From positions 2,463,001-2,527,000 of the forward strand of contig NC_009719.1 of assembly GCF_000017565.1 (NCBI RefSeq): a DNA stretch of 64,000 nt. The letters run 5' to 3'. Below the pieces are notes generated by a model. That model did not search any database. It was not told the origin of the DNA and saw only the letters and a list, made by a program, of their open reading frames with translations. A program made the translations under genes and the position numbers. Every line of letters begins with the position of its first letter. Position 1 is the stretch's first letter. The stretch comes from Parvibaculum lavamentivorans DS-1 (lineage in GTDB: Bacteria; Pseudomonadota; Alphaproteobacteria; Parvibaculales; Parvibaculaceae). Positions 1 to 64,000 of this stretch are shown here, one piece after another.

Positions 1-954
1 GAGGGCGGCGGCCGGTGCTTTCGCCGCGGCCGGCTTCCAGACGAGTTCGAAATCCTTGTTCGCGGGAGTGAGTTCCTCGGCAAGTTTCAGCGTCGCCTTC
101 TGCTTGCCGTCGCGGTTGAGCGCGATCTTGTGGTGTGTGCTCGAGATGTCGCCGAGAGCAAAGCCTGCATCGAGAGAAAGAGCGAGGCTGACGGGATTGA
201 TCTGCCCCTGAGCCGGGTGAAGGACAGGAGGCTGCTCCAGATCGTTTTCCGGTTCGGACTGCCGGACCTCGCCCCAACCGCCGCCGGGAGCAAAGTCGAC
301 AAGCTGTGGATCGGCCGTTTTCGGCGTGTAGCGGGGTGCGACGACCATGGGGAAGCGGAGCGAGAACCTGTCGCCGTCGCGGCGCACGGTCTGCTGATAT
401 TCGATCTGGACGATGATCGTCTCGCCCGGTCCGATATTTGCGACCGAATTGGTGAAGACGTTGGGCCGCTGCTGTTCGACAAGACTTGCCTTATGGCCTT
501 GCGCCTTCGCTTCCTCGTAGACGCGGCGCGCCTCTTCCTTTTCCTTGATCTTGCCCTCGATCACACGGTCGCCGATGACCATTTTCAGGGTATCGACGGC
601 GGAGTTCTCGGGAAGGGGGAAGATGTATTTGCCTTCCACCCAGCCGTCGCCCGGATTGATGAAATGCTGGGTGACGCGCGTGCGTGCGATGGGGCCGGTG
701 ACGTCGATCTTCACATCGGTGGCGAGAAGAGGTGCCGGCACGTATTTGCCCGGCTCTGTTGAATTCAGAAGCAGGGCGCCGCTTTCAACGTCGGCCATTC
801 GGACAAGACCGGAGCTGTCGGCGCGCGCCGCGTGCTGGGCGAAGCTGGCAATGGCGAAAAGCACTACGCAGATAAAAGTGACAAAAAGAGCAAGCGAATG
901 GGACCAGCCGCGCGGCGCAAGCGGCGCGGCGGTGCGATGTGAGATTTGCGACAT
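1..954 (-). CDS. VIT-domain sortase-target protein, N-terminal part (truncated by window edge)
   Basis: I translated the reverse strand from an ATG at 954. The frame stays open for 318 codons to base 1, so the C-terminal part lies outside the window. The product starts with a signal-anchor-like segment (about residues 18-40, rich in L, F, V). It is followed by a vault-protein inter-alpha-trypsin (VIT) domain with the motifs TRVTQHFINPGDGWVEGKY and FPLPENSAVDTL and a KIKEKEEARRVYEEAKAQG helix. This layout matches the 'marine proteobacterial sortase target' family, in which a vWA domain and a C-terminal sorting signal follow and a dedicated sortase gene sits nearby. Neither can be seen here. 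The start is preceded by a GGGGA ribosome site. The family call is from memory of motifs; that it is VIT-domain coding DNA is fairly certain. Confidence 0.8.
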   Translation of the reverse strand, partial: MSQISHRTAAPLAPRGWSHSLALFVTFICVVLFAIASFAQHAARADSSGLVRMADVESGALLLNSTEPGKYVPAPLLATDVKIDVTGPIARTRVTQHFINPGDGWVEGKYIFPLPENSAVDTLKMVIGDRVIEGKIKEKEEARRVYEEAKAQGHKASLVEQQRPNVFTNSVANIGPGETIIVQIEYQQTVRRDGDRFSLRFPMVVAPRYTPKTADPQLVDFAPGGGWGEVRQSEPENDLEQPPVLHPAQGQINPVSLALSLDAGFALGDISSTHHKIALNRDGKQKATLKLAEELTPANKDFELVWKPAAAKAPAAAL

Positions 955-1094
955 GATGTTCCCCGCGAATGTGTTCGTGGCCTGGGGCAAGCCCTCCTCA
1001 GGCGGACAAAGTGTCGCGGGGAATTGGGGCGGATTATTTCTTTAAACCCGTCGAGACCGGACCCTTTTCGCGGCTATTTTGTGTTCAAGCCGGT

Positions 1095-1709
1095 TCACAC
1101 GGACGAACGCCACTCCATCGGGATGTGATCGGGCGCGTTCCGTATACGGTCCATCCAGCGTCCGATTGCCTTGTAGGGCGCGAGGTCAAAGGCGCCTTCA
1201 TGGGCGACATGGGTATAGGCATAAAGCGCGAAATCGGCGATGGAGCAGGCATTGCCGGCGAACCAGTCGTGGCGGGCGAGGTGACGCTCCATGACGGCGA
1301 GCGCCTGATAGCCGCGCTCGTGCCATTCGGCAAAGCGGTCCTTCCGTTCCTCGCGGCCACCCGGCTTGATGGTCCACCAGAAACGGGCAACCGCGATATA
1401 GGGCTCGTGGCTGTATTGCTCGAAGAACATCCATTGCAGCGCCCGGGCGCGGGCGCGCCTGTCCTGCGGCAGGAAGGGCGTCCCTTCCGCGAGATAGAAC
1501 ATGATGGCGTTCGACTCGGCCAGCGTTGTGCCGTCTTCCAGCTCAAGCGCAGGCACGCGGCCATTGGGATTGCGCGCGAGGAAGTCTTCGGTCCGGCTTT
1601 CGCCTTTCAGGATGTCGATGTCGACGAGTTCGAGGGGGAGGCCAAGCTTGTGAGCGAGGAGGCGGACCTTGTAGCAGTTGCCGCTGTCCTGCATCTGGTA
1701 GAGCCGCAT
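1095..1709 (-). CDS. glutathione S-transferase family protein
   Basis: This 204-residue protein has the usual GST length. The N-terminal thioredoxin-like domain (about 1-80) shows MRLYQMQDSGNCYKVRLLA with a candidate catalytic Ser9. The glutathione-binding segments follow: NPNGRVPALEL with its cis-proline, then LAESNAIMFYLA with the Glu-Ser pair. The helical C-terminal domain carries SIADFALYAYTHVAHEG, the conserved N-capping region of GSTs. It probably conjugates or reduces small electrophiles in the cytosol; the substrate cannot be told. It lies 10 bp downstream of the MocR-type regulator gene on the same strand, so the two may be cotranscribed. Confidence 0.9.
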   Translation of the reverse strand: MRLYQMQDSGNCYKVRLLAHKLGLPLELVDIDILKGESRTEDFLARNPNGRVPALELEDGTTLAESNAIMFYLAEGTPFLPQDRRARARALQWMFFEQYSHEPYIAVARFWWTIKPGGREERKDRFAEWHERGYQALAVMERHLARHDWFAGNACSIADFALYAYTHVAHEGAFDLAPYKAIGRWMDRIRNAPDHIPMEWRSSV

Positions 1710-1719
1710 GGTGGTTCTC

Positions 1720-3225
1720 TCATATGTGCCGGGGGCATCCGGCAGCCTTCAGGGTGGCGGCCAGGCGCCCGGCGGATTTGGCGAGGTCGGTCTCGGGCAC
1801 CGAGGCGTAGCCCATATACAAGCCCGGCCGGCCTTCTTCCAGACGGTAGAGCGAGAGCGGGCTCACATGGATGCCGGCTTCGGAAGCTGCCCTCGCCATC
1901 GCCCTGTCGTCGGCGGTGTCGGCGAGGAAGGCCGATAGCTGCAGGCCGCCCTCGCCGGGAGCCGCGCGGAGCCAGGGCGACAATTCGTTTTCCAGCGCGC
2001 GAAGGAGGATGTTGCGGCGCTCTGCATAAAGCGCGCGCATGCGGCGGACATGGCCGCCGAAATGGCCTTCGCCGATGAAATCCGCCAGCGCCGCCTGGAC
2101 GGCGGTGGGGGGCACGTGACCGGTGATGCGGATGGCGGTGGCGAAGGCGTCGACGAGATTTTGGGGGACGATGAGATAGCCGATCTTCAAGGCGGGAAAG
2201 AGCGTCTTGGCGAAGGTGCCCATGTAGATGACGGTGCCGGCGCGGTCGAGGCCCTGAAGCGAGGCGATGGGGCGGCCCTGATAGCGGTATTCGGAATCGT
2301 AGTCGTCTTCGAGGATCCAGGCGCCGGAGCGGCGGGCGTGATCGAGGAGGGCGAGGCGGCGGGGAAGAGAGAGCGTCGCGCCCAGCGGAAACTGGTGGGA
2401 GGGCGTCACATAGATGAGCTTCGGCGTTTCGTGGCGCGCGATGCCTGCTTCGACGTCGATGCCCTCGCCGTCGACGGGAACGGGGACAAGTTCTGCGCCG
2501 GCGCCGAGAAATGCGCCGCGGGCGCCGAGATAGCCGGGGTCCTCGACCCAGACCGGATCGCCCGGATCTAGCAGCATGCGCGCCGCGAGATCGAGAGCGC
2601 CTTGTGCGCCGACGGTCACGATTACCTGATCCGCCGTACAGACGACGCCGCGCGCCGCGCCCGCATAAGCGGCGATCGCCTCGCGCAGGGCCGGTAGGCC
2701 CATTCCCACCTCGTAGCCGAAGCAGCCATTGCGGGGGTCGCGCGCGTGGCGGGCGAGGAGGCGGCTCCAAAGCAAGGCGGGAAACTGGTCGATGGCGGGG
2801 AGGCCGTGCTGGAAGGCCTGCCCCTGACCGCGCTTGTAGGCGGGGGCGAGGCGGCGCGTGGCGGACAGGGCCTCGCCGCGCTTCGAGAGTTTGCGCATGT
2901 TGCTCGCGGCGATTTTCAGCGGCATCGCCCGCGCCTGACGGTCAAGCTGCAAGAGGCTGTCCGGCAGGATCGCAGCCACCTGCGTTCCCGAGCCCACTTG
3001 ACCTTCAAGATAGCCCTCCGCCGTCAATTGATCGTAAGCGGCGAGCACGGTGTTGCGGCCGACGCCGAGATCGCCCGCGAGTACCCGCGAGGAGGGAAGG
3101 CGGGCGCCGGGATGGAGACGTCCGTCGAGAATGGCCTCGCGCAAGGCATCATAGAGCTGGCGGTAAAGCGGGGTCTGGGCCTCATTGTCGAGGGCGAGGG
3201 TACCGAGGGGGAGGGGAGAAGCCAT
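1720..3225 (-). CDS. MocR/PdxR-type GntR regulator with aminotransferase-like domain
   Basis: The 501-residue product has a GntR winged helix at about residues 18-85 (LYRQLYDALREAILDGRL, then LPSSRVLAGDLGVGRNTV). It is fused to a fold-type I aminotransferase-like domain. The PLP-binding lysine is Lys340 in YMGTFAKTLFPALKIGY, and the cofactor-contacting Asp lies in WILEDDYDSEY. MocR proteins usually sense PLP or a related amine and control vitamin B6 or amine genes. Divergent from it are a DUF1272 gene and a pyridoxamine-oxidase-like flavin protein gene, a common partnership that suggests they are its targets. The shared 103-bp spacer contains an inverted repeat. The effector is not known. Confidence 0.9.
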   Translation of the reverse strand: MASPLPLGTLALDNEAQTPLYRQLYDALREAILDGRLHPGARLPSSRVLAGDLGVGRNTVLAAYDQLTAEGYLEGQVGSGTQVAAILPDSLLQLDRQARAMPLKIAASNMRKLSKRGEALSATRRLAPAYKRGQGQAFQHGLPAIDQFPALLWSRLLARHARDPRNGCFGYEVGMGLPALREAIAAYAGAARGVVCTADQVIVTVGAQGALDLAARMLLDPGDPVWVEDPGYLGARGAFLGAGAELVPVPVDGEGIDVEAGIARHETPKLIYVTPSHQFPLGATLSLPRRLALLDHARRSGAWILEDDYDSEYRYQGRPIASLQGLDRAGTVIYMGTFAKTLFPALKIGYLIVPQNLVDAFATAIRITGHVPPTAVQAALADFIGEGHFGGHVRRMRALYAERRNILLRALENELSPWLRAAPGEGGLQLSAFLADTADDRAMARAASEAGIHVSPLSLYRLEEGRPGLYMGYASVPETDLAKSAGRLAATLKAAGCPRHI

Positions 3226-3266
3226 GAGATTGTTCCATGTTTATGGCTCCATTCTATTTCCATGAA

Positions 3267-3286
3267 TGGACCTTTCGATAGGTCCA
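3267..3286. promoter_or_regulatory. possible MocR operator in the divergent promoter region
   Basis: TGGACC at 3267-3272 and GGTCCA at 3281-3286 form a 6-bp inverted repeat with an 8-base spacer. Nearby are ATGGCTCCAT (from 3243) and CCATGAATGG (3260-3269), which carry partial copies of the same half-site. The position between the divergent regulator and flavin-protein genes fits an operator. Binding is inferred only. Confidence 0.35.
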
Positions 3287-3328
3287 ATTTCGGCAAATAG
3301 TCCGGGCCGCAATCGAAAGGAGAGAGCG

Positions 3329-3508
3329 ATGCTTGAGATGAAACCGGCCTGCGAGAAATGCGAGGCACCCGCGCCCAGGGACGGCGCGGCGGAAATCTGC
3401 AGCTTCGAATGCACCTTCTGCCCGCCCTGCGCGGAAGCGATGGCGCATGTCTGCCCGAATTGCGGCGGCGAGCTTCTGCCCCGGCCGAAGCGGATGCTGG
3501 ACCTTTAG
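3329..3508 (+). CDS. DUF1272 small zinc-ribbon-like protein
   Basis: This is a 59-residue protein starting at the ATG at 3329, preceded by a good ribosome site (AAAGGAGAGAG). It carries four Cys-x2-Cys-type pairs: CEKCEAP, CSFECTFCPPC and CPNCGG. These are the whole substance of the small DUF1272 family and imply metal binding, probably zinc. It is the first gene of a two-gene unit with the flavin split-barrel gene 12 bp downstream, and is divergent from the MocR-like regulator. An upstream ATG at 3266 would add 21 residues without family resemblance and lies inside the putative operator, so I prefer 3329. Function unknown. Confidence 0.85.
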   Translation: MLEMKPACEKCEAPAPRDGAAEICSFECTFCPPCAEAMAHVCPNCGGELLPRPKRMLDL

Positions 3509-3520
3509 GAGAACCAGCCG

Positions 3521-4153
3521 ATGAGCGATTACGAGACATCACCGGCCTATCGTGTGCGGCAGGTGGCGAAGCGCGCGCTTTATGACCGCGAGACCGTGCA
3601 TGCGATTCTCGATGCCGGTTATGTCGCCCATGTCGCCTTCATGGATGAGGCGGGGCCGGTATCGCTGCCGCTCTTTTACGTGCGGGACGGCGAGAGCGTG
3701 CTGTTTCACGGCGCGCGCAAGGGCCGCTTCATGCGTGTGCTGGGCGGCGGCGCGCCCCTGTGCCTCACCGTCACGCATATGGACGGGCTGGTGCTGGCGC
3801 GGTCGGCTTTTCACCATTCGATGAATTACCGCTCGGTGATGGTGCATGGCGTGGCGGAGGCGGTGACCGATGCGGAGAAGCCGCGTGCTCTCGATCTGTT
3901 CATCAGGCGGGCGCGGGCAGGGCGGCCGCAGGAGACCAGGCCCACCAACACACAGGAATTGAAGGCGACGGCGGTGCTGCGGCTGCCACTTGTGGAGGTT
4001 GCGGCCAAGGTGCGGACGGGCGGGCCGCTGGACGATCCTGAAGACATGGACCTGCCTGTCTGGGCAGGTGTGGTGCCGATGCAGGTCATGTTCGGCGAAC
4101 CGGTTCGGGACGTGCCGGATGCGGCCATGAAATCCGAAAAGGAGACAGCGTGA
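3521..4153 (+). CDS. pyridoxamine 5'-phosphate oxidase-like flavin-binding split-barrel protein
   Basis: The 210-residue protein resembles the Pyridox_ox_2 branch of FMN-binding split barrels. Visible features are an N-terminal RQVAKRALYDRETVHAILDAG segment, the beta-strand VAFMDEAGPVSLPLFYVRDG, an FHGARKGRFMRVL phosphate-binding-like stretch, and the later NYRSVMVHGVAEAV. Such proteins bind FMN or related flavins and are often annotated as nucleotide-binding or 5-nitroimidazole-resistance-like proteins. The substrate here is unknown. It is cotranscribed with DUF1272 and divergent from a MocR regulator, which suggests a link to PLP or amine metabolism. Confidence 0.85.
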   Translation: MSDYETSPAYRVRQVAKRALYDRETVHAILDAGYVAHVAFMDEAGPVSLPLFYVRDGESVLFHGARKGRFMRVLGGGAPLCLTVTHMDGLVLARSAFHHSMNYRSVMVHGVAEAVTDAEKPRALDLFIRRARAGRPQETRPTNTQELKATAVLRLPLVEVAAKVRTGGPLDDPEDMDLPVWAGVVPMQVMFGEPVRDVPDAAMKSEKETA

Positions 4154-5452
<1,299 letters not shown>

Positions 5453-5470
5453 GCGAAGCCATAATTGAAG

Positions 5471-5501
5471 AGCCCCGCGCTGGAAGGCGCGGGGCTTTTT
5501 T
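5471..5501 (+). terminator. intrinsic terminator of the aspartate aminotransferase gene
   Basis: AGCCCCGCGC (5471-5480) pairs with GCGCGGGGCT (5487-5496) across a 6-base loop and is followed by a run of T to 5501. It lies 18 bp after the stop codon and 5 bp before the end of the convergent peptidase gene. Confidence 0.9.
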
Positions 5502-5505
5502 CATT

Positions 5506-6318
5506 TCATACCTGATAACCCATGCTGCGGAGCTGCTGTTGCAGCGCGGCTATGCGCGTTGTGTCCGAGGGGTGTGTCGACATGAGTTCCGGCGGCGGGG
5601 CGGCGTTGCCGCGCTGAGCCGTCATGTTCTGCCAGAAGCGGAGCGACTGGCGCGGGTCGTAGCCGGCCTTCGCCATATAGGTGAGGCCAAGCCTGTCGGC
5701 CTCCAGTTCATGCGTGCGGGAATAAGGGAGCAGTACGCCGAATTGCAGGCCCGCGCCGAGCACGGCCGCGATGGTGCCCGCGCCGCCGACATCGCCTGCC
5801 TGTAGCGCCACCTGCGCCGCCTGCATGCCGATGCCCGACGCCACCTGCTGGCTGTATCGCTCCGCCGAATGGCGGGCGGCGACATGCGCGATTTCGTGGC
5901 CGAGAACGGTGGCGAGCTGGTCGTCGTTTTCCATCCGCTTGAAGATGCCTTCATAGAAGCCGACTTTGCCGCCGGGCAGTACGAAGGCATTGGCCTCATC
6001 GCCCTGAAAGACGGTGTATTCCCAGGCCTGGTTTTGAAGGCCCGCCGCCTGCACAAGACGCGGACCGGCCGTCTTCAGGCGGTTGTTCAAGGTCCGGTTC
6101 GTGGAAACTTTTTGCTGCTCGCGGATTTGGGACCACGCGGAGGCGGAGAGCTGGGTCATCTGCGCTTCGGAGACGAGCAGCAGTTGCTGCCTGCCCAATG
6201 CCGGATTGTCTACGCATCCCGAAAGCGCGACGATATAGCCGGCAGCCAAACCCTTCACGAGCTGGCGGCGGTTCAGTTCAATCGGCTTCTGGTCGAGAAA
6301 TGTAAGATTGACGTCCAT
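5506..6318 (-). CDS. M48-family zinc metallopeptidase, lipoprotein
   Basis: The 270-residue protein has an N-terminal twin-arginine-like and lipoprotein signal (NRRQLVKGLAAGYIVALSGC, with Cys35 as the likely lipidated residue). It is probably anchored in a membrane on the periplasmic side. The zinc site is HEIAHVAARH at 141-150, with the third ligand in THELEADRLGL, the classic M48 arrangement. The closing STHPSDTTRIAALQ is also typical. Relatives (BepA/LoiP-like) take part in envelope protein quality control; the exact role here is an inference. It is convergent with aspC and apparently monocistronic. Confidence 0.9.
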   Translation of the reverse strand: MDVNLTFLDQKPIELNRRQLVKGLAAGYIVALSGCVDNPALGRQQLLLVSEAQMTQLSASAWSQIREQQKVSTNRTLNNRLKTAGPRLVQAAGLQNQAWEYTVFQGDEANAFVLPGGKVGFYEGIFKRMENDDQLATVLGHEIAHVAARHSAERYSQQVASGIGMQAAQVALQAGDVGGAGTIAAVLGAGLQFGVLLPYSRTHELEADRLGLTYMAKAGYDPRQSLRFWQNMTAQRGNAAPPPELMSTHPSDTTRIAALQQQLRSMGYQV

Positions 6319-6390
6319 TCCGGCTCTCCCGTTCGGTAATAGCGGGTCAGTTTAGGACAGCGCCGCCTGGCTGTCAGCGGCACGCGTTAG

Positions 6391-6407
6391 ATTAGAATTA
6401 CTCTAAA
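6391..6407. promoter_or_regulatory. Irr/ICE-like palindrome upstream of dps
   Basis: TTAGA (6392-6396) and TCTAA (6402-6406) form an inverted repeat with a 5-base spacer. The whole resembles the iron control element (consensus about TTTAGAA-N3-TTCTAAA) bound by the alphaproteobacterial Fur-family regulator Irr. It lies about 80 bp before the dps start. A near-identical site stands before the peroxiredoxin gene. Irr binding is inferred from the motif. Confidence 0.55.
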
Positions 6408-6482
6408 CTACCTTGCATATCTTTGTTTGCAGACTATATAAAAGTGCAGACAAGCCCCAGGATCGAACAAAGGAGGTGCGAC

Positions 6483-6950
6483 GTGAAAGTAGATACAGGC
6501 ATCGCAGCAAATGACCGGAGCGATATCGCGGAAGGATTGTCGCGCGTGCTCGCGGACACCTACACGCTATATCTCAAGACACATAACTACCACTGGAACG
6601 TAACAGGCCCGCAGTTCCGCTCGCTTCACCTCATGTTCGAGGAGCAGTATCAGGAGCTCTGGGCGGCGACGGACGAAATCGCGGAGCGTATCCGGGCGCT
6701 CGGCGCCTATGCCCCCGGCACCTATGCCGAATTCAGCAAGCTCACCTCGCTGCAGGAAGACAACAGCGTGCCCAGCGCCGATCAGATGGTGAAAAACCTG
6801 GTGAAGGGGCATGAGCAGGTCGTGAAGACGGCGCGCGATCTCTTCAAGGAGGCCGATGAAGCAGACGACGAGGTGACCGCCGATCTGATGGTGCAGCGGA
6901 TGCAGGCGAGCGAGAAGAACGCCTGGATGCTGCACAGCCTTCTCGAATAG
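6483..6950 (+). CDS. dps: Dps-family ferritin-like DNA-protection protein
   Basis: The start is a GTG at 6483, fixed by a perfect AGGAGG at 6472-6477; this gives 155 residues, the usual Dps size. The inter-subunit ferroxidase ligands are visible with correct spacing: His37 in HNYHWNVTG, His49, Asp64 and Glu68 in AATDEIAERI. Dps dodecamers oxidise Fe(II) with peroxide, store iron and shield DNA. A possible Irr/ICE palindrome lies upstream, which would make it iron-responsive. It ends in a long hairpin terminator that overlaps the beginning of the next gene. Confidence 0.92.
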   Translation: MKVDTGIAANDRSDIAEGLSRVLADTYTLYLKTHNYHWNVTGPQFRSLHLMFEEQYQELWAATDEIAERIRALGAYAPGTYAEFSKLTSLQEDNSVPSADQMVKNLVKGHEQVVKTARDLFKEADEADDEVTADLMVQRMQASEKNAWMLHSLLE

Positions 6951-6986
6951 GCTGTAACCGTCCGTCATCAAATTTGATGCCGAAAG

Positions 6987-7030
6987 CGCCATGTTCGCGG
7001 ATATGTTCCGCGGCATGGCGTTTTCTTTTT
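6987..7030 (+). terminator. dps terminator overlapping the start of the HAD gene
   Basis: CGCCATG (6987-6993) pairs with CATGGCG (7014-7020), and CGCGGA (6996-7001) pairs with TCCGCG (7007-7012) around the loop TATGT. A T-rich run (TTTTCTTTTT) follows at once. Both in-frame ATG candidates of the next gene lie inside this stem. Confidence 0.75.
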
Positions 7031-7683
7031 CTCCCTCTCTTGTCATTTTCGATTGCGACGGCGTGCTGGTCGATACCGAGACGGTGTCGAACCGGCTGCT
7101 TGTGCGCGTGCTGGCGGAAGATGGCTTCCATGTCAGCTATGAGGAATGCCGCCGGCTCTTTGTCGGCCGCACCATGCAGGCCGTGATGGAGCATGTGGAG
7201 GCGGCTATTGGCCGGTCATTGGGCGCGCATTGGCCCGCCTATATCCGCGAGGAAACGCTGAAGGCCTTTGGCGAAGGTATCGAGCCTGTCGCGGGGGCGG
7301 AAGAAGCCCTGCTGGCGTTGCGCGCGAAGGGCATTCCCTTCTGCGTCGCCTCGTCGGGCAAGTTCGAGAAGATGCGCTTCACGCTTGGTGCAACGGGACT
7401 GCTGCCGCTGGTGGAGGATGTTCTCTTCAGCGCGGAGCAGGTGGCGCGAGGCAAGCCCGCACCGGATCTCTTTCTCCATGCGGCGAAGGAAATGTGCCAT
7501 GCGCCGGAAGCCTGTCTCGTGATCGAGGACAGCGTGCCCGGCGTGCAGGCGGCGGTGGCGGCGGGCATGCCGGTCGTCGGCTATGCGGGCGATCCACATA
7601 CGGATGCAGCGGGCCTGAAAAGCGAAGGCGCCCATGTCATTCGCGACATGAGCGCCTTGCTCGATCTGCTTGCCGGCAATTAG
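7015..7683 (+). CDS. HAD-superfamily (subfamily IA) phosphatase
   Basis: The protein has about 222 residues from the ATG at 7015 (230 from the ATG at 6991). The four HAD motifs are clear: VIFDCDGVLVDTE with the nucleophilic Asp, VASSGKFEK, the Lys in GKPAPDLFL, and VIEDSVPGVQAAVAAGM with the Mg-binding acidic pair. The cap insertion places it with phosphoglycolate phosphatase and beta-phosphoglucomutase relatives; the substrate is unknown. Both starts fall within the dps terminator hairpin and neither has a convincing ribosome site, so the start is uncertain. The 3' end overlaps the convergent sulfotransferase gene by 4 bp. Confidence 0.88.
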   Translation: MAFSFSPSLVIFDCDGVLVDTETVSNRLLVRVLAEDGFHVSYEECRRLFVGRTMQAVMEHVEAAIGRSLGAHWPAYIREETLKAFGEGIEPVAGAEEALLALRAKGIPFCVASSGKFEKMRFTLGATGLLPLVEDVLFSAEQVARGKPAPDLFLHAAKEMCHAPEACLVIEDSVPGVQAAVAAGMPVVGYAGDPHTDAAGLKSEGAHVIRDMSALLDLLAGN

Positions 7684-8606
7684 GCCGCGCGCACCACGTC
7701 CAGTCCTTCGCCGGTCATCAGCCAGTGCGCGCATTCCGCGCCCAGCTTCTCCCGTGCGAGAGCCTCGTAGTTGGCGCATTCTTCTGCGCTCAGCACGTCG
7801 CGCCAGCGGCCGTTCGTACCCTTGTTGATGAAGGTGGAGGCGCCGCCTTCCCAGAGCAGGCCGCCGAGCGGTGCGCTCTTGTCCGCGTGTTTCTTCATGT
7901 AGTCGAAGGTGCAATGTTCGACGATCGCCGGCCAGCGCGTTTCGTCCACCTCAATGTCCAGAAATCTCGCGAGGCGGCGGATCTCGCCTTCCATGTCGCG
8001 TTTCATCATGTCGAAATGCATGAAGTGGATATTCGGGAGGTGGCGGATCGCCCACCAGCTCGAAACATTCTCCCAGAGAGACCAGAAGGGATAGCCGTCG
8101 CGCGCGACCCAATCGTTGAAATAAGTACGGACGTCCGTCGTGACGCGATCGAGTTTTTCGCCGACAAGGCCGGGCGTTTCGTTCAACGCCTCATAGAAGG
8201 CATCGTTCGCGTTGGCGTGGTGGTTGTACATGGACCAGAGCACGTCGCGCCCGTCGCGGCCGATATAGATGTATCTGGCCTTCGGCGAATAGACGAGTGC
8301 GTCCACAGGAAGATGCGTCTTGAGAAAACGGCGATGCGTCTGCGCATCCATCGTCGCCAGCTTCACTTCGGCGGGTGGTACACGCAGATCGAGCCAGGGC
8401 GACAGCTCGTTCACCGGCACATTCTCGGCGCCGTTGAAAATCAGTTGTCCGACGATCTGCTGCGTCCAGGTCGTTCCCGATTTCGCATAGGTCGAGATGA
8501 TGATGTCGCCGTCGCGAAACCTGAAGTCGTTCCAGACGGTCGATTCAAAGTGATGGCTGTGCATTTCGCGGCGTTTTTTCGGCCACGCGATATCCGGCGT
8601 CGTCAT
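7680..8606 (-). CDS. sulfotransferase domain protein
   Basis: This 308-residue protein matches PAPS-dependent sulfotransferases. The 5'-phosphosulfate loop is YAKSGTTWTQQ at residues 40-50. The 3'-phosphate-binding region appears as RYIYIGRDGRDVLWSMYNH. The KTHLPVD strand-loop and the C-terminal WRDVLSAEECANYEALAREKLG are also typical. It would transfer sulfate from PAPS to a hydroxyl or amine of an unknown acceptor in the cytosol. It is convergent with the HAD gene and stands alone. Confidence 0.88.
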   Translation of the reverse strand: MTTPDIAWPKKRREMHSHHFESTVWNDFRFRDGDIIISTYAKSGTTWTQQIVGQLIFNGAENVPVNELSPWLDLRVPPAEVKLATMDAQTHRRFLKTHLPVDALVYSPKARYIYIGRDGRDVLWSMYNHHANANDAFYEALNETPGLVGEKLDRVTTDVRTYFNDWVARDGYPFWSLWENVSSWWAIRHLPNIHFMHFDMMKRDMEGEIRRLARFLDIEVDETRWPAIVEHCTFDYMKKHADKSAPLGGLLWEGGASTFINKGTNGRWRDVLSAEECANYEALAREKLGAECAHWLMTGEGLDVVRAA

Positions 8607-8690
8607 CGTTCCCCCCGAAACGTATAGCGAGACGTCAATTTCGCCGGGAGATTATCCCTGCCCGGATGATCGGGGAAGTAGGGGAGGCAC

Positions 8691-8722
8691 AAAAAACCGC
8701 CCGGAACTTGGCCCCGGGCGGT
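8691..8722 (-). terminator. intrinsic terminator of trxB
   Basis: On the reverse strand the stem pairs bases 8714-8722 (CCGGGCGGT on the forward strand) with 8696-8704 (ACCGCCCGG). It is followed by six T on the reverse strand (8691-8696). It lies about 27 bp past the trxB stop. Confidence 0.85.
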
Positions 8723-8748
8723 TGTTTTCGTGCTCGGCCGCTGTCCGT

Positions 8749-9753
8749 TCAGGCGGTTTCCGCCTGACGGGCACGCTCCACCGGGTCGGGACCGATGCCG
8801 GCCTTTTCGGCATCCTTGCCGGCAAGCCAGCGTTCGCTTTCGAGCGCCGCCATGCAGCCCATGCCAGCGGCAGTGACGGCCTGACGGTAGATGTCGTCCG
8901 TCACATCGCCCGCGGCGAAGACGCCGGGGATGCTGGTCGCGGTCGAGTCCGGCGCGGTCACGAGGTAGCCGCCGGCCTTGGTCTTCAACTGATCCTTGAA
9001 GAGTTCCGTGGCGGGCGAATGGCCGATCGCCATGAAGACGCCGTCGGCTTTCAGCTCGCGCGTCTCGCCGGTCTTCACATTCTTGATGCGCGCGCCGGTG
9101 ACGCCGGGCGGGTTTTCGGTGCCGAGAATCTCGTCGATTGCCGAATCCCAGATCACTTCGATCTTCGGATGATTGAAGAGACGCTCCTGCATGACCTTTT
9201 CGGCGCGGAACGTGTCGCGGCGATGGATCACCGTCACCTTGGTGGCGAAGTTCGTGAGGAACAGCGCTTCCTCGACGGCCGAGTTGCCGCCGCCGACGAC
9301 CAGCACTTCCTTGCCGCGATAAAAGAAACCATCGCAGGTGGCGCAGGCGGAGACGCCGAAGCCCTGGAATTTCTCTTCGGAGGGAATGCCGAGCCACTTC
9401 GCCTGTGCGCCCGTCGCGATGATGAGCGCGTCGGCCGTGTAGAGCGTGCCGCTGTCGCCCTTGAGCTCGAAGGGATGCTTCGAAAGGTCGGCGGAGACGA
9501 TCGTGTCGGCCACCATCTCGGTGCCCATGTGGCGCGCCTGCGCTTCCATCTGCTCCATCAGCCAGGGGCCCTGAACGGCCTCGGCGAAGCCTGGATAGTT
9601 TTCGACATCGGTCGTGATGGTGAGCTGACCACCCGGCTGGATGCCCTGAATGAGCACCGGCTCAAGCATGGCGCGCGCGGCATAGATCGCGGCCGTGTAG
9701 CCGGCGGCGCCGCCGCCGACGATGAGGACTTTCGAGTGCTTCTTTTCCGACAT
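8749..9753 (-). CDS. trxB: thioredoxin-disulfide reductase
   Basis: This 334-residue FAD enzyme uses NADPH to reduce thioredoxin. It shows the FAD-binding VLIVGGGAAGYTAAIYAARA at the N-terminus, the redox-active Cys137-Ala-Thr-Cys140 in SACATCDGFFY, and an NADPH-binding VLVVGGGNSAVEEALFL. The C-terminal FAD segment is GVFAAGDVTDDIYRQAVTAAG. The start is the ATG at 9753; an upward extension to 9891 would add 46 unlikely residues. The gene lies downstream of the peroxiredoxin gene on the same strand, about 100 bp away across a GC-rich hairpin. That places a peroxide-reducing enzyme beside part of its reducing system. Confidence 0.95.
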   Translation of the reverse strand: MSEKKHSKVLIVGGGAAGYTAAIYAARAMLEPVLIQGIQPGGQLTITTDVENYPGFAEAVQGPWLMEQMEAQARHMGTEMVADTIVSADLSKHPFELKGDSGTLYTADALIIATGAQAKWLGIPSEEKFQGFGVSACATCDGFFYRGKEVLVVGGGNSAVEEALFLTNFATKVTVIHRRDTFRAEKVMQERLFNHPKIEVIWDSAIDEILGTENPPGVTGARIKNVKTGETRELKADGVFMAIGHSPATELFKDQLKTKAGGYLVTAPDSTATSIPGVFAAGDVTDDIYRQAVTAAGMGCMAALESERWLAGKDAEKAGIGPDPVERARQAETA

Positions 9754-9799
9754 GATGCTTCCGTTCGGCTTTACGCTTCGGGCGATGCGAGTGTGGGGT

Positions 9800-9843
9800 G
9801 GCGGGCCCGCCTGTCCACTATATAGGGACGGGGAGGGCCCGCC
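9800..9843 (-). repeat. GC-rich hairpin between the peroxiredoxin and trxB genes
   Basis: GGCGGGCCC (9800-9808) pairs with GGGCCCGCC (9835-9843), with a further GTCC/GGAC pairing inside. No T run follows on either strand, so it may be a weak terminator, a processing site or an mRNA stabiliser. The inner string GGGCCCGCCTGTCC followed by ATATAGG recurs around 17718-17745 at the carB end. Confidence 0.5.
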
Positions 9844-9853
9844 AAAAGGCAGC

Positions 9854-10459
9854 TTAGAGGGCCTCGGCGTGGGCGCCGAGATATTTGGCAACGCCGGCGG
9901 CGTCCGCCTTCATGCCTTCCTGGCCCTTCTGCCAGCCAGCGGGGCAGACTTCGCCATGTTCCTCGTGGAACTGCAGCGCATCGACCATGCGGAGCGCCTC
10001 GTCGGCGTTGCGGCCGAGCGGCAGGTCGTTGACGAGCTGGTGGCGGACCACGCCTTCGCGGTCGATCAGGAAGGTGCCGCGCAACGCCACGCCGTCCTTT
10101 TCGATCAGCACGTCATAGTCGCGCGCGATCTGCTTCGTCATGTCGGCCACCATCGGGAACTTGACCGGGCCGAGGCCGCCATCGTTCGGAGCGGTGTTGC
10201 GCCAGGCGGCATGCGTAAACTGGCTGTCGACGCTGACCGCGATCACCTTGACGTTCATCGCCTCAAACTTCGGCACGCGGTTCGAATAAGCGAGGATTTC
10301 CGAAGGGCAAACGAAGGTGAAGTCGAGCGGATAGAAGAAAACGAGCCCGTAAGAGCCGTTGAGATAATTGCGGAGATTGAAGTCCTCCACGATATCGCCA
10401 TCCGGCAGGACGGCAGCGGCGGTGAAATCGGGGGCCTGTTTGCCTACGAGAACGGCCAT
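9854..10459 (-). CDS. 2-Cys peroxiredoxin (AhpC/Tsa family)
   Basis: The 201-residue protein reduces hydrogen peroxide and organic peroxides. The peroxidatic Cys51 lies in FFYPLDFTFVCPSEI and the resolving Cys172 in HGEVCPAGW, so it is a typical 2-Cys enzyme. The active-site Thr and Arg are in place. The start at 10459 has an AGGAG site a few bases upstream; a longer frame from 10519 runs through the regulatory palindrome and is unlikely. It lies upstream of trxB on the same strand. An Irr/ICE-like palindrome sits about 50 bp before the start. Confidence 0.94.
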   Translation of the reverse strand: MAVLVGKQAPDFTAAAVLPDGDIVEDFNLRNYLNGSYGLVFFYPLDFTFVCPSEILAYSNRVPKFEAMNVKVIAVSVDSQFTHAAWRNTAPNDGGLGPVKFPMVADMTKQIARDYDVLIEKDGVALRGTFLIDREGVVRHQLVNDLPLGRNADEALRMVDALQFHEEHGEVCPAGWQKGQEGMKADAAGVAKYLGAHAEAL

Positions 10460-10508
10460 TCGGGAAACTCCTTTGAACTGAATGGATGGGGCCGGTGATT
10501 TCCCGTTA

Positions 10509-10525
10509 TTTAGACGCATTCTAAA
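10509..10525. promoter_or_regulatory. Irr/ICE-like palindrome upstream of the peroxiredoxin gene
   Basis: TTTAGA (10509-10514) and TCTAAA (10520-10525) form a perfect 6-bp inverted repeat with a 5-base spacer. It matches the iron control element pattern and the site before dps. It lies 50-66 bp upstream of the start codon, as expected for an operator. The regulator, probably Irr, is inferred. Confidence 0.6.
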
Positions 10526-10526
10526 A

Positions 10527-10802
10527 CATATTCAAGGGAATTTGCTGCGCTGCGACAAAATAGCAGGGCAATAGATGGGGGTGGATGGTTCAGGGAACTC
10601 ACAGGATTTAGGGAGATTCGGATGCGGTTGCCAGAGGGTTGAAGGCCCTTTTTGGCCTGTCGCCGCGCTGCCGCTATCCGCAGCTTTGACCGGGACATCT
10701 TTTCATTTGACCGTTCCGCCGTTTCCTCCCGTTTGCTTTTGTACGCCGGCGCGGCCTTGAGTAGGTTCCGGCACGCATCATCCGGACAAAAGGGGAATCA
10801 CC
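10527..10802. other. intergenic region with a spaced TTTGACCG direct repeat
   Basis: No gene is apparent in this stretch between two divergent genes. TTTGACCG occurs at 10685-10692 and again at 10706-10713, exactly 21 bp apart (two helical turns), about 90-120 bp before the TPR gene. This could be a binding site for a tandem regulator; nothing else supports it. Confidence 0.3.
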
Positions 10803-12599
10803 ATGGCCAGATCGCCTTTCCTGCTCGCCATCGGCGCTTCAGCCGTTGCAGGCGCTGCCTTGTTCGCGAGCGTTCCGCCGCAGGAGGCGAAGCCGTCGCA
10901 AGCCGAACTTGAAATATTGCTCGATCCGCGGCTGGTCGCGCAGAACCAGTGCGGGCGCGGGAGCAGGGAGCGCGCGGCTTTCTTCAAACCCTCATTTCAG
11001 CTGGCGCTGGCGGCCTCGGCGAGAGCGGCGACGAACGCCGCCGACGAAAAGCTGCCGCTCTGGCCGGGCCTCGGCGACCGTACGGTCCGGATCACGACCG
11101 CGAGCGAAGAGGCGCAGATTTATTTCGATCAGGGATTTGCACTGCTTTACGGCTTCAATCACTGGGAGGCGATCCGCGCGTTTCAGGAGGCGCAGCGGAT
11201 CGATCCCGGTTGCGCCATGTGCTACTGGGGCGAGGCGAAGGCGCGCGGCCCCAACATCAATGCGCCGATGGATGCGGGTGAGGAAAATCCGGCGGTTGCC
11301 GCGATAAAAAAGGCGAAGGCGTTCGCGGGCAAGGCATCCGCGAAAGAGCGGGCGCTGATCGAGGCGCTGGCGCTGCGCTACGTGGCGGATGGCGAAGAGA
11401 CCCGCGCGGAACTCGACAAGCGTTATGCGGAGGCCATGGAAAAAATTCACAAGCGCTATCCCGGCGACCAGGACATTGCGGTCCTCTACGCAGAAGCGCA
11501 GATGGATCTTTCGCCGTGGAATTACTGGGAGCGGGATCACAAGACGCCGAGGCCCCATATTGCCGGTGCGATTGCAGCGGTGGAAAGGGTTCTCGCCGCG
11601 AACCCGAACCATGCGGGCGCGATCCATCTCCAGATTCATCTGATGGAAGCCTCCGCGATGCCGGAGCGGGCGGAGAAAGGCGCGGGGCGTCTCGCCGATC
11701 TGATGCCGGGGGCGGGGCATCTCGTCCATATGCCGGGCCATATCTATTTCCGTGTCGGACGCTATCTCGACTCGCTCGAAACGAATGTGCGCGCGGTCGC
11801 GGTGGACGAAGCCTATCTGGCGAAGACGGAGGGGTCCCCCATCTATCGCTACGGCTATTACCCGCACAACGTCCATTTCGTTCTGGTCTCGGCGCAGATG
11901 GCGGGCGATGCGAAGACGGCGCTCGACTATGCGCGGAAGCTCGACGGGCTTATTCCCTTCGAAGCAGTGACTTCCGCTGCAATCGTGCAGCCCGTCAAGG
12001 TCGCGCCCTACTATGCCTATCTCGAATTCGGATCGGCGGATGACATCGCCAACATGCCGGAGCCGCCGGACAATCTTCCTTTCGTCAAGGGCATATGGCG
12101 CTATGTGCAGGGCGTGGCCGCTGTGCGCGCGGGCGATCTCGCGGCGGCGCGAACGGAAGCCGATGCCATAGCGGCGCTTCGGAGCGACGAAGCGCTGGCA
12201 CCGCTCGCCGCCGCAAATGTGCCGGCGGGCAACATTCTGCTTCTCTCCGAAACGGTGCTGCGCGCCCGTATCGACCAGCGCGAGGGCGCGCTCGATGCCG
12301 CGCGCGCGAAGCTCGAAGAGGCGCTCGCGCTCCAGGACGGCCTCATCTATTCGGAGCCGCCTTACTGGTACTATCCGGTCGAGCAGACGCTTGGAGCGGT
12401 GTTGCTCGAAGCGGGCGACGCGGACGCGGCGGTGGCACGGTTTCGCGCCGCGCTGGTTCGTCACCCCAACAATGCGTGGTCGCTTTACGGGCTGATGAAG
12501 GCGCAGGAAGCCGCGGGCGACGGGGCGGTGAGCTATACGGCGGAACTGCTGCGCAAGGCCGCGTTCGATCCGGGCGCCATCACGCTCGACCGGCTGTAG
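10803..12599 (+). CDS. exported tetratricopeptide-repeat protein with conserved His motifs
   Basis: The 598-residue protein starts at an ATG with a GGGGAATCACC leader. It has an N-terminal hydrophobic segment (about 4-24), so it is probably exported or membrane-anchored. TPR-like helices fill most of the chain, for example QIYFDQGFALLYGFNHWEAI and AIRAFQEAQRIDPGCAMCYW. Two histidine-rich motifs stand out: HAGAIHLQIHLMEAS and HLVHMPGHIYFRVGRY. I recall them as conserved in a widespread family of TPR proteins of unknown function, and they could bind a metal. It is monocistronic and ends in a bidirectional terminator. Its partner proteins are unknown. Confidence 0.8.
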   Translation: MARSPFLLAIGASAVAGAALFASVPPQEAKPSQAELEILLDPRLVAQNQCGRGSRERAAFFKPSFQLALAASARAATNAADEKLPLWPGLGDRTVRITTASEEAQIYFDQGFALLYGFNHWEAIRAFQEAQRIDPGCAMCYWGEAKARGPNINAPMDAGEENPAVAAIKKAKAFAGKASAKERALIEALALRYVADGEETRAELDKRYAEAMEKIHKRYPGDQDIAVLYAEAQMDLSPWNYWERDHKTPRPHIAGAIAAVERVLAANPNHAGAIHLQIHLMEASAMPERAEKGAGRLADLMPGAGHLVHMPGHIYFRVGRYLDSLETNVRAVAVDEAYLAKTEGSPIYRYGYYPHNVHFVLVSAQMAGDAKTALDYARKLDGLIPFEAVTSAAIVQPVKVAPYYAYLEFGSADDIANMPEPPDNLPFVKGIWRYVQGVAAVRAGDLAAARTEADAIAALRSDEALAPLAAANVPAGNILLLSETVLRARIDQREGALDAARAKLEEALALQDGLIYSEPPYWYYPVEQTLGAVLLEAGDADAAVARFRAALVRHPNNAWSLYGLMKAQEAAGDGAVSYTAELLRKAAFDPGAITLDRL

Positions 12600-12604
12600 A
12601 AAGA

Positions 12605-12640
12605 CAAAAGCCACCGCATTGCGATTGCGGTGGCTTTTTT
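12605..12640. terminator. bidirectional intrinsic terminator
   Basis: AGCCACCGCA (12609-12618) pairs with TGCGGTGGCT (12626-12635). A T run follows on the forward strand and an A-rich run (AAAAG) precedes it, so it can serve both the TPR gene and the convergent 659-residue gene. Confidence 0.85.
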
Positions 12641-12645
12641 ATCTC

Positions 12646-14625
12646 TCAAAACCCGAACATGTGATCGAGGCAGAAGCTCTTGTCGCCGTTGACCATGCCG
12701 TGGAAGCCGAAGAGGCGGCAGGTGGTGTCGCGGATGATCACATAGCCGGCGCCGCCCATGCGCTCGCGGTCTTCGCGGCTGAACATTTCCGACAGGCGCC
12801 AGTGGAAGGAGCCGCCGCAGGCGATTTCCACTTTCGTTTCCGCGACCGGTTTTCCTTCCGCATCATGCAGGATGAGCATGGTCGAGCTTTTCGGGTGCCA
12901 GGGCGTCGAGGCCGGGTAGATCAGGTGGCAGAGCGTATCGAGCGCGCCGTTCTCCAGCGCGGGGCCAGCCACGCGCAGGAAGAGGCGCGTCGTCAGCCCC
13001 GGCGGCTTGTTGGTGTAGCTCTGCGGTTCGTCCTTGTAGATGACGGCGGTGTTGTAGATATGCGCGCCGAAGATCGTTTCGGCGCGGTGGCCGCTCGATT
13101 TCTGCTCGAAGCGGCCGAGTGCGTGGAGCCAGCCATTGCCGTCGCCGCCGTCGCGGAAGTCGTAGAGGAATTCGACATGGCCGTAGCCTGAGGGAAGCTT
13201 CAGCGCTTCCTCCTTCATCCATGCCTCGATATCGACTTCCACGCTTTCGCGGCGCGGGATGCGGCCGAGAAATTTGGTGGAGACGATTTCGCCGGTTGCG
13301 TCGATCATCTCCGCGCGCAGCGGCATTTCGTGTTCGTCGCGCGCCATCGGCGTCGGCAGCATCACGGTTGCGAAGTGGTCGCGCGGCAGGATGGGCAGCG
13401 GCATGATGTAGCCCTTGCCCATATGTTTTTCGAGCTTGGCGATTTCCGGGTTCGGCTTCAGGTCTGTCCGTTCGACATTGGCATGCGCGATGCGGCGCTG
13501 GCCGCCTTCGCGCTTCACCTCATAACGCGGACGCACGAAATAGCGGCCTGCCACAACCTCGATCTGGTCCGGCCATTTGGCGTGTGGCAGCAGGCTCTCC
13601 ACCGGAATGCCGCGCGTACCGAAGGGCGGGATTTCGTCCTCGTACCAGGAAACGTCCTGAGCGCCCATGATGTTGAGACCGACCGTGCGCGGTGGGATCG
13701 GCATCGGATGCGAATTCTGCACGAAGAGCGTCACGCGCTCGTCCGCGTCGCCGGCGGGCATGCCGGCATAATAATCCGCCGGCCAGGCATTCGCGTCGTG
13801 GCTGCAGGAGAGCGCCAGTCCGTTCTCGCCATACATGTCGAGTGCATATTTGACGACGTCGTGGCCCTTGATGCGCACGGCATGGATGAAGAGTGAGCCG
13901 GTGAAGTCATCGAGGCCGAAGCGGTTCCGCACTTCGGCGCTGTCGATGGCGAAGGGTGCGCCAGCGCACGGCAAGGTCTCTCGCCACTCTGCAAGCTGTT
14001 CGCCCTTTTCGCCGAAGAGGCAGAGCCAAAGCTCCGGATTATCCGCACCGTGGAGACCCCAGTAATTCGCGCTGGCGACGCGCGTGTGAATACCGTCGAC
14101 GCCATTCGCCCCTTTCTTCTCGCGCATCAGCGCGAAGTTGGTGGCGAAGTTCAACGGGTCGAGATAGTTCGACTTGTTTGTGAGCATGTCGTCGGGCAGG
14201 CGAATATCGTCCAGCGTTGCGATGCGCGCGCCGTCCGGAAAGACATGAGAAATGGAGGGCAGCGTCTTCTGTGCGTCGAAGGCGAGGACCAGCACGGATT
14301 TGGCACGGCTGTTCTTCATCGCATTCACGGGCTGCGCGTCATGGCCCAGGAAGACCGCATCCAAATCCTCTATGCGCTGCACGAAATAGCCGGCGACATC
14401 GAGACGCGAGAGGTCGTAGTAAGCGTGGAAATTGCCGATTGTGCCGGAGGGATCGTAGATGGCGACGGGCCCCGCCTTGGCAAGGTCCGCGATCAGCGCA
14501 TGGCCCTTCGGTGCGGTCAGCGGGTGGCCGAGCGCCTTGAAGAGCGTCGCACCACCGGCGTTGTTACCGGGCCGCCAGCCATGCGACAGGTCGGCATTCT
14601 TGAAGGTCTCGATAGCGAGCGTCAT
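12646..14625 (-). CDS. conserved hypothetical protein, 659 residues
   Basis: I do not recognise this protein. The 659-residue chain has no clear signal peptide or transmembrane segment and reads as a soluble, multi-domain, beta-rich protein. Notable stretches are VAIYDPSGTIGNFHAYYDLS near the start, a central GSLFIHAVRIKGHDVVKYALDMYGENG, and a C-terminal RDTTCRLFGFHGMVNGDKSFCLDHMFGF with two cysteines. The next gene on this strand, 36 bp beyond, is a 2OG-Fe(II) oxygenase, then an ELM1-like gene further upstream. Codon use and GC content match the core genes, so it looks native. Transcription ends at the shared terminator. Confidence 0.75.
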   Translation of the reverse strand: MTLAIETFKNADLSHGWRPGNNAGGATLFKALGHPLTAPKGHALIADLAKAGPVAIYDPSGTIGNFHAYYDLSRLDVAGYFVQRIEDLDAVFLGHDAQPVNAMKNSRAKSVLVLAFDAQKTLPSISHVFPDGARIATLDDIRLPDDMLTNKSNYLDPLNFATNFALMREKKGANGVDGIHTRVASANYWGLHGADNPELWLCLFGEKGEQLAEWRETLPCAGAPFAIDSAEVRNRFGLDDFTGSLFIHAVRIKGHDVVKYALDMYGENGLALSCSHDANAWPADYYAGMPAGDADERVTLFVQNSHPMPIPPRTVGLNIMGAQDVSWYEDEIPPFGTRGIPVESLLPHAKWPDQIEVVAGRYFVRPRYEVKREGGQRRIAHANVERTDLKPNPEIAKLEKHMGKGYIMPLPILPRDHFATVMLPTPMARDEHEMPLRAEMIDATGEIVSTKFLGRIPRRESVEVDIEAWMKEEALKLPSGYGHVEFLYDFRDGGDGNGWLHALGRFEQKSSGHRAETIFGAHIYNTAVIYKDEPQSYTNKPPGLTTRLFLRVAGPALENGALDTLCHLIYPASTPWHPKSSTMLILHDAEGKPVAETKVEIACGGSFHWRLSEMFSREDRERMGGAGYVIIRDTTCRLFGFHGMVNGDKSFCLDHMFGF

Positions 14626-14660
14626 GCTTTATACCCTGGGCGCCTCGTCGCGCCGCGTTC

Positions 14661-15320
14661 TCAATAATTGTCTTGGGCGGCTTCGCGGGTGGCGCGAGAG
14701 CCGAACGGGTTGAGGCGCTTCAGCGTCGAGGTGAAGCGGTGACGGCGTTGCTCGTGTTGCACCACATCTTCATCGCGCACCCAGTTCATCTGGATGGCGC
14801 GGCGCTGGCCTTCGAAGGGCTCGTGGCCGTGCCAAGAATTGTCGGATCGTTTGAAGATGAGGAGGGTGCCGCCATTGGGCGAGACTTCCTCCACTGCGTC
14901 GTTCAGGTCGGTGCCGGAGCGCAGGATACGAAGCCGCCCGCCGCCTGCTTCCCAATCCTGATTGAGGTAGAGGAGCACGGTGATGATCTTCGACGGCGTA
15001 TCAGTGTGGATCTTGCCGTTCGAGCGGCTGCAATAGCCGCGGATGGTGAACATGGTCGGCCGGCCGGAAAGATCGACGTTGAATTTTTCCTCGATGACTT
15101 TTTGGAATTCCGGTCCGTTCATCTCGGCGAGCAACTTGTCGAAGCTGCCATAGATGTCGAGTTCGCTCGGCGGGATCGAACCGGTGGAGTCGATCTTCGG
15201 AAAATCCGCGATCACGCTGTCGAGCGCCTTGCCCGTCACGAAGGCGGGAACGACGAGATATTCATAAGGTTCGGTCTTCAGCGGTGTTGCGCGCAGCGCG
15301 TCGATGTCGAGCAAGCTCAT
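14661..15320 (-). CDS. 2-oxoglutarate/Fe(II)-dependent oxygenase
   Basis: From the ATG at 15320 the protein has 219 residues and a double-stranded beta-helix oxygenase core. The iron-binding triad is His105-x-Asp107 (KIHTDTPSK) and a distal His at 164 or 166 (SWHGHEP). The 2-oxoglutarate-binding Arg is at 173/174 (GQRRAIQMNW). These features match prolyl-hydroxylase-like enzymes; the substrate is unknown. A longer frame from 15440 would add 40 residues without family similarity. It lies between the 659-residue gene and the ELM1-like gene on the same strand. Confidence 0.85.
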   Translation of the reverse strand: MSLLDIDALRATPLKTEPYEYLVVPAFVTGKALDSVIADFPKIDSTGSIPPSELDIYGSFDKLLAEMNGPEFQKVIEEKFNVDLSGRPTMFTIRGYCSRSNGKIHTDTPSKIITVLLYLNQDWEAGGGRLRILRSGTDLNDAVEEVSPNGGTLLIFKRSDNSWHGHEPFEGQRRAIQMNWVRDEDVVQHEQRRHRFTSTLKRLNPFGSRATREAAQDNY

Positions 15321-15443
15321 TGTGCCGTCTGCCTTGTTGTCGTGCCCGCTTCGTGTGGCGGGCGCTTTATATTGGCGATCTTGCGGAAGCGACCGGGCCG
15401 CTGGCAATGATCCAAATGTCGCGGCTGCCAATTGCCGCACGGA

Positions 15444-16451
15444 TTAACCCTTTTCGGGTTGTGCCTTGTGCTTCTCAAGCCGCGCCGCTATGGCGCGCGC
15501 AATCTCATCGGTAGCATTTAATGGCTCGTACTCCCACCTTTCAAGCTGGCCGACAAAAGGCCGCGCCGCGCCCGTGGCGTAGACCGCATCCAGAAAACGG
15601 CGGAACTTCGGGGATTGGCCTTCGAGTTCGATCACATATACCGGCTTTCCGGTGAATGCCGCCTCGCCGACCATGTTGACGGAATCGCAGGTGACGACCA
15701 CGGCGTCGGCAAGGCCGAGAAAGCCGAAATAGGGGTTGTCGCCCGTGCCGTCCCACATGAGCGCGGGGCGGCCCGCCAGTGCCTCGCGGATGATCCGCGA
15801 CTGCGCCTCGCCGGTGCGGCGCGACGGCGTCACCATCAGCCCCGCGCCATAATGTTCTGTCAGTCCGGCAAGTTGTGCGCCAATCCGCGCGGCGACGGCT
15901 TCGGTCAGGCTGTATACGGAATTTGTGCCGCCCAGCAGTACGGCGACGCGCGGGCGGGGCAGGGAGGCGACTTCGGGCGCGAATTTTGCTGCTTCCGTCG
16001 CGAGCCGTTCGCGCGTCAGCCGGTGGGGCGAAACCACGGTCGACAGCACGTTCGGGCCTTCCAGCCGGTCATGGGCGGGTGCCCAGACGAAATCGAAATG
16101 CGACGGCGCCACGCGCGGGTCCTGCAGGATCGCTGTGAAGGTTTTGCCGCCGGATTTCCGCCGGATCATCCGCGCATAGGGGATGGACTGGCGGCCGGAA
16201 GCGATCAGCAGGTCCGGCCAGGGAGGGGCTATTTCCGGGTTCGGTTGGGCTGGGCCCCAAGGTGCCAGCCAACGCCAGGGCTTGCCTGGCGTCACGCGCT
16301 TTATCACAGGCGTTGCCCCCAGCGCCTCGGCGATACCGATGACCTGCGTTTCGAAACCGGCCATGCCGTTGGTCAGCACCCAGACGCTGAGGCCAGCCGC
16401 TGCGTGGCGGAAATGGGCGTCGGCGTCGCTTTTGGAGCCGGTTTCGGTCAT
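15444..16451 (-). CDS. ELM1/DUF1022 family protein
   Basis: The 335-residue protein resembles the mitochondrial fission ELM1 family, a GT-B-fold-like group found in alphaproteobacteria and plants. Typical motifs are WVLTNGMAGFETQVIGIAEALG at the start, ASGRQSIPYARMIRR, ILQDPRVAPSHFDFVWAPAHD, VLLGGTNSVYSLT, and VVTCDSVNMVGEAAFTGKPVYVIEL. The last is like nucleotide-sugar binding in glycosyltransferases. The bacterial role is not established; envelope or sugar metabolism is an inference. It is divergent from an Lrp regulator gene. Confidence 0.87.
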   Translation of the reverse strand: MTETGSKSDADAHFRHAAAGLSVWVLTNGMAGFETQVIGIAEALGATPVIKRVTPGKPWRWLAPWGPAQPNPEIAPPWPDLLIASGRQSIPYARMIRRKSGGKTFTAILQDPRVAPSHFDFVWAPAHDRLEGPNVLSTVVSPHRLTRERLATEAAKFAPEVASLPRPRVAVLLGGTNSVYSLTEAVAARIGAQLAGLTEHYGAGLMVTPSRRTGEAQSRIIREALAGRPALMWDGTGDNPYFGFLGLADAVVVTCDSVNMVGEAAFTGKPVYVIELEGQSPKFRRFLDAVYATGAARPFVGQLERWEYEPLNATDEIARAIAARLEKHKAQPEKG

Positions 16452-16569
16452 ATTCGTGCGCTATCGGGTAATTTTATTGCTGAATCGGGCTGGCATTCAG
16501 AGTAAGTAAAACGCCGCCATCCACAAGTCACGCCGGAACTATTCTCCGGCTTCTTCGGGGGACTGGGCC

Positions 16570-17055
16570 ATGAAGCGGGCCAAGCTCGATCATATCGACC
16601 TGCAGATCCTCGCCGAGTTGCAGGCGGATGGGCGCATCACCAATGTCGACCTTGCCTCGCGTGTCGGCATTTCGGCGCCGCCTTGCCTCCGCCGGGTCCG
16701 GGCGCTGGAAAATGCCGGGCTGATCCGCGGCTATCACGCCGATCTCAATGGCCGCGCGCTCGGCTTCGAGGTGACGGTTTTCGCGATGGTCGGGCTTCAC
16801 AGCCAGGCGGAAGCCGACCTCAAGGCGTTCGAGGCGGAAGTCGCGACATGGCCGCTGGTCCGCGAGTGCCACATGCTGAACGGCGAAATCGACTTCATAT
16901 TGAAGTGTGTCGCGCCGGACCTCTCCACCTTCCAGAGCTTTCTCACCGAAAAACTTACGCCGGCTCCCAATGTCGCCAGCGTGCGCACCTCGCTCACCAT
17001 CCGGCAGTCGAAACACCTGCCTGGAGTGCCCGTTGAAATGCTCGAAGAAGAGTAG
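16570..17055 (+). CDS. Lrp/AsnC-family transcriptional regulator
   Basis: The 161-residue protein has the Lrp layout. An N-terminal helix-turn-helix (about 8-60) reads LDHIDLQILAELQADGRITNVDLASRVGISAPPCLRRVRALE. A C-terminal RAM domain (about 65-150) follows, for effector binding and oligomerisation. The regulator probably responds to an amino acid and may control itself and the divergent ELM1-like gene. The targets are unknown. Its 3' end is 6 bp from the convergent greA stop. Confidence 0.92.
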   Translation: MKRAKLDHIDLQILAELQADGRITNVDLASRVGISAPPCLRRVRALENAGLIRGYHADLNGRALGFEVTVFAMVGLHSQAEADLKAFEAEVATWPLVRECHMLNGEIDFILKCVAPDLSTFQSFLTEKLTPAPNVASVRTSLTIRQSKHLPGVPVEMLEEE

Positions 17056-17061
17056 AGGCGT

Positions 17062-17535
17062 TCAACCGAAGCTGATCTTCAGGATTTCGTAGCTCTTGCC
17101 GCCGCCGGGCGTCACGACTTCGACGCTGTCGCCGACCGATTTGCCGATCAGCGCGCGGGCGATGGGGGAGGTGATGGAAACGCGGCCCTGCTTCACGTCA
17201 GCTTCGATCTCGCCGACGATCTGGTAGCTAACTTCCTCTTCCGTGTCCTCGTCGACAAGCTTCACCGTCGCGCCGAACATCACTGTGTCGCCGGAGAGTT
17301 TCGAGACGTCGATGACTTCGGCGCGAGAAATCTTGTCCTCAAGCTCCGCCACACGGCTCTCATTCAGGCCCTGCTGCTCTTTCGCCGCGTGATACTCGGC
17401 ATTTTCGCTGAGATCGCCATGCGCGCGCGCCTCGGAGATCGCCTTGATGATGCGCGGCCGCTCCACAGACTTAAGAAACCTGATCTCCTCTTCCAGGGAC
17501 TTGTAGCCCTCGGAAGTCATTGGAACCTTTTCCAT
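17062..17535 (-). CDS. greA: transcription elongation factor GreA
   Basis: The 157-residue protein rescues backtracked RNA polymerase by stimulating cleavage of the nascent RNA. The N-terminal coiled coil ([16 protein letters not shown] to about 75) carries the two acidic catalytic-tip residues in the [16 protein letters not shown] segment. The C-terminal FKBP-like domain has [19 protein letters not shown]-like sequence ([16 protein letters not shown]). It lies downstream of carB on the same strand, separated by a terminator. Its own promoter should be within 17536-17610. Confidence 0.96.
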
Positions 17536-17610
17536 TTCTCTCGACGATCTCTCTTGGGTTTATCCGCCCTTGGCGGGTTTCGCCGGGCTTTGGCCTCGTG
17601 TCTTGATGAA

Positions 17611-17648
17611 AATCCCGCCGGGCTCCTTTCGGAGCCCCGAAGGCGGGA
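17611..17648 (-). terminator. terminator after carB
   Basis: TCCCGCC (17613-17619) pairs with GGCGGGA (17642-17648). Inside, GGCTCC (17621-17626) pairs with GGAGCC (17631-17636) around TTTC. On the reverse strand TTTTC follows, so it ends the leftward carAB transcript. Confidence 0.65.
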
Positions 17649-17729
17649 CAACCATCCGATTGTGGGGAGCACGGCGGGGCAGGTCAAATGCGATTTGCGA
17701 TGCCCGCCCGGATACGGGCCCGCCTGTCC

Positions 17730-20700
17730 TTAAATATAGGACTGGAGGGACGCGACTTCCAGTTGACCCTTGCGGATGGCGTCGATGCCTTCCACGGCCG
17801 CGCGGGCGCCCGCCACGGTCGTATAATAAGGCACCTTCATCATCAGGGCCGAACGGCGGAGCGACATCGAGTCGGAGAGCGCCTGGGCGCCTTCCGTGGT
17901 GTTGAAGACGAGGGCGACCTCGCCGTTCTTGATCGCGTCTACGATGTGCGGCCGGCCTTCGAGCACCTTGTTGATGGTGCCGACCTCAATGCCCTGTTCC
18001 GCGAGATAGCGCTGCGTGCCGCCCGTCGCGACCAGCTTGAAGCCCATGTCGAGGAGTTTCTTCGCGGGCGCCACGATCTTCGCCTTGTCGCTGTCCTTCA
18101 CCGACACGAACACGGTGCCGGTCACCGGCACCTTGGTGCCGCCGCCGAGCTGGCTCTTGGCGAAGGCGACGGCGAAGCTCCTGTCGAGGCCCATTACTTC
18201 GCCGGTCGAGCGCATTTCCGGCCCGAGGATCGTATCGACGCCGGGGAAGCGCGCGAAGGGGAAGACCGCTTCCTTCACCGCGACGCGGCCATGCGCATCC
18301 GGCTTCAGGTTGAAGCTTGCAAGGCTTTCGCCCGCCATGACCTTGGCCGCAATCTTCGCCACCGGCTCGCCGATCACCTTTGCGACGAAGGGCACGGTGC
18401 GCGAGGCGCGCGGGTTCACTTCGAGCACATAGATCGTGCCGTCCTGGATCGCGTATTGCACGTTCATCAGCCCGCCGACATTCAGCGCCAGCGCCATGTC
18501 GCGCGTCTGACGTTCGATCTCGGCAATGGTTTCGCGTTTCAGCGAATAGGGCGGCAGCGAACAGGCGCTGTCGCCGGAATGAACGCCAGCTTCCTCGATA
18601 TGCTCCATGATGCCGCAGATGACGACGTCCTTGCCGTCGCAGAGCGCATCGACGTCCACCTCGATGGCGTCGCGCAGATAGTAGTCGATCAACACAGGGC
18701 TCTTGCCGGACACGATCACCGCTTCGTTGATGTAGCGGTCGAGATGCGCCGCGTCGCGCACGATTTCCATGCCGCGGCCGCCCAGCACGTAGGAGGGGCG
18801 GATGACGACCGGGTAGCCGATGCGCTCGGCGATCATCTTCGCTTCGGCGGCGGAGCGCGCGATGCCGTTCGGCGGCTGCTTCAGGCCGAGCTTTTCGAGC
18901 AGCGCGGAGAAGCGGTCGCGATCTTCGGCGAGGTCGATGGCGTCGGGCGAGGTGCCGAGGATCGGCACCTTGGCGCGTTCGAGGTCGTTCGCGAGTTTCA
19001 GCGGCGTCTGCCCGCCGAACTGAACGATGACGCCGAGCAGTGTTCCCTTCGACATTTCAAGGTCGATCAGTTCCAGCACGTCTTCGGCGGTCAGCGGTTC
19101 GAAATAGAGCCGGTCGGACGTGTCGTAGTCGGTCGACACGGTTTCCGGGTTGCAGTTGACCATGATGCTTTCGATGCCGATTTCGGCGAGTGCGAAAGCC
19201 GCATGACAGCAGCAATAGTCGAATTCGATGCCCTGGCCGATGCGGTTCGGTCCGCCGCCGAGGATGATCGCCTTCTTGCGGCCGGAAGGATCGGCCTCGC
19301 AATCGGCCTTGCCGTCGAAATCGGTCTCATAGGTCGAATACATGTAGGGCGTCAGGCTTTCGAACTCGGCCGCGCAGGTATCGATGCGCTTGTAGACCGG
19401 GCGCACGCCCATCTCGCGCCGCGCCTTGCGCACGGCTTCCTCCTCGCTCCTTGCAAGTTCCGCGAGCCGCGCATCGGAAAATCCCATCGCCTTCAGGCGG
19501 CGCATTTCCGCTTTCGTCTGCGGCAGGCCTTTGCCACGCACTTCCGCTTCCGCGTCGATGAGGCCCTGCAATTGTTCGATGAACCAGGGATCGTAGGAGC
19601 AGGAGGCCTGTATCTGATCGTGGCTCATGCCCTCGCGCAGCGCCTGCGCGATCACGAGCAGGCGGTCCGGCGTCGGGCGGCCGAGCGCGGCGCGAATGGC
19701 GTTCTTGTCGTCGCCTTCGCCCATGCCGGGCACGGTCACTTCGTTGAGGCCGGTGAGGCCCGTTTCCATCGAGCGCAGCGCCTTCTGGAGCGACTCCTGG
19801 AAGGTGCGGCCGATGGCCATGGCTTCGCCGACGGATTTCATTGCCGTGCCGAGCAGCTTTTCGGCGCCCGCGAATTTCTCGAAGGCGAAGCGCGGAATTT
19901 TCGTGACAACATAGTCGATGGTCGGCTCGAAGCTCGCGGGCGTGACCTTGGTGATGTCGTTTCTGAGTTCGTCCAGCGTGTAGCCGACGGCGAGCCTTGC
20001 GGCGACCTTCGCGATCGGAAAGCCCGTCGCCTTGGAGGCGAGCGCCGAGGAGCGCGAGACGCGCGGGTTCATTTCGATGACGACGAGGCGGCCGTCCTTC
20101 GGGTTGACGGCGAACTGCACGTTGGAGCCGCCGGTCTCGACGCCGATCTCGCGCAGCACGGCGATGCTCGCGTTCCGCATCACCTGGTATTCCTTATCTG
20201 TCAGCGTCAGCGCGGGGGCGACCGTGATCGAGTCGCCGGTATGGACGCCCATCGGGTCGACGTTTTCGATGGAGCAGATGATGATGCAGTTGTCCGCCTT
20301 GTCGCGGACGACTTCCATCTCGTATTCCTTCCAGCCGAGCACGCTTTCCTCGACCAGCACTTCGTTCACCGGGCTCGCGTCGAGGCCGCTTTCGATGATG
20401 TCGGAAAATTCCTGCCGGTTATAGGCGATGCCGCCGCCCGTGCCGCCCATGGTGAAGGAGGGGCGGATGATCGCGGGCAGGCCGACGAACTCAAGCGCCG
20501 CAAGGGCTTCTTCCATATTGTGGGCGACGCGCGAGCGCGGGCTTTCGAGGCCGATGCGGTCCATCGCGTCGCGGAAGAGCTGGCGGTCTTCGGCCATCTC
20601 GATCGCTTCGCGCTTGGCGCCGATCATCTCGACGCCGAATTTTTCCAGCACGCCCATGTCGGCAAGCGCCAGCGCGGTGTTGAGCGCGGTCTGTCCGCCC

Positions 20701-20969
20701 ATGGTCGGCAGCAGTGCGTCGGGCCGTTCCTTTTCGATGATCTTCGCGACGACTTCCGGCGTGATCGGCTCGATATAGGTCGCGTCCGCCAGCTCCGGGT
20801 CCGTCATGATCGTGGCGGGGTTCGAGTTCACCAGGATGATCCGGTAGCCCTCGTCCTTCAGCGCCTTGCAGGCCTGCGTGCCGGAGTAATCGAACTCGCA
20901 CGCCTGCCCGATAATGATCGGCCCCGCGCCGATGATCATGATGCTTTTGATATCTGTACGTTTGGGCAT
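17730..20969 (-). CDS. carB: carbamoyl-phosphate synthase, large subunit
   Basis: The 1079-residue protein makes carbamoyl phosphate from bicarbonate, two ATP and ammonia supplied by CarA, for pyrimidine and arginine synthesis. It has the duplicated ATP-grasp architecture. The first half begins [30 protein letters not shown], with the [13 protein letters not shown]-type loop ([18 protein letters not shown]). The second half carries [17 protein letters not shown] and [16 protein letters not shown]. The C-terminal MGS-like allosteric domain holds [16 protein letters not shown]. Length is normal for the family. carA lies 63 bp upstream on the same strand, so they form an operon. Confidence 0.98.
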
Positions 20970-21032
20970 GCTATCGGTTACCGGTAAGTGCTGAAGTGGT
21001 GTGACATTCGCTTTTGAACTGCGCCGCAGTAA

Positions 21033-22241
21033 TCACTTCCCCTCCTCGATCAGCTTCACGAAGCGTTCGAAGAGGTAATGGGAGTCCATCGGGCCCGGCG
21101 AAGCTTCCGGGTGGTATTGCACGGAGAAGACGGGGCGGTCCTTCAGGCGGATGCCGCAATTCGAGCCGTCGAAGAGCGAGACATGCGTTTCCTCGACCGT
21201 GCCGGGCAGCGACTCGCGAGAGACGGCGAAGCCGTGGTTCATCGAGGTGATCTCGACCTTGCCGGTCGTGTAGTCCTTCACGGGATGGTTCGCGCCGTGA
21301 TGGCCCTGATGCATCTTTTCGGTCTTCGCGCCCAAGGCCAGCGCAAGCATCTGGTGGCCGAGGCAGATGCCGAAGACGGGCTTGCCGCTCGCGACGAGCT
21401 TTTTGATTTCCGGCACGGCATATTCGCCGGTCGCGGCCGGGTCGCCCGGGCCGTTCGAGAGGAAGACGCCGTCGGGGTTCATCGCCAATATGTCTTCGGC
21501 CTTGGTCTCGGCGGGAACGACCGTCACCTCGCAGCCCGTGCTCGTCAGGCAGCGCAGGATGTTGCGCTTGATGCCGTAGTCGATGGCGACGACGCGGTGT
21601 TTCATCTCGTGGCCCGGCTCGTAGCCGCAGCCCCATCTCCAGCGCGCCTCGTTCCAGGTGTAGCTCTGGCCGCAGGTCACGTCCTTCACGAGGTCGAGGC
21701 CGACCATGCCGGGCCATTCGCGCGCCTTCGCGATTAGCGCCGGAATGTCGAACTTGCCGGAGGGATCATGCGCGATCAGCCCGTCGATCGAGCCCTTCTC
21801 GCGGATGCGCCGCGTCAGCGCGCGCGTGTCGAGGCCGGAAAGGCCGATGATGCCGCGCGTCTTCAGCCACTGATCGAGATGTTTCGCCGAGCGGTAATTG
21901 GAGGGGCTGGTGATGTCGGCCCGGATCACCATGCCGCGCACGCCGGACAGCGAGGCGAGGTTGGAGGTCTCGATGTCCTCGTCATTGGTGCCGACATTGC
22001 CGATATGGGGGAAGGTGAAGGTGATGATCTGGCCGGCATAGGAGGGGTCCGTCAGGATTTCCTGATAGCCCGTGATCGCCGTGTTGAAGCAGACCTCGCC
22101 GACCGCGTCGCCGACCGCGCCGATGCCGCGCCCTGGAAGCACCGTGCCATCCTTCAGAACGAGGAGGGCGGTCGGTGTCTCGGTCGCGGTCATGGGGCTA
22201 CTCGTCGCGTTGATCGGTTTGTCGGAAGAAGGCGCACTCAT
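21033..22241 (-). CDS. carA: carbamoyl-phosphate synthase, small (glutaminase) subunit
   Basis: The 402-residue subunit hydrolyses glutamine and channels ammonia to CarB. The N-terminal CPSase_sm domain reads LLVLKDGTVLPGRGIGAVG and VCFNTAITGYQEILTDPSYAGQ. The class I glutamine amidotransferase domain has the nucleophilic Cys in FGICLGHQMLALALG and the His-x-Glu of the triad in VQYHPEASPGPMD (His about 377). An ATG at 22193 is an alternative start 16 codons in. It is the promoter-proximal gene of carAB. The 5' region up to the divergent yqeY gene is unusually long, about 350 bp. Confidence 0.97.
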   Translation of the reverse strand: MSAPSSDKPINATSSPMTATETPTALLVLKDGTVLPGRGIGAVGDAVGEVCFNTAITGYQEILTDPSYAGQIITFTFPHIGNVGTNDEDIETSNLASLSGVRGMVIRADITSPSNYRSAKHLDQWLKTRGIIGLSGLDTRALTRRIREKGSIDGLIAHDPSGKFDIPALIAKAREWPGMVGLDLVKDVTCGQSYTWNEARWRWGCGYEPGHEMKHRVVAIDYGIKRNILRCLTSTGCEVTVVPAETKAEDILAMNPDGVFLSNGPGDPAATGEYAVPEIKKLVASGKPVFGICLGHQMLALALGAKTEKMHQGHHGANHPVKDYTTGKVEITSMNHGFAVSRESLPGTVEETHVSLFDGSNCGIRLKDRPVFSVQYHPEASPGPMDSHYLFERFVKLIEEGK

Positions 22242-22597
22242 GCCGATTCCTCCCCGGAACTTTGCGGGCCCTTGGGCGCGCGCCGTTCCGTGGCGGCTTT
22301 CGTCGACACCTTCATACTGGCAACTCCAGGGGAGGAAGGGTCCGCCATGACTTGGCGCGGCAAGAAATCCCGCGCGGCAGACTCAGTTTCCCGTTGAATT
22401 TCGCGGACACTAAGGGATGGACCGATTTCCGTCAAGCAGGCTGTCCGGCAAAAAATATCAATGAATTCAATGGGTTGTGAATAGTGCTGCAGTGCGGTCT
22501 CCGATTGCGCCCCTGCTGCCTTTGGTTTAGCGTGCCGCTTTTCCGGGAGCGCGCCGGGCGGAGCCGCCGCCGCTTCCTCTTCTGTTGGAGAAAACCG
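22242..22597. other. long divergent intergenic region between carA and yqeY
   Basis: No convincing gene or RNA is seen here. It should hold the carA promoter and leader on the reverse strand and the yqeY promoter on the forward strand. The AT-rich part is about 22445-22485. I could not identify a pyrimidine or arginine regulatory site. Confidence 0.4.
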
Positions 22598-23062
22598 ATG
22601 AGCCAGAGCCTGCGGGACAGCATCAAGCAAGGGCTCACCGAAGCCACCAAGGCCCAGGACAAGCGCCGCATGTCGACGCTGCGCCTCATCCAGGCCGCCC
22701 TCAAGGACCGCGACATCGCCGGCCGCACCGATGGGCGGGACGCAGGCGTGAGCGATGCCGAAATCCTCGAAGTCCTCTCCAAAATGGTGAAGCAGCGCCG
22801 CGAATCGGTCGGCATGTACGAATCCGCCGGCCGCATGGAGCTTGCCCAGCAGGAGAAGGAAGAAATCGAGATCATCGAGAGCTTCCTGCCGAAGCAGCTC
22901 TCCGACAGCGAGACGGAAGACGCCGTGGCCGCCGTGATCGCCGAAACCGGCGCCTCCGGCATCAAGGACATGGGCCGCGTGATGGGCGAGCTGAAAAAGC
23001 GCCATGCCGGACAAATGGACTTCGCCAAGGCCGGCGCCATTGTGAAGGCGAAGCTGACCTGA
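22598..23062 (+). CDS. yqeY: GatB/YqeY domain protein
   Basis: The 154-residue protein consists of the YqeY domain found at the C-terminus of the GatB amidotransferase subunit. It reads SLRDSIKQGLTEATKAQDKRRMSTLRLIQAALKDRDIA with the closing GRVMGELKKRHAGQMDFAKAGAIVKAKL. It may bind tRNA, but the free-standing role is unknown. I use the ATG at 22598; an upstream frame from 22484 adds 38 unlikely residues. It stands just upstream of dnaG and rpoD, a common order in alphaproteobacteria, where rpsU is absent from this operon. Confidence 0.92.
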   Translation: MSQSLRDSIKQGLTEATKAQDKRRMSTLRLIQAALKDRDIAGRTDGRDAGVSDAEILEVLSKMVKQRRESVGMYESAGRMELAQQEKEEIEIIESFLPKQLSDSETEDAVAAVIAETGASGIKDMGRVMGELKKRHAGQMDFAKAGAIVKAKLT

Positions 23063-23137
23063 GCTGTCCGACTCGCTAAGGCCGGGGCCGGGTGGCACAA
23101 TGGCCCCCCGATCCCCGAGCTTTGAGCGCTTTACTCC

Positions 23138-25039
23138 ATGTCCTTCCCCAAGGCCTTTCTTGACGAGTTGAAGGGGCGCATTCGCGTCTCGGAGGTCGTT
23201 GGGCGCAAGGTGAAGCTCATAAGGCGGGGCAGGGAGTTCGTGGGCCTGTCGCCTTTCTCCAACGAGAAGAGCCCAAGCTTCACCGTCAATGACGACAAGC
23301 AATTCTTCCATTGCTTCTCGTCGGGCGAACATGGCGACGTCATCAAGTTCCTCGAAAAGACCGAGAACCTCTCCTTCATCGAGGCGGTGGAGCGGCTCGC
23401 CGCCGAGGCCGGCATGGAAATGCCGAAGCGAGACTCCTTCGTCGCCGAGCGCGAGAAGGAGGCGGCCACCCTTATCGACGTGATGGAAATGGCGGCGCAG
23501 TTCTTCCGGCAGAAATTGCAGGAGGGCGCAGGTGCGGAAGCGCGGGCCTATCTCGACCGGCGCGGCATGAAAGCGAAAACGCTGGACGATTTCGGCGTCG
23601 GCTATGCGCCGGGAGACGAGCGGGCCGACCGCACCGCGCTGATGCGCTACCTCAAGTCGCGCGACGTGACGCAAGAGCAGATGGCGGAAGCGGGTCTCAT
23701 CATCTCCGGCCCTGACATCCGCGAGCCACATGACCGTTTCCGCAACCGCGTGATGTTTCCGATTGCGGATGCCCGTGGCCGCGTCATCGCCTTTGGCGGC
23801 CGCGCGCTTGCTTCGGACGCGAAGGCCAAATATCTGAACTCGCCGGACACGCCGCTCTTCCACAAGGGCCGTGTTCTCTACAACCTCAACCGCGCCCGCA
23901 AGCCCGCCTATGACGAAGGCACGGTGATCGCCGTCGAAGGCTATATGGATGTGATCGGGCTTTCGCAGGGCGGCATCGACAATGCGGTCGCGCCGCTTGG
24001 CACCGCGCTCACCGAAGACCAGATCGCGCTTCTCTGGCGGATGGCGCCGGAGCCCATCCTCTGTTTCGATGGCGATAAAGCGGGGCTCCGCGCCGCCTAC
24101 CGGGCGGTCGAGCGCGTGCTTCCGCTGCTGAAGCCCGGCCATTCGCTCCGCTTCGCGCTGCTGCCGGAAGGGAAAGACCCGGACGATCTCGTGCGCGAGG
24201 AAGGCGGGCAGGCGATGCGCGACATCCTGGCGAAGGCGCGCCCGCTCGCGGAGATGGTCTGGGAGAAGGAAATCTCCGCCGGCCAATGGGACACGCCGGA
24301 GCGCCGCGCCAAGCTCGAAGCCGATCTCGAGGCGGCGGTGGCCACCATTTCGGACCCGAAAGTGCGCGGCCACTACAGCGACAATCTCAGGGCCAAGGTC
24401 CAGCAGTTCTTCGGCGGCAGCGCGCGGGGCGGCCAGCGGGCGGGGCTCGGCCAGAACCGTTTCCCGCGCGGCCAGTTCGGCCGGCCCTTCAAGAAAGGCA
24501 CCTTTAACCGGGACCGGGACTACATTCCTCCGATCACGCCCGAATTGCGCCGTTCGGCGCTCGCAAGCGGCGGCGGGGGCGAGCGCAGCCGGGAGGCGTT
24601 GCTGCTGCTGACCCTCCTTAACCACCCGGAACTCTTGGAGAATTACGCCGAAGAGGTCTCCCGGGTCGAGATCGGCACCCCGGCGCTTGACAGATTACGC
24701 AATGAAATCATAGATATAGCCGCCCTCCATGCGCCCCTTGAAAGAGAAGCGCTGAGGAACCACTTGCTGAGCAGGGATTTGGCGGAAATTGCGCGGCGGC
24801 TGGAGGCCGGTTCGGCCTTCAAAAGCGACCGGTTTGCCTGGCCCGATGCGGCGCCGGATGAGGCGGAGGCAGGTTTTCTGCACACGCTGGCGCGGCATCG
24901 CCGGGCAATCGTCCTGCAAGCTGAATTGAAGGCCGCCGAGCGCGCGCTGGCGGAAGAGATGACGGAAGAGAATTTCGCCCGCCTGCAAGCCATCCATGCG
25001 CAACTCGAGCGCTCGGAAGTGGCGGACGGGTTGGGCTAG
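23138..25039 (+). CDS. dnaG: DNA primase
   Basis: The 633-residue primase makes RNA primers at the replication fork. The N-terminal zinc-binding region is altered: SPFSNEKSPSF and HCFSSGEHG keep one Cys and one His, where the classical site has C-P-x-H and C-x2-C. I recall this loss as common in alphaproteobacterial DnaG. The TOPRIM catalytic domain (about 255-345) shows VIAVEGYMDVIGLSQGG and the acidic LCFDGDKAGLRAAYRA. The C-terminal helicase-binding part is all-helical. It precedes rpoD by 316 bp, with both in the same direction. Confidence 0.96.
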   Translation: MSFPKAFLDELKGRIRVSEVVGRKVKLIRRGREFVGLSPFSNEKSPSFTVNDDKQFFHCFSSGEHGDVIKFLEKTENLSFIEAVERLAAEAGMEMPKRDSFVAEREKEAATLIDVMEMAAQFFRQKLQEGAGAEARAYLDRRGMKAKTLDDFGVGYAPGDERADRTALMRYLKSRDVTQEQMAEAGLIISGPDIREPHDRFRNRVMFPIADARGRVIAFGGRALASDAKAKYLNSPDTPLFHKGRVLYNLNRARKPAYDEGTVIAVEGYMDVIGLSQGGIDNAVAPLGTALTEDQIALLWRMAPEPILCFDGDKAGLRAAYRAVERVLPLLKPGHSLRFALLPEGKDPDDLVREEGGQAMRDILAKARPLAEMVWEKEISAGQWDTPERRAKLEADLEAAVATISDPKVRGHYSDNLRAKVQQFFGGSARGGQRAGLGQNRFPRGQFGRPFKKGTFNRDRDYIPPITPELRRSALASGGGGERSREALLLLTLLNHPELLENYAEEVSRVEIGTPALDRLRNEIIDIAALHAPLEREALRNHLLSRDLAEIARRLEAGSAFKSDRFAWPDAAPDEAEAGFLHTLARHRRAIVLQAELKAAERALAEEMTEENFARLQAIHAQLERSEVADGLG

Positions 25040-25355
25040 GATAAGTAATCGGGGTCGGTCAACCAGCGGGATTTGAGGGCAGAGCGGCTTCGGCAGGCGA
25101 GCGGGTCACCGTTCAGGGGACCGCCGGGGCATCCAGACGACAGGAACGGAAACAGGCGAGGGCAAGGCAACCGGGCAGACCCCGGATGTCCGTCCTCTTT
25201 TTATACTTCCGCTCCGTTTTGCTGCGGCAAAAGCGTCGGCACCGTTCTGCGCTCTGGTCCTGAGGGAATAGAGGCCTACTTCATATCGGTATTGGGCCGG
25301 TCCGGCGCATCCCTGCGACGATGCGCGACGGGCCGGAAAAGGCGGAGACTATTGG
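25040..25355. other. leader region of rpoD
   Basis: This 316-bp gap lacks a gene. It contains a small hairpin TTTTGC-tgcg-GCAAAA (around 25216-25231) and a stronger one, GCGCATC (25305-25311) with GATGCGC (25320-25326), 30 bp before the rpoD start. An AT-rich patch at 25196-25210 might be a promoter element. The hairpins lie in the 5' untranslated region and could modulate sigma-factor expression; this is a guess. Confidence 0.4.
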
Positions 25356-27326
<1,971 letters not shown>

Positions 27327-27360
27327 GCTTCAAGGCCCCTCACCCTTCCGCGGGCTTGCG

Positions 27361-27405
27361 CCCTCACCCTTCCCTCTCCCCAACGGGGAGAGGGAAGGGT
27401 GAGGG
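27361..27405. repeat. perfect 21-bp palindromic repeat after rpoD
   Basis: Bases 27361-27381 (CCCTCACCCTTCC followed by CTCTCCCC) pair perfectly with 27385-27405 around the loop AAC. A partial copy of the left arm (CCCCTCACCCTTCC) begins at 27336. Such CCTCACCC/GGGTGAGG palindromes occur between genes in many proteobacteria. It may also end rpoD transcription, although only a weak T-rich stretch follows. Confidence 0.75.
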
Positions 27406-27452
27406 GCTTCTTCGCAAGAATTAGAACCGGGCCTATTCGATCCGGTGCGTCC

Positions 27453-28502
27453 TCAGCAACAAGCCCCCGCCGCCGCCTCGCCGCCACCCGCCCCAAACGG
27501 CATCTGCGTGCCGCAGCCTTCGAAGATGCCGTAATGCTGCGAGAAGTCGCCGATGAAGTCGAAATGCGGCGCGAAGCGCGTGGCTTTCAGCATGTGCCAC
27601 GTATTGCCGCAAACCGGGAAGACGCGGCCTTTCTCGATCCGGTGATGCGCGTCGAGTGTGAAGGCATCTTCCGCATGCGGAATACCGCCCTTGTAGATCA
27701 CGGCCTGGCCGTAATCCTCGCAGGCGGGTTCCAGCGCGTCGAGCTTGAAGAGCCGGTAGGTCGTGGAGAAGAAGCGCGCATTCCCCAGCGCCCGGCGGAT
27801 CGAGGGTTCGCGCACCTCGAGCGGCCGGTCGGTGACGAGGCGCGGATCGGCGAAGCCTGCCTGTTTCGAGAGGGTCAGGAAGTCGTTCCAGTAAAGCGCA
27901 CCGCCGAGGCATTCGCCGAGCAGCACGGGGTCGTCGCGCAATGAAGGGTCGAGCCGTCGGTCGGCATAGACATCGGCGAAATAGAATTCGCCGCCCGGCT
28001 TCAGAAGCCGCCTCGCGCCTTCCAGCACCGCGCGCTTGTCCGGCGAGAGATTGATGACGCAGTTGGAAACGATGATGTCGAAGCTTTCCGGCTCGAGGCC
28101 GAGTTCGCCCAGCCGTTCGATATAGCCTTCGCGGAAATCGACATTGGCGCGCCGGTAGCCGAAGCGTTCCATGTGCCAGCTGACATGCGCGCGGGCGACG
28201 GCGAGCTGTTCCGCCGTCATGTCCACGCCCGTCACCGAGCCCGTCTCGCCGACGAGCTTCGCCAGCGCGTAGGCGTCGCGCCCCGCGCCGCAGCCGAGGT
28301 CGAGCACGCGCATCCCCTCCACCTTGTCGGGGATCACGAGGCCGCAGCCGTAATAGCGCGTCAGCACGTCGTCATGAATGTCGGAAAGGGCGGCGCGGAT
28401 GTGGGGCGGCGTCGCGCCGGGGTCGCAGCAGGCATCGGTCTTGAGGTCGGCGGAGCCTTTCAGTGTCTGCCCGTAATATTCCTTCACCGACTCGACCGAC
28501 AT
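27453..28502 (-). CDS. arsM: arsenite S-adenosylmethionine methyltransferase
   Basis: The 349-residue protein converts As(III) to methylated arsenicals with SAM. The Rossmann methyltransferase core shows RVLDLGCGAGRDAYALAKLVG, with VTGVDMTAEQLAVAR as the acidic-loop motif. Four cysteines match ArsM spacing: Cys25/26 (DACCDP), Cys53, Cys148 (SNCVINLS) and Cys198 (GECLGG). A short Cys-Cys tail ends the chain. No arsR or arsenite efflux gene is next to it, so it stands as an isolated detoxification gene. A generic methyltransferase name is the conservative alternative. Confidence 0.85.
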   Translation of the reverse strand: MSVESVKEYYGQTLKGSADLKTDACCDPGATPPHIRAALSDIHDDVLTRYYGCGLVIPDKVEGMRVLDLGCGAGRDAYALAKLVGETGSVTGVDMTAEQLAVARAHVSWHMERFGYRRANVDFREGYIERLGELGLEPESFDIIVSNCVINLSPDKRAVLEGARRLLKPGGEFYFADVYADRRLDPSLRDDPVLLGECLGGALYWNDFLTLSKQAGFADPRLVTDRPLEVREPSIRRALGNARFFSTTYRLFKLDALEPACEDYGQAVIYKGGIPHAEDAFTLDAHHRIEKGRVFPVCGNTWHMLKATRFAPHFDFIGDFSQHYGIFEGCGTQMPFGAGGGEAAAGACC

Positions 28503-28580
28503 GGACCGTCTCCCGTTGCGTGCGACGGCGCCACCCTGCCGGGCGGCGGCATCACGGTCCAGTCACAAGTTGGGGAGGGG

Positions 28581-28811
28581 TCAGACGGCCTTTTTCGTCG
28601 CCTTCTTTTTCGGCGCGGCTTCCTTTTCGGCCGCCTCCGCTGCTTCCCTTTCGAGCCGCAGCGCCCTCAGCTTTTCGGTCTTGGCCGCATGGGCGCGGGC
28701 ATTCGCCTCGTTGATGGCGCGGGCGGCCTCGGTCGTCTGGTCGGCCTTGGCGAGGCGGACATCGGATGCCTTCGGCTTGAAGGCGGCGGCGGTCTTGGCG
28801 GACGTGGCCAT
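28581..28811 (-). CDS. small Ala/Lys-rich hypothetical protein
   Basis: From the ATG at 28811 the protein has 76 residues, rich in Ala, Lys and Glu, with a central helical stretch (AINEANARAHAAKTEKLRALRLEREAAEAAEKE is the region at about residues 31-63). The C-terminus is KKKATKKAV. The composition suggests a nucleic-acid-binding or coiled-coil protein, but I do not recognise a family. A start at 28874 is possible but lies in a terminator hairpin. It has AGGAGAG just upstream of 28811. Confidence 0.6.
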   Translation of the reverse strand: MATSAKTAAAFKPKASDVRLAKADQTTEAARAINEANARAHAAKTEKLRALRLEREAAEAAEKEAAPKKKATKKAV

Positions 28812-28840
28812 GTCGGCTCTCCTTTCAGGCGCATAAACGA

Positions 28841-28866
28841 AAAAAGGCCGGGTATTCCCGGCCTTT
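28841..28866 (-). terminator. intrinsic terminator on the reverse strand
   Basis: AAAGGCCGGG (28843-28852) pairs with CCCGGCCTTT (28857-28866) around TATT. On the reverse strand T residues follow to 28838. It separates the DJ-1-like gene upstream from the small Ala/Lys-rich gene downstream. Confidence 0.8.
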
Positions 28867-29030
28867 CCAGTCATCTCACCGCCCTGCCATTACATCCGTG
28901 GTCAAAGCTTGAGATGAAGACTTGTCCGGCTTCCCGCTGCGCCGTAACGCGCTGGGCGCCTGCGACAAGTATCGCTAGGAGCTATATGGGGCGGCGGCGC
29001 GCAAAAACAAGGCAGAGCGGGGATAAAGCC

Positions 29031-30149
29031 TCAATTCGCGGGATATTCGAGCTGAACCGCCACGAAATGGGCCGTATCGCCGCCCATTTCCCTGCCGATA
29101 AAGGTAAGGAAATCCTCCCGCAGCGTTGCGGAGCGGGCGAGCGTCACCGCCGCCTCGCCGGTCTCCTCCGCCCCCGGTAGGCGCACCAGCCACGCATTTT
29201 CTGGCACTTTGCCGGTCTCGTCGGCAAGGAAGACGAGGCCGTGCCGGCTGCGCACTTCCTTCGCCGCCGCATAGGTGCCCGCCGAGCCGCGCCAGGTGCG
29301 CGCTGCGAAATCGAGCGGGAAGGCCATGTCCACCTCGTCGACGCCTTCCCACGCTTCAACCAGATAGTGGCGGCGCGGCCAGCCCAGCAGCATGTTTTTC
29401 ACCGCCGTCGCCATTTCGCGCGCGCCGATGGTGAAGGCTTCGCTGTCATGCTCCGGCCCATAGCCGCGCACGCCGTAGCGCGCGGCAATTTCTTCCGCAC
29501 GTTCGCGTCCGGCGATCCGTTCGGCCAGCATCAGCGACACCGGCAGCGATGCGCTGACGCCGGCGGAGGAGATGCGCTTGCCGTCCTCGACATAGCGGAT
29601 GTTCCGCTGCCAATCGACGGCGCCATAGCGTTCCACGCGGCTTTCATGCTCGTAGAAATGGCCGGTGGCGCGCCTGCCGTCGAGCAGGCCTGCCGCTGCC
29701 AGCACGCTGGCGCCCTCGCATATCGACACCATCAGCGCGCCTTTCGCCTCCTGCGCCCGCAGCCATGCGAGCATGGCCGGGTCTTCGGGGTCGTGCATGG
29801 CGGGCACGATCACGATGTCGGCGCCGTCCGGAAATTGCGCGTCGAAGCCCGCGAAGTCGGCATCGGGCCGCACCGAACTTGCCGGCCAGAAGGCGACGGG
29901 GTCCATTGTCGGCGCAACGGCAAACACGTCCACGCCGGCCTGGTTGAGGATGCCGTAAGGAACCAGAAAGTCCGTCACTTCCGTCCCCGCATTCAGCGCC
30001 GCGACGGCGACGACCGGGCTTGTCCGGCCTTCTTTAGGCTCGAAGCCGCCAGTGGGCGAGGGTGTCGCCGCACCCGCCGCCGTCGCGGCGATCATCGCGC
30101 CGAGCACCAGAAAGAAAAAGAAGGGAATGGCGATGTTGTATCCACGCAT
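29031..30149 (-). CDS. exported DJ-1/PfpI-like protein
   Basis: From the ATG at 30149 the protein has 372 residues. The N-terminus (MRGYNIAIPFFFFLVLGAMIAATAAGA) is a signal peptide or anchor, so the protein is periplasmic or membrane-bound. The following domain (about 40-220) is DJ-1/PfpI-like: VVAVAALNAGTEVTDFLVPYGIL, then VIVPAMHDPEDP, and the nucleophile elbow VSICEGASVLAAAGLLDGRRATGHF with its Cys. The C-terminal 150 residues are of unknown fold. An export signal on this class is a little unusual, since many relatives are cytosolic or are AraC-type regulators. The upstream frame to 30260 lacks family features. Confidence 0.78.
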   Translation of the reverse strand: MRGYNIAIPFFFFLVLGAMIAATAAGAATPSPTGGFEPKEGRTSPVVAVAALNAGTEVTDFLVPYGILNQAGVDVFAVAPTMDPVAFWPASSVRPDADFAGFDAQFPDGADIVIVPAMHDPEDPAMLAWLRAQEAKGALMVSICEGASVLAAAGLLDGRRATGHFYEHESRVERYGAVDWQRNIRYVEDGKRISSAGVSASLPVSLMLAERIAGRERAEEIAARYGVRGYGPEHDSEAFTIGAREMATAVKNMLLGWPRRHYLVEAWEGVDEVDMAFPLDFAARTWRGSAGTYAAAKEVRSRHGLVFLADETGKVPENAWLVRLPGAEETGEAAVTLARSATLREDFLTFIGREMGGDTAHFVAVQLEYPAN

Positions 30150-30242
30150 GGCAGCTCTCCGGCAAAGTCGTTCGGGACGATGCCTCATGCTGGCGCGGGG
30201 ACGCGCAGGCGGAAAGGACAGGTGACGCGTATTTTCTGCCAA

Positions 30243-30276
30243 AGAAAAAGGCGGAACCATCTTTCAGGTTCCGCCC
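30243..30276 (-). terminator. intrinsic terminator of the SIMPL gene
   Basis: GGCGGAACC (30250-30258) pairs with GGTTCCGCC (30267-30275). On the reverse strand TTTTTCTTT follows (to 30241). It lies about 40 bp after the SIMPL gene stop. Confidence 0.8.
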
Positions 30277-30314
30277 TTTGCCAAGCTGGGGGGCAGTGTC
30301 GGCTGAAGTCCCCT

Positions 30315-31070
30315 TCAGTCGATGGCAATGACGAGGTTGACGCTTGCTGTAATCGTTTGTTCGCCGGCTGCGACCGGAACGGATGAGGCTTCGGCGCGCA
30401 TCATCATGTCCTTCGCATAGTAAGGCTGCGGCGGCATGCCGATGCCGTTTTCCGAAATCGACATGATCTGGCCGAGCGAGATGCCCGCCGCGCCGGCATA
30501 GAGTTTTGCCTTCCGCAGCGCGTCCTTCACGGCGTCCTTGCGGGCTTCGTCGAGCAGCGGCTCCGGCTTGTCGATGGAGAAGCTGATGCCGTTCATCTGG
30601 TTCGAGCCGAGCGAGACGACCTTGTCGAGAATGCCGCCCAGCGCCGTCAAGTCGCGGACCGTCACGGTCAACTGGTTTTGCACGCGATAGCCGCCGATTT
30701 TCGGCGTGCGCGGTTCCTGCTTCTGCGGATCCTGCTGCTCATATACGGGGTAGACGGAGAATTGCGACGTCTGCATGTCCTTTTCCGCGACACCGGCATC
30801 CTTCAGCCCGGCAAAGACTTCGGCCATCGCCTTGGTGTTCGCGGCAAGGGCCTCAGCCGCCGTCGCGCCTTCGGTCACGACACCGGTCGAGATATAGGCG
30901 ATGTCCGGCGCGGCCATGGCCTTGCCTTCGCCCGTGATGGTAATGGTGCGGGGTTCGTTCTTCTCCTGCGCATGGGCGGGTGCGGCAAGGACGAATCCGA
31001 GAAAGAGGGCGAGGGTGGCGATAGCGGCTAGGGGGGTGGCGGCGAGAATGGTATTCCGGTTCTTCGGCAT
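30315..31070 (-). CDS. SIMPL (DUF541) domain periplasmic protein
   Basis: The 251-residue protein has a signal peptide (about 1-34, ending APAHAQ) and one SIMPL/DUF541 domain. Typical strings are RTITITGEGKAMAAPDIAYISTGVVTEG, YRVQNQLTVTVRDLTALGGILDKVVSLGSN, and the SIDKPEPLLDEARKDAVKDALRKAKLYA helix. SIMPL proteins (like E. coli YggE) are periplasmic and linked to oxidative-stress protection, mechanism unknown. It is the last protein gene before the tRNA. Confidence 0.88.
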   Translation of the reverse strand: MPKNRNTILAATPLAAIATLALFLGFVLAAPAHAQEKNEPRTITITGEGKAMAAPDIAYISTGVVTEGATAAEALAANTKAMAEVFAGLKDAGVAEKDMQTSQFSVYPVYEQQDPQKQEPRTPKIGGYRVQNQLTVTVRDLTALGGILDKVVSLGSNQMNGISFSIDKPEPLLDEARKDAVKDALRKAKLYAGAAGISLGQIMSISENGIGMPPQPYYAKDMMMRAEASSVPVAAGEQTITASVNLVIAID

Positions 31071-31148
31071 TTTCTGGGGCCTCCTTTAAGGCTGGCCGGA
31101 GCTTCGAACCGGATTGGGACAAAATTGCGGCAGGAGGCCGCTCCCGGC

Positions 31149-31178
31149 TTGGCGGCGCTCGCCGCTTGCTGCTATATG
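31149..31178 (+). promoter_or_regulatory. candidate sigma-70 promoter of the tRNA gene
   Basis: TTGGCG (31149-31154) and TATATG (31173-31178) are 18 bp apart, with a predicted start about 10 bp before the mature tRNA. A GC-rich stretch follows the -10 box, as in stable-RNA promoters. Confidence 0.45.
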
Positions 31179-31194
31179 GCGGTGCGCGAATTGG

Positions 31195-31271
31195 GGGCCT
31201 GTAGCTCAGTTGGTTAGAGCGGACCGCTCATAACGGTTTGGTCGCAGGTTCGAGTCCTGCCGGGCCCACCA
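31195..31271 (+). tRNA. tRNA with CAU anticodon (Ile2 or Met)
   Basis: The 77-base sequence folds as a full cloverleaf. The acceptor stem is GGGCCTG/CGGGCCC, the D stem GCTC/GAGC, the anticodon stem GACCG/CGGTT with loop CTCATAA (anticodon CAT), and the T arm GCAGG-TTCGAGT-CCTGC. CCA is encoded. CAU may belong to elongator methionine or to isoleucine decoding AUA after lysidine modification; the stem pattern looks more like tRNA-Ile2. Accessory DNA follows directly, so it may mark an island boundary. Confidence 0.92.
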
Positions 31272-31703
31272 CCTCCCGTCTGCCGTGCGGGCACAAGTCA
31301 TAAGTGACTCAGATCCAAGCTGAAGTGATTCAAGCTTGGAATCGGTCAAAGTTGCCTTGCGGATGCCGAGCTTGCTCGCGGAGTGGCAAGCCCTTGAGAA
31401 CTAAAGAAAAATCTGCTTCCGCTTTCGGCGGGACAAAACCTCCGATTGGCGCTGAGTATCCAGGCACTCCTTCCCCAGCATCTGCCATCGGTCGTTTCGG
31501 TCCTCCAAGAAAGCAACTTCGGTGCGTCATAAAATGGCGCCTCAGAATTGTTTCACAGGTTCGGAATGACTCAATTTGCCGGATAAGTCGTCGCCTATCA
31601 GCACCGAACGCAAACGTCATCCGACCTTTAAGACCGATACTGCTCTTTTCGGATTTATCGACATCTTCCAGAATACGTTTTTCCAATTTCGGATTGGCAG
31701 GAC
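31272..31703. other. degenerate intergenic region after the tRNA
   Basis: This stretch has lower GC than the core. It holds overlapping open frames on both strands (for example 31330-31809 on the reverse strand and 31304-31828 on the forward strand), but none has a family motif, a ribosome site or good codon use. It looks like decayed accessory DNA. I looked for a second copy of the tRNA 3' end (an att repeat) and saw none. Confidence 0.4.
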
Positions 31704-32258
31704 ATGCCGCGACGAAGCTTTCTATGGGTACCGGAACCGCGCCCTCGCGTTCGCAAGTGGGACCGCGAGGCACGAGAGGGACGGCTGAAAAGCGCTGTGT
31801 TTGCCGCAATGACCGAGAGTCGCGGTAATCCTCTCAGCCCATCTGAAATTGCGCGTCATGCGAAGGTATCGAAAGCTCTTATTTACAAGCACTTTGGCTC
31901 GGTAGAAGCGCTGGTCGACGATGCGATCCTTTCTTGCCTTGATTTGCTTGATCTCGATATTTCGGCGGAGTCGGAAAGTGGTGCGGACACACCAAAACGC
32001 TTGCCAGATGTTGCGGCCAAACTGCATGAGAAAATTCAAAGCCAACCCGAGCTGGGAGACCTCATCGGCTGGAGCCTAGGGAACCCCGACCCACGAGCTC
32101 GACAGGTGGCGGAGGCTGTTCGAGCTTTCTGCGAAGATTTGGCCGCACGAGCTGGCGGCGGTACAGAGGCGGCCACGTTTCTTCTTGGAGTGGTCGCGAA
32201 CGCGATATGTCAGCATCGAGACGACGCTTCAGAAGACACGCCGCGAAACATACCGTGA
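31704..32258 (+). CDS. TetR-like helix-turn-helix protein
   Basis: The 184-residue protein has a TetR-type DNA-binding domain at about 27-75: LKSAVFAAMTESRG, then LSPSEIARHAKVSKALIYKHFGSVEALVDDAIL. The C-terminal ligand domain is short and not recognisable. The start has only a weak site (AGGAC), and the codon use is less biased than in core genes. It is not next to an obvious target gene. The region is accessory and partly decayed, so it may be a remnant, but the reading frame is intact. Confidence 0.65.
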   Translation: MPRRSFLWVPEPRPRVRKWDREAREGRLKSAVFAAMTESRGNPLSPSEIARHAKVSKALIYKHFGSVEALVDDAILSCLDLLDLDISAESESGADTPKRLPDVAAKLHEKIQSQPELGDLIGWSLGNPDPRARQVAEAVRAFCEDLAARAGGGTEAATFLLGVVANAICQHRDDASEDTPRNIP

Positions 32259-32329
32259 CGCCCGGATTATCAACCACGGATCTAGTACGAGCCTGGAAAA
32301 TTTAGTGCCTAGAGCGTTCCAAGCCTCGC

Positions 32330-32353
32330 GTCCGCTTTGCGCCAGGAGTGGAC
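32330..32353. repeat. dispersed GTCCGCTT palindromic element, copy A
   Basis: GTCCGCTTTGCGCCAG begins at 32330. The full form elsewhere (61400-61423) is GTCCGCTT-N8-AAGCGGAC; here the second arm is degenerate (GAGTGGAC). Other copies are at 49251 and 61400. All three are intergenic in accessory DNA. Confidence 0.5.
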
Positions 32354-32397
32354 TCAGTCACACCTCCTGAAGCAGTAAATGCAGCCTAACAGGCATC

Positions 32398-32407
32398 CAC
32401 CTGCAGG
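32398..32407. repeat. target-site duplication, left copy
   Basis: CACCTGCAGG at 32398-32407 is repeated in the same orientation at 35382-35391. The two copies directly flank the inverted terminal repeats of the insertion element, as expected for a 10-bp target duplication. Confidence 0.75.
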
Positions 32408-32446
32408 CCAGCCGTTCTGGCAACTGGTGGTTTGGACAGGAACATT
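32408..32446. repeat. left terminal inverted repeat of the insertion element
   Basis: Starts CCAGCCGTTCTGGCAACTGG and ends with AACATT near 32446. It pairs with 35343-35381 with a few mismatches and one or two single-base indels. Confidence 0.82.
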
Positions 32447-32540
32447 TTGGCTACATTTAGTGGCGGCCGCCAATTGGCGTACTGTCCGCTGCGCCGACCA
32501 CAAGAAATAAAGATGCGGGGATGGTGTTTTGGGGCTTTTT

Positions 32541-32579
32541 GCCCTGATTTTGGAAGACGACAGACCAAAATCAGCGGGC
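32541..32579. other. strong stem-loop in the element's non-coding left end
   Basis: CTGATTTTGG (32544-32553) pairs perfectly with CCAAAATCAG (32565-32574). The stem is extended by GCC(C) at 32541-32544 and GGGC at 32576-32579. The loop is AAGACGACAGA. It is one of three strong hairpins in 440 bases without a gene. Confidence 0.65.
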
Positions 32580-32659
32580 CTATGGGGATTTGCCAACAGG
32601 TGGTTTCGCACCTATATTGAGACTACTATTCCCCCGGTCGGCTTCGGTCGCCGGGCGCG

Positions 32660-32679
32660 CGGCGGGCAAAAGCCCGCCG
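32660..32679. other. GC-rich hairpin in the element's non-coding left end
   Basis: CGGCGGGC (32660-32667) pairs with GCCCGCCG (32672-32679) around AAAA. It lies about 25 bp before the candidate promoter at 32706. Confidence 0.6.
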
Positions 32680-32705
32680 TTGCTCTACATGCCAGGCATT
32701 AATCC

Positions 32706-32734
32706 TTGACAAAACGAGGAAGATCCCCTAGGTA
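32706..32734 (+). promoter_or_regulatory. candidate sigma-70 promoter inside the insertion element
   Basis: TTGACA (32706-32711) is a perfect -35 box and TAGGTA (32729-32734) follows after 17 bp. It points against the two element genes and toward a strong terminator 90-110 bp downstream. Confidence 0.5.
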
Positions 32735-32740
32735 TTCAGT

Positions 32741-32847
32741 GTCGCAGAGATGGACTTTTAGCGGCAGCTCGCCGGGGAACCGGTTCACACCCAAGAGTGG
32801 AATATCCAAGAAGCGTCCAATTAAAGGCTCCTCCGGGAGCCTTTTTC
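32741..32847 (+). ncRNA. candidate small RNA of the insertion element (about 107 nt)
   Basis: A near-consensus promoter and a strong terminator frame a 107-base segment with no convincing open frame. An internal frame (about 61 codons, reading through the terminator) lacks a good start. The transcript would run opposite to the 176- and 608-residue genes and end just past the stop of the nearer one. Some transposons use RNA from their ends as a guide or as an antisense regulator; which of these, if either, applies is unknown. Confidence 0.4.
32823..32847 (+). terminator. intrinsic terminator, forward strand
   Basis: AAAGGCTCC (32823-32831) pairs with GGAGCCTTT (32836-32844), followed by TTTTC. 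It points rightward and lies 2 bp before the end of the convergent 176-residue gene. Confidence 0.7.
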
Positions 32848-32848
32848 T

Positions 32849-33379
32849 TTATGGGGCGGGCTTTACGGCCTTACCTTTCCACGTGTTGTAAACCAGAACC
32901 CGGAATCGGATTGGCTTTATCTGTCGGACGTAAGGTCGCTCTTCACGCAAATGAGCGGAGCTGATGAAGAGATTCAGCCCTGCCTTTCTGCCGGCCTTCG
33001 ACAAGGTGAAAAAGACCGAGTAGTAGGCGGTTGTTCCGTCCTCTTCCGTTATTTCGAAAACGTAGAAATTCCCGTGGTTGTCGTGAAAGCACTTCCTTTC
33101 ACCCAGGTACCGCACGATATCAGGGAGCATTCTCGACCTGTGATATCGGTCGAAATCAAAAATGCGCGTCTCCCTGTCGTCGCTATAGGCCAAATGATCG
33201 GGAATTTTTTCGCCGGGTTTCACCCCACGTGAGAAACAATGAAGAGAGAAGCGAACATTGATGTTATATCGCTGTTCAGGCTGTCCCTGTTTCGCCGGGA
33301 TAACCATGTCGAATGAAAATGGATGCAGGTGCTCGAGATTGTAAGTCTCACCCTCGCAGTAAAACTCCCTCCATCTCAT
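32849..33379 (-). CDS. hypothetical protein of the insertion element, 176 residues
   Basis: I do not recognise this family. The protein starts MRWREFYCEGETYNLEHLHPFSFD and is rich in aromatic and basic residues, with a central CFSRGVKPGEKIPDHLAYSDDRETRIFDFDRYHRS. It has no membrane segment. It is encoded 45 bp downstream of the transposase-like gene on the same strand and lies inside the same terminal repeats. A role as an accessory transposition protein is therefore likely; a cargo gene for something else is the alternative. Confidence 0.65.
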   Translation of the reverse strand: MRWREFYCEGETYNLEHLHPFSFDMVIPAKQGQPEQRYNINVRFSLHCFSRGVKPGEKIPDHLAYSDDRETRIFDFDRYHRSRMLPDIVRYLGERKCFHDNHGNFYVFEITEEDGTTAYYSVFFTLSKAGRKAGLNLFISSAHLREERPYVRQIKPIRFRVLVYNTWKGKAVKPAP

Positions 33380-33424
33380 TCTCTCGAGACCCCACCGTCC
33401 CTGAAGCTGAAATCTGTGTTCAGC

Positions 33425-35251
33425 CTATATAGGATACGTTGGCGCTTTTGGCATCCAATAGATGATGTCCTCGAATCTCACAGGCCCCTTCGCCAGACCG
33501 AACTTCACCGCCGGTGTGCTCTTGCCGTCTTTCGTGCGGATGTAGTTCGTATAGACATGGAATATCTCGAGCATCTGTAAAACACGCTTCGGGTCGTAGG
33601 CATGATAGCCGCTCCAGAGACGGCTGGCGTTCGAGCGGGTCGGGATGGGGCGCTCAAGATAATTGATTTTCCTCCGCAGACGCATGAAGTAGTTGTCCAC
33701 CGGCGCCAGCGTCGCGCCGGATAGCGTCCAGCCGATGCGCTCCGGCGTCTTGTTGCCGGTATCGGTCAGATAAAGGATGCGGCGCTTCGGCTCGTTTATC
33801 GTGCTCCTGGGATGAGGTATCCAGCGCTTGCGCCAGTCCGGTTCGCTTGAAGCGGCCGCCGCATACTCATCCGCCATGAACTTCACGATTGCTGCCTGCT
33901 CCGTATCGTCGGAAGCTTGTGTGAGCGAGGCAACGACCTTGTTGGACTTGCGCATCAGGTCCTTCTTCTCGTCGATGGTCATCTGCTTCTGGAACTGGAC
34001 GTAAGCCATCTCGGCCTCTTCCATCAGAATCTTCGGCGCGAAGGCGGAGATGAAGGCGGCGCGGAGGACTTCGTCCTGGTCGCTATAGATGGTCGCGTAT
34101 CTGGCGCCCGATACGAAGCGGCGAACGAGCCTGGCATGCGCATAGGCGGTGTAATCGAGATGCGTCATCACGCCGTCGGGCGACAGCTGATTTCCGCGGC
34201 CGGGCAAGTCCGGACGTTCCGGGTCCGGCAGGTTTCGTTCCCATCGGCTCTTCACGGCAATCAGCTCGTCCACCGTCAATGTCTCGCCGTCGAAATCCGG
34301 CCTGACTTCCATCCGCGAGATCCCGGCCATCCGGTCGAACTCCGCATTCAGCCAATATTGCGGCTGGGCCCGGAAATAGCTCCTCGTGCCGGGTGCGAAG
34401 TCACCATTCACGGCCGCGGCGTCTTCAACCTCGGTCTGGTTGATATCGGGGTCGAAGTTGAGGTGATGACCGAGCACGTAGCTGCTATCGGCTTCAACCG
34501 TACAGATGGCGGTGAGCTGAATGTTCTTGCGCGCCGATTTGCTGCGCCAGTTTATCATGTAGTCCTGCCGGTCGACGCAGAGCCGCACGCGTTTTCTTTC
34601 GATGCGATGGGCACGGCTCTCGCGCTCGCCGGCGAACCCCCGGCACTGGCGGTAGAGGAAATCGAGCTTGTCATATACGGCGGCCGCTGAAAGTCCCGTC
34701 ACCTCCATGATGCCGCGGAGCGGCTTCTTCGATACGACTTCGGCAAAGACGGTGCGATTGAGATGAGGTGCCCTCTGCCGCACCGTCGATTTCAACGCTA
34801 CCGAGAAGGTTCTTTGGCAAGCCTTACATCTGAACCGCTGCGCCCCTCCGCGGCTTCCCTGCGACGCATAGGCTTCGGGTCGGGAATACACGCCCACGCC
34901 GGCATTCGCGCAGGCCGGTGCCGGGCACGATGGCTCCGGCCGCGGCTCCAGATAGGCAGAGATGCGAGACATCTCCGCGGCGATTGCCGCATTGCTCTTG
35001 ATTGAGTGGGTTCGAAGGCACCGCTTACATTTGAGGAAGCTATCCGGCGCCAACTTTGCGTCCCCGGACAGAACATAGTCGTCCCGCGCTGCCGGCGCGC
35101 CCGACGAGGGACGACCTCTGGGAACGAACGGCCTGGCCGGATTGCCGAAATTCGAGCAGGTGGGATTGCGGCAGGAATTGACCTGGATATCCCGGAAAGC
35201 GCCGGGAATCCGGGGCATACCAGATGTTGATTTCCGTCCTTGCCCGGCCAT
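33425..35251 (-). CDS. transposase-like protein with N-terminal zinc ribbons, 608 residues
   Basis: The N-terminus has several Cys-pair zinc ribbons: CRNPTCSNFG, CKRCLRTH, CPAPACAN and FRCKACQRTFS. The last resembles the InsA-type ribbon of IS1 relatives and is followed by a helix-turn-helix-like PLRGIMEVTGLSAAAVYDKLDFL. A core with candidate acidic residues comes next: RLCVDRQDYMINWR for the first Asp, and YATIYSDQDEVLRAAFISAF, which resembles the second Asp strand of DDE recombinases. Its position between terminal inverted repeats makes a transposase role likely. I could not fix the third acidic residue. The family is not one I can name. Confidence 0.72.
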   Translation of the reverse strand: MAGQGRKSTSGMPRIPGAFRDIQVNSCRNPTCSNFGNPARPFVPRGRPSSGAPAARDDYVLSGDAKLAPDSFLKCKRCLRTHSIKSNAAIAAEMSRISAYLEPRPEPSCPAPACANAGVGVYSRPEAYASQGSRGGAQRFRCKACQRTFSVALKSTVRQRAPHLNRTVFAEVVSKKPLRGIMEVTGLSAAAVYDKLDFLYRQCRGFAGERESRAHRIERKRVRLCVDRQDYMINWRSKSARKNIQLTAICTVEADSSYVLGHHLNFDPDINQTEVEDAAAVNGDFAPGTRSYFRAQPQYWLNAEFDRMAGISRMEVRPDFDGETLTVDELIAVKSRWERNLPDPERPDLPGRGNQLSPDGVMTHLDYTAYAHARLVRRFVSGARYATIYSDQDEVLRAAFISAFAPKILMEEAEMAYVQFQKQMTIDEKKDLMRKSNKVVASLTQASDDTEQAAIVKFMADEYAAAASSEPDWRKRWIPHPRSTINEPKRRILYLTDTGNKTPERIGWTLSGATLAPVDNYFMRLRRKINYLERPIPTRSNASRLWSGYHAYDPKRVLQMLEIFHVYTNYIRTKDGKSTPAVKFGLAKGPVRFEDIIYWMPKAPTYPI

Positions 35252-35288
35252 TCCGCCTCACGAAGATATCTTCGCGATCCAATGAAAA

Positions 35289-35317
35289 GCGGGACAGCCG
35301 CCAAGTGGCTGTCCCGC
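35289..35317. other. hairpin near the right end of the insertion element
   Basis: GCGGGACAGCC (35289-35299) pairs perfectly with GGCTGTCCCGC (35307-35317) around a 7-base loop. It sits between the transposase-like gene start and the right inverted repeat. It may block read-through transcription into the gene or act in the transposition complex. Confidence 0.6.
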
Positions 35318-35342
35318 CTGTCACTTTAGACAGAGTTTCGGG

Positions 35343-35381
35343 AATGTTCTACCCAAAACCACCAGTTACCCGAACGGCTGG
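35343..35381. repeat. right terminal inverted repeat of the insertion element
   Basis: Reverse complement starts CCAGCCGTTCGGGTAACTGG and matches the left repeat at 32408. Confidence 0.82.
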
Positions 35382-35391
35382 CACCTGCAGG
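35382..35391. repeat. target-site duplication, right copy
   Basis: CACCTGCAGG, identical and in the same orientation as 32398-32407. Confidence 0.75.
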
Positions 35392-35449
35392 GGCCCCGTT
35401 ATTGTGAGACAATGATTTCCTCGAACGCGCGGTTGCTGATTTTTGCTTT

Positions 35450-38400
35450 TCAAAAGCGGATGGAAACTTTCGCCTTCAGCCCATGGTCGCGGCTGTCGGA
35501 GGCGAATTCACCGCGATAGGAAAACTCGAGCGTCGTTTCCTCGGCGATGAGAAGTTCGACCCCGCCGCCGATGGAGGCGACGTCCTCGGAGAGGGGTGTG
35601 CCGCGAACCGAAAAGGTGGTAGCGGGCGAGCTTGCGAAAGAGGCGCGGGAAAGGGGCTCGACATCGCCGAAAACGTGACGCCAGGAGGCTGAGCCGAAAA
35701 GGGTGAGGGAGCCCGCCTCGCGCGCGGCGCGCAGACCGAGCTCAGAGATGCCGGTGGTGTTGCTGGAGGAGGCGATGGAAAGCGCCGACGGCCCGCCCGT
35801 CTCGGTGAAGGCTTCCGTCTCGACATGAACGACGGCGAGGCCCGCGAAAGGCGTCAGGGTGACGGGACCCGCTGCGAGATCGACGGAAGCCTCACCCGAT
35901 GCCTGGAAGGTGTGGGCGCCGTAGTCCGCCGAGAGATCGTCGATGACGCCGCCGACGACGACACGGCGGCGGCTTTCGGCCATCTGGTAGCTGTAACCGA
36001 GGACGCCCTTCAGGTCCATGGGACCGAGTTCGGTTCCCGCATAGCCCGCGACATGGAAGTTGTCGCTTTCGCCCGAGGAGGCGCGCCCCGAGACGTCAAA
36101 GGTGGCATGGCTGTAGCCGAGCGCGATACCGATGCGGCTTGCCTCGCCGATCTCGCGATCAACGCCGCCGAGGAAGCCGGTCGAATTGCGCTCGATGCCC
36201 GCCGCCGACACCGACCCGTCCGTCTCGCCCCAGCCGCGGACGAGTTCTCCCCATACCGTATAGCCATGCGGCGTCTCGTCGCCCGCCGCCGGCACATAGC
36301 CTTCCGCCGCCGCGAAGCCGCGCGGCGCGCCGAAGCGCGAGAAGAGACGGGAGAAGATCGTCCGCCGGACGATCCCGGCGGAGCTGGAAAAGACGCCGGT
36401 CGAGCTTGCATGCGCCTCGCCCGAGAGCGCGTCGAAGGCCGCTTGCGCCTCTTCCTCCGACATGCCGATGATCTCGTCATAGAGGGGGTTACCGGCGCCG
36501 AGCGCCTCGGCCGCGGCCGCGACGCCCTGCTGGTTCGGCGTCGACGCCACATCCTCGAAGGCCGCCATCTGCGTGAGGATGAGGAAGACGTTGGTGGCGT
36601 CGTAGGAGACTTCCGGCATGAGGAAGGCGAAGCCCGCCGTGACGCCGTCGAAGACGCCGCTGATGCCGCCATCGGCGGTGAGGATCCGGTAGGTGGTGGA
36701 GGGCGCATAGGTGATGCCGTCATCCGTGCCGTTCGCCGGCGCGACCTCGACGACCGCGCCGCTCGCGATCGTCGCCGCGCCCGTCACATGGACGAAATCG
36801 GCATTGACGCCCGCGGCGTCGCCGCCGTCATTCACCTCGACCGCGAGGACAGAACCGGCAGAGAAGGCGAGATCGCCCGCGACGGTGAGCGTGCCGATCG
36901 AATTGCCCGCCGCGAGCGTCGCGCCGCCGCCGAGCGTGGTGCTGCCGACCGTGCCCGAACCGCCGAGGAAGCCGCCCGAGACGAGAAGGCCGCCCCCGAA
37001 GGTGCCGTCGACGACGAGGCTGCCCGACAGCACCTCCAGGCCGCCCGTGAAGGCGCCGCTGATGCCGGAGAGGACGAGGCTCCCCGCGCCGGACTTCACG
37101 ATGTCGCCGTTGCCGGACAGGACGCCCGCATAGGTGCCGTCCGCCGACTGGTCGAAGAGGAGGCTCGCATTGTTGACGATGTCACCCTGAAGGCTCGACG
37201 TGTTGCCCGCGAGCGTACCGCCGGAAACCGTGGTGCCGCCGGTGTAGCCGTTCGCGCCGGTGAGCGTGAGCGTGCCCGCGCCGGTCTTCTCGAGGCTGCC
37301 GGTGCCCGAGACCGCGCCCGCATAGGTGCCGTCGCCCGCCTGCGCGAAGACAAGCGCCGCGTCGTTGACGATGTCGCCGGTGAGGCTCGACGTGCTGCCT
37401 TCGAGCGTGCCGTGCCGGATCGTCGTACCGCCTGACCAGCTATTCGCGCCGGTCAGGGTCAGAACGCCGGAACCGGACTTCACGAGACTGCCCGTGCCAG
37501 ATATGACGCCGCCGAACGTGCCGTCGAATGCCTGCGTGAAGGCGAGCGTGGCATTGTTCACGATATCGCCGACGAGGCTCGACGTGCTGCCTTCGAGCGT
37601 ACCACCGGAAATCGTCGTGCCGCCGGTGTAGCTGTTCGCGCCGGTCAGCGTCAGTTCTCCCGTTCCCGTCTTTTCGAGACCGCCCGTTCCTTCGATCGCG
37701 CCCGCGAAGTTCGTGAACGTGTTGCCGCTGCCGACGGTAAGCGTCGCGCCGCCGAGATCGATCGTGCCGCCGGTGCCCGACAACTCGGACATGGAAAGAT
37801 CGAAATCGTTGAGGTCGAGCGTGCCGCCATCGACCGTATAGGCGCTGCCGTCGACGAAGGCCGACGCGGCGCCCGCGCGCAGCGTGCCGCCCGAAACCGT
37901 CGTGCCGCCAGTGTAGCTGTTCGCGCCGGCGAGGGTGAAGGAACCCAGGCCCGTCTTTTCGAGGCTGCCGATACCTGAGATCACGCCCGCAAAATTCGCG
38001 TCCGTGTTGCCGCTGCCGACCGCGAGCGCCGCGCTGCCGAGATCGACGGCACCGCCGATGCCGGAGAGCTCGGACATGGAAAGGTCGAAATCGTTGAGGT
38101 CGAGCGTGCCACCATTCACTTCGTAGCCGCCGGAGGTGAATGCGCCGACGCGGCCCGCGCGGAGCGTGCCGCCCGAAACGGTGGTGCCGCCGGTATAGGT
38201 GTTCTCGCCGGTCAGGATGGTGGTGCCGGAAAGATGAAGCACTTCGCCGGCGCCGGAAACATCGCTGGAGAAGGCATGGTCATCGTCGAGATGATTGAAG
38301 ACAATCTGACCGGTACCCGCACCAAATTGCAGGCTGGCGGCATTCAGTGTGCCGGCCGCGACGGCGGCATCGCCTTCCGCCGCACCGATATTGAGGGTGC

Positions 38401-40798
38401 CGGTGGCGCCGGAATGATGCGCGACACGGACTGTGCCGCTGCCGGCCCCTACATTGACAGCGGCTTCGCCGGCAACGGTCAGGACACCAATCGCGCCATT
38501 GTACTCGCCGCCAACATAGAGGATGCCGGAATTGTCGAGTTTCGATCCTGTGCCGGTGACAGTCATGGCGCCCTCACCATTCGTGCCTGCGCCGATATAG
38601 CCTGTGCTTGTATTCGTCACGGCGCCACCTTCAGACACGATCAGGCGCCCGACGCCCTCATCGCCAATCCGAAGCAAGCTGGTGCTGTTGACCTGCGATC
38701 CGGTTCCGGTGACACGGATCGCTCCGTCCGAACCCGAAAGATGCCCGGCAATGACAACATCGGCCGTCACAACGCCGCCATTTTCGACGTTCAGTGTTCC
38801 CTCACCGAGCTCTCCGACAAGCACACTGCTGTCGGTGTCGAGCGAGGCTCCCGCACCAGTCACCGTGACTTCACCCACCGTATGGGCCAGATCTCCGATG
38901 ATGACGTCGTCGGACGACTCCACAGAGCCGCCGTCGAGAGCAAGCGTCCCCTCACGTATGGTGGTGAGGCCCGTATAGGTGCTCCCGCCCGTGAGGGTGA
39001 GCATACCGGAGCCGAGCTTCAGGAGGCTTCCCGCGCCCGAGATGATGCCGCCGAAGACCCCGTCGCTGTCCTGATCGACTTCGAGTTCGGCGCTGCCGAG
39101 ATCGACGGTACCGCTTGCACCGGAAAGTCCGGAGGCGGAAAGATCGAAGTCATTGAGGTCGAGGGTACCGCCGTTCAAGATGTAGGCGCCGGAGACGAGA
39201 GCGTCGGCACTGCCGGCACGCAGCGTGCCGCCGGAAACAGTGGTGGTGCCTGTGTAGGTGTTCGCGCCGGTGAGCGAGAGGATGCCCGCGCCGGACTTCA
39301 CGATACCGAAGCTGCCGCCCGTCTCGCCGATATTGCCGGACTGGGTGGCGGAGCCGGTGGTGACGTTGAGGGTCGCCTGCGCCCGCAAGTCGATGTCGTT
39401 CGACAGGTCGATGCCGTCATCATAGTCGAGGGTGCCGCCGGTGACGGTGAGTGCGCCGGTGCCAATGGCATCGTCGTCTTCGAGGCGGAGCGTACCCTCG
39501 CCGAGCGTTGTGCCGCCGGAATAGGTGTTCGCGCCGGTCAGCGAGAGGATGCCGGAACCGAGCTTCACCAGACTGCCCGCACCCGCGATGAGGCCATCGA
39601 AAACGGAGTCGCCGTCCTGGTCGACTTCGAGTTCGGCGGTCCCGAGATCGACCGTTCCGCCCGTGCCCGAGAGTTCGGTTGCGGTGAGGTCGAAATCGTT
39701 GAGATCGAGCGTACCGCCATTGACCGTGTAGGCGGCGTTGGCGGAAAGAGCGCCCGCCGCGCCCGCGCGCAGAATACCGCCTTCGACCAGAGTGCTTCCC
39801 GACCAGCTATTCGATCCGGAGAGGTTGGTGGTGCCCGCGAGCTGATGTACGCCGCCATTGCCCGAGATGGACGGAGCGAAGGTGTAATCCGTTTCCGTAT
39901 GATTGAAGACGAGCGTACCGTCGCCCGCCCCGAACACAACACTCTTTGCCTGCAACGATCCCGCCGCGACGGCGGCATCGCCTTCCGCCGCGCCGATATT
40001 CAGCGTGCCGGTGGAGCCGGTCGATTTGGCGACATTCAGATTCCTGTTGCCATTGTTTATGTTGACCAGGCCGTCATCCGCGATCGTCAGGATACCCGTC
40101 GCGTCGTAATTGCCTTCGGCACCGCCGAGATTGATCTCATAGTTACTGTTCCAGGTCGAACCTGAACCAGTCACCGTTACGGTACCGAGCGAGCCGTTAT
40201 ACTGGCTCATATATGTAGAATAGGGGGTGGTCAGCGTTCCGCCGTCCTCGATGAAGATATGGCCGACGCCCGTGTAGGCGCCGACAAAGAGGCTCGACGA
40301 AGTGGATATCCCGGACCCGGCGCCACGGATGGTTGCGGTACCGCTGAAGCCATTATATCCGAAGAGCTCAAATACACCCGCATTCAGCGTACCGCCGCCC
40401 TGCACGATGAGCGAACCGTCCTGCGCGGCGGAGCCGATATTGGTGCGGCCAGAGTCCGCCACACTGACACCATCGACAGTCGCGGCGACCGGCCCTTCGA
40501 TCTTCGTCGTTCCCGAAGTGTTGACCGGCAGACCGTTTGACCAGTTGGCTGCGTTGTTCCAGTCGCTGTCGGCAGCGCCCGTCCATGAGGTATCCGCGCG
40601 GGTGGGGGCTGGAAGAAGCGCGAGGCTAACACCCGCGAGAAGGGCGGCAACGCCGACGCTGGAGAGGAGACGCCGCGTCAGATTGCGTCGGAGGATGACG
40701 GGTGGCACAGCCTTGCGCCGCAGACGCATGAAGCGCCAAGTGGTTACACGCATGGTGCGCCGCCCTGTCGCTACCCGATTTCCGCTTGCCACGCCCAT
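35450..40798 (-). CDS. large autotransporter with beta-strand repeats (type V secretion)
   Basis: From the ATG at 40798 the protein has about 1,782 residues; ATGs at 40753 and near 40729 are alternative starts. The signal peptide core is LLSSVGVAALLAGVSLALL with cleavage after PTRA. The passenger (to about residue 1,500) is a string of autotransporter-associated beta-strand repeats such as LTGANSYTGGTTVSGGTLR and DLNDFDLSMSELSG, expected to form a long beta-helix on the cell surface. The last 270 residues are the outer-membrane beta-barrel, beginning near YTVWGELVRGWGET and ending in the C-terminal Phe of SIRF. It is divergent from a LuxR-type regulator gene. The function is probably adhesion or biofilm. 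Confidence 0.9.
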   Translation of the reverse strand: MGVASGNRVATGRRTMRVTTWRFMRLRRKAVPPVILRRNLTRRLLSSVGVAALLAGVSLALLPAPTRADTSWTGAADSDWNNAANWSNGLPVNTSGTTKIEGPVAATVDGVSVADSGRTNIGSAAQDGSLIVQGGGTLNAGVFELFGYNGFSGTATIRGAGSGISTSSSLFVGAYTGVGHIFIEDGGTLTTPYSTYMSQYNGSLGTVTVTGSGSTWNSNYEINLGGAEGNYDATGILTIADDGLVNINNGNRNLNVAKSTGSTGTLNIGAAEGDAAVAAGSLQAKSVVFGAGDGTLVFNHTETDYTFAPSISGNGGVHQLAGTTNLSGSNSWSGSTLVEGGILRAGAAGALSANAAYTVNGGTLDLNDFDLTATELSGTGGTVDLGTAELEVDQDGDSVFDGLIAGAGSLVKLGSGILSLTGANTYSGGTTLGEGTLRLEDDDAIGTGALTVTGGTLDYDDGIDLSNDIDLRAQATLNVTTGSATQSGNIGETGGSFGIVKSGAGILSLTGANTYTGTTTVSGGTLRAGSADALVSGAYILNGGTLDLNDFDLSASGLSGASGTVDLGSAELEVDQDSDGVFGGIISGAGSLLKLGSGMLTLTGGSTYTGLTTIREGTLALDGGSVESSDDVIIGDLAHTVGEVTVTGAGASLDTDSSVLVGELGEGTLNVENGGVVTADVVIAGHLSGSDGAIRVTGTGSQVNSTSLLRIGDEGVGRLIVSEGGAVTNTSTGYIGAGTNGEGAMTVTGTGSKLDNSGILYVGGEYNGAIGVLTVAGEAAVNVGAGSGTVRVAHHSGATGTLNIGAAEGDAAVAAGTLNAASLQFGAGTGQIVFNHLDDDHAFSSDVSGAGEVLHLSGTTILTGENTYTGGTTVSGGTLRAGRVGAFTSGGYEVNGGTLDLNDFDLSMSELSGIGGAVDLGSAALAVGSGNTDANFAGVISGIGSLEKTGLGSFTLAGANSYTGGTTVSGGTLRAGAASAFVDGSAYTVDGGTLDLNDFDLSMSELSGTGGTIDLGGATLTVGSGNTFTNFAGAIEGTGGLEKTGTGELTLTGANSYTGGTTISGGTLEGSTSSLVGDIVNNATLAFTQAFDGTFGGVISGTGSLVKSGSGVLTLTGANSWSGGTTIRHGTLEGSTSSLTGDIVNDAALVFAQAGDGTYAGAVSGTGSLEKTGAGTLTLTGANGYTGGTTVSGGTLAGNTSSLQGDIVNNASLLFDQSADGTYAGVLSGNGDIVKSGAGSLVLSGISGAFTGGLEVLSGSLVVDGTFGGGLLVSGGFLGGSGTVGSTTLGGGATLAAGNSIGTLTVAGDLAFSAGSVLAVEVNDGGDAAGVNADFVHVTGAATIASGAVVEVAPANGTDDGITYAPSTTYRILTADGGISGVFDGVTAGFAFLMPEVSYDATNVFLILTQMAAFEDVASTPNQQGVAAAAEALGAGNPLYDEIIGMSEEEAQAAFDALSGEAHASSTGVFSSSAGIVRRTIFSRLFSRFGAPRGFAAAEGYVPAAGDETPHGYTVWGELVRGWGETDGSVSAAGIERNSTGFLGGVDREIGEASRIGIALGYSHATFDVSGRASSGESDNFHVAGYAGTELGPMDLKGVLGYSYQMAESRRRVVVGGVIDDLSADYGAHTFQASGEASVDLAAGPVTLTPFAGLAVVHVETEAFTETGGPSALSIASSSNTTGISELGLRAAREAGSLTLFGSASWRHVFGDVEPLSRASFASSPATTFSVRGTPLSEDVASIGGGVELLIAEETTLEFSYRGEFASDSRDHGLKAKVSIRF

Positions 40799-40945
40799 GA
40801 TCGGTCCCCACAGCCCGTCATTGAAGAAAATCACGGGCATAATCAGCGGCGGGCGGGCTGGACGACAGATGTACAGGTGTACAGGTGCCATTAACCACGG
40901 CCATGGATAGACTCGCCTCCATGGCGGCATAAGGGGACGGGAAGC

Positions 40946-41578
40946 TTGAGCGCAGAACGCATCATCGTGGCCGACGACCATCCGGTTTTCCGGATGGGGA
41001 TGCGCCATATCCTGGCGCGTGTTTCGCCTGGAGCCGCGATCGAGGAGGCAGGCACGTTCGAGGAAGTGCTGACACTGGCGGAGAGCGGCGCGGCGCCGGG
41101 CATGTTCGTGCTCGACCTCATTTTTCCGGGGTTTGCCGCAGAGACCTCCATCGCGGCGCTGAGGCGGCGCTTCCCGCGCGCGACACTCGCCATCGTCTCG
41201 ATGGCGGATGACAGCGAAACCATCGACGTGGTGATGGCGGCGGGCGCGGACGGTTTTGTCGGCAAGGCGGTACCGCCGGACGAGATCGCGGAGGCGATCG
41301 GCGCGATCCATGACGGCGAGATCGTGGTGAAGTCCGCGGCTGCGCATCTACCGACGCCCGGCGGCGCAAGGACGGGCGCGGGCGAAAGCGACGTGCAGCT
41401 TTCGCCGCGCCAGCGCGAAGTGCTGAAGCTCGTCGCAGCGGGTATGACCAACAAGGAGATCGGGCGCGAACTCGGCATCTCGCCTGTGACAGCGCGGATG
41501 CATGTATCGGCGCTGCTTCGGACACTCGGTGTCGCCAGCCGCTCGGCGGCGGCGGGCGTGGCGATGAAACTGCTTTAG
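40946..41578 (+). CDS. LuxR/NarL-type response regulator
   Basis: The 210-residue regulator uses a TTG start at 40946 with AAGGGGACGGGAAGC upstream. The receiver domain (about 5-120) has the acidic pocket Asp10-Asp11, the phosphoryl-accepting Asp57 in FVLDLIFPG, and Lys107 in FVGKAVPP. The DNA-binding domain (about 148-208) reads [44 protein letters not shown]. It is convergent with a hybrid histidine kinase 4 bp away, its likely partner. It is divergent from the autotransporter gene, its likely target. Confidence 0.92.
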
Positions 41579-41582
41579 CCCG

Positions 41583-43358
41583 TCAGGACGCCGCGGTCTC
41601 GTCCTCCAGCGCTTCATCACCAAGCGCGAAGCCGGTCAGGAGCGCGCGAAGCTCCGCCGGGTGCGCCGGCTTGCGCAGGAGGGGGATGCCGGAGCCAGCA
41701 AGACGCTTCAGCGTTTCCGGCTCGGAGCGGCCGGTGAGAATGGCGGCCGGCACTTCCCACCCCTCCATCTCGCGCAGCCGGGCTATGACATCGAGCCCGC
41801 CGAGATCGCCGCCGAGATCGAAGTCGCTGACGATGGCGTCGCAGCCGCAGGCCGCCTCCGGCAGACCGGTGAATTCCGCCACTTCGCAGCCCCATCGCTT
41901 CAGCAGCGTCGCCGTCGCCGCCAGCACTTCCGCATCGTCATCGACGACGCAGACGCGAAGCCCAGTCAGGGGATGCTGGCGATGAGCGCGCGGCACGGTG
42001 GCGGCGCCGGGTTCCGACAAGGGGAGGCCCGAGATGCGCAACGTGGTGCCCCGGCCCGCGGCGGATGCGATTTCCACCTCAAGACCGAGAAGCCCCGCGA
42101 GACGGCGGACGATGGCGAGGCCGAGGCCGAGGCCATCCGGCTTGGGCGCGTCCCCGCCTTCGGCGCGATAGAACTCGTCGAAGATGTGGCGGAGATCCTG
42201 CTCGGCGATTCCGGGACCGTCATCTGAAATCTCCAGCACGGCGCGGCCTCCCTCGCGGCGGACGACGATCCGCACATTCGATCCGGGCGCATATTTCAGC
42301 GCGTTGGAGACGATGTTCTGGATCATGGTGGAGAAGAGGGCGGGATCGGTATTCACCCAGATATCCCTGGTTTCCATTTCGATCGTGCCGCCGCCGTCGC
42401 GCGCGGCGTCGGCGTTCTGCCGGATGATGCCGCGCAGAAACTCCTCAAGCGCGAATCGTTCGGGCTGGGGCTCGACGCCGCCGACATCGAGACGCGAAAT
42501 GTCGAGTAGTGACCCGAGAAGACGGCTCACCGAGCGCGCGGCATCGTCGATGCTCCTCACATGCTGGCGCGCCTCGGTCTCGAGATCGAGATCGCGCAGG
42601 CAGGCGGTGAAGAGGCCTATGGCGTGAATGGGCTGGCGCAGGTCGTGGCTGGCATGAGCGAGAAAACGCGACTTGGATAGATTGGCTTCCACCGCCTCGT
42701 GCCGCGCCTCTTCCAGCTCCGCGGCCATTTCGGTGATCTCCGCGAGCTTCGCATCGAGTGAGCGGGTGAGATCGACATTGGTGCGCATGAAGCGGAGCAT
42801 GCGGACGGTGAGGATCGAGAGCACGCCCGCATAGAGCATGATCATGCCGAAGATCGTGGCGCCGAAAAAACCCGGGTCGTGAAAGATGTGCGCGAGGCCG
42901 AGCAGCGGTACCGAAGTCCAGAGGCTGACGAAGCAGGAGCGCGGCAGCACATGCTGCGAGGAAACCGCACCGAGCGCGGTGCCGCCGAGCGCCAGCGAAT
43001 AGACGAGCAGATGGTGGAAATCGCCGGTGGCCGCACCGAAAGCGCCGAGCCCCCAGGTGATGCCGACAAGTGTGGTGAGCCCGGTATGGGCGAGGCCATA
43101 GGGATGGGCTTCGCCCTCATCCGCCGGGCGGCGATGCGTGTAGTACCAGGCAAGCGCCGCGAGGCCCCCGGAGAAGGCGCACATGGCGGCGTACCAGACG
43201 AAAGGCCAGACCTCGCCCGGCCAGACATAGACGAGCAGCGCCATCACCGCGGTGACGACGCCGATATGGACGAGCCAAGCCTGGAAACTCAGATCGAAAA
43301 GATAGTCTAGCTGCCATTTCTCGGCGTGGCTCGCGGCGCGAAACCGCTCCATGATCAT
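41583..43358 (-). CDS. hybrid sensor histidine kinase with C-terminal receiver domain
   Basis: The 591-residue protein has about six N-terminal membrane segments (residues 30-195), a coiled-coil linker, and an H-box with the phosphorylated His in KSRFLAHASHDLRQPIHAIGLF (around 235). The ATPase domain follows with ISDDGPGIAEQDLRHIF and GLGLGLAIVRRLAGLL. The C-terminal receiver domain starts at RVCVVDDDAEVL with Asp in IVSDFDLGGDLGG and Lys in LLRKPAHP. It would sense an unknown signal in the membrane and act with the convergent LuxR-type regulator. Confidence 0.93.
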   Translation of the reverse strand: MIMERFRAASHAEKWQLDYLFDLSFQAWLVHIGVVTAVMALLVYVWPGEVWPFVWYAAMCAFSGGLAALAWYYTHRRPADEGEAHPYGLAHTGLTTLVGITWGLGAFGAATGDFHHLLVYSLALGGTALGAVSSQHVLPRSCFVSLWTSVPLLGLAHIFHDPGFFGATIFGMIMLYAGVLSILTVRMLRFMRTNVDLTRSLDAKLAEITEMAAELEEARHEAVEANLSKSRFLAHASHDLRQPIHAIGLFTACLRDLDLETEARQHVRSIDDAARSVSRLLGSLLDISRLDVGGVEPQPERFALEEFLRGIIRQNADAARDGGGTIEMETRDIWVNTDPALFSTMIQNIVSNALKYAPGSNVRIVVRREGGRAVLEISDDGPGIAEQDLRHIFDEFYRAEGGDAPKPDGLGLGLAIVRRLAGLLGLEVEIASAAGRGTTLRISGLPLSEPGAATVPRAHRQHPLTGLRVCVVDDDAEVLAATATLLKRWGCEVAEFTGLPEAACGCDAIVSDFDLGGDLGGLDVIARLREMEGWEVPAAILTGRSEPETLKRLAGSGIPLLRKPAHPAELRALLTGFALGDEALEDETAAS

Positions 43359-43412
43359 GCGCCCCCCTTTTCGTCGCGCGACCGTTATCCCAGCCCGCGC
43401 GACAGCGGCATG

Positions 43413-43553
43413 TCAACCACGACGGAATAGGTCCAAGCTCTGCGCGCAGGCGTCTGCGGGATCGTAGCCATGGCCGCCGGGCCGCGCCGCCGCCTCGCCT
43501 GCCGCGAGGGAGAGAAGGATAACGAAGGCAAAACCGGCGGCGCGAGCGCGCAT
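43413..43553 (-). CDS. small exported hypothetical protein, 46 residues
   Basis: This short gene reads MRARAAGFAFVILLSLAAG, then EAAARPGGHGYDPADACAQS and LDLFRRG. The first 23 residues form a good signal peptide, leaving a mature part of about 23 residues with one Cys. Its ATG at 43553 directly follows the TAG of the 679-residue membrane protein gene (TAGATG), with that gene's GGAGGAG as a ribosome site. Translation is thus coupled. I know no relatives. Chance cannot be excluded for a frame this short, but the layout is convincing. Confidence 0.6.
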   Translation of the reverse strand: MRARAAGFAFVILLSLAAGEAAARPGGHGYDPADACAQSLDLFRRG

Positions 43554-45593
43554 CTACTCCTCCCTCAGTTCGAGCCAGGCAAGTGCTTCTTCCTTGAAGA
43601 GTGCTTTCGGGTCGTAGCTCTCCGCCTCGATAACCGTCACCATGATGGGGCTCGACCGGTTCTCCCACCAGCCGCGCGACACGCTTTTCGTCCAGTTAGA
43701 CCAGTCATCGTCGCTGCAATCGTCCGGGCGGGAGAGGGTGATCTTCAGCCCCGCCTCGTCGCCCGGTGCGATTGCCTTGGCGAAACGCAGGGGCATCGGC
43801 TTGCCGGCGCAGCTGCCGTTCACCGTGAATGTCACTTCGCGGATCAGCAGGTCGCCCGCATTGCTCATCACGAAAAGAATTTCCGTGCGGTCCTTGTCGA
43901 CATTCGTCGCCTCGACGACCCGCACCGCCGTCGCCTTTTCGTCGACGCCGCCAAGCGTGTCGAGAAAAGACTTGCCGAGCGGCGTTTCCTCCAGCGCCAG
44001 ATAGGCGTCGATCGACGCGTCGGCGGCGGGCCGGGCAAGGGGCCCCGCCACGTAGGAGAGATAATAGGCCACCGGCCTTTCCATCGGCAGATAGGCGAAG
44101 AGGAAAGCGCCCGAGGCGATGACAAGCGCGTTCATGACCCATGAACGCCGCTGGCGGCGCAGCGTATGGAAAAGCTTGAGCCCCAGCGCGAAAGCCGCGC
44201 CCGCGAGCAGCGCGAAGAGAAGCGCGGGCGGCGGCGCCACCATCGCGTGCAGCACGGTCGCGACGAAGGCGGTCGCAACGAGCGTGAAGACCAGGCTGCC
44301 GCCATTGCTGAAGAACCACCCCGCCAGCGCCGCCACGAACAGGCCGCCCGCAAAGGCCACCGGCGGCAGCACATCGAAGGCGAGGAAGCCATAGGCCGCG
44401 AATACGAGAAGAAAGAAGAGGCCGGCCGCGACCTGCCACCACTGGATCGGATTGTCATCCACCTCGTAGAGCTCGGTCGTGCGCCGCGCCGCCGGAAAAT
44501 CTTTTTCATGGCGATGCCAGAAATAGCCGGCCAGCGCGGCAAGTCCGAAAAAGACCGCAGTGCCGATGGCGAGCGGCACGGTCTCGGCGCGGTCCATGTT
44601 GGGGCCGATATAGTTTGCGAGGCCACCCGCCAGCGTGGCCAGAACCGTCAGCCCCGCAACGATGCCGAACCAGAAGCAGCCGGCCTCCGACCTCCACTGC
44701 CGCGGCGTCGCCCATGCGGCGAGACTGCGGCCGGTAAGAAACCTGACGCCCAGCATCAGCGCCGCTGCAAGAACATGTGCAGCTCCGGCAATCGCCCCGA
44801 AGTTCGGTGCGATGCCTTCATGTCCGATCAGCGCCGCAACCGCCGCCACCGGTGCGGTGAGCACCGTCGCCAGCAGGAGCCAGAAGAAGAAAACCGCCGT
44901 CCAGCCGGGCGCTGTCTCGTCTTCCCCTTGCCGGCGCAGGCGCTCCCGAAAGGAGAGTGTGACCTGCGGCTTCGCCGTTGCGGGTGCAGCCTCCGCCTTC
45001 GGTGCAGCGGCGGCGGGAGCGGGAGTGTTCGGCGCCGCAGGCTTTGCTTCTTTCTGCTTCGCCGTTCGGAAAGCGTTTTGATATTCGATCAGTTCCGCAT
45101 CCAGGATCACGTCCTCGATGCCGGTTGCGGCGTCATGCTCCATCTTCCGCCAGGTCGCATAGCCCGGAAAGTGATGCGAGAGATCGTCGTACACCGCAAC
45201 GAGATCGTCCTGCGTCGCAGCCGAGGGGGCGAGGTGATCGTGCCAGGGGGCGAAGAAGGCGGCATAGGCCCCGCCCGGAATCTCCGTGTCGAAGCCTTCG
45301 AGCCAGGCTTTCATGTGCAGCGGCAGAAGATGTGTCAGCTCGTAGTCGAGCATGGCGAGCGTCAGCAGGCGAAGCTGCTTCGAAACTGCCTCCTCCGCCA
45401 CGCCACGCTTGCGCATCGACGCGCCGACATCGGCCAGCAGCTTCTCGCGCAGCTCATGAAGATTGCGCCAGTCCGTTTCGCTCCAGTTCAACGCTTCCGG
45501 ATTGAGTTTTTCATAGCGTGGGGCGATGCGTGCGACATGGTTCAACGCTGCGGAGTAGTCGGCGGATGTGATCTGCATGCTGGCGCCGCTCAT
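43554..45593 (-). CDS. membrane protein of unknown function, 679 residues
   Basis: An N-terminal cytoplasmic domain (about 1-170) is rich in Trp and His (ALNWSETDWRNLHELREKL, HHFPGYATWRKMEHD). A low-complexity Ala/Pro/Lys linker (about 180-215) comes next, then about ten hydrophobic segments from WTAVFFFWLLLATVLTAPVA to SWVMNALVIASGAFLFAYL. The last 150 residues are soluble and contain paired cysteines (GSCAGKP, PDDCSDDDW) that suggest a periplasmic domain. The start overlaps the stop of the upstream reading frame (ATGA). I do not recognise the family; a transport or envelope role is only a guess. Confidence 0.7.
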   Translation of the reverse strand: MSGASMQITSADYSAALNHVARIAPRYEKLNPEALNWSETDWRNLHELREKLLADVGASMRKRGVAEEAVSKQLRLLTLAMLDYELTHLLPLHMKAWLEGFDTEIPGGAYAAFFAPWHDHLAPSAATQDDLVAVYDDLSHHFPGYATWRKMEHDAATGIEDVILDAELIEYQNAFRTAKQKEAKPAAPNTPAPAAAAPKAEAAPATAKPQVTLSFRERLRRQGEDETAPGWTAVFFFWLLLATVLTAPVAAVAALIGHEGIAPNFGAIAGAAHVLAAALMLGVRFLTGRSLAAWATPRQWRSEAGCFWFGIVAGLTVLATLAGGLANYIGPNMDRAETVPLAIGTAVFFGLAALAGYFWHRHEKDFPAARRTTELYEVDDNPIQWWQVAAGLFFLLVFAAYGFLAFDVLPPVAFAGGLFVAALAGWFFSNGGSLVFTLVATAFVATVLHAMVAPPPALLFALLAGAAFALGLKLFHTLRRQRRSWVMNALVIASGAFLFAYLPMERPVAYYLSYVAGPLARPAADASIDAYLALEETPLGKSFLDTLGGVDEKATAVRVVEATNVDKDRTEILFVMSNAGDLLIREVTFTVNGSCAGKPMPLRFAKAIAPGDEAGLKITLSRPDDCSDDDWSNWTKSVSRGWWENRSSPIMVTVIEAESYDPKALFKEEALAWLELREE

Positions 45594-45964
45594 GGTGCGC
45601 AGATCCGTTCGCCATTTACCTCACAGGGATATTTGAACACATACCCAGATGGTTTATAGGACGTGCTGGAGCTACTACTGATGTAGTTTCCACCCGTATC
45701 GGCATAAGCATTGGCGTTGTATCCGCCATAGGTCTGCTGCACCATTTGGTTGATGCTCGCGGTAATGCCGTTCCAGCCGCCGTCGCTTTCGCCATAGGGA
45801 CGATGGACATCCCGGTAGCGCGCCCGCGCTTTCGCCTCGCGCCGCGCGCGCTCCTCGTCGCGGCGTTCGGCTTCCCGGGCCGCCTCGCGTTCTTCCTCGG
45901 CGCGTTTTTCCGCGCGGCGCTCTGCCTCGCGGCGCTCTTCCTCCTTGATCTCGTATTCGATCCG
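45590..45964 (-). pseudogene. 3' continuation of the interrupted gene beyond an in-frame amber codon
   Basis: After the TAG at 45965-45967 the same frame stays open for 124 sense codons. It begins RIEYEIKEEERREAERR (a charged helix) and then continues GWNGITASINQMVQQTYGGY. It ends with EVNGERICAP and a TGA that overlaps the ATG of the next gene by the classic ATGA. Codon use matches the upstream part. The layout shows that the ancestral gene ran to 45590 and was coupled to the next gene. No start codon with a ribosome site lies just after the TAG. Confidence 0.75.
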
Positions 45965-47104
45965 CTATGCCTCGCGCCCGTCGTCGCGAAGCTGTGCAAG
46001 CCGCAATTCGCGCGTCCTGAACAGGGCTTTTGTTTGCTCGAGCCAGCTCTCGTAGCCCGATGCGCCGCCGCCGGGCTGCGGCGGCAGCTCCTGCATCTGG
46101 TTGCGGAGCCGGCCGTCTATGCCGCCGACGGCATTGGCATAGATGCGCAGCTTGATGTCGCGCGCGAGGCCGGTGCCCAGATATTTCTCCGGCAGGTTCG
46201 CGGGCGTCAGCCGCTCGAACATGGAGACGAGCTTCCTGTTCACCTCCTGTGGGCTGTGCTCCGCTTCGTAGTTCGCAAGCGCCACCCTGATCTCGTCCAC
46301 CGGCAGGCCGAACGTGTCGTCGAGCAGCAGGAGCTGGCTCTCCACCGCCTCGCGCAACGGCGCGTTGTATCGGTCGACGTTCTTGTCGTGCCAGTAGGTC
46401 TGCAGGTCGAACGTATTCACCTTCGCCTGCACGATGGCCGCCCCGATGGGCTTCACGCCGGCCTTCACGATGGCCTTGGCGGTCTCGCCGTCCACAAGGT
46501 TGCCATTGCCGTCCCGGATGAACCCGCCCCAGTCATAGCTGCCGGCCACGTTGAAGCTCGACTCGTTGCCGGCCCGGGCCGGCACGCCCACCGTGTCGGT
46601 GATGGTGTAGGTCCGTCCTTCATGCTCGAAGGCGATGGCGATATGCACGTCATAGAGGTCGAGTTTCGCATTGGCGGCCGGGTCGAGCCCCGCGACAAGG
46701 CCGGGATCGGCTTTCGCATAGCCGGCGGGCAGCATCCCTTCGAGGCTTTTCGGCGTCCAGTTGATCGCCATTTCGACCAGCGGCTGGCCCGCCAGCATGC
46801 CGACCCGCCAGCCGAGATTGGCGTTGATGCCGGTGGTAACGGGGTCCCCCGCATTCGCCCCCTGCCAGCCGGGATTGGCATTGGCGCCGGTGGAAACGGC
46901 GGTCCCGCGGCAGGCCGCTTCGAAGGAGGCGGGCTGACAGCCTGTTACACCGGTGATGCTGCCGTTGTTCTCGCGCGCGTCGAGAAAGTCACGGAAGTTT
47001 TCGAGGTCGGGATTGGCCGAGGCGGGAGCGCAGAAGAGGAGCGCAGCCAGAAACGCGCCGGCATGCCTGTGATGGAGTCCCCCGCCCCTGATGAGGATCG
47101 GCAT
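45965..47104 (-). CDS. exported hypothetical protein, truncated by an amber codon
   Basis: From the ATG at 47104 (preceded by GGAG; 47116 is an alternative start) the protein has about 379 residues. It begins with a signal peptide MPILIRGGGLHHRHAGAFLA-ALLFCAPASA. Mature features are two Cys (VTGCQPASFEAACRG), a region VHIAIAFEHEGRTYTITDTVG, and a C-terminal helix. The TAG at 45965 interrupts a frame that continues for 124 codons, so this is probably the N-terminal three quarters of a protein of about 504 residues. I do not know the family. Followed directly by the 679-residue membrane protein gene, it may work with it at the envelope. Confidence 0.65.
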   Translation of the reverse strand: MPILIRGGGLHHRHAGAFLAALLFCAPASANPDLENFRDFLDARENNGSITGVTGCQPASFEAACRGTAVSTGANANPGWQGANAGDPVTTGINANLGWRVGMLAGQPLVEMAINWTPKSLEGMLPAGYAKADPGLVAGLDPAANAKLDLYDVHIAIAFEHEGRTYTITDTVGVPARAGNESSFNVAGSYDWGGFIRDGNGNLVDGETAKAIVKAGVKPIGAAIVQAKVNTFDLQTYWHDKNVDRYNAPLREAVESQLLLLDDTFGLPVDEIRVALANYEAEHSPQEVNRKLVSMFERLTPANLPEKYLGTGLARDIKLRIYANAVGGIDGRLRNQMQELPPQPGGGASGYESWLEQTKALFRTRELRLAQLRDDGREA

Positions 47105-47370
47105 GCATGTCTCCATGAGCGGCCGCGGCCGGTGAACGATGGAAAACGACTGTCAGCAAACTGATGTTCGTGCGAACTGGAGGCATCGACAAGAAGTTTC
47201 AAGCGGCACTTCAACGGGAATCGTCATTCGACGGATTTTTTTGTCTCTCGCCGCCTTCCTTGTTGGCAGGTCTCTTTCACCTCACTAATCTGGATCGTTT
47301 GCGTCAACTTTCCGCCGCGTCTTTGAAGCGCCGGAAGCTGTCCGATCTGTATCGAACGGGGAATCAATCC

Positions 47371-47901
47371 ATGTTGGTTTTGTTCCGGACCTGTCTTCTT
47401 CTAGCACTCGCCGCCGGATCGTTTTTTCTCCCGGTCGTGCAGGCTTTCGCGGCGTTTCCCTGCGAGGACGATGAGGTGGAGAGGTTGACCATTCCGTCTC
47501 CGGCAGGCTGGACGAAGGGCGAGCCCACGCGCAGCCTCACACGACACGATGAAGGCTGGGCCAAACAGGCGCTCGGGCTCGACTGGCGGCTTCTGCGGAC
47601 AGAGGAGTTCGCTTTTGTCGCCGTGCCCGCTGCGCGAAAGACCCCGCTTTTCTTTATCCAGCGTTGGGATCCGGAATGGTGCGGCTCCGGCGGCTGCACC
47701 ATGACGCTTTACGATTGCACGGTAGAGGAGGGCGAGGCTGGCAAATGCAAGACGGTCTGGTCGGGCTGGAAGGAAGAGGTTCGGTTTCCGGGAACGGGGG
47801 AGACGGATCATCCCGATTTCATTACCGGCGGAACCGATCTTTTCACATGGGCGGACGGCGGATACAGGGCCGTCTGCAACGTGACGGTGCTCGCGGAATA
47901 G
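47371..47901 (+). CDS. exported hypothetical protein, 176 residues
   Basis: From the ATG at 47371 (GGGGAATCAATCC upstream) the protein has a signal peptide MLVLFRTCLLLALAAGSFFL-PVVQAFA. The mature protein has at least five cysteines (FPCEDDEVER, WCGSGGCTM, YDCTVEEGEAGKCKTVW, YRAVCNV), so disulfide bonds are likely in the periplasm. Family unknown. A longer frame from 47164 lacks a signal. It is divergent from the amber-interrupted gene and convergent with the next. Confidence 0.72.
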   Translation: MLVLFRTCLLLALAAGSFFLPVVQAFAAFPCEDDEVERLTIPSPAGWTKGEPTRSLTRHDEGWAKQALGLDWRLLRTEEFAFVAVPAARKTPLFFIQRWDPEWCGSGGCTMTLYDCTVEEGEAGKCKTVWSGWKEEVRFPGTGETDHPDFITGGTDLFTWADGGYRAVCNVTVLAE

Positions 47902-47907
47902 GTGCGC

Positions 47908-48444
47908 TCAGGAACAGCCTTCGATGAGGAAGATCGCTTCGCCGCCCGCGTGGATGCGGAAGACCATCGCGGCGCCGGGGGCGATGAAGGGGCCGGGATC
48001 GTCCGTCATGGTTTCGTAGCGGATGCCGCGCTTCGCTGTCTCGTCCCAGGATGTGAAATATTCGCCTTTCACATATTCATGGGCTTCGATCTCCAGTTCC
48101 TCGCCATAGCTGTCCATGATCCTGCTCGCCGGATCGCCGAGGCGGATGCCCTTGTCGGTTGCGACGGCGCTCGGTCCCTCATAAAGCGAGATACGCACGA
48201 TCCGTCCGTTCTGCACCATGTAGCGCAGCTTGTCCTCACCGGCCGGTGCAGCGAGATGGTGGCAGGCGGCATCGGGCATTCCTTCGCCGTCATTTTGCAG
48301 GCGCAGCCCAAGCGCTTGCGACGCCTCGTCGGACGACATGCCGATGGTCACCGGCCCATATCCGTTCGGCGACAGGGCCCAATCAGAGGCGAGAGCGGGC
48401 GCGGCGCAAAGGATGGCGGCGGCGAGGGCCGCGGTTCTATTCAT
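47908..48444 (-). CDS. exported hypothetical protein, 178 residues
   Basis: From the ATG at 48444 the protein has a signal peptide (MNRTAALAAAILCAAPALA) and a mature domain reading WALSPNGYGPVTIGMSSDEASQALGLRL. The pattern GPVxIGMSxDEAxxALG is common in small periplasmic or lysozyme-inhibitor-like proteins of unknown function. Further on come IRLGDPASRIMDSYG and a C-terminal Cys. The gene overlaps the upstream gene by 8 bp, so the two are cotranscribed. Confidence 0.75.
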   Translation of the reverse strand: MNRTAALAAAILCAAPALASDWALSPNGYGPVTIGMSSDEASQALGLRLQNDGEGMPDAACHHLAAPAGEDKLRYMVQNGRIVRISLYEGPSAVATDKGIRLGDPASRIMDSYGEELEIEAHEYVKGEYFTSWDETAKRGIRYETMTDDPGPFIAPGAAMVFRIHAGGEAIFLIEGCS

Positions 48445-49054
48445 CCGTGCTTGTCCGCTTCGACATCTCCGCCGCGCGCTCCCAGACATAGGCCAGCGCC
48501 GCGTCCGGCACATGGAATGTGGCATAGGCATAGCCCGTGCCTTCGTAATGATGCGCGATGAAGGGGCCCCGGTAGTTCAGCCAGTCACCATAGTTTCCCA
48601 TCCGGTAGGGAAGGTTTTTGGGAAGAAGCGCCTCGGGCGGCAGGACGACGGAATGGCGATAGGCGAGGGGCGGGCCGTCGGCATCGATCTGCACCATGTC
48701 CGTCTCGATGCAGGGCGTTTCTTCCCCGGCCATGCAGCCGTTAAATGAAATCCGGTTCGGCTTGCTGTCCTCGCGGCCGCCGTGGGGATTGCGGATCGCC
48801 AGGTCGCGGGAACAGAAACCCGACCCGGCATCTGCCTCGATCGACGCATCGAGATAGACCGGCTCTCCATTATGTGCCGCCGCGAAAGCAAGCAGCGCGA
48901 GGATGGCGTCCGTTTCTCCTTCCGTGTCTGTTCGGTCGTCGTTGAAGCAGGAGAGCCGGAAGCTCACGGCGGGCAGAGGTTCGACCGCGAAAGCAGGCAG
49001 CGTGTGCAGCGACAAAGAAAACGTGAAGAGGACTGCTAGGACAGCGCACCGCAT
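48437..49054 (-). CDS. exported hypothetical protein, 205 residues
   Basis: From the ATG at 49054, with AGGAAG upstream, the product starts with a signal peptide MRCAVLAVLFTFSLSLHTLP-AFA. Mature features are SFRLSCFNDDRTDTEGETDAILALLAFAAAHNGEPVYLDASIE and later Cys residues (GFCSRD, NGCMAGEETPC). It looks like a small periplasmic protein with disulfides; family unknown. It is the first gene of a two-gene unit with the 178-residue protein. Confidence 0.72.
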   Translation of the reverse strand: MRCAVLAVLFTFSLSLHTLPAFAVEPLPAVSFRLSCFNDDRTDTEGETDAILALLAFAAAHNGEPVYLDASIEADAGSGFCSRDLAIRNPHGGREDSKPNRISFNGCMAGEETPCIETDMVQIDADGPPLAYRHSVVLPPEALLPKNLPYRMGNYGDWLNYRGPFIAHHYEGTGYAYATFHVPDAALAYVWERAAEMSKRTSTDE

Positions 49055-49250
49055 GACACTTACTTCCTGATAACGGCGCGCGCGTTTGAAGGCGCGCACT
49101 GCCATTCTGCTTTTGAAGTCTACGTCCAATCTGATCATTCACGGGAACCGTTTCTCACAAACTGGCGTGGAATCTTCTCATTCTTTCTACAATCAGCTTC
49201 ATGACAATCTGAGCTAAAGCCAAACCCTTCCAGGTGGGCAATTACCTGTC

Positions 49251-49274
49251 GTCCGCTTTGCGCCAATATCCGTC
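49251..49274. repeat. dispersed GTCCGCTT palindromic element, copy B
   Basis: GTCCGCTTTGCGCCA at 49251-49265 matches copies A (32330) and C (61400). The second arm is degenerate (ATATCCGTC). Confidence 0.5.
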
Positions 49275-49360
49275 ATTGGCGCCTAGCCGAAAAGCGAACA
49301 TCCAAGCAGAACGCCTGTCGCGCGAAGTCTGTCTCGATTATCGGTTTGCATCTCTGGGAT

Positions 49361-49402
49361 AAAAGTCTCGGCGTCCGTTACGCTCGCCCTTATTGCCGAG
49401 AC
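49361..49402 (-). terminator. probable terminator of the leftward four-gene unit
   Basis: GTCTCGGC (49365-49372) pairs with GCCGAGAC (49395-49402). On the reverse strand TTTTA follows (49360-49364). The loop is long (22 bases) and may fold further. It lies 24 bp beyond the 136-residue gene. Confidence 0.55.
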
Positions 49403-49425
49403 GCTCGGCGTCGCCGAATTCGGTT

Positions 49426-49836
49426 TCAGCTATCGCCGAATGAAGAAGCGTCGGCACTTCGCTTCTTTCTCTCCATAAAATCTTGCAGCGTTGGGGCCGG
49501 TTTGTCGGCGTCGGTGACCCATGTCTGCGACCACAGGATTGATGTCTCGTAGACCGAGCTGCACTGCCACTCGCCATCCGCCTCGAACCAATGTTGTGCT
49601 TCCGGCAGAAGTTCGAACGGTACGGGATGGCGGGCAAAGGGGTTGTGAAAGACCTCCATTTCGGCGACCCAGGGTTCGTACCCATGTGGCCAAAGGTTGC
49701 GATATTCTTCGCTCGTTATGTCGAGGCAAAACGGGATGCCCTTAAGCGCGCCCGGTGCCCGATCAAAGAATTCACCGAATCTCATATACCGGTAGCCAGC
49801 TGGCGCACCCGACGCGGAAATCGGCACCCGGTTCAA
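49426..49836 (-). CDS. hypothetical protein, 136 residues
   Basis: I do not recognise this small soluble protein. It is rich in aromatic residues: RFGEFFDRAPGALKGIPFCLDITSEEYRNLWPHGYEPW, and later HWFEADGEWQCSSVYETSILWSQTW. Its ATG overlaps the TGA of the 337-residue gene (ATGA), so it is translated with it and ends the leftward unit. A partner, inhibitor or immunity role is possible but unsupported. Confidence 0.7.
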   Translation of the reverse strand: MNRVPISASGAPAGYRYMRFGEFFDRAPGALKGIPFCLDITSEEYRNLWPHGYEPWVAEMEVFHNPFARHPVPFELLPEAQHWFEADGEWQCSSVYETSILWSQTWVTDADKPAPTLQDFMERKKRSADASSFGDS

Positions 49837-50846
49837 CTTTGAGATTGAGCACGCGTTAGAAAAAATGACGGCTGAAAGCTCTGCATGGCGGTCATTGCGA
49901 ATAGACCGGCCGGGAATTGGGCAGGGCCAAGAAGCGCATCAGCTGGCATTGACACAGCTTGAAGTCGGCCGTCGATCTCGGCCACGGTCGCGCCGGACCC
50001 CTGAAGATAGCCGATTAAGCCCTCACGACTCCACATCATCGATCCGGACGCGTGGAAGTCGGCGACCGCCAGGATGAAGGGTTTTCCAATGACGTGGGGG
50101 AGCTGATCGTACCGTCTCGCGAGCTTGTTACCGATCGTCTTTGCAAAGCGCAGGGCGGCGCTGCCGAAGAAAATCTCCTCCCTGTCGGTCGGTATCTCTG
50201 CGAAAGGCGCATTGACGTGATTGTAGGGCGCCGGCGCATTTGCCGTGACTGCCTCGATCCAAGCTTCTCCGCCATGGCGGCTCTCGATGCGAAAATCGGG
50301 TGACTCGAAGGGTTGCTCGACCAGCAGCCCCTGTTCTCGAAACGAGGCGAGGAGCTGAGCCTCCCAAATACGCGTGTGAAAATTGGTTGTTTGGCAGTCG
50401 CCGACCCAATTGCGGTCGGGCCTTGGCAGGGCGAGATAGAGTTGGTTCAGAGCCCATGCGGCTGGCCGGCGCGCGGCAGTTGCCAACAGTCGAAATGAAT
50501 CGCTCGGCTCACGATCCTTGAGGTCAAAAAGGGGCGCGTGTGCGACAACCCCGGAGGGGACAGGTTCCGGCGGCATGCCCTCCGCCAGCGAGGGCGCTAA
50601 AGCTTCAACTGCCGCATCCATTGAGTTGAAGCCGCTCGCTCGCCCGGTGATCGTCCAGACCGAGTCCACGCGTCGGCGCATTACAATCGTGCCAAACGTC
50701 TTGGTGGCGACATTCCGGGTGAGAATCCCGCAGGCGAGGCCGTCCGACCCACCCCACGCTCCGATGGGAGGCTCTTCGCCGAAACCGTGGCCGCGGGGGA
50801 GCGACAATGCGTAGAAATCGAACTCCCACTGCGGGATTTCTCGCAT
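49833..50846 (-). CDS. hypothetical protein with a divergent PD-(D/E)XK-like region, 337 residues
   Basis: No family is recognised with certainty. Around residues 160-200 the order of EAQLLASFREQGLL, PFESPDFRIESRHGGEAWIEAVTA and later helices resembles a PD-(D/E)XK nuclease: a Glu-bearing helix, then Pro-Asp, then an E-A-V strand. The usual Lys of ExK is replaced by Val, so catalysis is doubtful or uses another residue. Its start overlaps the stop of a 35-residue ORF (TAATG), and its stop overlaps the next gene (ATGA), so three frames are tightly coupled. The fold assignment is an inference. Confidence 0.65.
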   Translation of the reverse strand: MREIPQWEFDFYALSLPRGHGFGEEPPIGAWGGSDGLACGILTRNVATKTFGTIVMRRRVDSVWTITGRASGFNSMDAAVEALAPSLAEGMPPEPVPSGVVAHAPLFDLKDREPSDSFRLLATAARRPAAWALNQLYLALPRPDRNWVGDCQTTNFHTRIWEAQLLASFREQGLLVEQPFESPDFRIESRHGGEAWIEAVTANAPAPYNHVNAPFAEIPTDREEIFFGSAALRFAKTIGNKLARRYDQLPHVIGKPFILAVADFHASGSMMWSREGLIGYLQGSGATVAEIDGRLQAVSMPADALLGPAQFPAGLFAMTAMQSFQPSFFLTRAQSQS

Positions 50847-50953
50847 TACGTCGCCTTCGACTGTTCGGACTGGCTACCGTTCCCATCCATCGTGAGGATG
50901 CGACCGACCATAACCTGTCGAGCGCCGTTAACTACTGCAATGAAATTTCCCAT
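50846..50953 (-). CDS. small hypothetical protein, 35 residues
   Basis: The 35-codon frame reads MGNFIAVVNGARQVMVGR, then ILTMDGNGSQSEQSKAT. A strong GGGGGAG lies 5 bases before its ATG, and its TAA overlaps the ATG of the 337-residue gene (TAATG). These are good signs of real translation and coupling. The beta-strand-rich sequence has no known relatives that I recall. It could be a leader peptide for the next gene or a functional small protein. The DUF5677 gene ends 32 bp upstream on the same strand. Confidence 0.6.
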   Translation of the reverse strand: MGNFIAVVNGARQVMVGRILTMDGNGSQSEQSKAT

Positions 50954-50985
50954 CTGGACTCCCCCAGAGACTGACTTTGAAATTA

Positions 50986-51765
50986 TTAGACGTTGTCTTC
51001 CTGCTGCAACTGTTGGTCGTCGCGGTACCATTCACTTGCCAAGGCCCGGTAACGTCGAAGTAGCGTCTGAAATTCGTCCCAAACGTCCGTTTTTGCTTTG
51101 ATCTTCATGATGAGCAGAGTGGCGACTGTCATAGAAATGCCGAGCTCTGTCATGGTGTGGTGAAAATCGTCGTCGTCGAGCGCCGGATGAAGAATTAGCG
51201 TTGCCAAGCCCGTTTCGGGATGCTCGATATAGTGCCGGTTGAGAGCGGTGATGCTCACGTGAGCGGCATCCCCGGAAATATCGCGATAGCTGCGATAAAG
51301 CCGATCGAAGTCGCTACCCTCCAGAAGCGTATCGAGTCGGATTGCCTTCGCGCCCCGGAACCCTTGATCGACAAATTCCTGCAGCTGTTGCTTGACGTCG
51401 TCGGCGCCGCTGAACGTCTTCGCATCGAGATGAAGAGCAGCCCGCGAATGCCGGCTCTTGAAGTCGTCGTCCTTCATCTTTGATACGAAAGCGGGATTTC
51501 GGTCCAGCGCGATGAGGTACATAGTGGCCTCAAGGACGCCGCGAGAATAGATGCGAAAATCAAGCTGTCGGTCGTTTTCGAGCAGGAGCAAGGCGCTCTC
51601 GAACAGCGTCAACCCTCGGGCGTATAGCGCCATTTTGAGCGCAATCAGCTCACGCTCCTCGTCTGAGGTGACGTCGATCGGATCTTCTGAAGTGAAGCGC
51701 CTGGCAGCGTCGACATAGTCATTCATCCAGGCAAGCCATTGCGAAGTGCGCGATCGCTGTTCGGT
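50986..51765 (-). CDS. DUF5677-family protein
   Basis: The protein has about 259 residues from a GTG at 51765 (GGAG upstream). A TTG at 51861 would give 291 residues. The helical core reads LIALKMALYARGLTLFESALLLLENDRQLDFRIYSRGVLEATMYLIAL, the pattern I associate with DUF5677. Later it has DISGDAAHVSITALNRHY and a long amphipathic C-terminal helix. The biochemical function is unknown. It heads the leftward unit and is divergent from a PD-(D/E)XK nuclease gene, in a region otherwise full of defence-like genes. Confidence 0.75.
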   Translation of the reverse strand, partial: TEQRSRTSQWLAWMNDYVDAARRFTSEDPIDVTSDEERELIALKMALYARGLTLFESALLLLENDRQLDFRIYSRGVLEATMYLIALDRNPAFVSKMKDDDFKSRHSRAALHLDAKTFSGADDVKQQLQEFVDQGFRGAKAIRLDTLLEGSDFDRLYRSYRDISGDAAHVSITALNRHYIEHPETGLATLILHPALDDDDFHHTMTELGISMTVATLLIMKIKAKTDVWDEFQTLLRRYRALASEWYRDDQQLQQEDNV

Positions 51766-51943
51766 CACGGGAAACAGCTCCGAAAGAATTGGTGTGGCTG
51801 GCGTTTCTTGACAGAATTTCGCGGGAGCCAGCTGCCATAGGCACGCATATAGGAAAAGCAAAAAGCGTTGGGTTTCGTGTTCTTGTGGGAGAATTCGGTT
51901 TCCACTTCGCGATCTCGATTTTCATTGAGGTATTTCATGGTAG

Positions 51944-52465
51944 ATGAATGTTATGAGGGATGAGTTTCAAGAGATACTTTCAGTATTCGCGGCTGCGGTG
52001 CGAGCACTTTTGCTGGATAAGGGCCTTGCCTATGCGGATCCTGCCGAGCGGGCGCTTGTCGCTCGGATTCGGGATCTCCTTCATAGGGAATATGCCGGCT
52101 GGTCGATCGATCTGGAATGGAATCGCCGCGAGGATGTGATTAAGCGCCTTCGCTATGGCCTGAGCGATGATGAGTTGATTGGGAAGGACGCGATCGTGCC
52201 TGACCTGATCGTACATCGGGTCGGGAAGCGTGAAAATTTGCTCGTCGTCGAGGTCAAGAAGTCTACCAACAAGGACTTCGATGGGGACATCTGGAAACTG
52301 AAGGGAATGACGGAGCAGGCTGGGGTTTACGGGTATCTGGTTGGACTTCATCTGGTGATAGACGTGAAGGCGGGGATCGCGCCGCGTTGCGATGTCTATG
52401 TCGACGCTGCGCTGGACGAAGAGTTGACAGAGTGGATGCGCGCCGAGCTGGGGTCAGCAGATTGA
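51944..52465 (+). CDS. PD-(D/E)XK nuclease-like protein, 173 residues
   Basis: The small protein has the restriction-endonuclease-like signature: Glu-bearing helix DLLHREYAGWSIDLEWNR, then Pro86-Asp87 in IVPDLIVHRVGKRENLL and Glu103-Val-Lys105 in VVEVKKSTN. The 16-residue spacing fits a compact catalytic core, so DNA or RNA cleavage is plausible. It is the first rightward gene. The TGA overlaps the TTG start of the next gene, implying coupling. Which nucleic acid it targets cannot be told. Confidence 0.75.
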   Translation: MNVMRDEFQEILSVFAAAVRALLLDKGLAYADPAERALVARIRDLLHREYAGWSIDLEWNRREDVIKRLRYGLSDDELIGKDAIVPDLIVHRVGKRENLLVVEVKKSTNKDFDGDIWKLKGMTEQAGVYGYLVGLHLVIDVKAGIAPRCDVYVDAALDEELTEWMRAELGSAD

Positions 52466-53151
52466 CTGCGGATCCTGTTGAGATCGTAAAACTGCTCGGC
52501 CGATTTACCGGGCCGGATTTGACGCGGACATTATCGAGCATCGAAGGCGCGGTGCGAGGCGTGTCGGCCGGCGATTGCACGGGTTTTCTCGAAAATGTCG
52601 GGGCTGGCCGTGAGGTGTTGGCGGCCGCGGCCGGCATGAAACGACTTGCCGGACAGATCAATGTCACGATCCACGCGCTCGGCATCCTCATGTGCCTGCC
52701 ACATATTCTCGAGCCGGACGAGCGCGTCCAATCTGTGTCTCTCGGTGCGGGAAATACGGGCCGCGATTTCGATCTGGAGACGAATGTTCGGGTCGCCGAG
52801 TTCAAATTCATTCAGTGGAGAGGCGGGCCAGAGACGATCCGTCAGAATTCGGTTTTCAAGGATTACCTGCTGCTTGCGGAGCATTCGACCGCGAAGCGCA
52901 AGCACCTCTATTTGCTCGGAACGGAGCATGCGATCAGGTTCTTGCGAGGTGGTCGCGCCATGTCGAGCGTCTTGAGCAGAAACGCCAAGCTGCAGAGGAT
53001 GTTTACGGAGCGGTTCGGGGAGCGCTTCCGGACGGTCGGCGATTATTACGCGGCTCACGCCAGCGCGGTTCAGATCGAGGATGTTTCGCCCTGGCTTTCG
53101 GAATTGGCGGAGGAGTTGATCGCGGAGCCGGATATGGACGTAAGCGATTGA
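52462..53151 (+). CDS. hypothetical protein with a nuclease-like ExK motif, 229 residues
   Basis: I take the TTG at 52462 as the start, since it overlaps the upstream TGA (TTGA) and the sequence upstream reads poorly. The protein has a helical N-terminal half. Then RDFDLETNVRVAEFKFIQWRGG follows, where Asp, Glu and Lys (E-F-K) suggest a second PD-(D/E)XK-like core. Next is KDYLLLAEHSTAKRKHLYLLGTEHAIRFL. I cannot name the family. It lies between a nuclease-like gene and abiH, all in the same direction. Confidence 0.65.
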   Translation: MTADPVEIVKLLGRFTGPDLTRTLSSIEGAVRGVSAGDCTGFLENVGAGREVLAAAAGMKRLAGQINVTIHALGILMCLPHILEPDERVQSVSLGAGNTGRDFDLETNVRVAEFKFIQWRGGPETIRQNSVFKDYLLLAEHSTAKRKHLYLLGTEHAIRFLRGGRAMSSVLSRNAKLQRMFTERFGERFRTVGDYYAAHASAVQIEDVSPWLSELAEELIAEPDMDVSD

Positions 53152-53207
53152 AGAGCATCTCAGATGAGGGAATGAGTTGGCAAACGGGAAAACCGTGAAG
53201 GGCTGGG

Positions 53208-54107
53208 ATGGGGAAAACGCTTTACATCATCGGAAACGGCTTCGATCTCCACCATGGAATTCCATCATCCTATAAGGCGTTCGGCGAGTATCTCCGGCGG
53301 TCAGATGCCAAGACCTATGAGGTCGTCGAGAAATTCTTCGCGATGGATGCCCAGTTCTGGGCCGAATTCGAGGATCGGTTGGCCTATTTCGACAGCGATT
53401 CGCTGATCGAGGACGCTTCCAACTTTCTGGTCGGATATGGTGCCGAGGATTGGAGCGACGCATACCACCACGATTACCGGTACGAGATTCAGCAGGCGGT
53501 CGAGGCGATCTCGAAGACGTTGCGGTTGCGTTTCGCCGAATGGATACGCCAGCTTCCTGTCCCATGGGCTGCTGAGTTCAGCGGGCAGCGCGTAACGCTA
53601 GATCCGTCGGCGGTCTTCTTGAACTTCAATTACACGCCGTCGCTGCAACGCCTGTATGGGGTTCCCGATATCAACGTGTTGCACATCCATGGAGCGGCGG
53701 CGAATCCAACGGAGACGTTGGTGCTGGGCCATGGATGGGAGCCCGATCCAAACCCGGATCCCTACCGTTTCGAGCAGGATCCGGAGGGTGCAGACATGCG
53801 TGTCGTCGAAGGGCAGGAGATTATCGACGACTACTTCAGGGACACGTTCAAACCCACCGCCAAAGTCATAGAGAAAAACGCAGCCTTCTTTGCCAGACTG
53901 TCGGATATCGATCGGATTGTGGTGATGGGACATTCGGTGTCGGAGGTCGATCACCCGTATTTTGAGGAGGTCATCGCGACTATCGCCTTCAAGCGGGTGC
54001 GCTGGAAGGTTAGCTACTACGGGGATCTTGATGGGCTGAGTAAGCGCATGGAATCGCTGGGTGTGCCGACCCATCTAACAGAATATGCCTTGCTGAATGC
54101 GTTTTGA
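53208..54107 (+). CDS. abiH: AbiH-family abortive infection protein
   Basis: The 299-residue protein begins MGKTLYIIGNGFDLHHGIPSSYKAF, the signature of AbiH (bacteriophage abortive infection). It then has an acidic helical stretch, the conserved VFLNFNYTPSLQRLYG and INVLHIHGAA, LVLGHGWEP, and near the end RIVVMGHSVSEVDHPYFEEV. The FNYT and HIHG motifs resemble SIR2-like NAD-consuming domains. AbiH is thought to stop phage by killing or arresting the infected cell; the mechanism is not firmly known. It is 56 bp downstream of the 229-residue gene. Confidence 0.88.
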   Translation: MGKTLYIIGNGFDLHHGIPSSYKAFGEYLRRSDAKTYEVVEKFFAMDAQFWAEFEDRLAYFDSDSLIEDASNFLVGYGAEDWSDAYHHDYRYEIQQAVEAISKTLRLRFAEWIRQLPVPWAAEFSGQRVTLDPSAVFLNFNYTPSLQRLYGVPDINVLHIHGAAANPTETLVLGHGWEPDPNPDPYRFEQDPEGADMRVVEGQEIIDDYFRDTFKPTAKVIEKNAAFFARLSDIDRIVVMGHSVSEVDHPYFEEVIATIAFKRVRWKVSYYGDLDGLSKRMESLGVPTHLTEYALLNAF

Positions 54108-54276
54108 ACCGTTGAAGAGCTTTGACGTCGGAGGGGAATAAATTTAACGAAGACCGCCCACGAGCAGACATTCCAGACGTCGGCTGTGGGTCATGAGCGC
54201 CCTTGTTCTTTGCCGTATGTTAGCGACTCGGCACTGGGCCGAAGATGGGTTGGGCGGGGTGGCAGGAGGCAAGACC

Positions 54277-54909
54277 ATGTCCACCTCACCTGCCAATGCT
54301 CCCATCTATAGACCGAATCCCTGGAATAAGGGGCGCTTGGTGGGACAGAAGCGTCCTCTGGCCCCGAAACACGTATGGTCGATCAGAATTCGACTCGAAA
54401 TGGCTGATGACCGACGTGGTCTTGCCCTGTTCAATTTGGCAATTGATAGCAAGCTTAGAGCTTGTGATCTGGTTGCTTTGAAGGTGAACGACGTCTTCGT
54501 CGGTGGGCAGCCTCGCCAGCGCGCTACCGTTGTTCAGCGAAAGACTGGCCGGCCAGTTCAGTTCGAAATTACAGACACCACCCGTGCCGCACTTGAGGGG
54601 TGGCTTCATCATCCCGCTATGTCTTCGGCCGAATTTCTATTTCCGTCCCGGGTGCATAGCGCATGCCACATCTCAACGCGTCAGTATGCGCGCATCGTCA
54701 ATACGTGGATTGCTTCCGTCGGCCTAGATCCGTCTGGATACGGAACGCACTCGATGCGGAGAACCAAGGCGGCTCAGATATATCGCAAGACAGGAAATTT
54801 GAGAGCGGTTCAGCTGCTTCTTGGCCACACGAAGTTGGAAAGCACTGTCCGATACTTAGGTATCGAGGTTGATGATGCGCTTAAAATTGCGGAGTCAATT
54901 GAGCTATGA
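54277..54909 (+). CDS. short tyrosine recombinase (integrase family)
   Basis: From the ATG at 54277 the protein has 210 residues and little more than the catalytic domain. The catalytic residues are present: Arg61 (DSKLRACDL), a Lys near 89, His158-x2-Arg161 (THSMRRTKA), His184 (LLGHTKLEST) and Tyr193 (VRYLGIE). This short form lacks the usual core-binding domain and is common on plasmids and islands. It may resolve or integrate the cluster. I see no obvious attachment repeats nearby. An in-frame ATG at 54193 is an alternative start. Confidence 0.85.
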   Translation: MSTSPANAPIYRPNPWNKGRLVGQKRPLAPKHVWSIRIRLEMADDRRGLALFNLAIDSKLRACDLVALKVNDVFVGGQPRQRATVVQRKTGRPVQFEITDTTRAALEGWLHHPAMSSAEFLFPSRVHSACHISTRQYARIVNTWIASVGLDPSGYGTHSMRRTKAAQIYRKTGNLRAVQLLLGHTKLESTVRYLGIEVDDALKIAESIEL

Positions 54910-55207
54910 ACTCCGTGCGGGAGCGCCTGATATTTCGTTCCCGCACCGTAACAATAGCTACGGCTGCACTGGTCGACCACAAAGCGACCCTCTACCGACA
55001 TCTCGCCGGCACAGATCACTTCCGACGAGCTGTTAAAATAGCGAAACGGGACTTCTCATCATGCTCCGACACGGACGACACGCTTCCAGCTCGATCAAGT
55101 TTACTGTGACAATGCCCTTTTTCTGGCGGTGCTCACATAGATTGATATTCTGCTGACATGAGACAAATCAATGTCAAAAGAGCCAGAAAAATGTGCGGGA
55201 AGATACG
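54910..55207. other. intergenic region between the recombinase and yhaO-like gene
   Basis: This 298-bp stretch has no convincing gene. A hairpin, GTGCGGGA (54915-54922) with TCCCGCAC (54939-54946), follows the recombinase stop; it lacks a T run but may end its transcript. The AT-rich part near 55130-55190 (around TAGATTGATATTCTGC) likely holds the promoter for the downstream pair. Confidence 0.4.
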
Positions 55208-56479
55208 ATGACGTCCTTCCGATTTTTGCACGCCGCCGACATCCATCTCGACAGCCCGCTACGGGGCCTTGCAGGCCAGGAAGGTGCCGCCGTCGCACGG
55301 GTGCGCACCGCGACCCGCGATGCGCTCGATACGCTGGTCGGACTGGCCATTGAGGAAGAGGTCAATTTTCTTGTTATCGCCGGGGACCTGTATGACGGCG
55401 ACTGGCGGGACTACAAGACCGGACTGTTCTTCGCCGCGCAGATGGGGCGGCTCAACAAGGAAGGTATCCCGGTCTACCTGCTCCACGGTAACCACGATGC
55501 CGAAAGTCAGATTACCCGGCGGCTCGACCTGCCTGATAACGTGCACGTCTTCGGCTCTCGCAAGCCGGAGACATTTGCACTCGATAAGCTGAAGGTCGCG
55601 CTGCACGGACAGAGCTTCCGGCAACGCGACATTACACACAATCTTGTGCCCAACTACCCGGGGCCCGTTTCCGGCGTCTTCAACATCGGCGTGCTGCACA
55701 CGGGGCTCGGCGGCATGGGTGGCCATGAGAACTATGCCCCGTGCGCCATCGAAGACCTCACCAACAAGGGCTACGACTACTGGGCGCTCGGCCACGTCCA
55801 TCAGGCAGGCGTGCTGCGCGAAAAGCCTCACGTCGTCTTCCCCGGCAACCTTCAGGGTCGTCATGCCCGCGAGACCGGAGCCAAGGGCGCAAGCCTCGCC
55901 ACTGTAGAAGACGGTGACATCGTCGAGTTGGCGACAGTCCCCTGTGATGTGGTGCGCTGGGCAGTGTTGCCCGTATCGTTGGCCGATGCGGAGCGCTTTG
56001 GCGAAGTGATTGATCGCATTCATGATGCCGTGGAAACGGCCGTGACTGAGGCTGACGGGCGGCTTCTGGCCTGTCGTATTGTCCTTCAAGGGCGCACCGC
56101 TGTTCACGATCAGCTTATTGCTTCCGAGGACCGGATGCTGGCCGAAGCTCGCGCCGGCGCACTTGGACTCGGCGACGAAGTCGCCTGGGTGGAGAAGGTG
56201 GTCATCAATACCCGGCCTGAGGTCGATGCCGAGACGCTGGCCAAGCGCGAAGACGCCATCGGCGAGCTTCAGCGCCTGTTGCAGGAGGCCACCAGGGACG
56301 ATGCCCTGCTGGCGCAAATCGAGGACGATATCGGCAAGCTGGTGCGCCAGCTGCCCCACGAGGTGCGCGGCGACATCAACGACAGCGTGCTGAAAGCCGC
56401 AGTTGACGGCGATTATGCCGCGCTGATCGGCGAGGTTTCCCCGTATCTCTCCGCACGACTCACGGCACAGGGGGATTGA
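55208..56479 (+). CDS. YhaO-like (SbcD/Mre11-type) DNA repair exonuclease
   Basis: The 423-residue protein has a calcineurin-like metallophosphoesterase domain (about 1-210). Its metal-binding motifs are FLHAADIHLDSPL, FLVIAGDLYDGDW, VYLLHGNHDAES and WALGHVHQAG. This is the pattern of SbcD/Mre11 nucleases, here with the size and C-terminal region of YhaO. It is expected to cut DNA ends or hairpins together with the ATPase encoded next. The gene overlaps the next one or ends 2 bp before it, so they form one unit. The bacterial phage-defence role is inferred from context. Confidence 0.88.
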   Translation: MTSFRFLHAADIHLDSPLRGLAGQEGAAVARVRTATRDALDTLVGLAIEEEVNFLVIAGDLYDGDWRDYKTGLFFAAQMGRLNKEGIPVYLLHGNHDAESQITRRLDLPDNVHVFGSRKPETFALDKLKVALHGQSFRQRDITHNLVPNYPGPVSGVFNIGVLHTGLGGMGGHENYAPCAIEDLTNKGYDYWALGHVHQAGVLREKPHVVFPGNLQGRHARETGAKGASLATVEDGDIVELATVPCDVVRWAVLPVSLADAERFGEVIDRIHDAVETAVTEADGRLLACRIVLQGRTAVHDQLIASEDRMLAEARAGALGLGDEVAWVEKVVINTRPEVDAETLAKREDAIGELQRLLQEATRDDALLAQIEDDIGKLVRQLPHEVRGDINDSVLKAAVDGDYAALIGEVSPYLSARLTAQGD

Positions 56480-56481
56480 GC

Positions 56482-59400
56482 GTGCGAATACGACGACTCG
56501 ATCTGCTGCGCTACGGCCACTTCACCGAGAGGTCGCTTGAACTGCCTGTCGACACGTCGGACTTCCACATCATCTTCGGCCCGAATGAGGCCGGTAAGTC
56601 CACGGCGCTGTCCGCCATCGAGGATATTCTGTTCGGCATCCACGGGCAGACGCAGTACGGGTTTCTGCATGACTACGGCAGCATGCGGATCGGTGCCGTT
56701 CTGGAGAACGGCACCGATGTGCTGGAGGTGCTGCGGAGAAAAGGCAACAAGGACACGCTGCTGGGACCGGAAGGTTCGCCGGTGCCCGGTGGGGAAGCGG
56801 TACTCCGCCCCTACCTTGCCGGCGCGGACCGGACATTTTTCCAGCGCATGTTCAGCCTTGACCATACTCGCCTTGAAGCCGGCGGCCGGGAAATCCTAGA
56901 GGCCAAGGACGACGTCGGTCAGATGCTGTTCTCCGCCGGTGCCGGTATCGGAGGTCTGCGGGAACGGTTGACCCAGCTTTCCACCGAGGCGGACAGCTTG
57001 TGGAGTCCGGGGAGGCGCGCGCGGTATCGCAAGTTCTCCATCGCCGAAGACAAGCTGGATGCCGCCCAGCGGGAGCTGCGAGAGCAGACGCTCAGTGCCG
57101 CAAAATGGCGGGAGCTGAAAAACGCGTACGAAGAGGCCGAAGAGGCCTGCGGTAACATCGACAAGGCGATCAGCGACGCGACAACCAGCCGGAACCGGCT
57201 GAGCCGGATTCGGCGGGTGTTTCGGGATGTGCGGCGAAAGCAAGAGCTGGACAGGCTTCTGGAGGAACTCGGCGATGTGATTGCCCTGCCCGAGGACGCG
57301 GCCGGGCTTGTTGCCGAGTCTGAGCGCAAGGATGCCGAGGCGGCTGCGCGTATCGGCACGCTGACGGAACAGCTTCAGCGCGCCGAAGAGGCGCTGGAAA
57401 AGCTGACTTACGACGAGACGATTATCCAGCGGGCGGCGGATGTCCGCCAAGCCTGCGAGAGACGCATCGAGATTCGCGCTGAAAAGGCTGATCTGCCCAA
57501 GCGCGAGGCCGAGCTTCATGCCGCGGAAAGCAAGCTGAAAGACGATGCGGCGGAACTTGGCTGGCGGGATGGAGACCCAGCCGCGCTGATCGAGCGCATT
57601 CCGCCGCGGCCGAAGGTCAGCGTCGTGCGATCGCTGCTCAACCAGAAAGGTGAGCTGGAGAGCGATGTTTCCGGCAACGCACGGCTACTGGACGAAGCGA
57701 TGGAAGAGCATGCCGGACTGAAGGACGAGCTTGCCGAGGCCGGTGAGCCTGTTGACGCGTCACGGATGGCCATCGTGCTGAAGAGTGTGCGCGAACAGGG
57801 TGATATCGCCGGTCGCGTGCGCTCTGCGGCAGAGGGACTGAAGAACGCCAGGAGCCGGGTCGCCCGGCGGCTTAGTGCACTTGATCCCGGTATTGGCGAT
57901 GAAGCGGCGCTGACCAGCATGAGTGTGCCTGCGCGGGCCAAAGTGCAGGCGCAGCGTGAAAAGCAGGATGACTGTCAGCGGCGGCTGACGGAAACGCAGC
58001 AGCGGGTTGCATCCGTTCAGCAGGAGCTGGACGGTGCCGTTGCAGCCCTTGAGCAGGCCATGCGCGATGAGCAGGTGGTCACCGCCGAAGAACTGAAGGA
58101 CGCGCGTGGTCGCCGCGACGTTGTGTGGCGGCTGGTGAAGCTCAAGCACATCAAGGGACAGCCGATCCCGCCGGATCAGGCCGCGCAGTACAAGGACGAG
58201 ATCGAGGACCTAGCAGGCGCCTTCGAGCCTGCCGTCGTCAGGGCCGATGAGCTGGCCGATCGGCGCTTTGACCATGCCGAAGCCGCCGGGCGCATCGCCG
58301 AGATCAAGCGCAAGATCGAGGAGCAGGAAACGCTTCTCGGCCAGGTGCAGGACAACGAGAAGAAACTCGTGGAGGAAGGCGAGCAGCTGAAAGCCGATTG
58401 GGCCGCGCTGTGGACCGGGGCGCTGTTTGAGCCGGAAGCGCCAGAGACCATGCTGGAATGGCTTGAAGACCGCGACGGGATACTGGAGGCCATTGAAGCG
58501 CGGGACGAAGCTGACAGCGCGCTGGAGGCTGTTCGTGGCGAAGAACAGGCGGCAAGGCAGCAGCTGATTGATGAGCTGGCTGCGCTAGGTGTCGATGTTG
58601 GCACACTGGAATCGGACGGCTTGCCCATCGTTGTCGAACGGGCGGCGGAAGAGCTGCGGCTTCGCGAGGCCGAAGCCGACAGGAAGTCCCAGCTCGAAAA
58701 GGATGTCGCGGAAGCTGGCAAGCTCGTTGCGCGCCGGCAGCGGGACCTTGAGGCGGCGAAGAAAGCGTTGGCCGAATGGCAGGATAAATGGACTGTCGCG
58801 CTTGGCGATCTTGGCCTTGCTGTCGATACCGCCGCTGACGCTGTTGATGCTCAGATCGGCATTGTCGATCAAATGCGGGAGACGGCTGGTCGGATCAACT
58901 CGCTGCGACACGACCGCATCGAGAAGATTCAATGGGACGTTGCCGACTTCGAAAATGTTGTCAGTCAGCTTGTGCAGATTGTTGCATCGGACCTTGCTGA
59001 TAAGGCGGCGGACGATGCTGTTGCGGCGTTGGAGACGCGGCTCAACGAGGCCGAGCGGATTCAGGGACTGCGGGAGAAGCAGGACGAGGACGTTGAAAGC
59101 CTGAAAGAGCAGATCGAGACGCTTGAAGGTCAACGGCAGGAGTTGGCAGCTTCCATATCCCACCTTAAGCAGACCGCAGACGTCGATAACAACGACAAGC
59201 TGAAGGCCGCGATCGAGCGGTCCGACAACCAGCGGGCGCTTTGGGAGGAACGGCAGAAGATCACAGAAAAGCTTCAGCAGGACGGTGACGGCAAGACCGT
59301 TGACGAGCTGGAAGCCGAGTGCGAGGGGCTGGCCATCGATGAAGTGGCGGCCCGGGAAGAGTCCGTTCAGGCGGAACTGGAGGACTTGAGAAAGCAGCAG

Positions 59401-60042
59401 GGCGAGGCAGGCGATGTTCGCTCGCAGACACGCCAAGCGTACCAGGCCATCGGCGGCGACGATGCGGCCGCACAGGCTGCGGCAGCCCGGGAAGTGGCAC
59501 TGACTGAAATGGGCGAGGCGGCCGAGCGATACGTTCAGGTGAAAACATCCGCCATCTTGCTGCAATGGGCAATCGACCGCTACCGTCGGGAGAAGCAGGC
59601 ACCGTTGCTCAAGCGCGCAGGACAGCTGTTTCAGGTCATGACCGCCGGCTCGTTCACCAGCCTGCAGGTTGACTTTGACGACCAGGACAATGCCCACCTC
59701 ACCGGGGTGCGGCCGGATGAGAGCGTTGTGCCGGTGTCCGGCATGAGCACCGGCACCGCCGATCAGCTTTACCTGGCGCTGCGGGTTGCCTCGATTGAAG
59801 ACTATCTTGAACGGGCGCAGGCGCTGCCGTTTGTCGCCGACGATCTGTTCATCAACTTCGACAATGACAGGGCCGCAGCTGGATTTCGGCTATTGGGACA
59901 GATGGCAGAGAAGACACAGGTACTGTTCTTCACGCACCATCACCATCTGCTGGACATCGCGACGGCAACGCTGGGAACTTCCGTCAACTGTATATCTTTG
60001 AACGAGATGGCCGCGGCGGGCGGTATAGCGCTGTCGGTCTAG
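56482..60042 (+). CDS. YhaN-like (SbcC/Rad50-type) AAA ATPase
   Basis: I take the GTG at 56482 (AGGGGGA upstream) as the start, giving about 1,186 residues; a TTG at 56476 is too close to that site. The N-terminus has the Walker A motif GPNEAGKST (about 33-41) in the Rad50-like fold. Long coiled coils fill most of the chain (about 200-1,000). The C-terminal ATPase half shows the signature LSTGTADQLYLALRVAS-type motif (SGMSTGTADQLYLAL), Walker B ALPFVADDLFINFD, and the switch His in VLFFTHHHHLLD. It should form a Mre11-Rad50-like complex with the YhaO-like nuclease. Confidence 0.9.
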   Translation: MRIRRLDLLRYGHFTERSLELPVDTSDFHIIFGPNEAGKSTALSAIEDILFGIHGQTQYGFLHDYGSMRIGAVLENGTDVLEVLRRKGNKDTLLGPEGSPVPGGEAVLRPYLAGADRTFFQRMFSLDHTRLEAGGREILEAKDDVGQMLFSAGAGIGGLRERLTQLSTEADSLWSPGRRARYRKFSIAEDKLDAAQRELREQTLSAAKWRELKNAYEEAEEACGNIDKAISDATTSRNRLSRIRRVFRDVRRKQELDRLLEELGDVIALPEDAAGLVAESERKDAEAAARIGTLTEQLQRAEEALEKLTYDETIIQRAADVRQACERRIEIRAEKADLPKREAELHAAESKLKDDAAELGWRDGDPAALIERIPPRPKVSVVRSLLNQKGELESDVSGNARLLDEAMEEHAGLKDELAEAGEPVDASRMAIVLKSVREQGDIAGRVRSAAEGLKNARSRVARRLSALDPGIGDEAALTSMSVPARAKVQAQREKQDDCQRRLTETQQRVASVQQELDGAVAALEQAMRDEQVVTAEELKDARGRRDVVWRLVKLKHIKGQPIPPDQAAQYKDEIEDLAGAFEPAVVRADELADRRFDHAEAAGRIAEIKRKIEEQETLLGQVQDNEKKLVEEGEQLKADWAALWTGALFEPEAPETMLEWLEDRDGILEAIEARDEADSALEAVRGEEQAARQQLIDELAALGVDVGTLESDGLPIVVERAAEELRLREAEADRKSQLEKDVAEAGKLVARRQRDLEAAKKALAEWQDKWTVALGDLGLAVDTAADAVDAQIGIVDQMRETAGRINSLRHDRIEKIQWDVADFENVVSQLVQIVASDLADKAADDAVAALETRLNEAERIQGLREKQDEDVESLKEQIETLEGQRQELAASISHLKQTADVDNNDKLKAAIERSDNQRALWEERQKITEKLQQDGDGKTVDELEAECEGLAIDEVAAREESVQAELEDLRKQQGEAGDVRSQTRQAYQAIGGDDAAAQAAAAREVALTEMGEAAERYVQVKTSAILLQWAIDRYRREKQAPLLKRAGQLFQVMTAGSFTSLQVDFDDQDNAHLTGVRPDESVVPVSGMSTGTADQLYLALRVASIEDYLERAQALPFVADDLFINFDNDRAAAGFRLLGQMAEKTQVLFFTHHHHLLDIATATLGTSVNCISLNEMAAAGGIALSV

Positions 60043-60099
60043 TCCGAAGTAGTGTCAGGAACGGAGGTAACGTCCGCTCCCGGCGCAGAGCGTTACGCG

Positions 60100-61182
60100 T
60101 TAGGATTCTGGAACAGGCAGTTCCGACGTCATCGATTCTTTGATGAACTCACCGTTGTCGTCGAACAGAAATGTCATTGTTCCGGCGTCGATTGCCGCCA
60201 GTGCTTCCTCCCGAGCGACGCCTGCGAACTGCATGCCCTCGGGCACGTTGTAGAGCGCGTGCCTGAGCAGACGGCCGCGCATACGCAAGTCGACTGGTAC
60301 CAAGTCCAACTCCGGTCTCACCGCAAATATACGGCTCGTTTCGGCCTCCATGTCGCACTCAGTATGAAATGTTGGCCGCTCCTTTAGGCTCAAATTCAAA
60401 AAGGCCAGTTCTGCCATGACTTCGCGCATTTGGATGTGAGACAGAGGACCCGAGATGCGCGTTAACTGCGGATAGAAACGGCTGAGCGCACCGCCAGAGT
60501 CGTTGAACACGGCGAATAGCGCGCAATCATCAACGCAAAGCACCATGGTCTGCGCGAGATAAAGATCAGAAAAATCGAATCGATCACGCCCGGCCTGATG
60601 GGTCACCGATATGGTGAGGAACGAACCGAGTGCCTCCTTCTCGACGAAGCAACCGTTGCAGAAACTCCGTACGACGCTGTGAATATGGTGGAGGTCTGCC
60701 CAATTGTAGTCGTCACCGATCTTTTCTTCACCCTCGCGTTTATCGAGATGAATCCGCATGGCGCGGTCTTTCAAATGAGTCTTTAGGTAGATCAGCCCCA
60801 TCCATACATACAATTTGAGGAGGTCCCCACCCTCCACAAACGCATTGATCGCCGACAGGCCGCCAGCCATTGCTGCACTGATCGGCGTTTCGATCTGCGT
60901 GCCCATGAGGCTATTACAGTCCTGACAACAGGGAACAGTGTAGGTGCCGTAGCGAACCTTGTGGCCGTAGGGGAGCGTAATCGTACGATCAAACAAATTG
61001 AATCGCCGCAGCAGCCAGGCCGGCAGAATGTGCTCATTATTAAAAGGTTTCGATCCAGGCTTTGCGCCGCAGATAAAGCAGCAATGCCCCAGACAGATAT
61101 CATCGACAAAGCGCTGTGCGCTGAAGAAGATAACCTTTCCGCTCGCGTCTTGGATCGAACCATCTGGAGTTTTAGTCCACAT
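60100..61182 (-). CDS. HNH-type putative endonuclease, 360 residues
   Basis: The N-terminal 90 residues carry an HNH-like zinc-finger nuclease core. It has Cys35-x2-Cys38 (CFICGAK), Glu50-His51 in the NNEHILPAWLLRR loop, and Cys86-x2-Cys89-Asn (CCQDCNSLMG). The order Cx2C, EHxxP, Cx2CN matches HNH endonucleases. The remaining 270 residues are of unknown fold and may recognise a target or ligand. It is on the reverse strand with its 3' end 57 bp past the YhaN-like gene, so it is a separate unit. Confidence 0.78.
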   Translation of the reverse strand: MWTKTPDGSIQDASGKVIFFSAQRFVDDICLGHCCFICGAKPGSKPFNNEHILPAWLLRRFNLFDRTITLPYGHKVRYGTYTVPCCQDCNSLMGTQIETPISAAMAGGLSAINAFVEGGDLLKLYVWMGLIYLKTHLKDRAMRIHLDKREGEEKIGDDYNWADLHHIHSVVRSFCNGCFVEKEALGSFLTISVTHQAGRDRFDFSDLYLAQTMVLCVDDCALFAVFNDSGGALSRFYPQLTRISGPLSHIQMREVMAELAFLNLSLKERPTFHTECDMEAETSRIFAVRPELDLVPVDLRMRGRLLRHALYNVPEGMQFAGVAREEALAAIDAGTMTFLFDDNGEFIKESMTSELPVPES

Positions 61183-61462
61183 GAAACCTCTGGGGCGAAG
61201 TGGTGACCAAATACGCCTGCATCAAGGCTATAACGTCTGGCTCGACTTTGCAGCTATCGGTGTGGAGAAACGGGGCGCGCGCCGCCCGGGGCGAACGCAC
61301 GATGGTGCAGTTAGGCACTTGCTCGTCGCAATGGTTTCCAGCGAATCTCAAGCTGCCGTTTTGCAAGCAGTATTTCGACCGGCTGCGTGAAAAGGTTGCG
61401 TCCGCTTCTGGCGCAAAGCGGACATTGAGCCGGAGAATATCCGCCCGAGGGATAGCTCGCTG
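61183..61462. other. intergenic region with copy C of the GTCCGCTT element
   Basis: No gene is seen. At 61400-61423 GTCCGCTT and AAGCGGAC form a perfect 8-bp inverted repeat around TCTGGCGC-type spacer bases. It is the best preserved copy of the dispersed element. A remnant-like open frame around 61200-61390 has no recognised motif. Confidence 0.5.
61400..61423. repeat. dispersed GTCCGCTT palindromic element, copy C
   Basis: GTCCGCTT (61400-61407) pairs with AAGCGGAC (61416-61423). The reverse strand reads GTCCGCTTTGCGCCAG, identical to the starts of copies A and B. Confidence 0.55.
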
Positions 61463-62179
61463 CTAGGCCATTATTCGCTCCAGGCGTTCCTTGCGCTTTG
61501 CCCAATCAGGCATAACCCGATCAACGAGTGCGAAAAACTTCGGCCCGTGATGCGGCTCCGCAATATGGCAGAGCTCATGCGTAATGACGTAGTCAATGGC
61601 ATCTACCGGCGCCTCGATGAGGCGATGATTGAGCAAGAGCCGACCGGAGGGAGACATCGATCCCCATCTCTGTCGCAGTTGACGAATAATCAGTCCTCGA
61701 GGGCGAAATGACTCTGGCTCCTTGAAGCGGTGCAGATTTATTTCGATGCGATCTCTGAACTTTATATGCGCTCTCTCGCGATACCACGCCTCGACAAGGT
61801 TGCGCGCGACCTCCGTTCGTTCTGGTCTATGGCTTTGAACGACAATGAACCCGCGAGAAAGTTTTACCTTCTCCTGCACGTGGGCTTCAATTTTCAGCCG
61901 ATACTGGCGGCCAAGATAGAGATGCGTTTCTCCCGCAATAAACCTTCGTTCCGGCGTTCGCGGTAGATACTGGTGAAAAAATATCTGCTGCTTTCTTATC
62001 CATGCAGCGCGGCGGTGCAACTTGGACTTGATGACTTCAATGGATGCATCCAGAGGAGCGGCAACCACGACCGACGAATCTGGCTCGACGGCAATTTCCA
62101 GCGTTCTACGGCTCCGCCGGGTGACCGAAAAACCGATCACATGATCGCCATACCGAATTTCATGCCGCTCTGCCTTCAT
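61463..62179 (-). CDS. YgjP-type M48-like metallopeptidase
   Basis: The 238-residue protein resembles the YgjP/DUF45 (WLM-like) metallopeptidases. The zinc site HELCH lies at 201-205 in DYVITHELCHIAEPHHGPKFF, and Gly/His after it could supply the third ligand. The N-terminal region reads YGDHVIGFSVTRRSRRTLEIAVEP, and RQRWGSMSPSGRLLLNHRL is another family signature. Such genes often sit next to type I restriction genes. Here its ATG overlaps the end of hsdR (ATGA), so it is probably expressed with it. A role in controlling restriction is possible but unproved. Confidence 0.85.
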   Translation of the reverse strand: MKAERHEIRYGDHVIGFSVTRRSRRTLEIAVEPDSSVVVAAPLDASIEVIKSKLHRRAAWIRKQQIFFHQYLPRTPERRFIAGETHLYLGRQYRLKIEAHVQEKVKLSRGFIVVQSHRPERTEVARNLVEAWYRERAHIKFRDRIEINLHRFKEPESFRPRGLIIRQLRQRWGSMSPSGRLLLNHRLIEAPVDAIDYVITHELCHIAEPHHGPKFFALVDRVMPDWAKRKERLERIMA

Positions 62180-64000
62180 CCAGGAAACCGCGCCTTTGCG
62201 AGGTTCATAATACGACTTTCGAGGTCATCGAGAGTTCCGACGGAAAGGTTGATCCCCTTCTCATCGCGGACAACATCGAAGAAATAATCGTCGATCGCAT
62301 TGCGTATCTTGTTCTGGGCCAGGTCATTGGACCAGACATCGACGATGTGGTGCTCCTTGATGATATCGATGATTGCAAGGGCGATGCCGGCCACTTCATC
62401 TTCCTCCATCGCACGGCCATCGGCGAATATCATGGTTCCCTCAAGGACACCGAAGAACGCCTGCCCATCGTCGTTGCCCTTGATCACCTCCGGAACCGTG
62501 CGTCCGCGATATTTGCGGGCAATCTTGCTTGAAAGATCGACCACACTAGCGAGATACTCGCGCTCCGATATTCGCCTCGCCCGATAGTCCCGAATGGTTT
62601 CTTCCAGGAGTTCCGAGAACCGCATGTAGAAGGTCGGGTCTTCCTCCATCTTTTCGGTGATAACCCGGCGAGTGGCGCTCGCAATCCGATCAGCCCTCGA
62701 CGCCTCGGATACACCCTTATCGTCGACAACAGCCTTTAGTGCGTCGGGATCGTTGATATTGACCATTTCGATGATGGTCTCTGCCGGCATGGCGACGACA
62801 TGATCGTCGAGGAGCTTCTGTATCTTCGGCTCGAATTCGGTGACGTCGACTGTCTCCTGATAGCGCAGCTGGACCGACCGCCGCAATTCCGTGAACTGCC
62901 TCCAGTCCCGCTTCATGGTCTCGACCCTGGCTTCGTCGAAGACGTCGAAAAGCTTGTCCGATGACAGCGACATGTGAAGACACCGGCTGAAGGCACGCAA
63001 CCTTTCGTAAAACTCGTTCCTGATAGCTTCGTCACCGAGGAACTGCTCGAATTGCTCCATATCCTTCTTGTTTCTCACCGACTTGAACAAGTCCCAGAGC
63101 CGGTCATGCACGTGCGGAAGCTTGCGGATCTGTTCGCGGACGTCATGAACGGCACCAATGAGATCGGCGTCTTCATATCCCTCGAAGGCGCTATAGGTCG
63201 TCAGCGCAGCATCGAGTTCGCCTAGCAGGCCCTCATAGTCGATGATGAATCCGAATTCCTTCTCAGTCCCATCCTCTTCATAGAGCCGGTTAACACGCGC
63301 TATAGCCTGCAGGAGGTTATGCTCGCGAAGCGTCTTGCAGACATAGAGTACTGTGTTGCGAGGTGCATCGAAGCCGGTGAGGAGCTTCGACACAACTATC
63401 AGGATTTCCGGATCCCCGGATCCTTTGAAGGCTTCGGTAATCTGCCTGTTATACTCGTCCTCGTTCCTGTAGCGCGCCATCATGCGTGTCCAGAACGCAC
63501 GAACGATATCCTTCGACTCGCGATCCACCTCCTCGTTGCCTTCGTTTTCATCAGGCGCCGAGATAATGATTTCGCTCGTCACATGGCCGATTTCGTCCAG
63601 CACTTCCTTGAAGCGAACGGCGGCCGCCTTTGAGGGAGCAACGAGCTGCGCCTTGAACCCGGTGCCCTGCCAGTGCTGACGGTAGTGCTCTGAAATGTCG
63701 AAAGCCTTGGCCCGGATCGCCTGGCCGGTCTTCGACAGCGCGTCGGTGCGAGAGAATTTGCGCTTTAGATCGGCCTTTTGACTCTTGCTGAGGCCCTCGC
63801 TGATCTTTTCGAACCAGCGATCAATCACACCCGCATTCACCTGCTGCTCGACAAGCCGCCCTTCATAGAGCAGAGGCACAACCGCACGGTCTGCCACAGC
63901 TTCGTCGATCGGATACTTGTGAATCAGACCGCCAAAGGTCGCGAGAGTGTTCTTTTCCTTCTTCAGCAACGGCGTGCCGGTGAAGCCGATATAGCAAGCC
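62176..64000 (-). CDS. hsdR: type I restriction enzyme R subunit, C-terminal part (truncated by window edge)
   Basis: The frame runs off the right edge, so the nuclease and the first helicase domain lie outside. The visible 608 residues begin with CYIGFTGTPLLKKEKN (helicase motif III region). They continue with the second RecA-like domain, including the typical LIVVSKLLTGFDAPRNTVLYVCKTLREHNLLQAIARVNRLYE (motifs V and VI). The C-terminal helical region contacts the specificity and methylase subunits. Type I enzymes cut unmodified foreign DNA after ATP-driven translocation. hsdM and hsdS are expected beyond the window. The 3' end overlaps the YgjP-type gene by 4 bp. Confidence 0.93.
   Translation of the reverse strand, partial: ACYIGFTGTPLLKKEKNTLATFGGLIHKYPIDEAVADRAVVPLLYEGRLVEQQVNAGVIDRWFEKISEGLSKSQKADLKRKFSRTDALSKTGQAIRAKAFDISEHYRQHWQGTGFKAQLVAPSKAAAVRFKEVLDEIGHVTSEIIISAPDENEGNEEVDRESKDIVRAFWTRMMARYRNEDEYNRQITEAFKGSGDPEILIVVSKLLTGFDAPRNTVLYVCKTLREHNLLQAIARVNRLYEEDGTEKEFGFIIDYEGLLGELDAALTTYSAFEGYEDADLIGAVHDVREQIRKLPHVHDRLWDLFKSVRNKKDMEQFEQFLGDEAIRNEFYERLRAFSRCLHMSLSSDKLFDVFDEARVETMKRDWRQFTELRRSVQLRYQETVDVTEFEPKIQKLLDDHVVAMPAETIIEMVNINDPDALKAVVDDKGVSEASRADRIASATRRVITEKMEEDPTFYMRFSELLEETIRDYRARRISEREYLASVVDLSSKIARKYRGRTVPEVIKGNDDGQAFFGVLEGTMIFADGRAMEEDEVAGIALAIIDIIKEHHIVDVWSNDLAQNKIRNAIDDYFFDVVRDEKGINLSVGTLDDLESRIMNLAKARFPG

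What the first reader, a model, noticed from the sequence alone, without database searches (positions are those of the whole stretch)
32398..35391. Complete insertion element of an unfamiliar type
Imperfect terminal inverted repeats of about 40 bp begin CCAGCCGTTC at 32408 and, reversed, at 35381. They are flanked by a direct 10-bp duplication, CACCTGCAGG. The 2,974-bp element carries a 608-residue protein with several zinc ribbons and DDE-like strands, and a 176-residue protein of unknown role. The ends, duplication length and gene pair are all visible in the sequence. I cannot assign the element to a named family, although the zinc ribbons and duplication length hint at a distant IS1 relative.
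Basis: partly seen in the sequence, partly recalled or inferred. Interest (0 to 1): 0.75.

Follow-up and report, generated by a model that had tools for sequence, protein, structure and literature searches.

The report
Transposon that lands in transcription terminators
The window holds a complete transposon from an apparently unnamed bacterial family, distantly related to IS1, whose recognisable members mostly sit in the hairpin loops of transcription terminators and carry exchangeable cargo genes.

Summary
The element is real: 2,974 bp (window 32408-35381), inverted ends, perfect 10-bp duplication, a 608-aa transposase and a 176-aa cargo protein related to E. coli YjaZ/HtrC. Three same-genus relatives have the same ends, different 10-bp duplications and different cargo; one genome shows the window's empty site. 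Strict end-finding accepted 41 of 88 loci and 0 of 171 mismatched flank pairs. Main result: rebuilt target sites are mostly intrinsic terminators, the 9-10-bp duplication spanning loop and upper stem. 31 of 40 sites have such a hairpin against 3.5% of 7,809 control positions; 9 of 12 later sites agree, including Gram-positive dfrG-carrying elements. The window's own site is a weak case. The transposase shares end blocks with IS1 transposases but fails IS1 membership. Another family member in this genome, 19.55 kb and about 99.97% identical in three species at three sites, is interrupted here by a ~97-kb ICE-like element. ISfinder could not be searched; structure prediction was off. Terminator targeting is known for IS1272, which makes no duplication.

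The parts
32398..32407 (.). left copy of the 10-bp target-site duplication CACCTGCAGG
   Evidence: sequence; direct repeat D9
32408..32446 (.). left (cargo-side) terminal inverted repeat, begins CCAGCCGTTCTGGCAACTGGTGG
   Evidence: inverted repeat I1, 40 nt, 83%; same ends in L005-L007
32823..32844 (.). terminator-like hairpin AAAGGCTCC-TCCG-GGAGCCTTT followed by a T run on the plus strand, just beyond the cargo gene
   Evidence: fold, only z -1.83, 11 of 200 shuffles fold as well; function inferred
32849..33379 (-). cargo gene, 176-aa YjaZ/HtrC-family protein
   Evidence: NCBIfam PRK09717 E 4.3e-10 over residues 3-172, 39.9 bits against a cut-off of 324; 61.9% identical homologue on an Agrobacterium plasmid
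33425..35251 (-). transposase, 608 aa, with cysteine pairs at 27/32, 75/78, 109/114, 142/145 and invariant or near-invariant acids D227, D391, D519
35281..35325 (-). leader hairpin between the terminal repeat and the transposase start (GCGGGACAGCC...GGCTGTCCCGC)
   Evidence: fold z -5.67, 0 of 200 shuffles as good; a hairpin of score >=8 in 33 of 40 element leaders against 9% of shuffled leaders
35343..35381 (.). right (transposase-side) terminal inverted repeat, begins on the minus strand CCAGCCGTTCGGGTAACTGGTGG
   Evidence: inverted repeat I1
35382..35391 (.). right copy of the 10-bp target-site duplication

Best explanation
A complete, probably once-mobile transposon of a broad family distantly related to IS1. 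The ~600-aa zinc-ribbon/HTH transposase is inferred to bind the ~25-40 bp inverted ends and to join them to a target by cuts staggered 9-10 bp. Shown by comparison: the ends, the 9-10 bp duplications, recurrence at new sites, and that most reconstructed targets are intrinsic-terminator-like hairpins with the duplication centred on the loop. Inferred: that the transposase itself recognises the hairpin or palindrome; that D227, D391 and D519 form the catalytic triad; that terminators serve as gene-sparing landing sites; that the leader hairpin limits read-through into the transposase gene. The part of the element beyond the transposase is an exchangeable cargo slot, here a YjaZ/HtrC-like gene, in relatives often restriction-modification, toxin-antitoxin or resistance genes. 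In the window the insertion lies just past the stop codon of a neighbouring autotransporter-like gene; judged from the empty site of a relative, it fell on the 3' arm of a hairpin, not on its loop.
For: Ends and duplication. Same-genus copies with other duplications and cargo. Empty site in G028. 41 of 88 loci accepted by a strict rule, 0 of 171 mismatched flank pairs. Hairpin score >=7 within 5 nt of the duplication centre: 31 of 40 sites against 3.5% of 7,809 control positions; >=9: 26 of 40 against 0.33%; 28 of the 31 centred within 1 nt, 16 of 31 with 4-nt loops. T tract right 31 of 40, A tract left 29 of 40, both 23 of 40, against 17%, 18%, 4%. Twelve later sites: 9 of 12. Intact hairpin behind rplI in four relatives lacking the large insertion. 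The same 19.55-kb element in three species at three sites. IS1595 control: 6 of 25 loci gave elements with a perfect 8-bp duplication, 1 of these 6 at a hairpin. IS1 links.
Against: The window's own site scores only 3; 9 of 40 first-set and 3 of 12 later sites show no good hairpin. 47 of 88 loci gave no accepted ends, for several because the contig ends there or the copy is cut short, so the counts describe recognisable elements only. No transposition was measured. Hairpin recognition is not separated from recognition of a double-stranded palindrome. The IS1595 control is small. Relatedness of elements is not corrected for (L070 and L071 share one element at two sites). The proposed triad is contradicted in the Gram-positive branch, which has N at the D519 column.
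Confidence: 0.85

Rival explanations
1. The element inserts anywhere; insertions at terminators are merely the ones that survive because they spare genes.
For: Intergenic sites are tolerated, and terminators are intergenic (established knowledge).
Against: Survival does not predict single-base centring: 28 of 31 hairpins are centred within 1 nt of the duplication centre. Of six IS1595-type elements with perfect 8-bp duplications from genomes of the same class, one is at a hairpin (small control).
Confidence: 0.06
2. The transposase reads a symmetric double-stranded palindrome, as described for some other DDE elements (recalled: IS10, IS231), and terminators are hit simply because they are common GC-rich palindromes.
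For: Duplications are near-palindromic; several sites lack a right-hand T tract (for example L090, L093, L098).
Against: By eye no primary-sequence consensus stands out, and pairing reaches well beyond the duplication (stem scores up to 15). A and T tracts are strongly enriched. None of this excludes the rival.
Confidence: 0.35
3. The element is a divergent member of the IS1 family proper.
For: Zinc ribbon/HTH block, C-terminal block, 9-10 bp duplication.
Against: 25.4 bits against a 100-bit cut-off, a much longer transposase, different end sequence, cargo slot, terminator targeting; the N-terminal block also aligns with IS1595 (54.5%).
Confidence: 0.2
4. The 176-aa cargo gene is a required accessory transposition factor rather than a passenger.
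For: YjaZ/HtrC-like proteins recur in 4 elements (window, L026, L083, L091).
Against: 14 of the 40 elements are under 2.15 kb and have no room for one; other copies carry unrelated genes in the same place; in the three plasmid regions with a YjaZ-like gene that I opened, tblastn finds no relative of the transposase.
Confidence: 0.04

Closest known systems
IS1 family (NCBIfam NF033558)
   Same: N-terminal zinc ribbon plus HTH (E 1.2e-5), C-terminal YN...TPAM block, 9-10 bp duplication (IS1's 8-10 bp is recalled)
   Different: 608 aa in one frame, middle part does not align, ends C[CAT]AGCC, cargo slot, terminator targeting; far below the family cut-off
IS1595 family (Pfam PF12762)
   Same: Similar N-terminal zinc-binding domain (NF050000, E 1.2e-4) and a 54.5% profile match over the N-terminal third up to the first conserved Asp
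   Different: No PF12762 match at E<=1 (none in the own genome at E<=0.001); 9-10 rather than 8-bp duplications (8 bp recalled)
IS1272/TnSha1 (IS1182 family)
   Same: Inserts into terminator hairpins (PMC4923244, passages read)
   Different: By that paper IS1272/TnSha1 partly deletes the target hairpin and appears to make blunt, not staggered, cuts; here the hairpin top is duplicated. No IS1182 model was among the transposase's hits at E<=1
Group IIC introns
   Same: Known to insert at terminator stem-loops (recalled)
   Different: Retroelements with no inverted ends or DDE transposase (recalled)
E. coli YjaZ/HtrC
   Same: Cargo protein is related by profile; E. coli yjaZ lies just downstream of rpoC and its terminator-like hairpin
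   Different: No inverted ends were seen by eye at yjaZ; the cargo is far below the family cut-off

Membership tests
IS1 family | Transposase over the NF033558 cut-off | tested here: not met
   25.4 bits against 100; three relatives 22.6-28.3 bits
IS1 family | Zinc ribbon and HTH at the N terminus | tested here: met
   model positions 12-79 of 199 match; HTH seen only weakly in the profile comparison (4.8%)
IS1 family | 8-10 bp target duplication (recalled) | tested here: met
   38 of 40 accepted elements have a perfect 9-, 10- or 11-bp repeat (16, 15, 7), the 11s being ambiguous at the end base; 2 have one mismatch
IS1 family | Short element with GGTGATG-like ends (recalled) | tested here: not met
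   left end C[ACT]AGCC in 35 of 40, TAAGTAG in the Gram-positive elements; smallest accepted element 1,886 bp
IS1 family | DDE RNase H fold | not testable with these tools
   structure prediction switched off; D227 61/61, D391 60/61, D519 61/61, E487 61/61 conserved
IS1595 family | PF12762 domain | tested here: not met
   no hit at E<=1
IS1182/IS1272 | Terminator hairpin target | tested here: met
   31 of 40 sites
IS1182/IS1272 | No target duplication, target partly deleted (PMC4923244, passages) | tested here: not met
   9-10 bp duplications
YjaZ/HtrC (PRK09717), for the cargo | Score over the family cut-off | tested here: not met
   39.9 bits against 324, but aligned over residues 3-172
Any named ISfinder family | Match in ISfinder | not testable with these tools
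   ISfinder is not held

The most novel reading that the evidence does not exclude
A new transposon family whose DDE transposase chooses targets by structure rather than sequence: it recognises the extruded hairpin, or the paused terminating transcription complex, of intrinsic terminators, duplicating the loop. That would give these elements safe harbours in bacteria from Alphaproteobacteria to Enterococcus.
Probability: 0.35. Interest if true: 0.85.

Novelty: new variant of a known kind. Interest (0 to 1): 0.68.

Why it matters
If right, a widespread and largely unannotated transposon family uses terminators as gene-sparing landing sites, explains why variable cargo (restriction-modification, toxin-antitoxin, metal efflux, dfrG) can sit directly behind genes, and offers a testable DDE enzyme with structure-guided targeting. 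In the records listed or opened, relatives were annotated 'hypothetical protein', 'insertion element protein' or not at all.

Tried and rejected
Pfam gave nothing useful for either protein. The PDB profile search gave, among the 60 shown of 163 hits, almost only zinc-finger chains for the transposase, and nothing for the cargo. Viral contigs gave no relative of either protein. The first wide end search, which let the left end lie up to 1,500 bp out, gave many spurious best hits; it was replaced by the stricter search. Searching for the own-genome paralogue's right end within about 9 kb failed because it lies 117.8 kb away. PADLOC had no model for the cargo protein. Nothing on E. coli YjaZ/HtrC function stood out in the 20 papers listed of 93. 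I first took the 117.8-kb unit as one giant transposon; comparison with G023 and G026 showed a 19.55-kb transposon interrupted by a ~1.1-kb insertion and an ICE-like element.

Literature searches listed no paper that by title or abstract describes this family; each showed only the top of its list and only open-licence PMC text is held, so absence is weak evidence. PMC4923244 and PMC9208149 were seen as passages only; all other papers only in search listings.
Full report
What is there. The window lies at G000:C1:2463001-2527000 of a 3,914,745-bp single-contig genome; the nearest named relatives of its transposase are Parvibaculum. That it is P. lavamentivorans is recalled from the genome length only. 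The stretch 32408-35381 is bounded by 40-nt inverted repeats (83%) and a perfect 10-bp direct duplication, CACCTGCAGG. It encodes a 608-aa and a 176-aa protein, both on the minus strand.

It is a transposon. The genome holds one copy. In three other genomes of the genus, 89-92% identical transposases lie between ends with at most 3 mismatches in 22 nt, flanked by different perfect 10-bp duplications. The cargo behind the transposase differs: a YjaZ/HtrC-like gene (L005), an NYN-domain gene (L006), a RelE-like toxin with an HTH gene (L007). In genome G028 the window's two flanks lie 3 nt apart, an empty site; the left flank aligns over 76 bp (79%), the right over about 800 bp (69%).

Family. 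A pattern-based scan of one genome each for 84,980 species found 123 relatives and kept the best 80. 123 of 72,556 plasmid records match, 85 of them Enterococcus. In 398 genomes of the phylum 35 had some match, but only 6 (the own genome included) had a near full-length one; several of the rest matched mainly the zinc-binding region. I looked for ends in 88 loci: 80 genome loci, 6 plasmid loci, the window, and the own-genome paralogue. A rule on repeat, score and duplication accepted 41; L031 duplicates L030 and was dropped, leaving 40. The same search accepted 0 of 171 pairings of left and right flanks from different loci; of 58 loci with both flanks held, 35 were accepted. The left end reads C[ACT]AGCC in 35 of 40. 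Duplications, as scored, are perfect in 38 of 40: 16 of 9 bp, 15 of 10 bp, 7 of 11 bp, the last ambiguous at the end base; two have one mismatch.

Target. When the flanks are joined with one duplication, most sites read as intrinsic terminators, for example aaaaaaagggag-GCCTCGCGGC-ctcccttttcc in L026. With one fixed hairpin score, 31 of 40 sites reach 7 within 5 nt of the duplication centre, against 3.5% of 7,809 random positions in the same loci; 26 of 40 reach 9, against 0.33%. Of the 31, 28 are centred within 1 nt and 16 have 4-nt loops. With a narrower centre (1.5 nt) the counts are 28 of 40 against 1.1%. T tracts to the right occur in 31 of 40, A tracts to the left in 29, both in 23, against 17%, 18% and 4%. 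The nine weak sites are L030, L032, L035, L037, L067, L083, L022, L023 and the window.

Sites found later, after the idea was formed: 9 of 12 reach the same score; L185, G026 and one of two G034 sites do not. L181 was dropped as a duplicate of L035; L187 is the same G023 locus, counted once. Among the twelve are two insertions of a 3,276-bp element shared by a Staphylococcus and a Listeria plasmid that carries dfrG. Its transposase is about 23% identical to the window's and its ends differ, yet both sites are terminator-like with 9- and 10-bp duplications. As a control, 25 loci with IS1595-type transposases gave 6 elements with perfect 8-bp duplications, 1 of them at a hairpin.

The window's own site is weak: hairpin score 3. 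In the G028 empty site a 7-bp stem (TTGCGGG/CCCGCAA) lies there, and the window's duplication lines up with its 3' arm rather than its loop (my reading).

A second element in this genome. Pattern search found a matching pair of ends 117,848 bp apart, with a perfect 10-bp duplication CTCCTCGGGG. In four relatives whose junction I printed (L199-L202), both flanks align within about 40-90 bases of each other with an intact hairpin between, just behind a gene I read as rplI (gene name recalled from its sequence). G023 and G026 carry a 19.55-kb element at other sites, each with its own perfect 10-bp duplication, 99.87% identical to each other; G023's is 99.97-99.98% identical to the own-genome parts. 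In the own genome it is split by a roughly 1.1-kb insertion and by a roughly 97.1-kb segment with 20-bp direct repeats at its borders (from the alignment overlap). That segment encodes TraI-, TraG-, TraC- and TraD-like conjugation proteins and a tyrosine integrase, so it looks ICE-like. Near-identity in three species at three sites argues for recent movement. The transposon's cargo includes an RND efflux pump and a P-type ATPase; a second ATPase gene, read by eye, is the one the ICE-like segment splits.

Cargo. Of the 40 elements 14 are under 2.15 kb and 26 are longer. I ran Pfam on 26 cargo-region proteins, PADLOC on 10 and NCBIfam on 16, not on every ORF; some come from elements outside the 40 (L041, L048, L094). 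Found: a BsuBI/PstI-type restriction-modification pair (L035), N6-methylase proteins (L037, L052), AbiEi/AbiEii (L039), RelE, NYN, a C5-methylase with a partner that hits Eco29kI below cut-off (L094), an HSDR_N protein (L041), GNAT (L085), Sel1 (L088), BRCT (L048), and several with no match. YjaZ/HtrC-like proteins occur in four (window, L026, L083, L091); the last three are seen by pairwise and multiple alignment, not by a family model. I infer a defence or maintenance role for the cargo from this company; it is not shown.

Transposase. IS1 and IS1/IS1595 zinc models hit residues 131-199. Profile comparison aligns the last 53 columns with nine IS1-like proteins (85.7%, E 5.5e-6) and the HTH only weakly (4.8%); the middle does not align. 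Against IS1595 proteins the N-terminal block aligns at 54.5%. Among 61 relatives D227 and D519 are invariant and D391 is 60 of 61; E487 is also invariant and cannot be excluded as a catalytic residue. The Gram-positive protein has N at the D519 column, which speaks against the triad or means that this lineage or alignment differs. No fold could be predicted.

Leader. Between the transposase-side end and the gene, 33 of 40 elements have a stem of score 8 or more, against 9% of shuffled leaders; of the 33 a T run follows in 15 and an A run precedes in 9. In the window this hairpin folds at z -5.67. I infer protection against read-through. Four elements (L023, L079, L081, L084) carry TACTG-N10-CAGTA-like boxes (9-10 of 10), the LexA-box form (recalled), in the leader; shuffled leaders reach the lower mark of 7 in 22 of 1000.

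Verdict. A real transposon in an apparently unnamed family, IS1-like in parts but not an IS1 member, with a strong preference for terminator hairpins. Terminator targeting itself is known (IS1272, PMC4923244, passages), so I file it as a new variant of a known kind.

Noticed in passing
G000:C1:3600723-3718570 (outside the window): A 19.55-kb metal-efflux transposon of the same family behind rplI, interrupted by a ~1.1-kb insertion and by a ~97.1-kb ICE-like element with 20-bp direct repeats.
   Followed up: partly
leaders of L023, L079, L081, L084: LexA-box-like sequences near the likely transposase promoter, suggesting SOS-controlled transposition in this subgroup.
   Followed up: partly
L020, L163, L164: The dfrG-carrying element with an 'insertion element protein' on Enterococcus, Staphylococcus and Listeria plasmids belongs to this family; its two sites examined (L163, L164) are terminator-like.
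   Followed up: partly
L171-L178: Eight genomes of one genus hold a ~500-aa relative matching profile positions ~11-416 and, in several, a separate C-terminal piece; possibly a shortened or domesticated lineage.
   Followed up: no
L162:3075-3826: E. coli yjaZ lies directly behind rpoC and its terminator-like hairpin; no inverted ends seen by eye.
   Followed up: partly
L021: A 2,462-bp plasmid whose only sizeable annotated gene is a YjaZ-like protein; 187 plasmid records match the cargo protein.
   Followed up: no
window 31195-31271: tRNA with anticodon CAT, 1.1 kb left of the element.
   Followed up: no
window 35450-41347: 1,965-aa repeat-rich autotransporter-like protein ending 68 bp from the element; DNA similar to its 3' end is found in 20 of 27 genomes of the genus, own included.
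   Followed up: no
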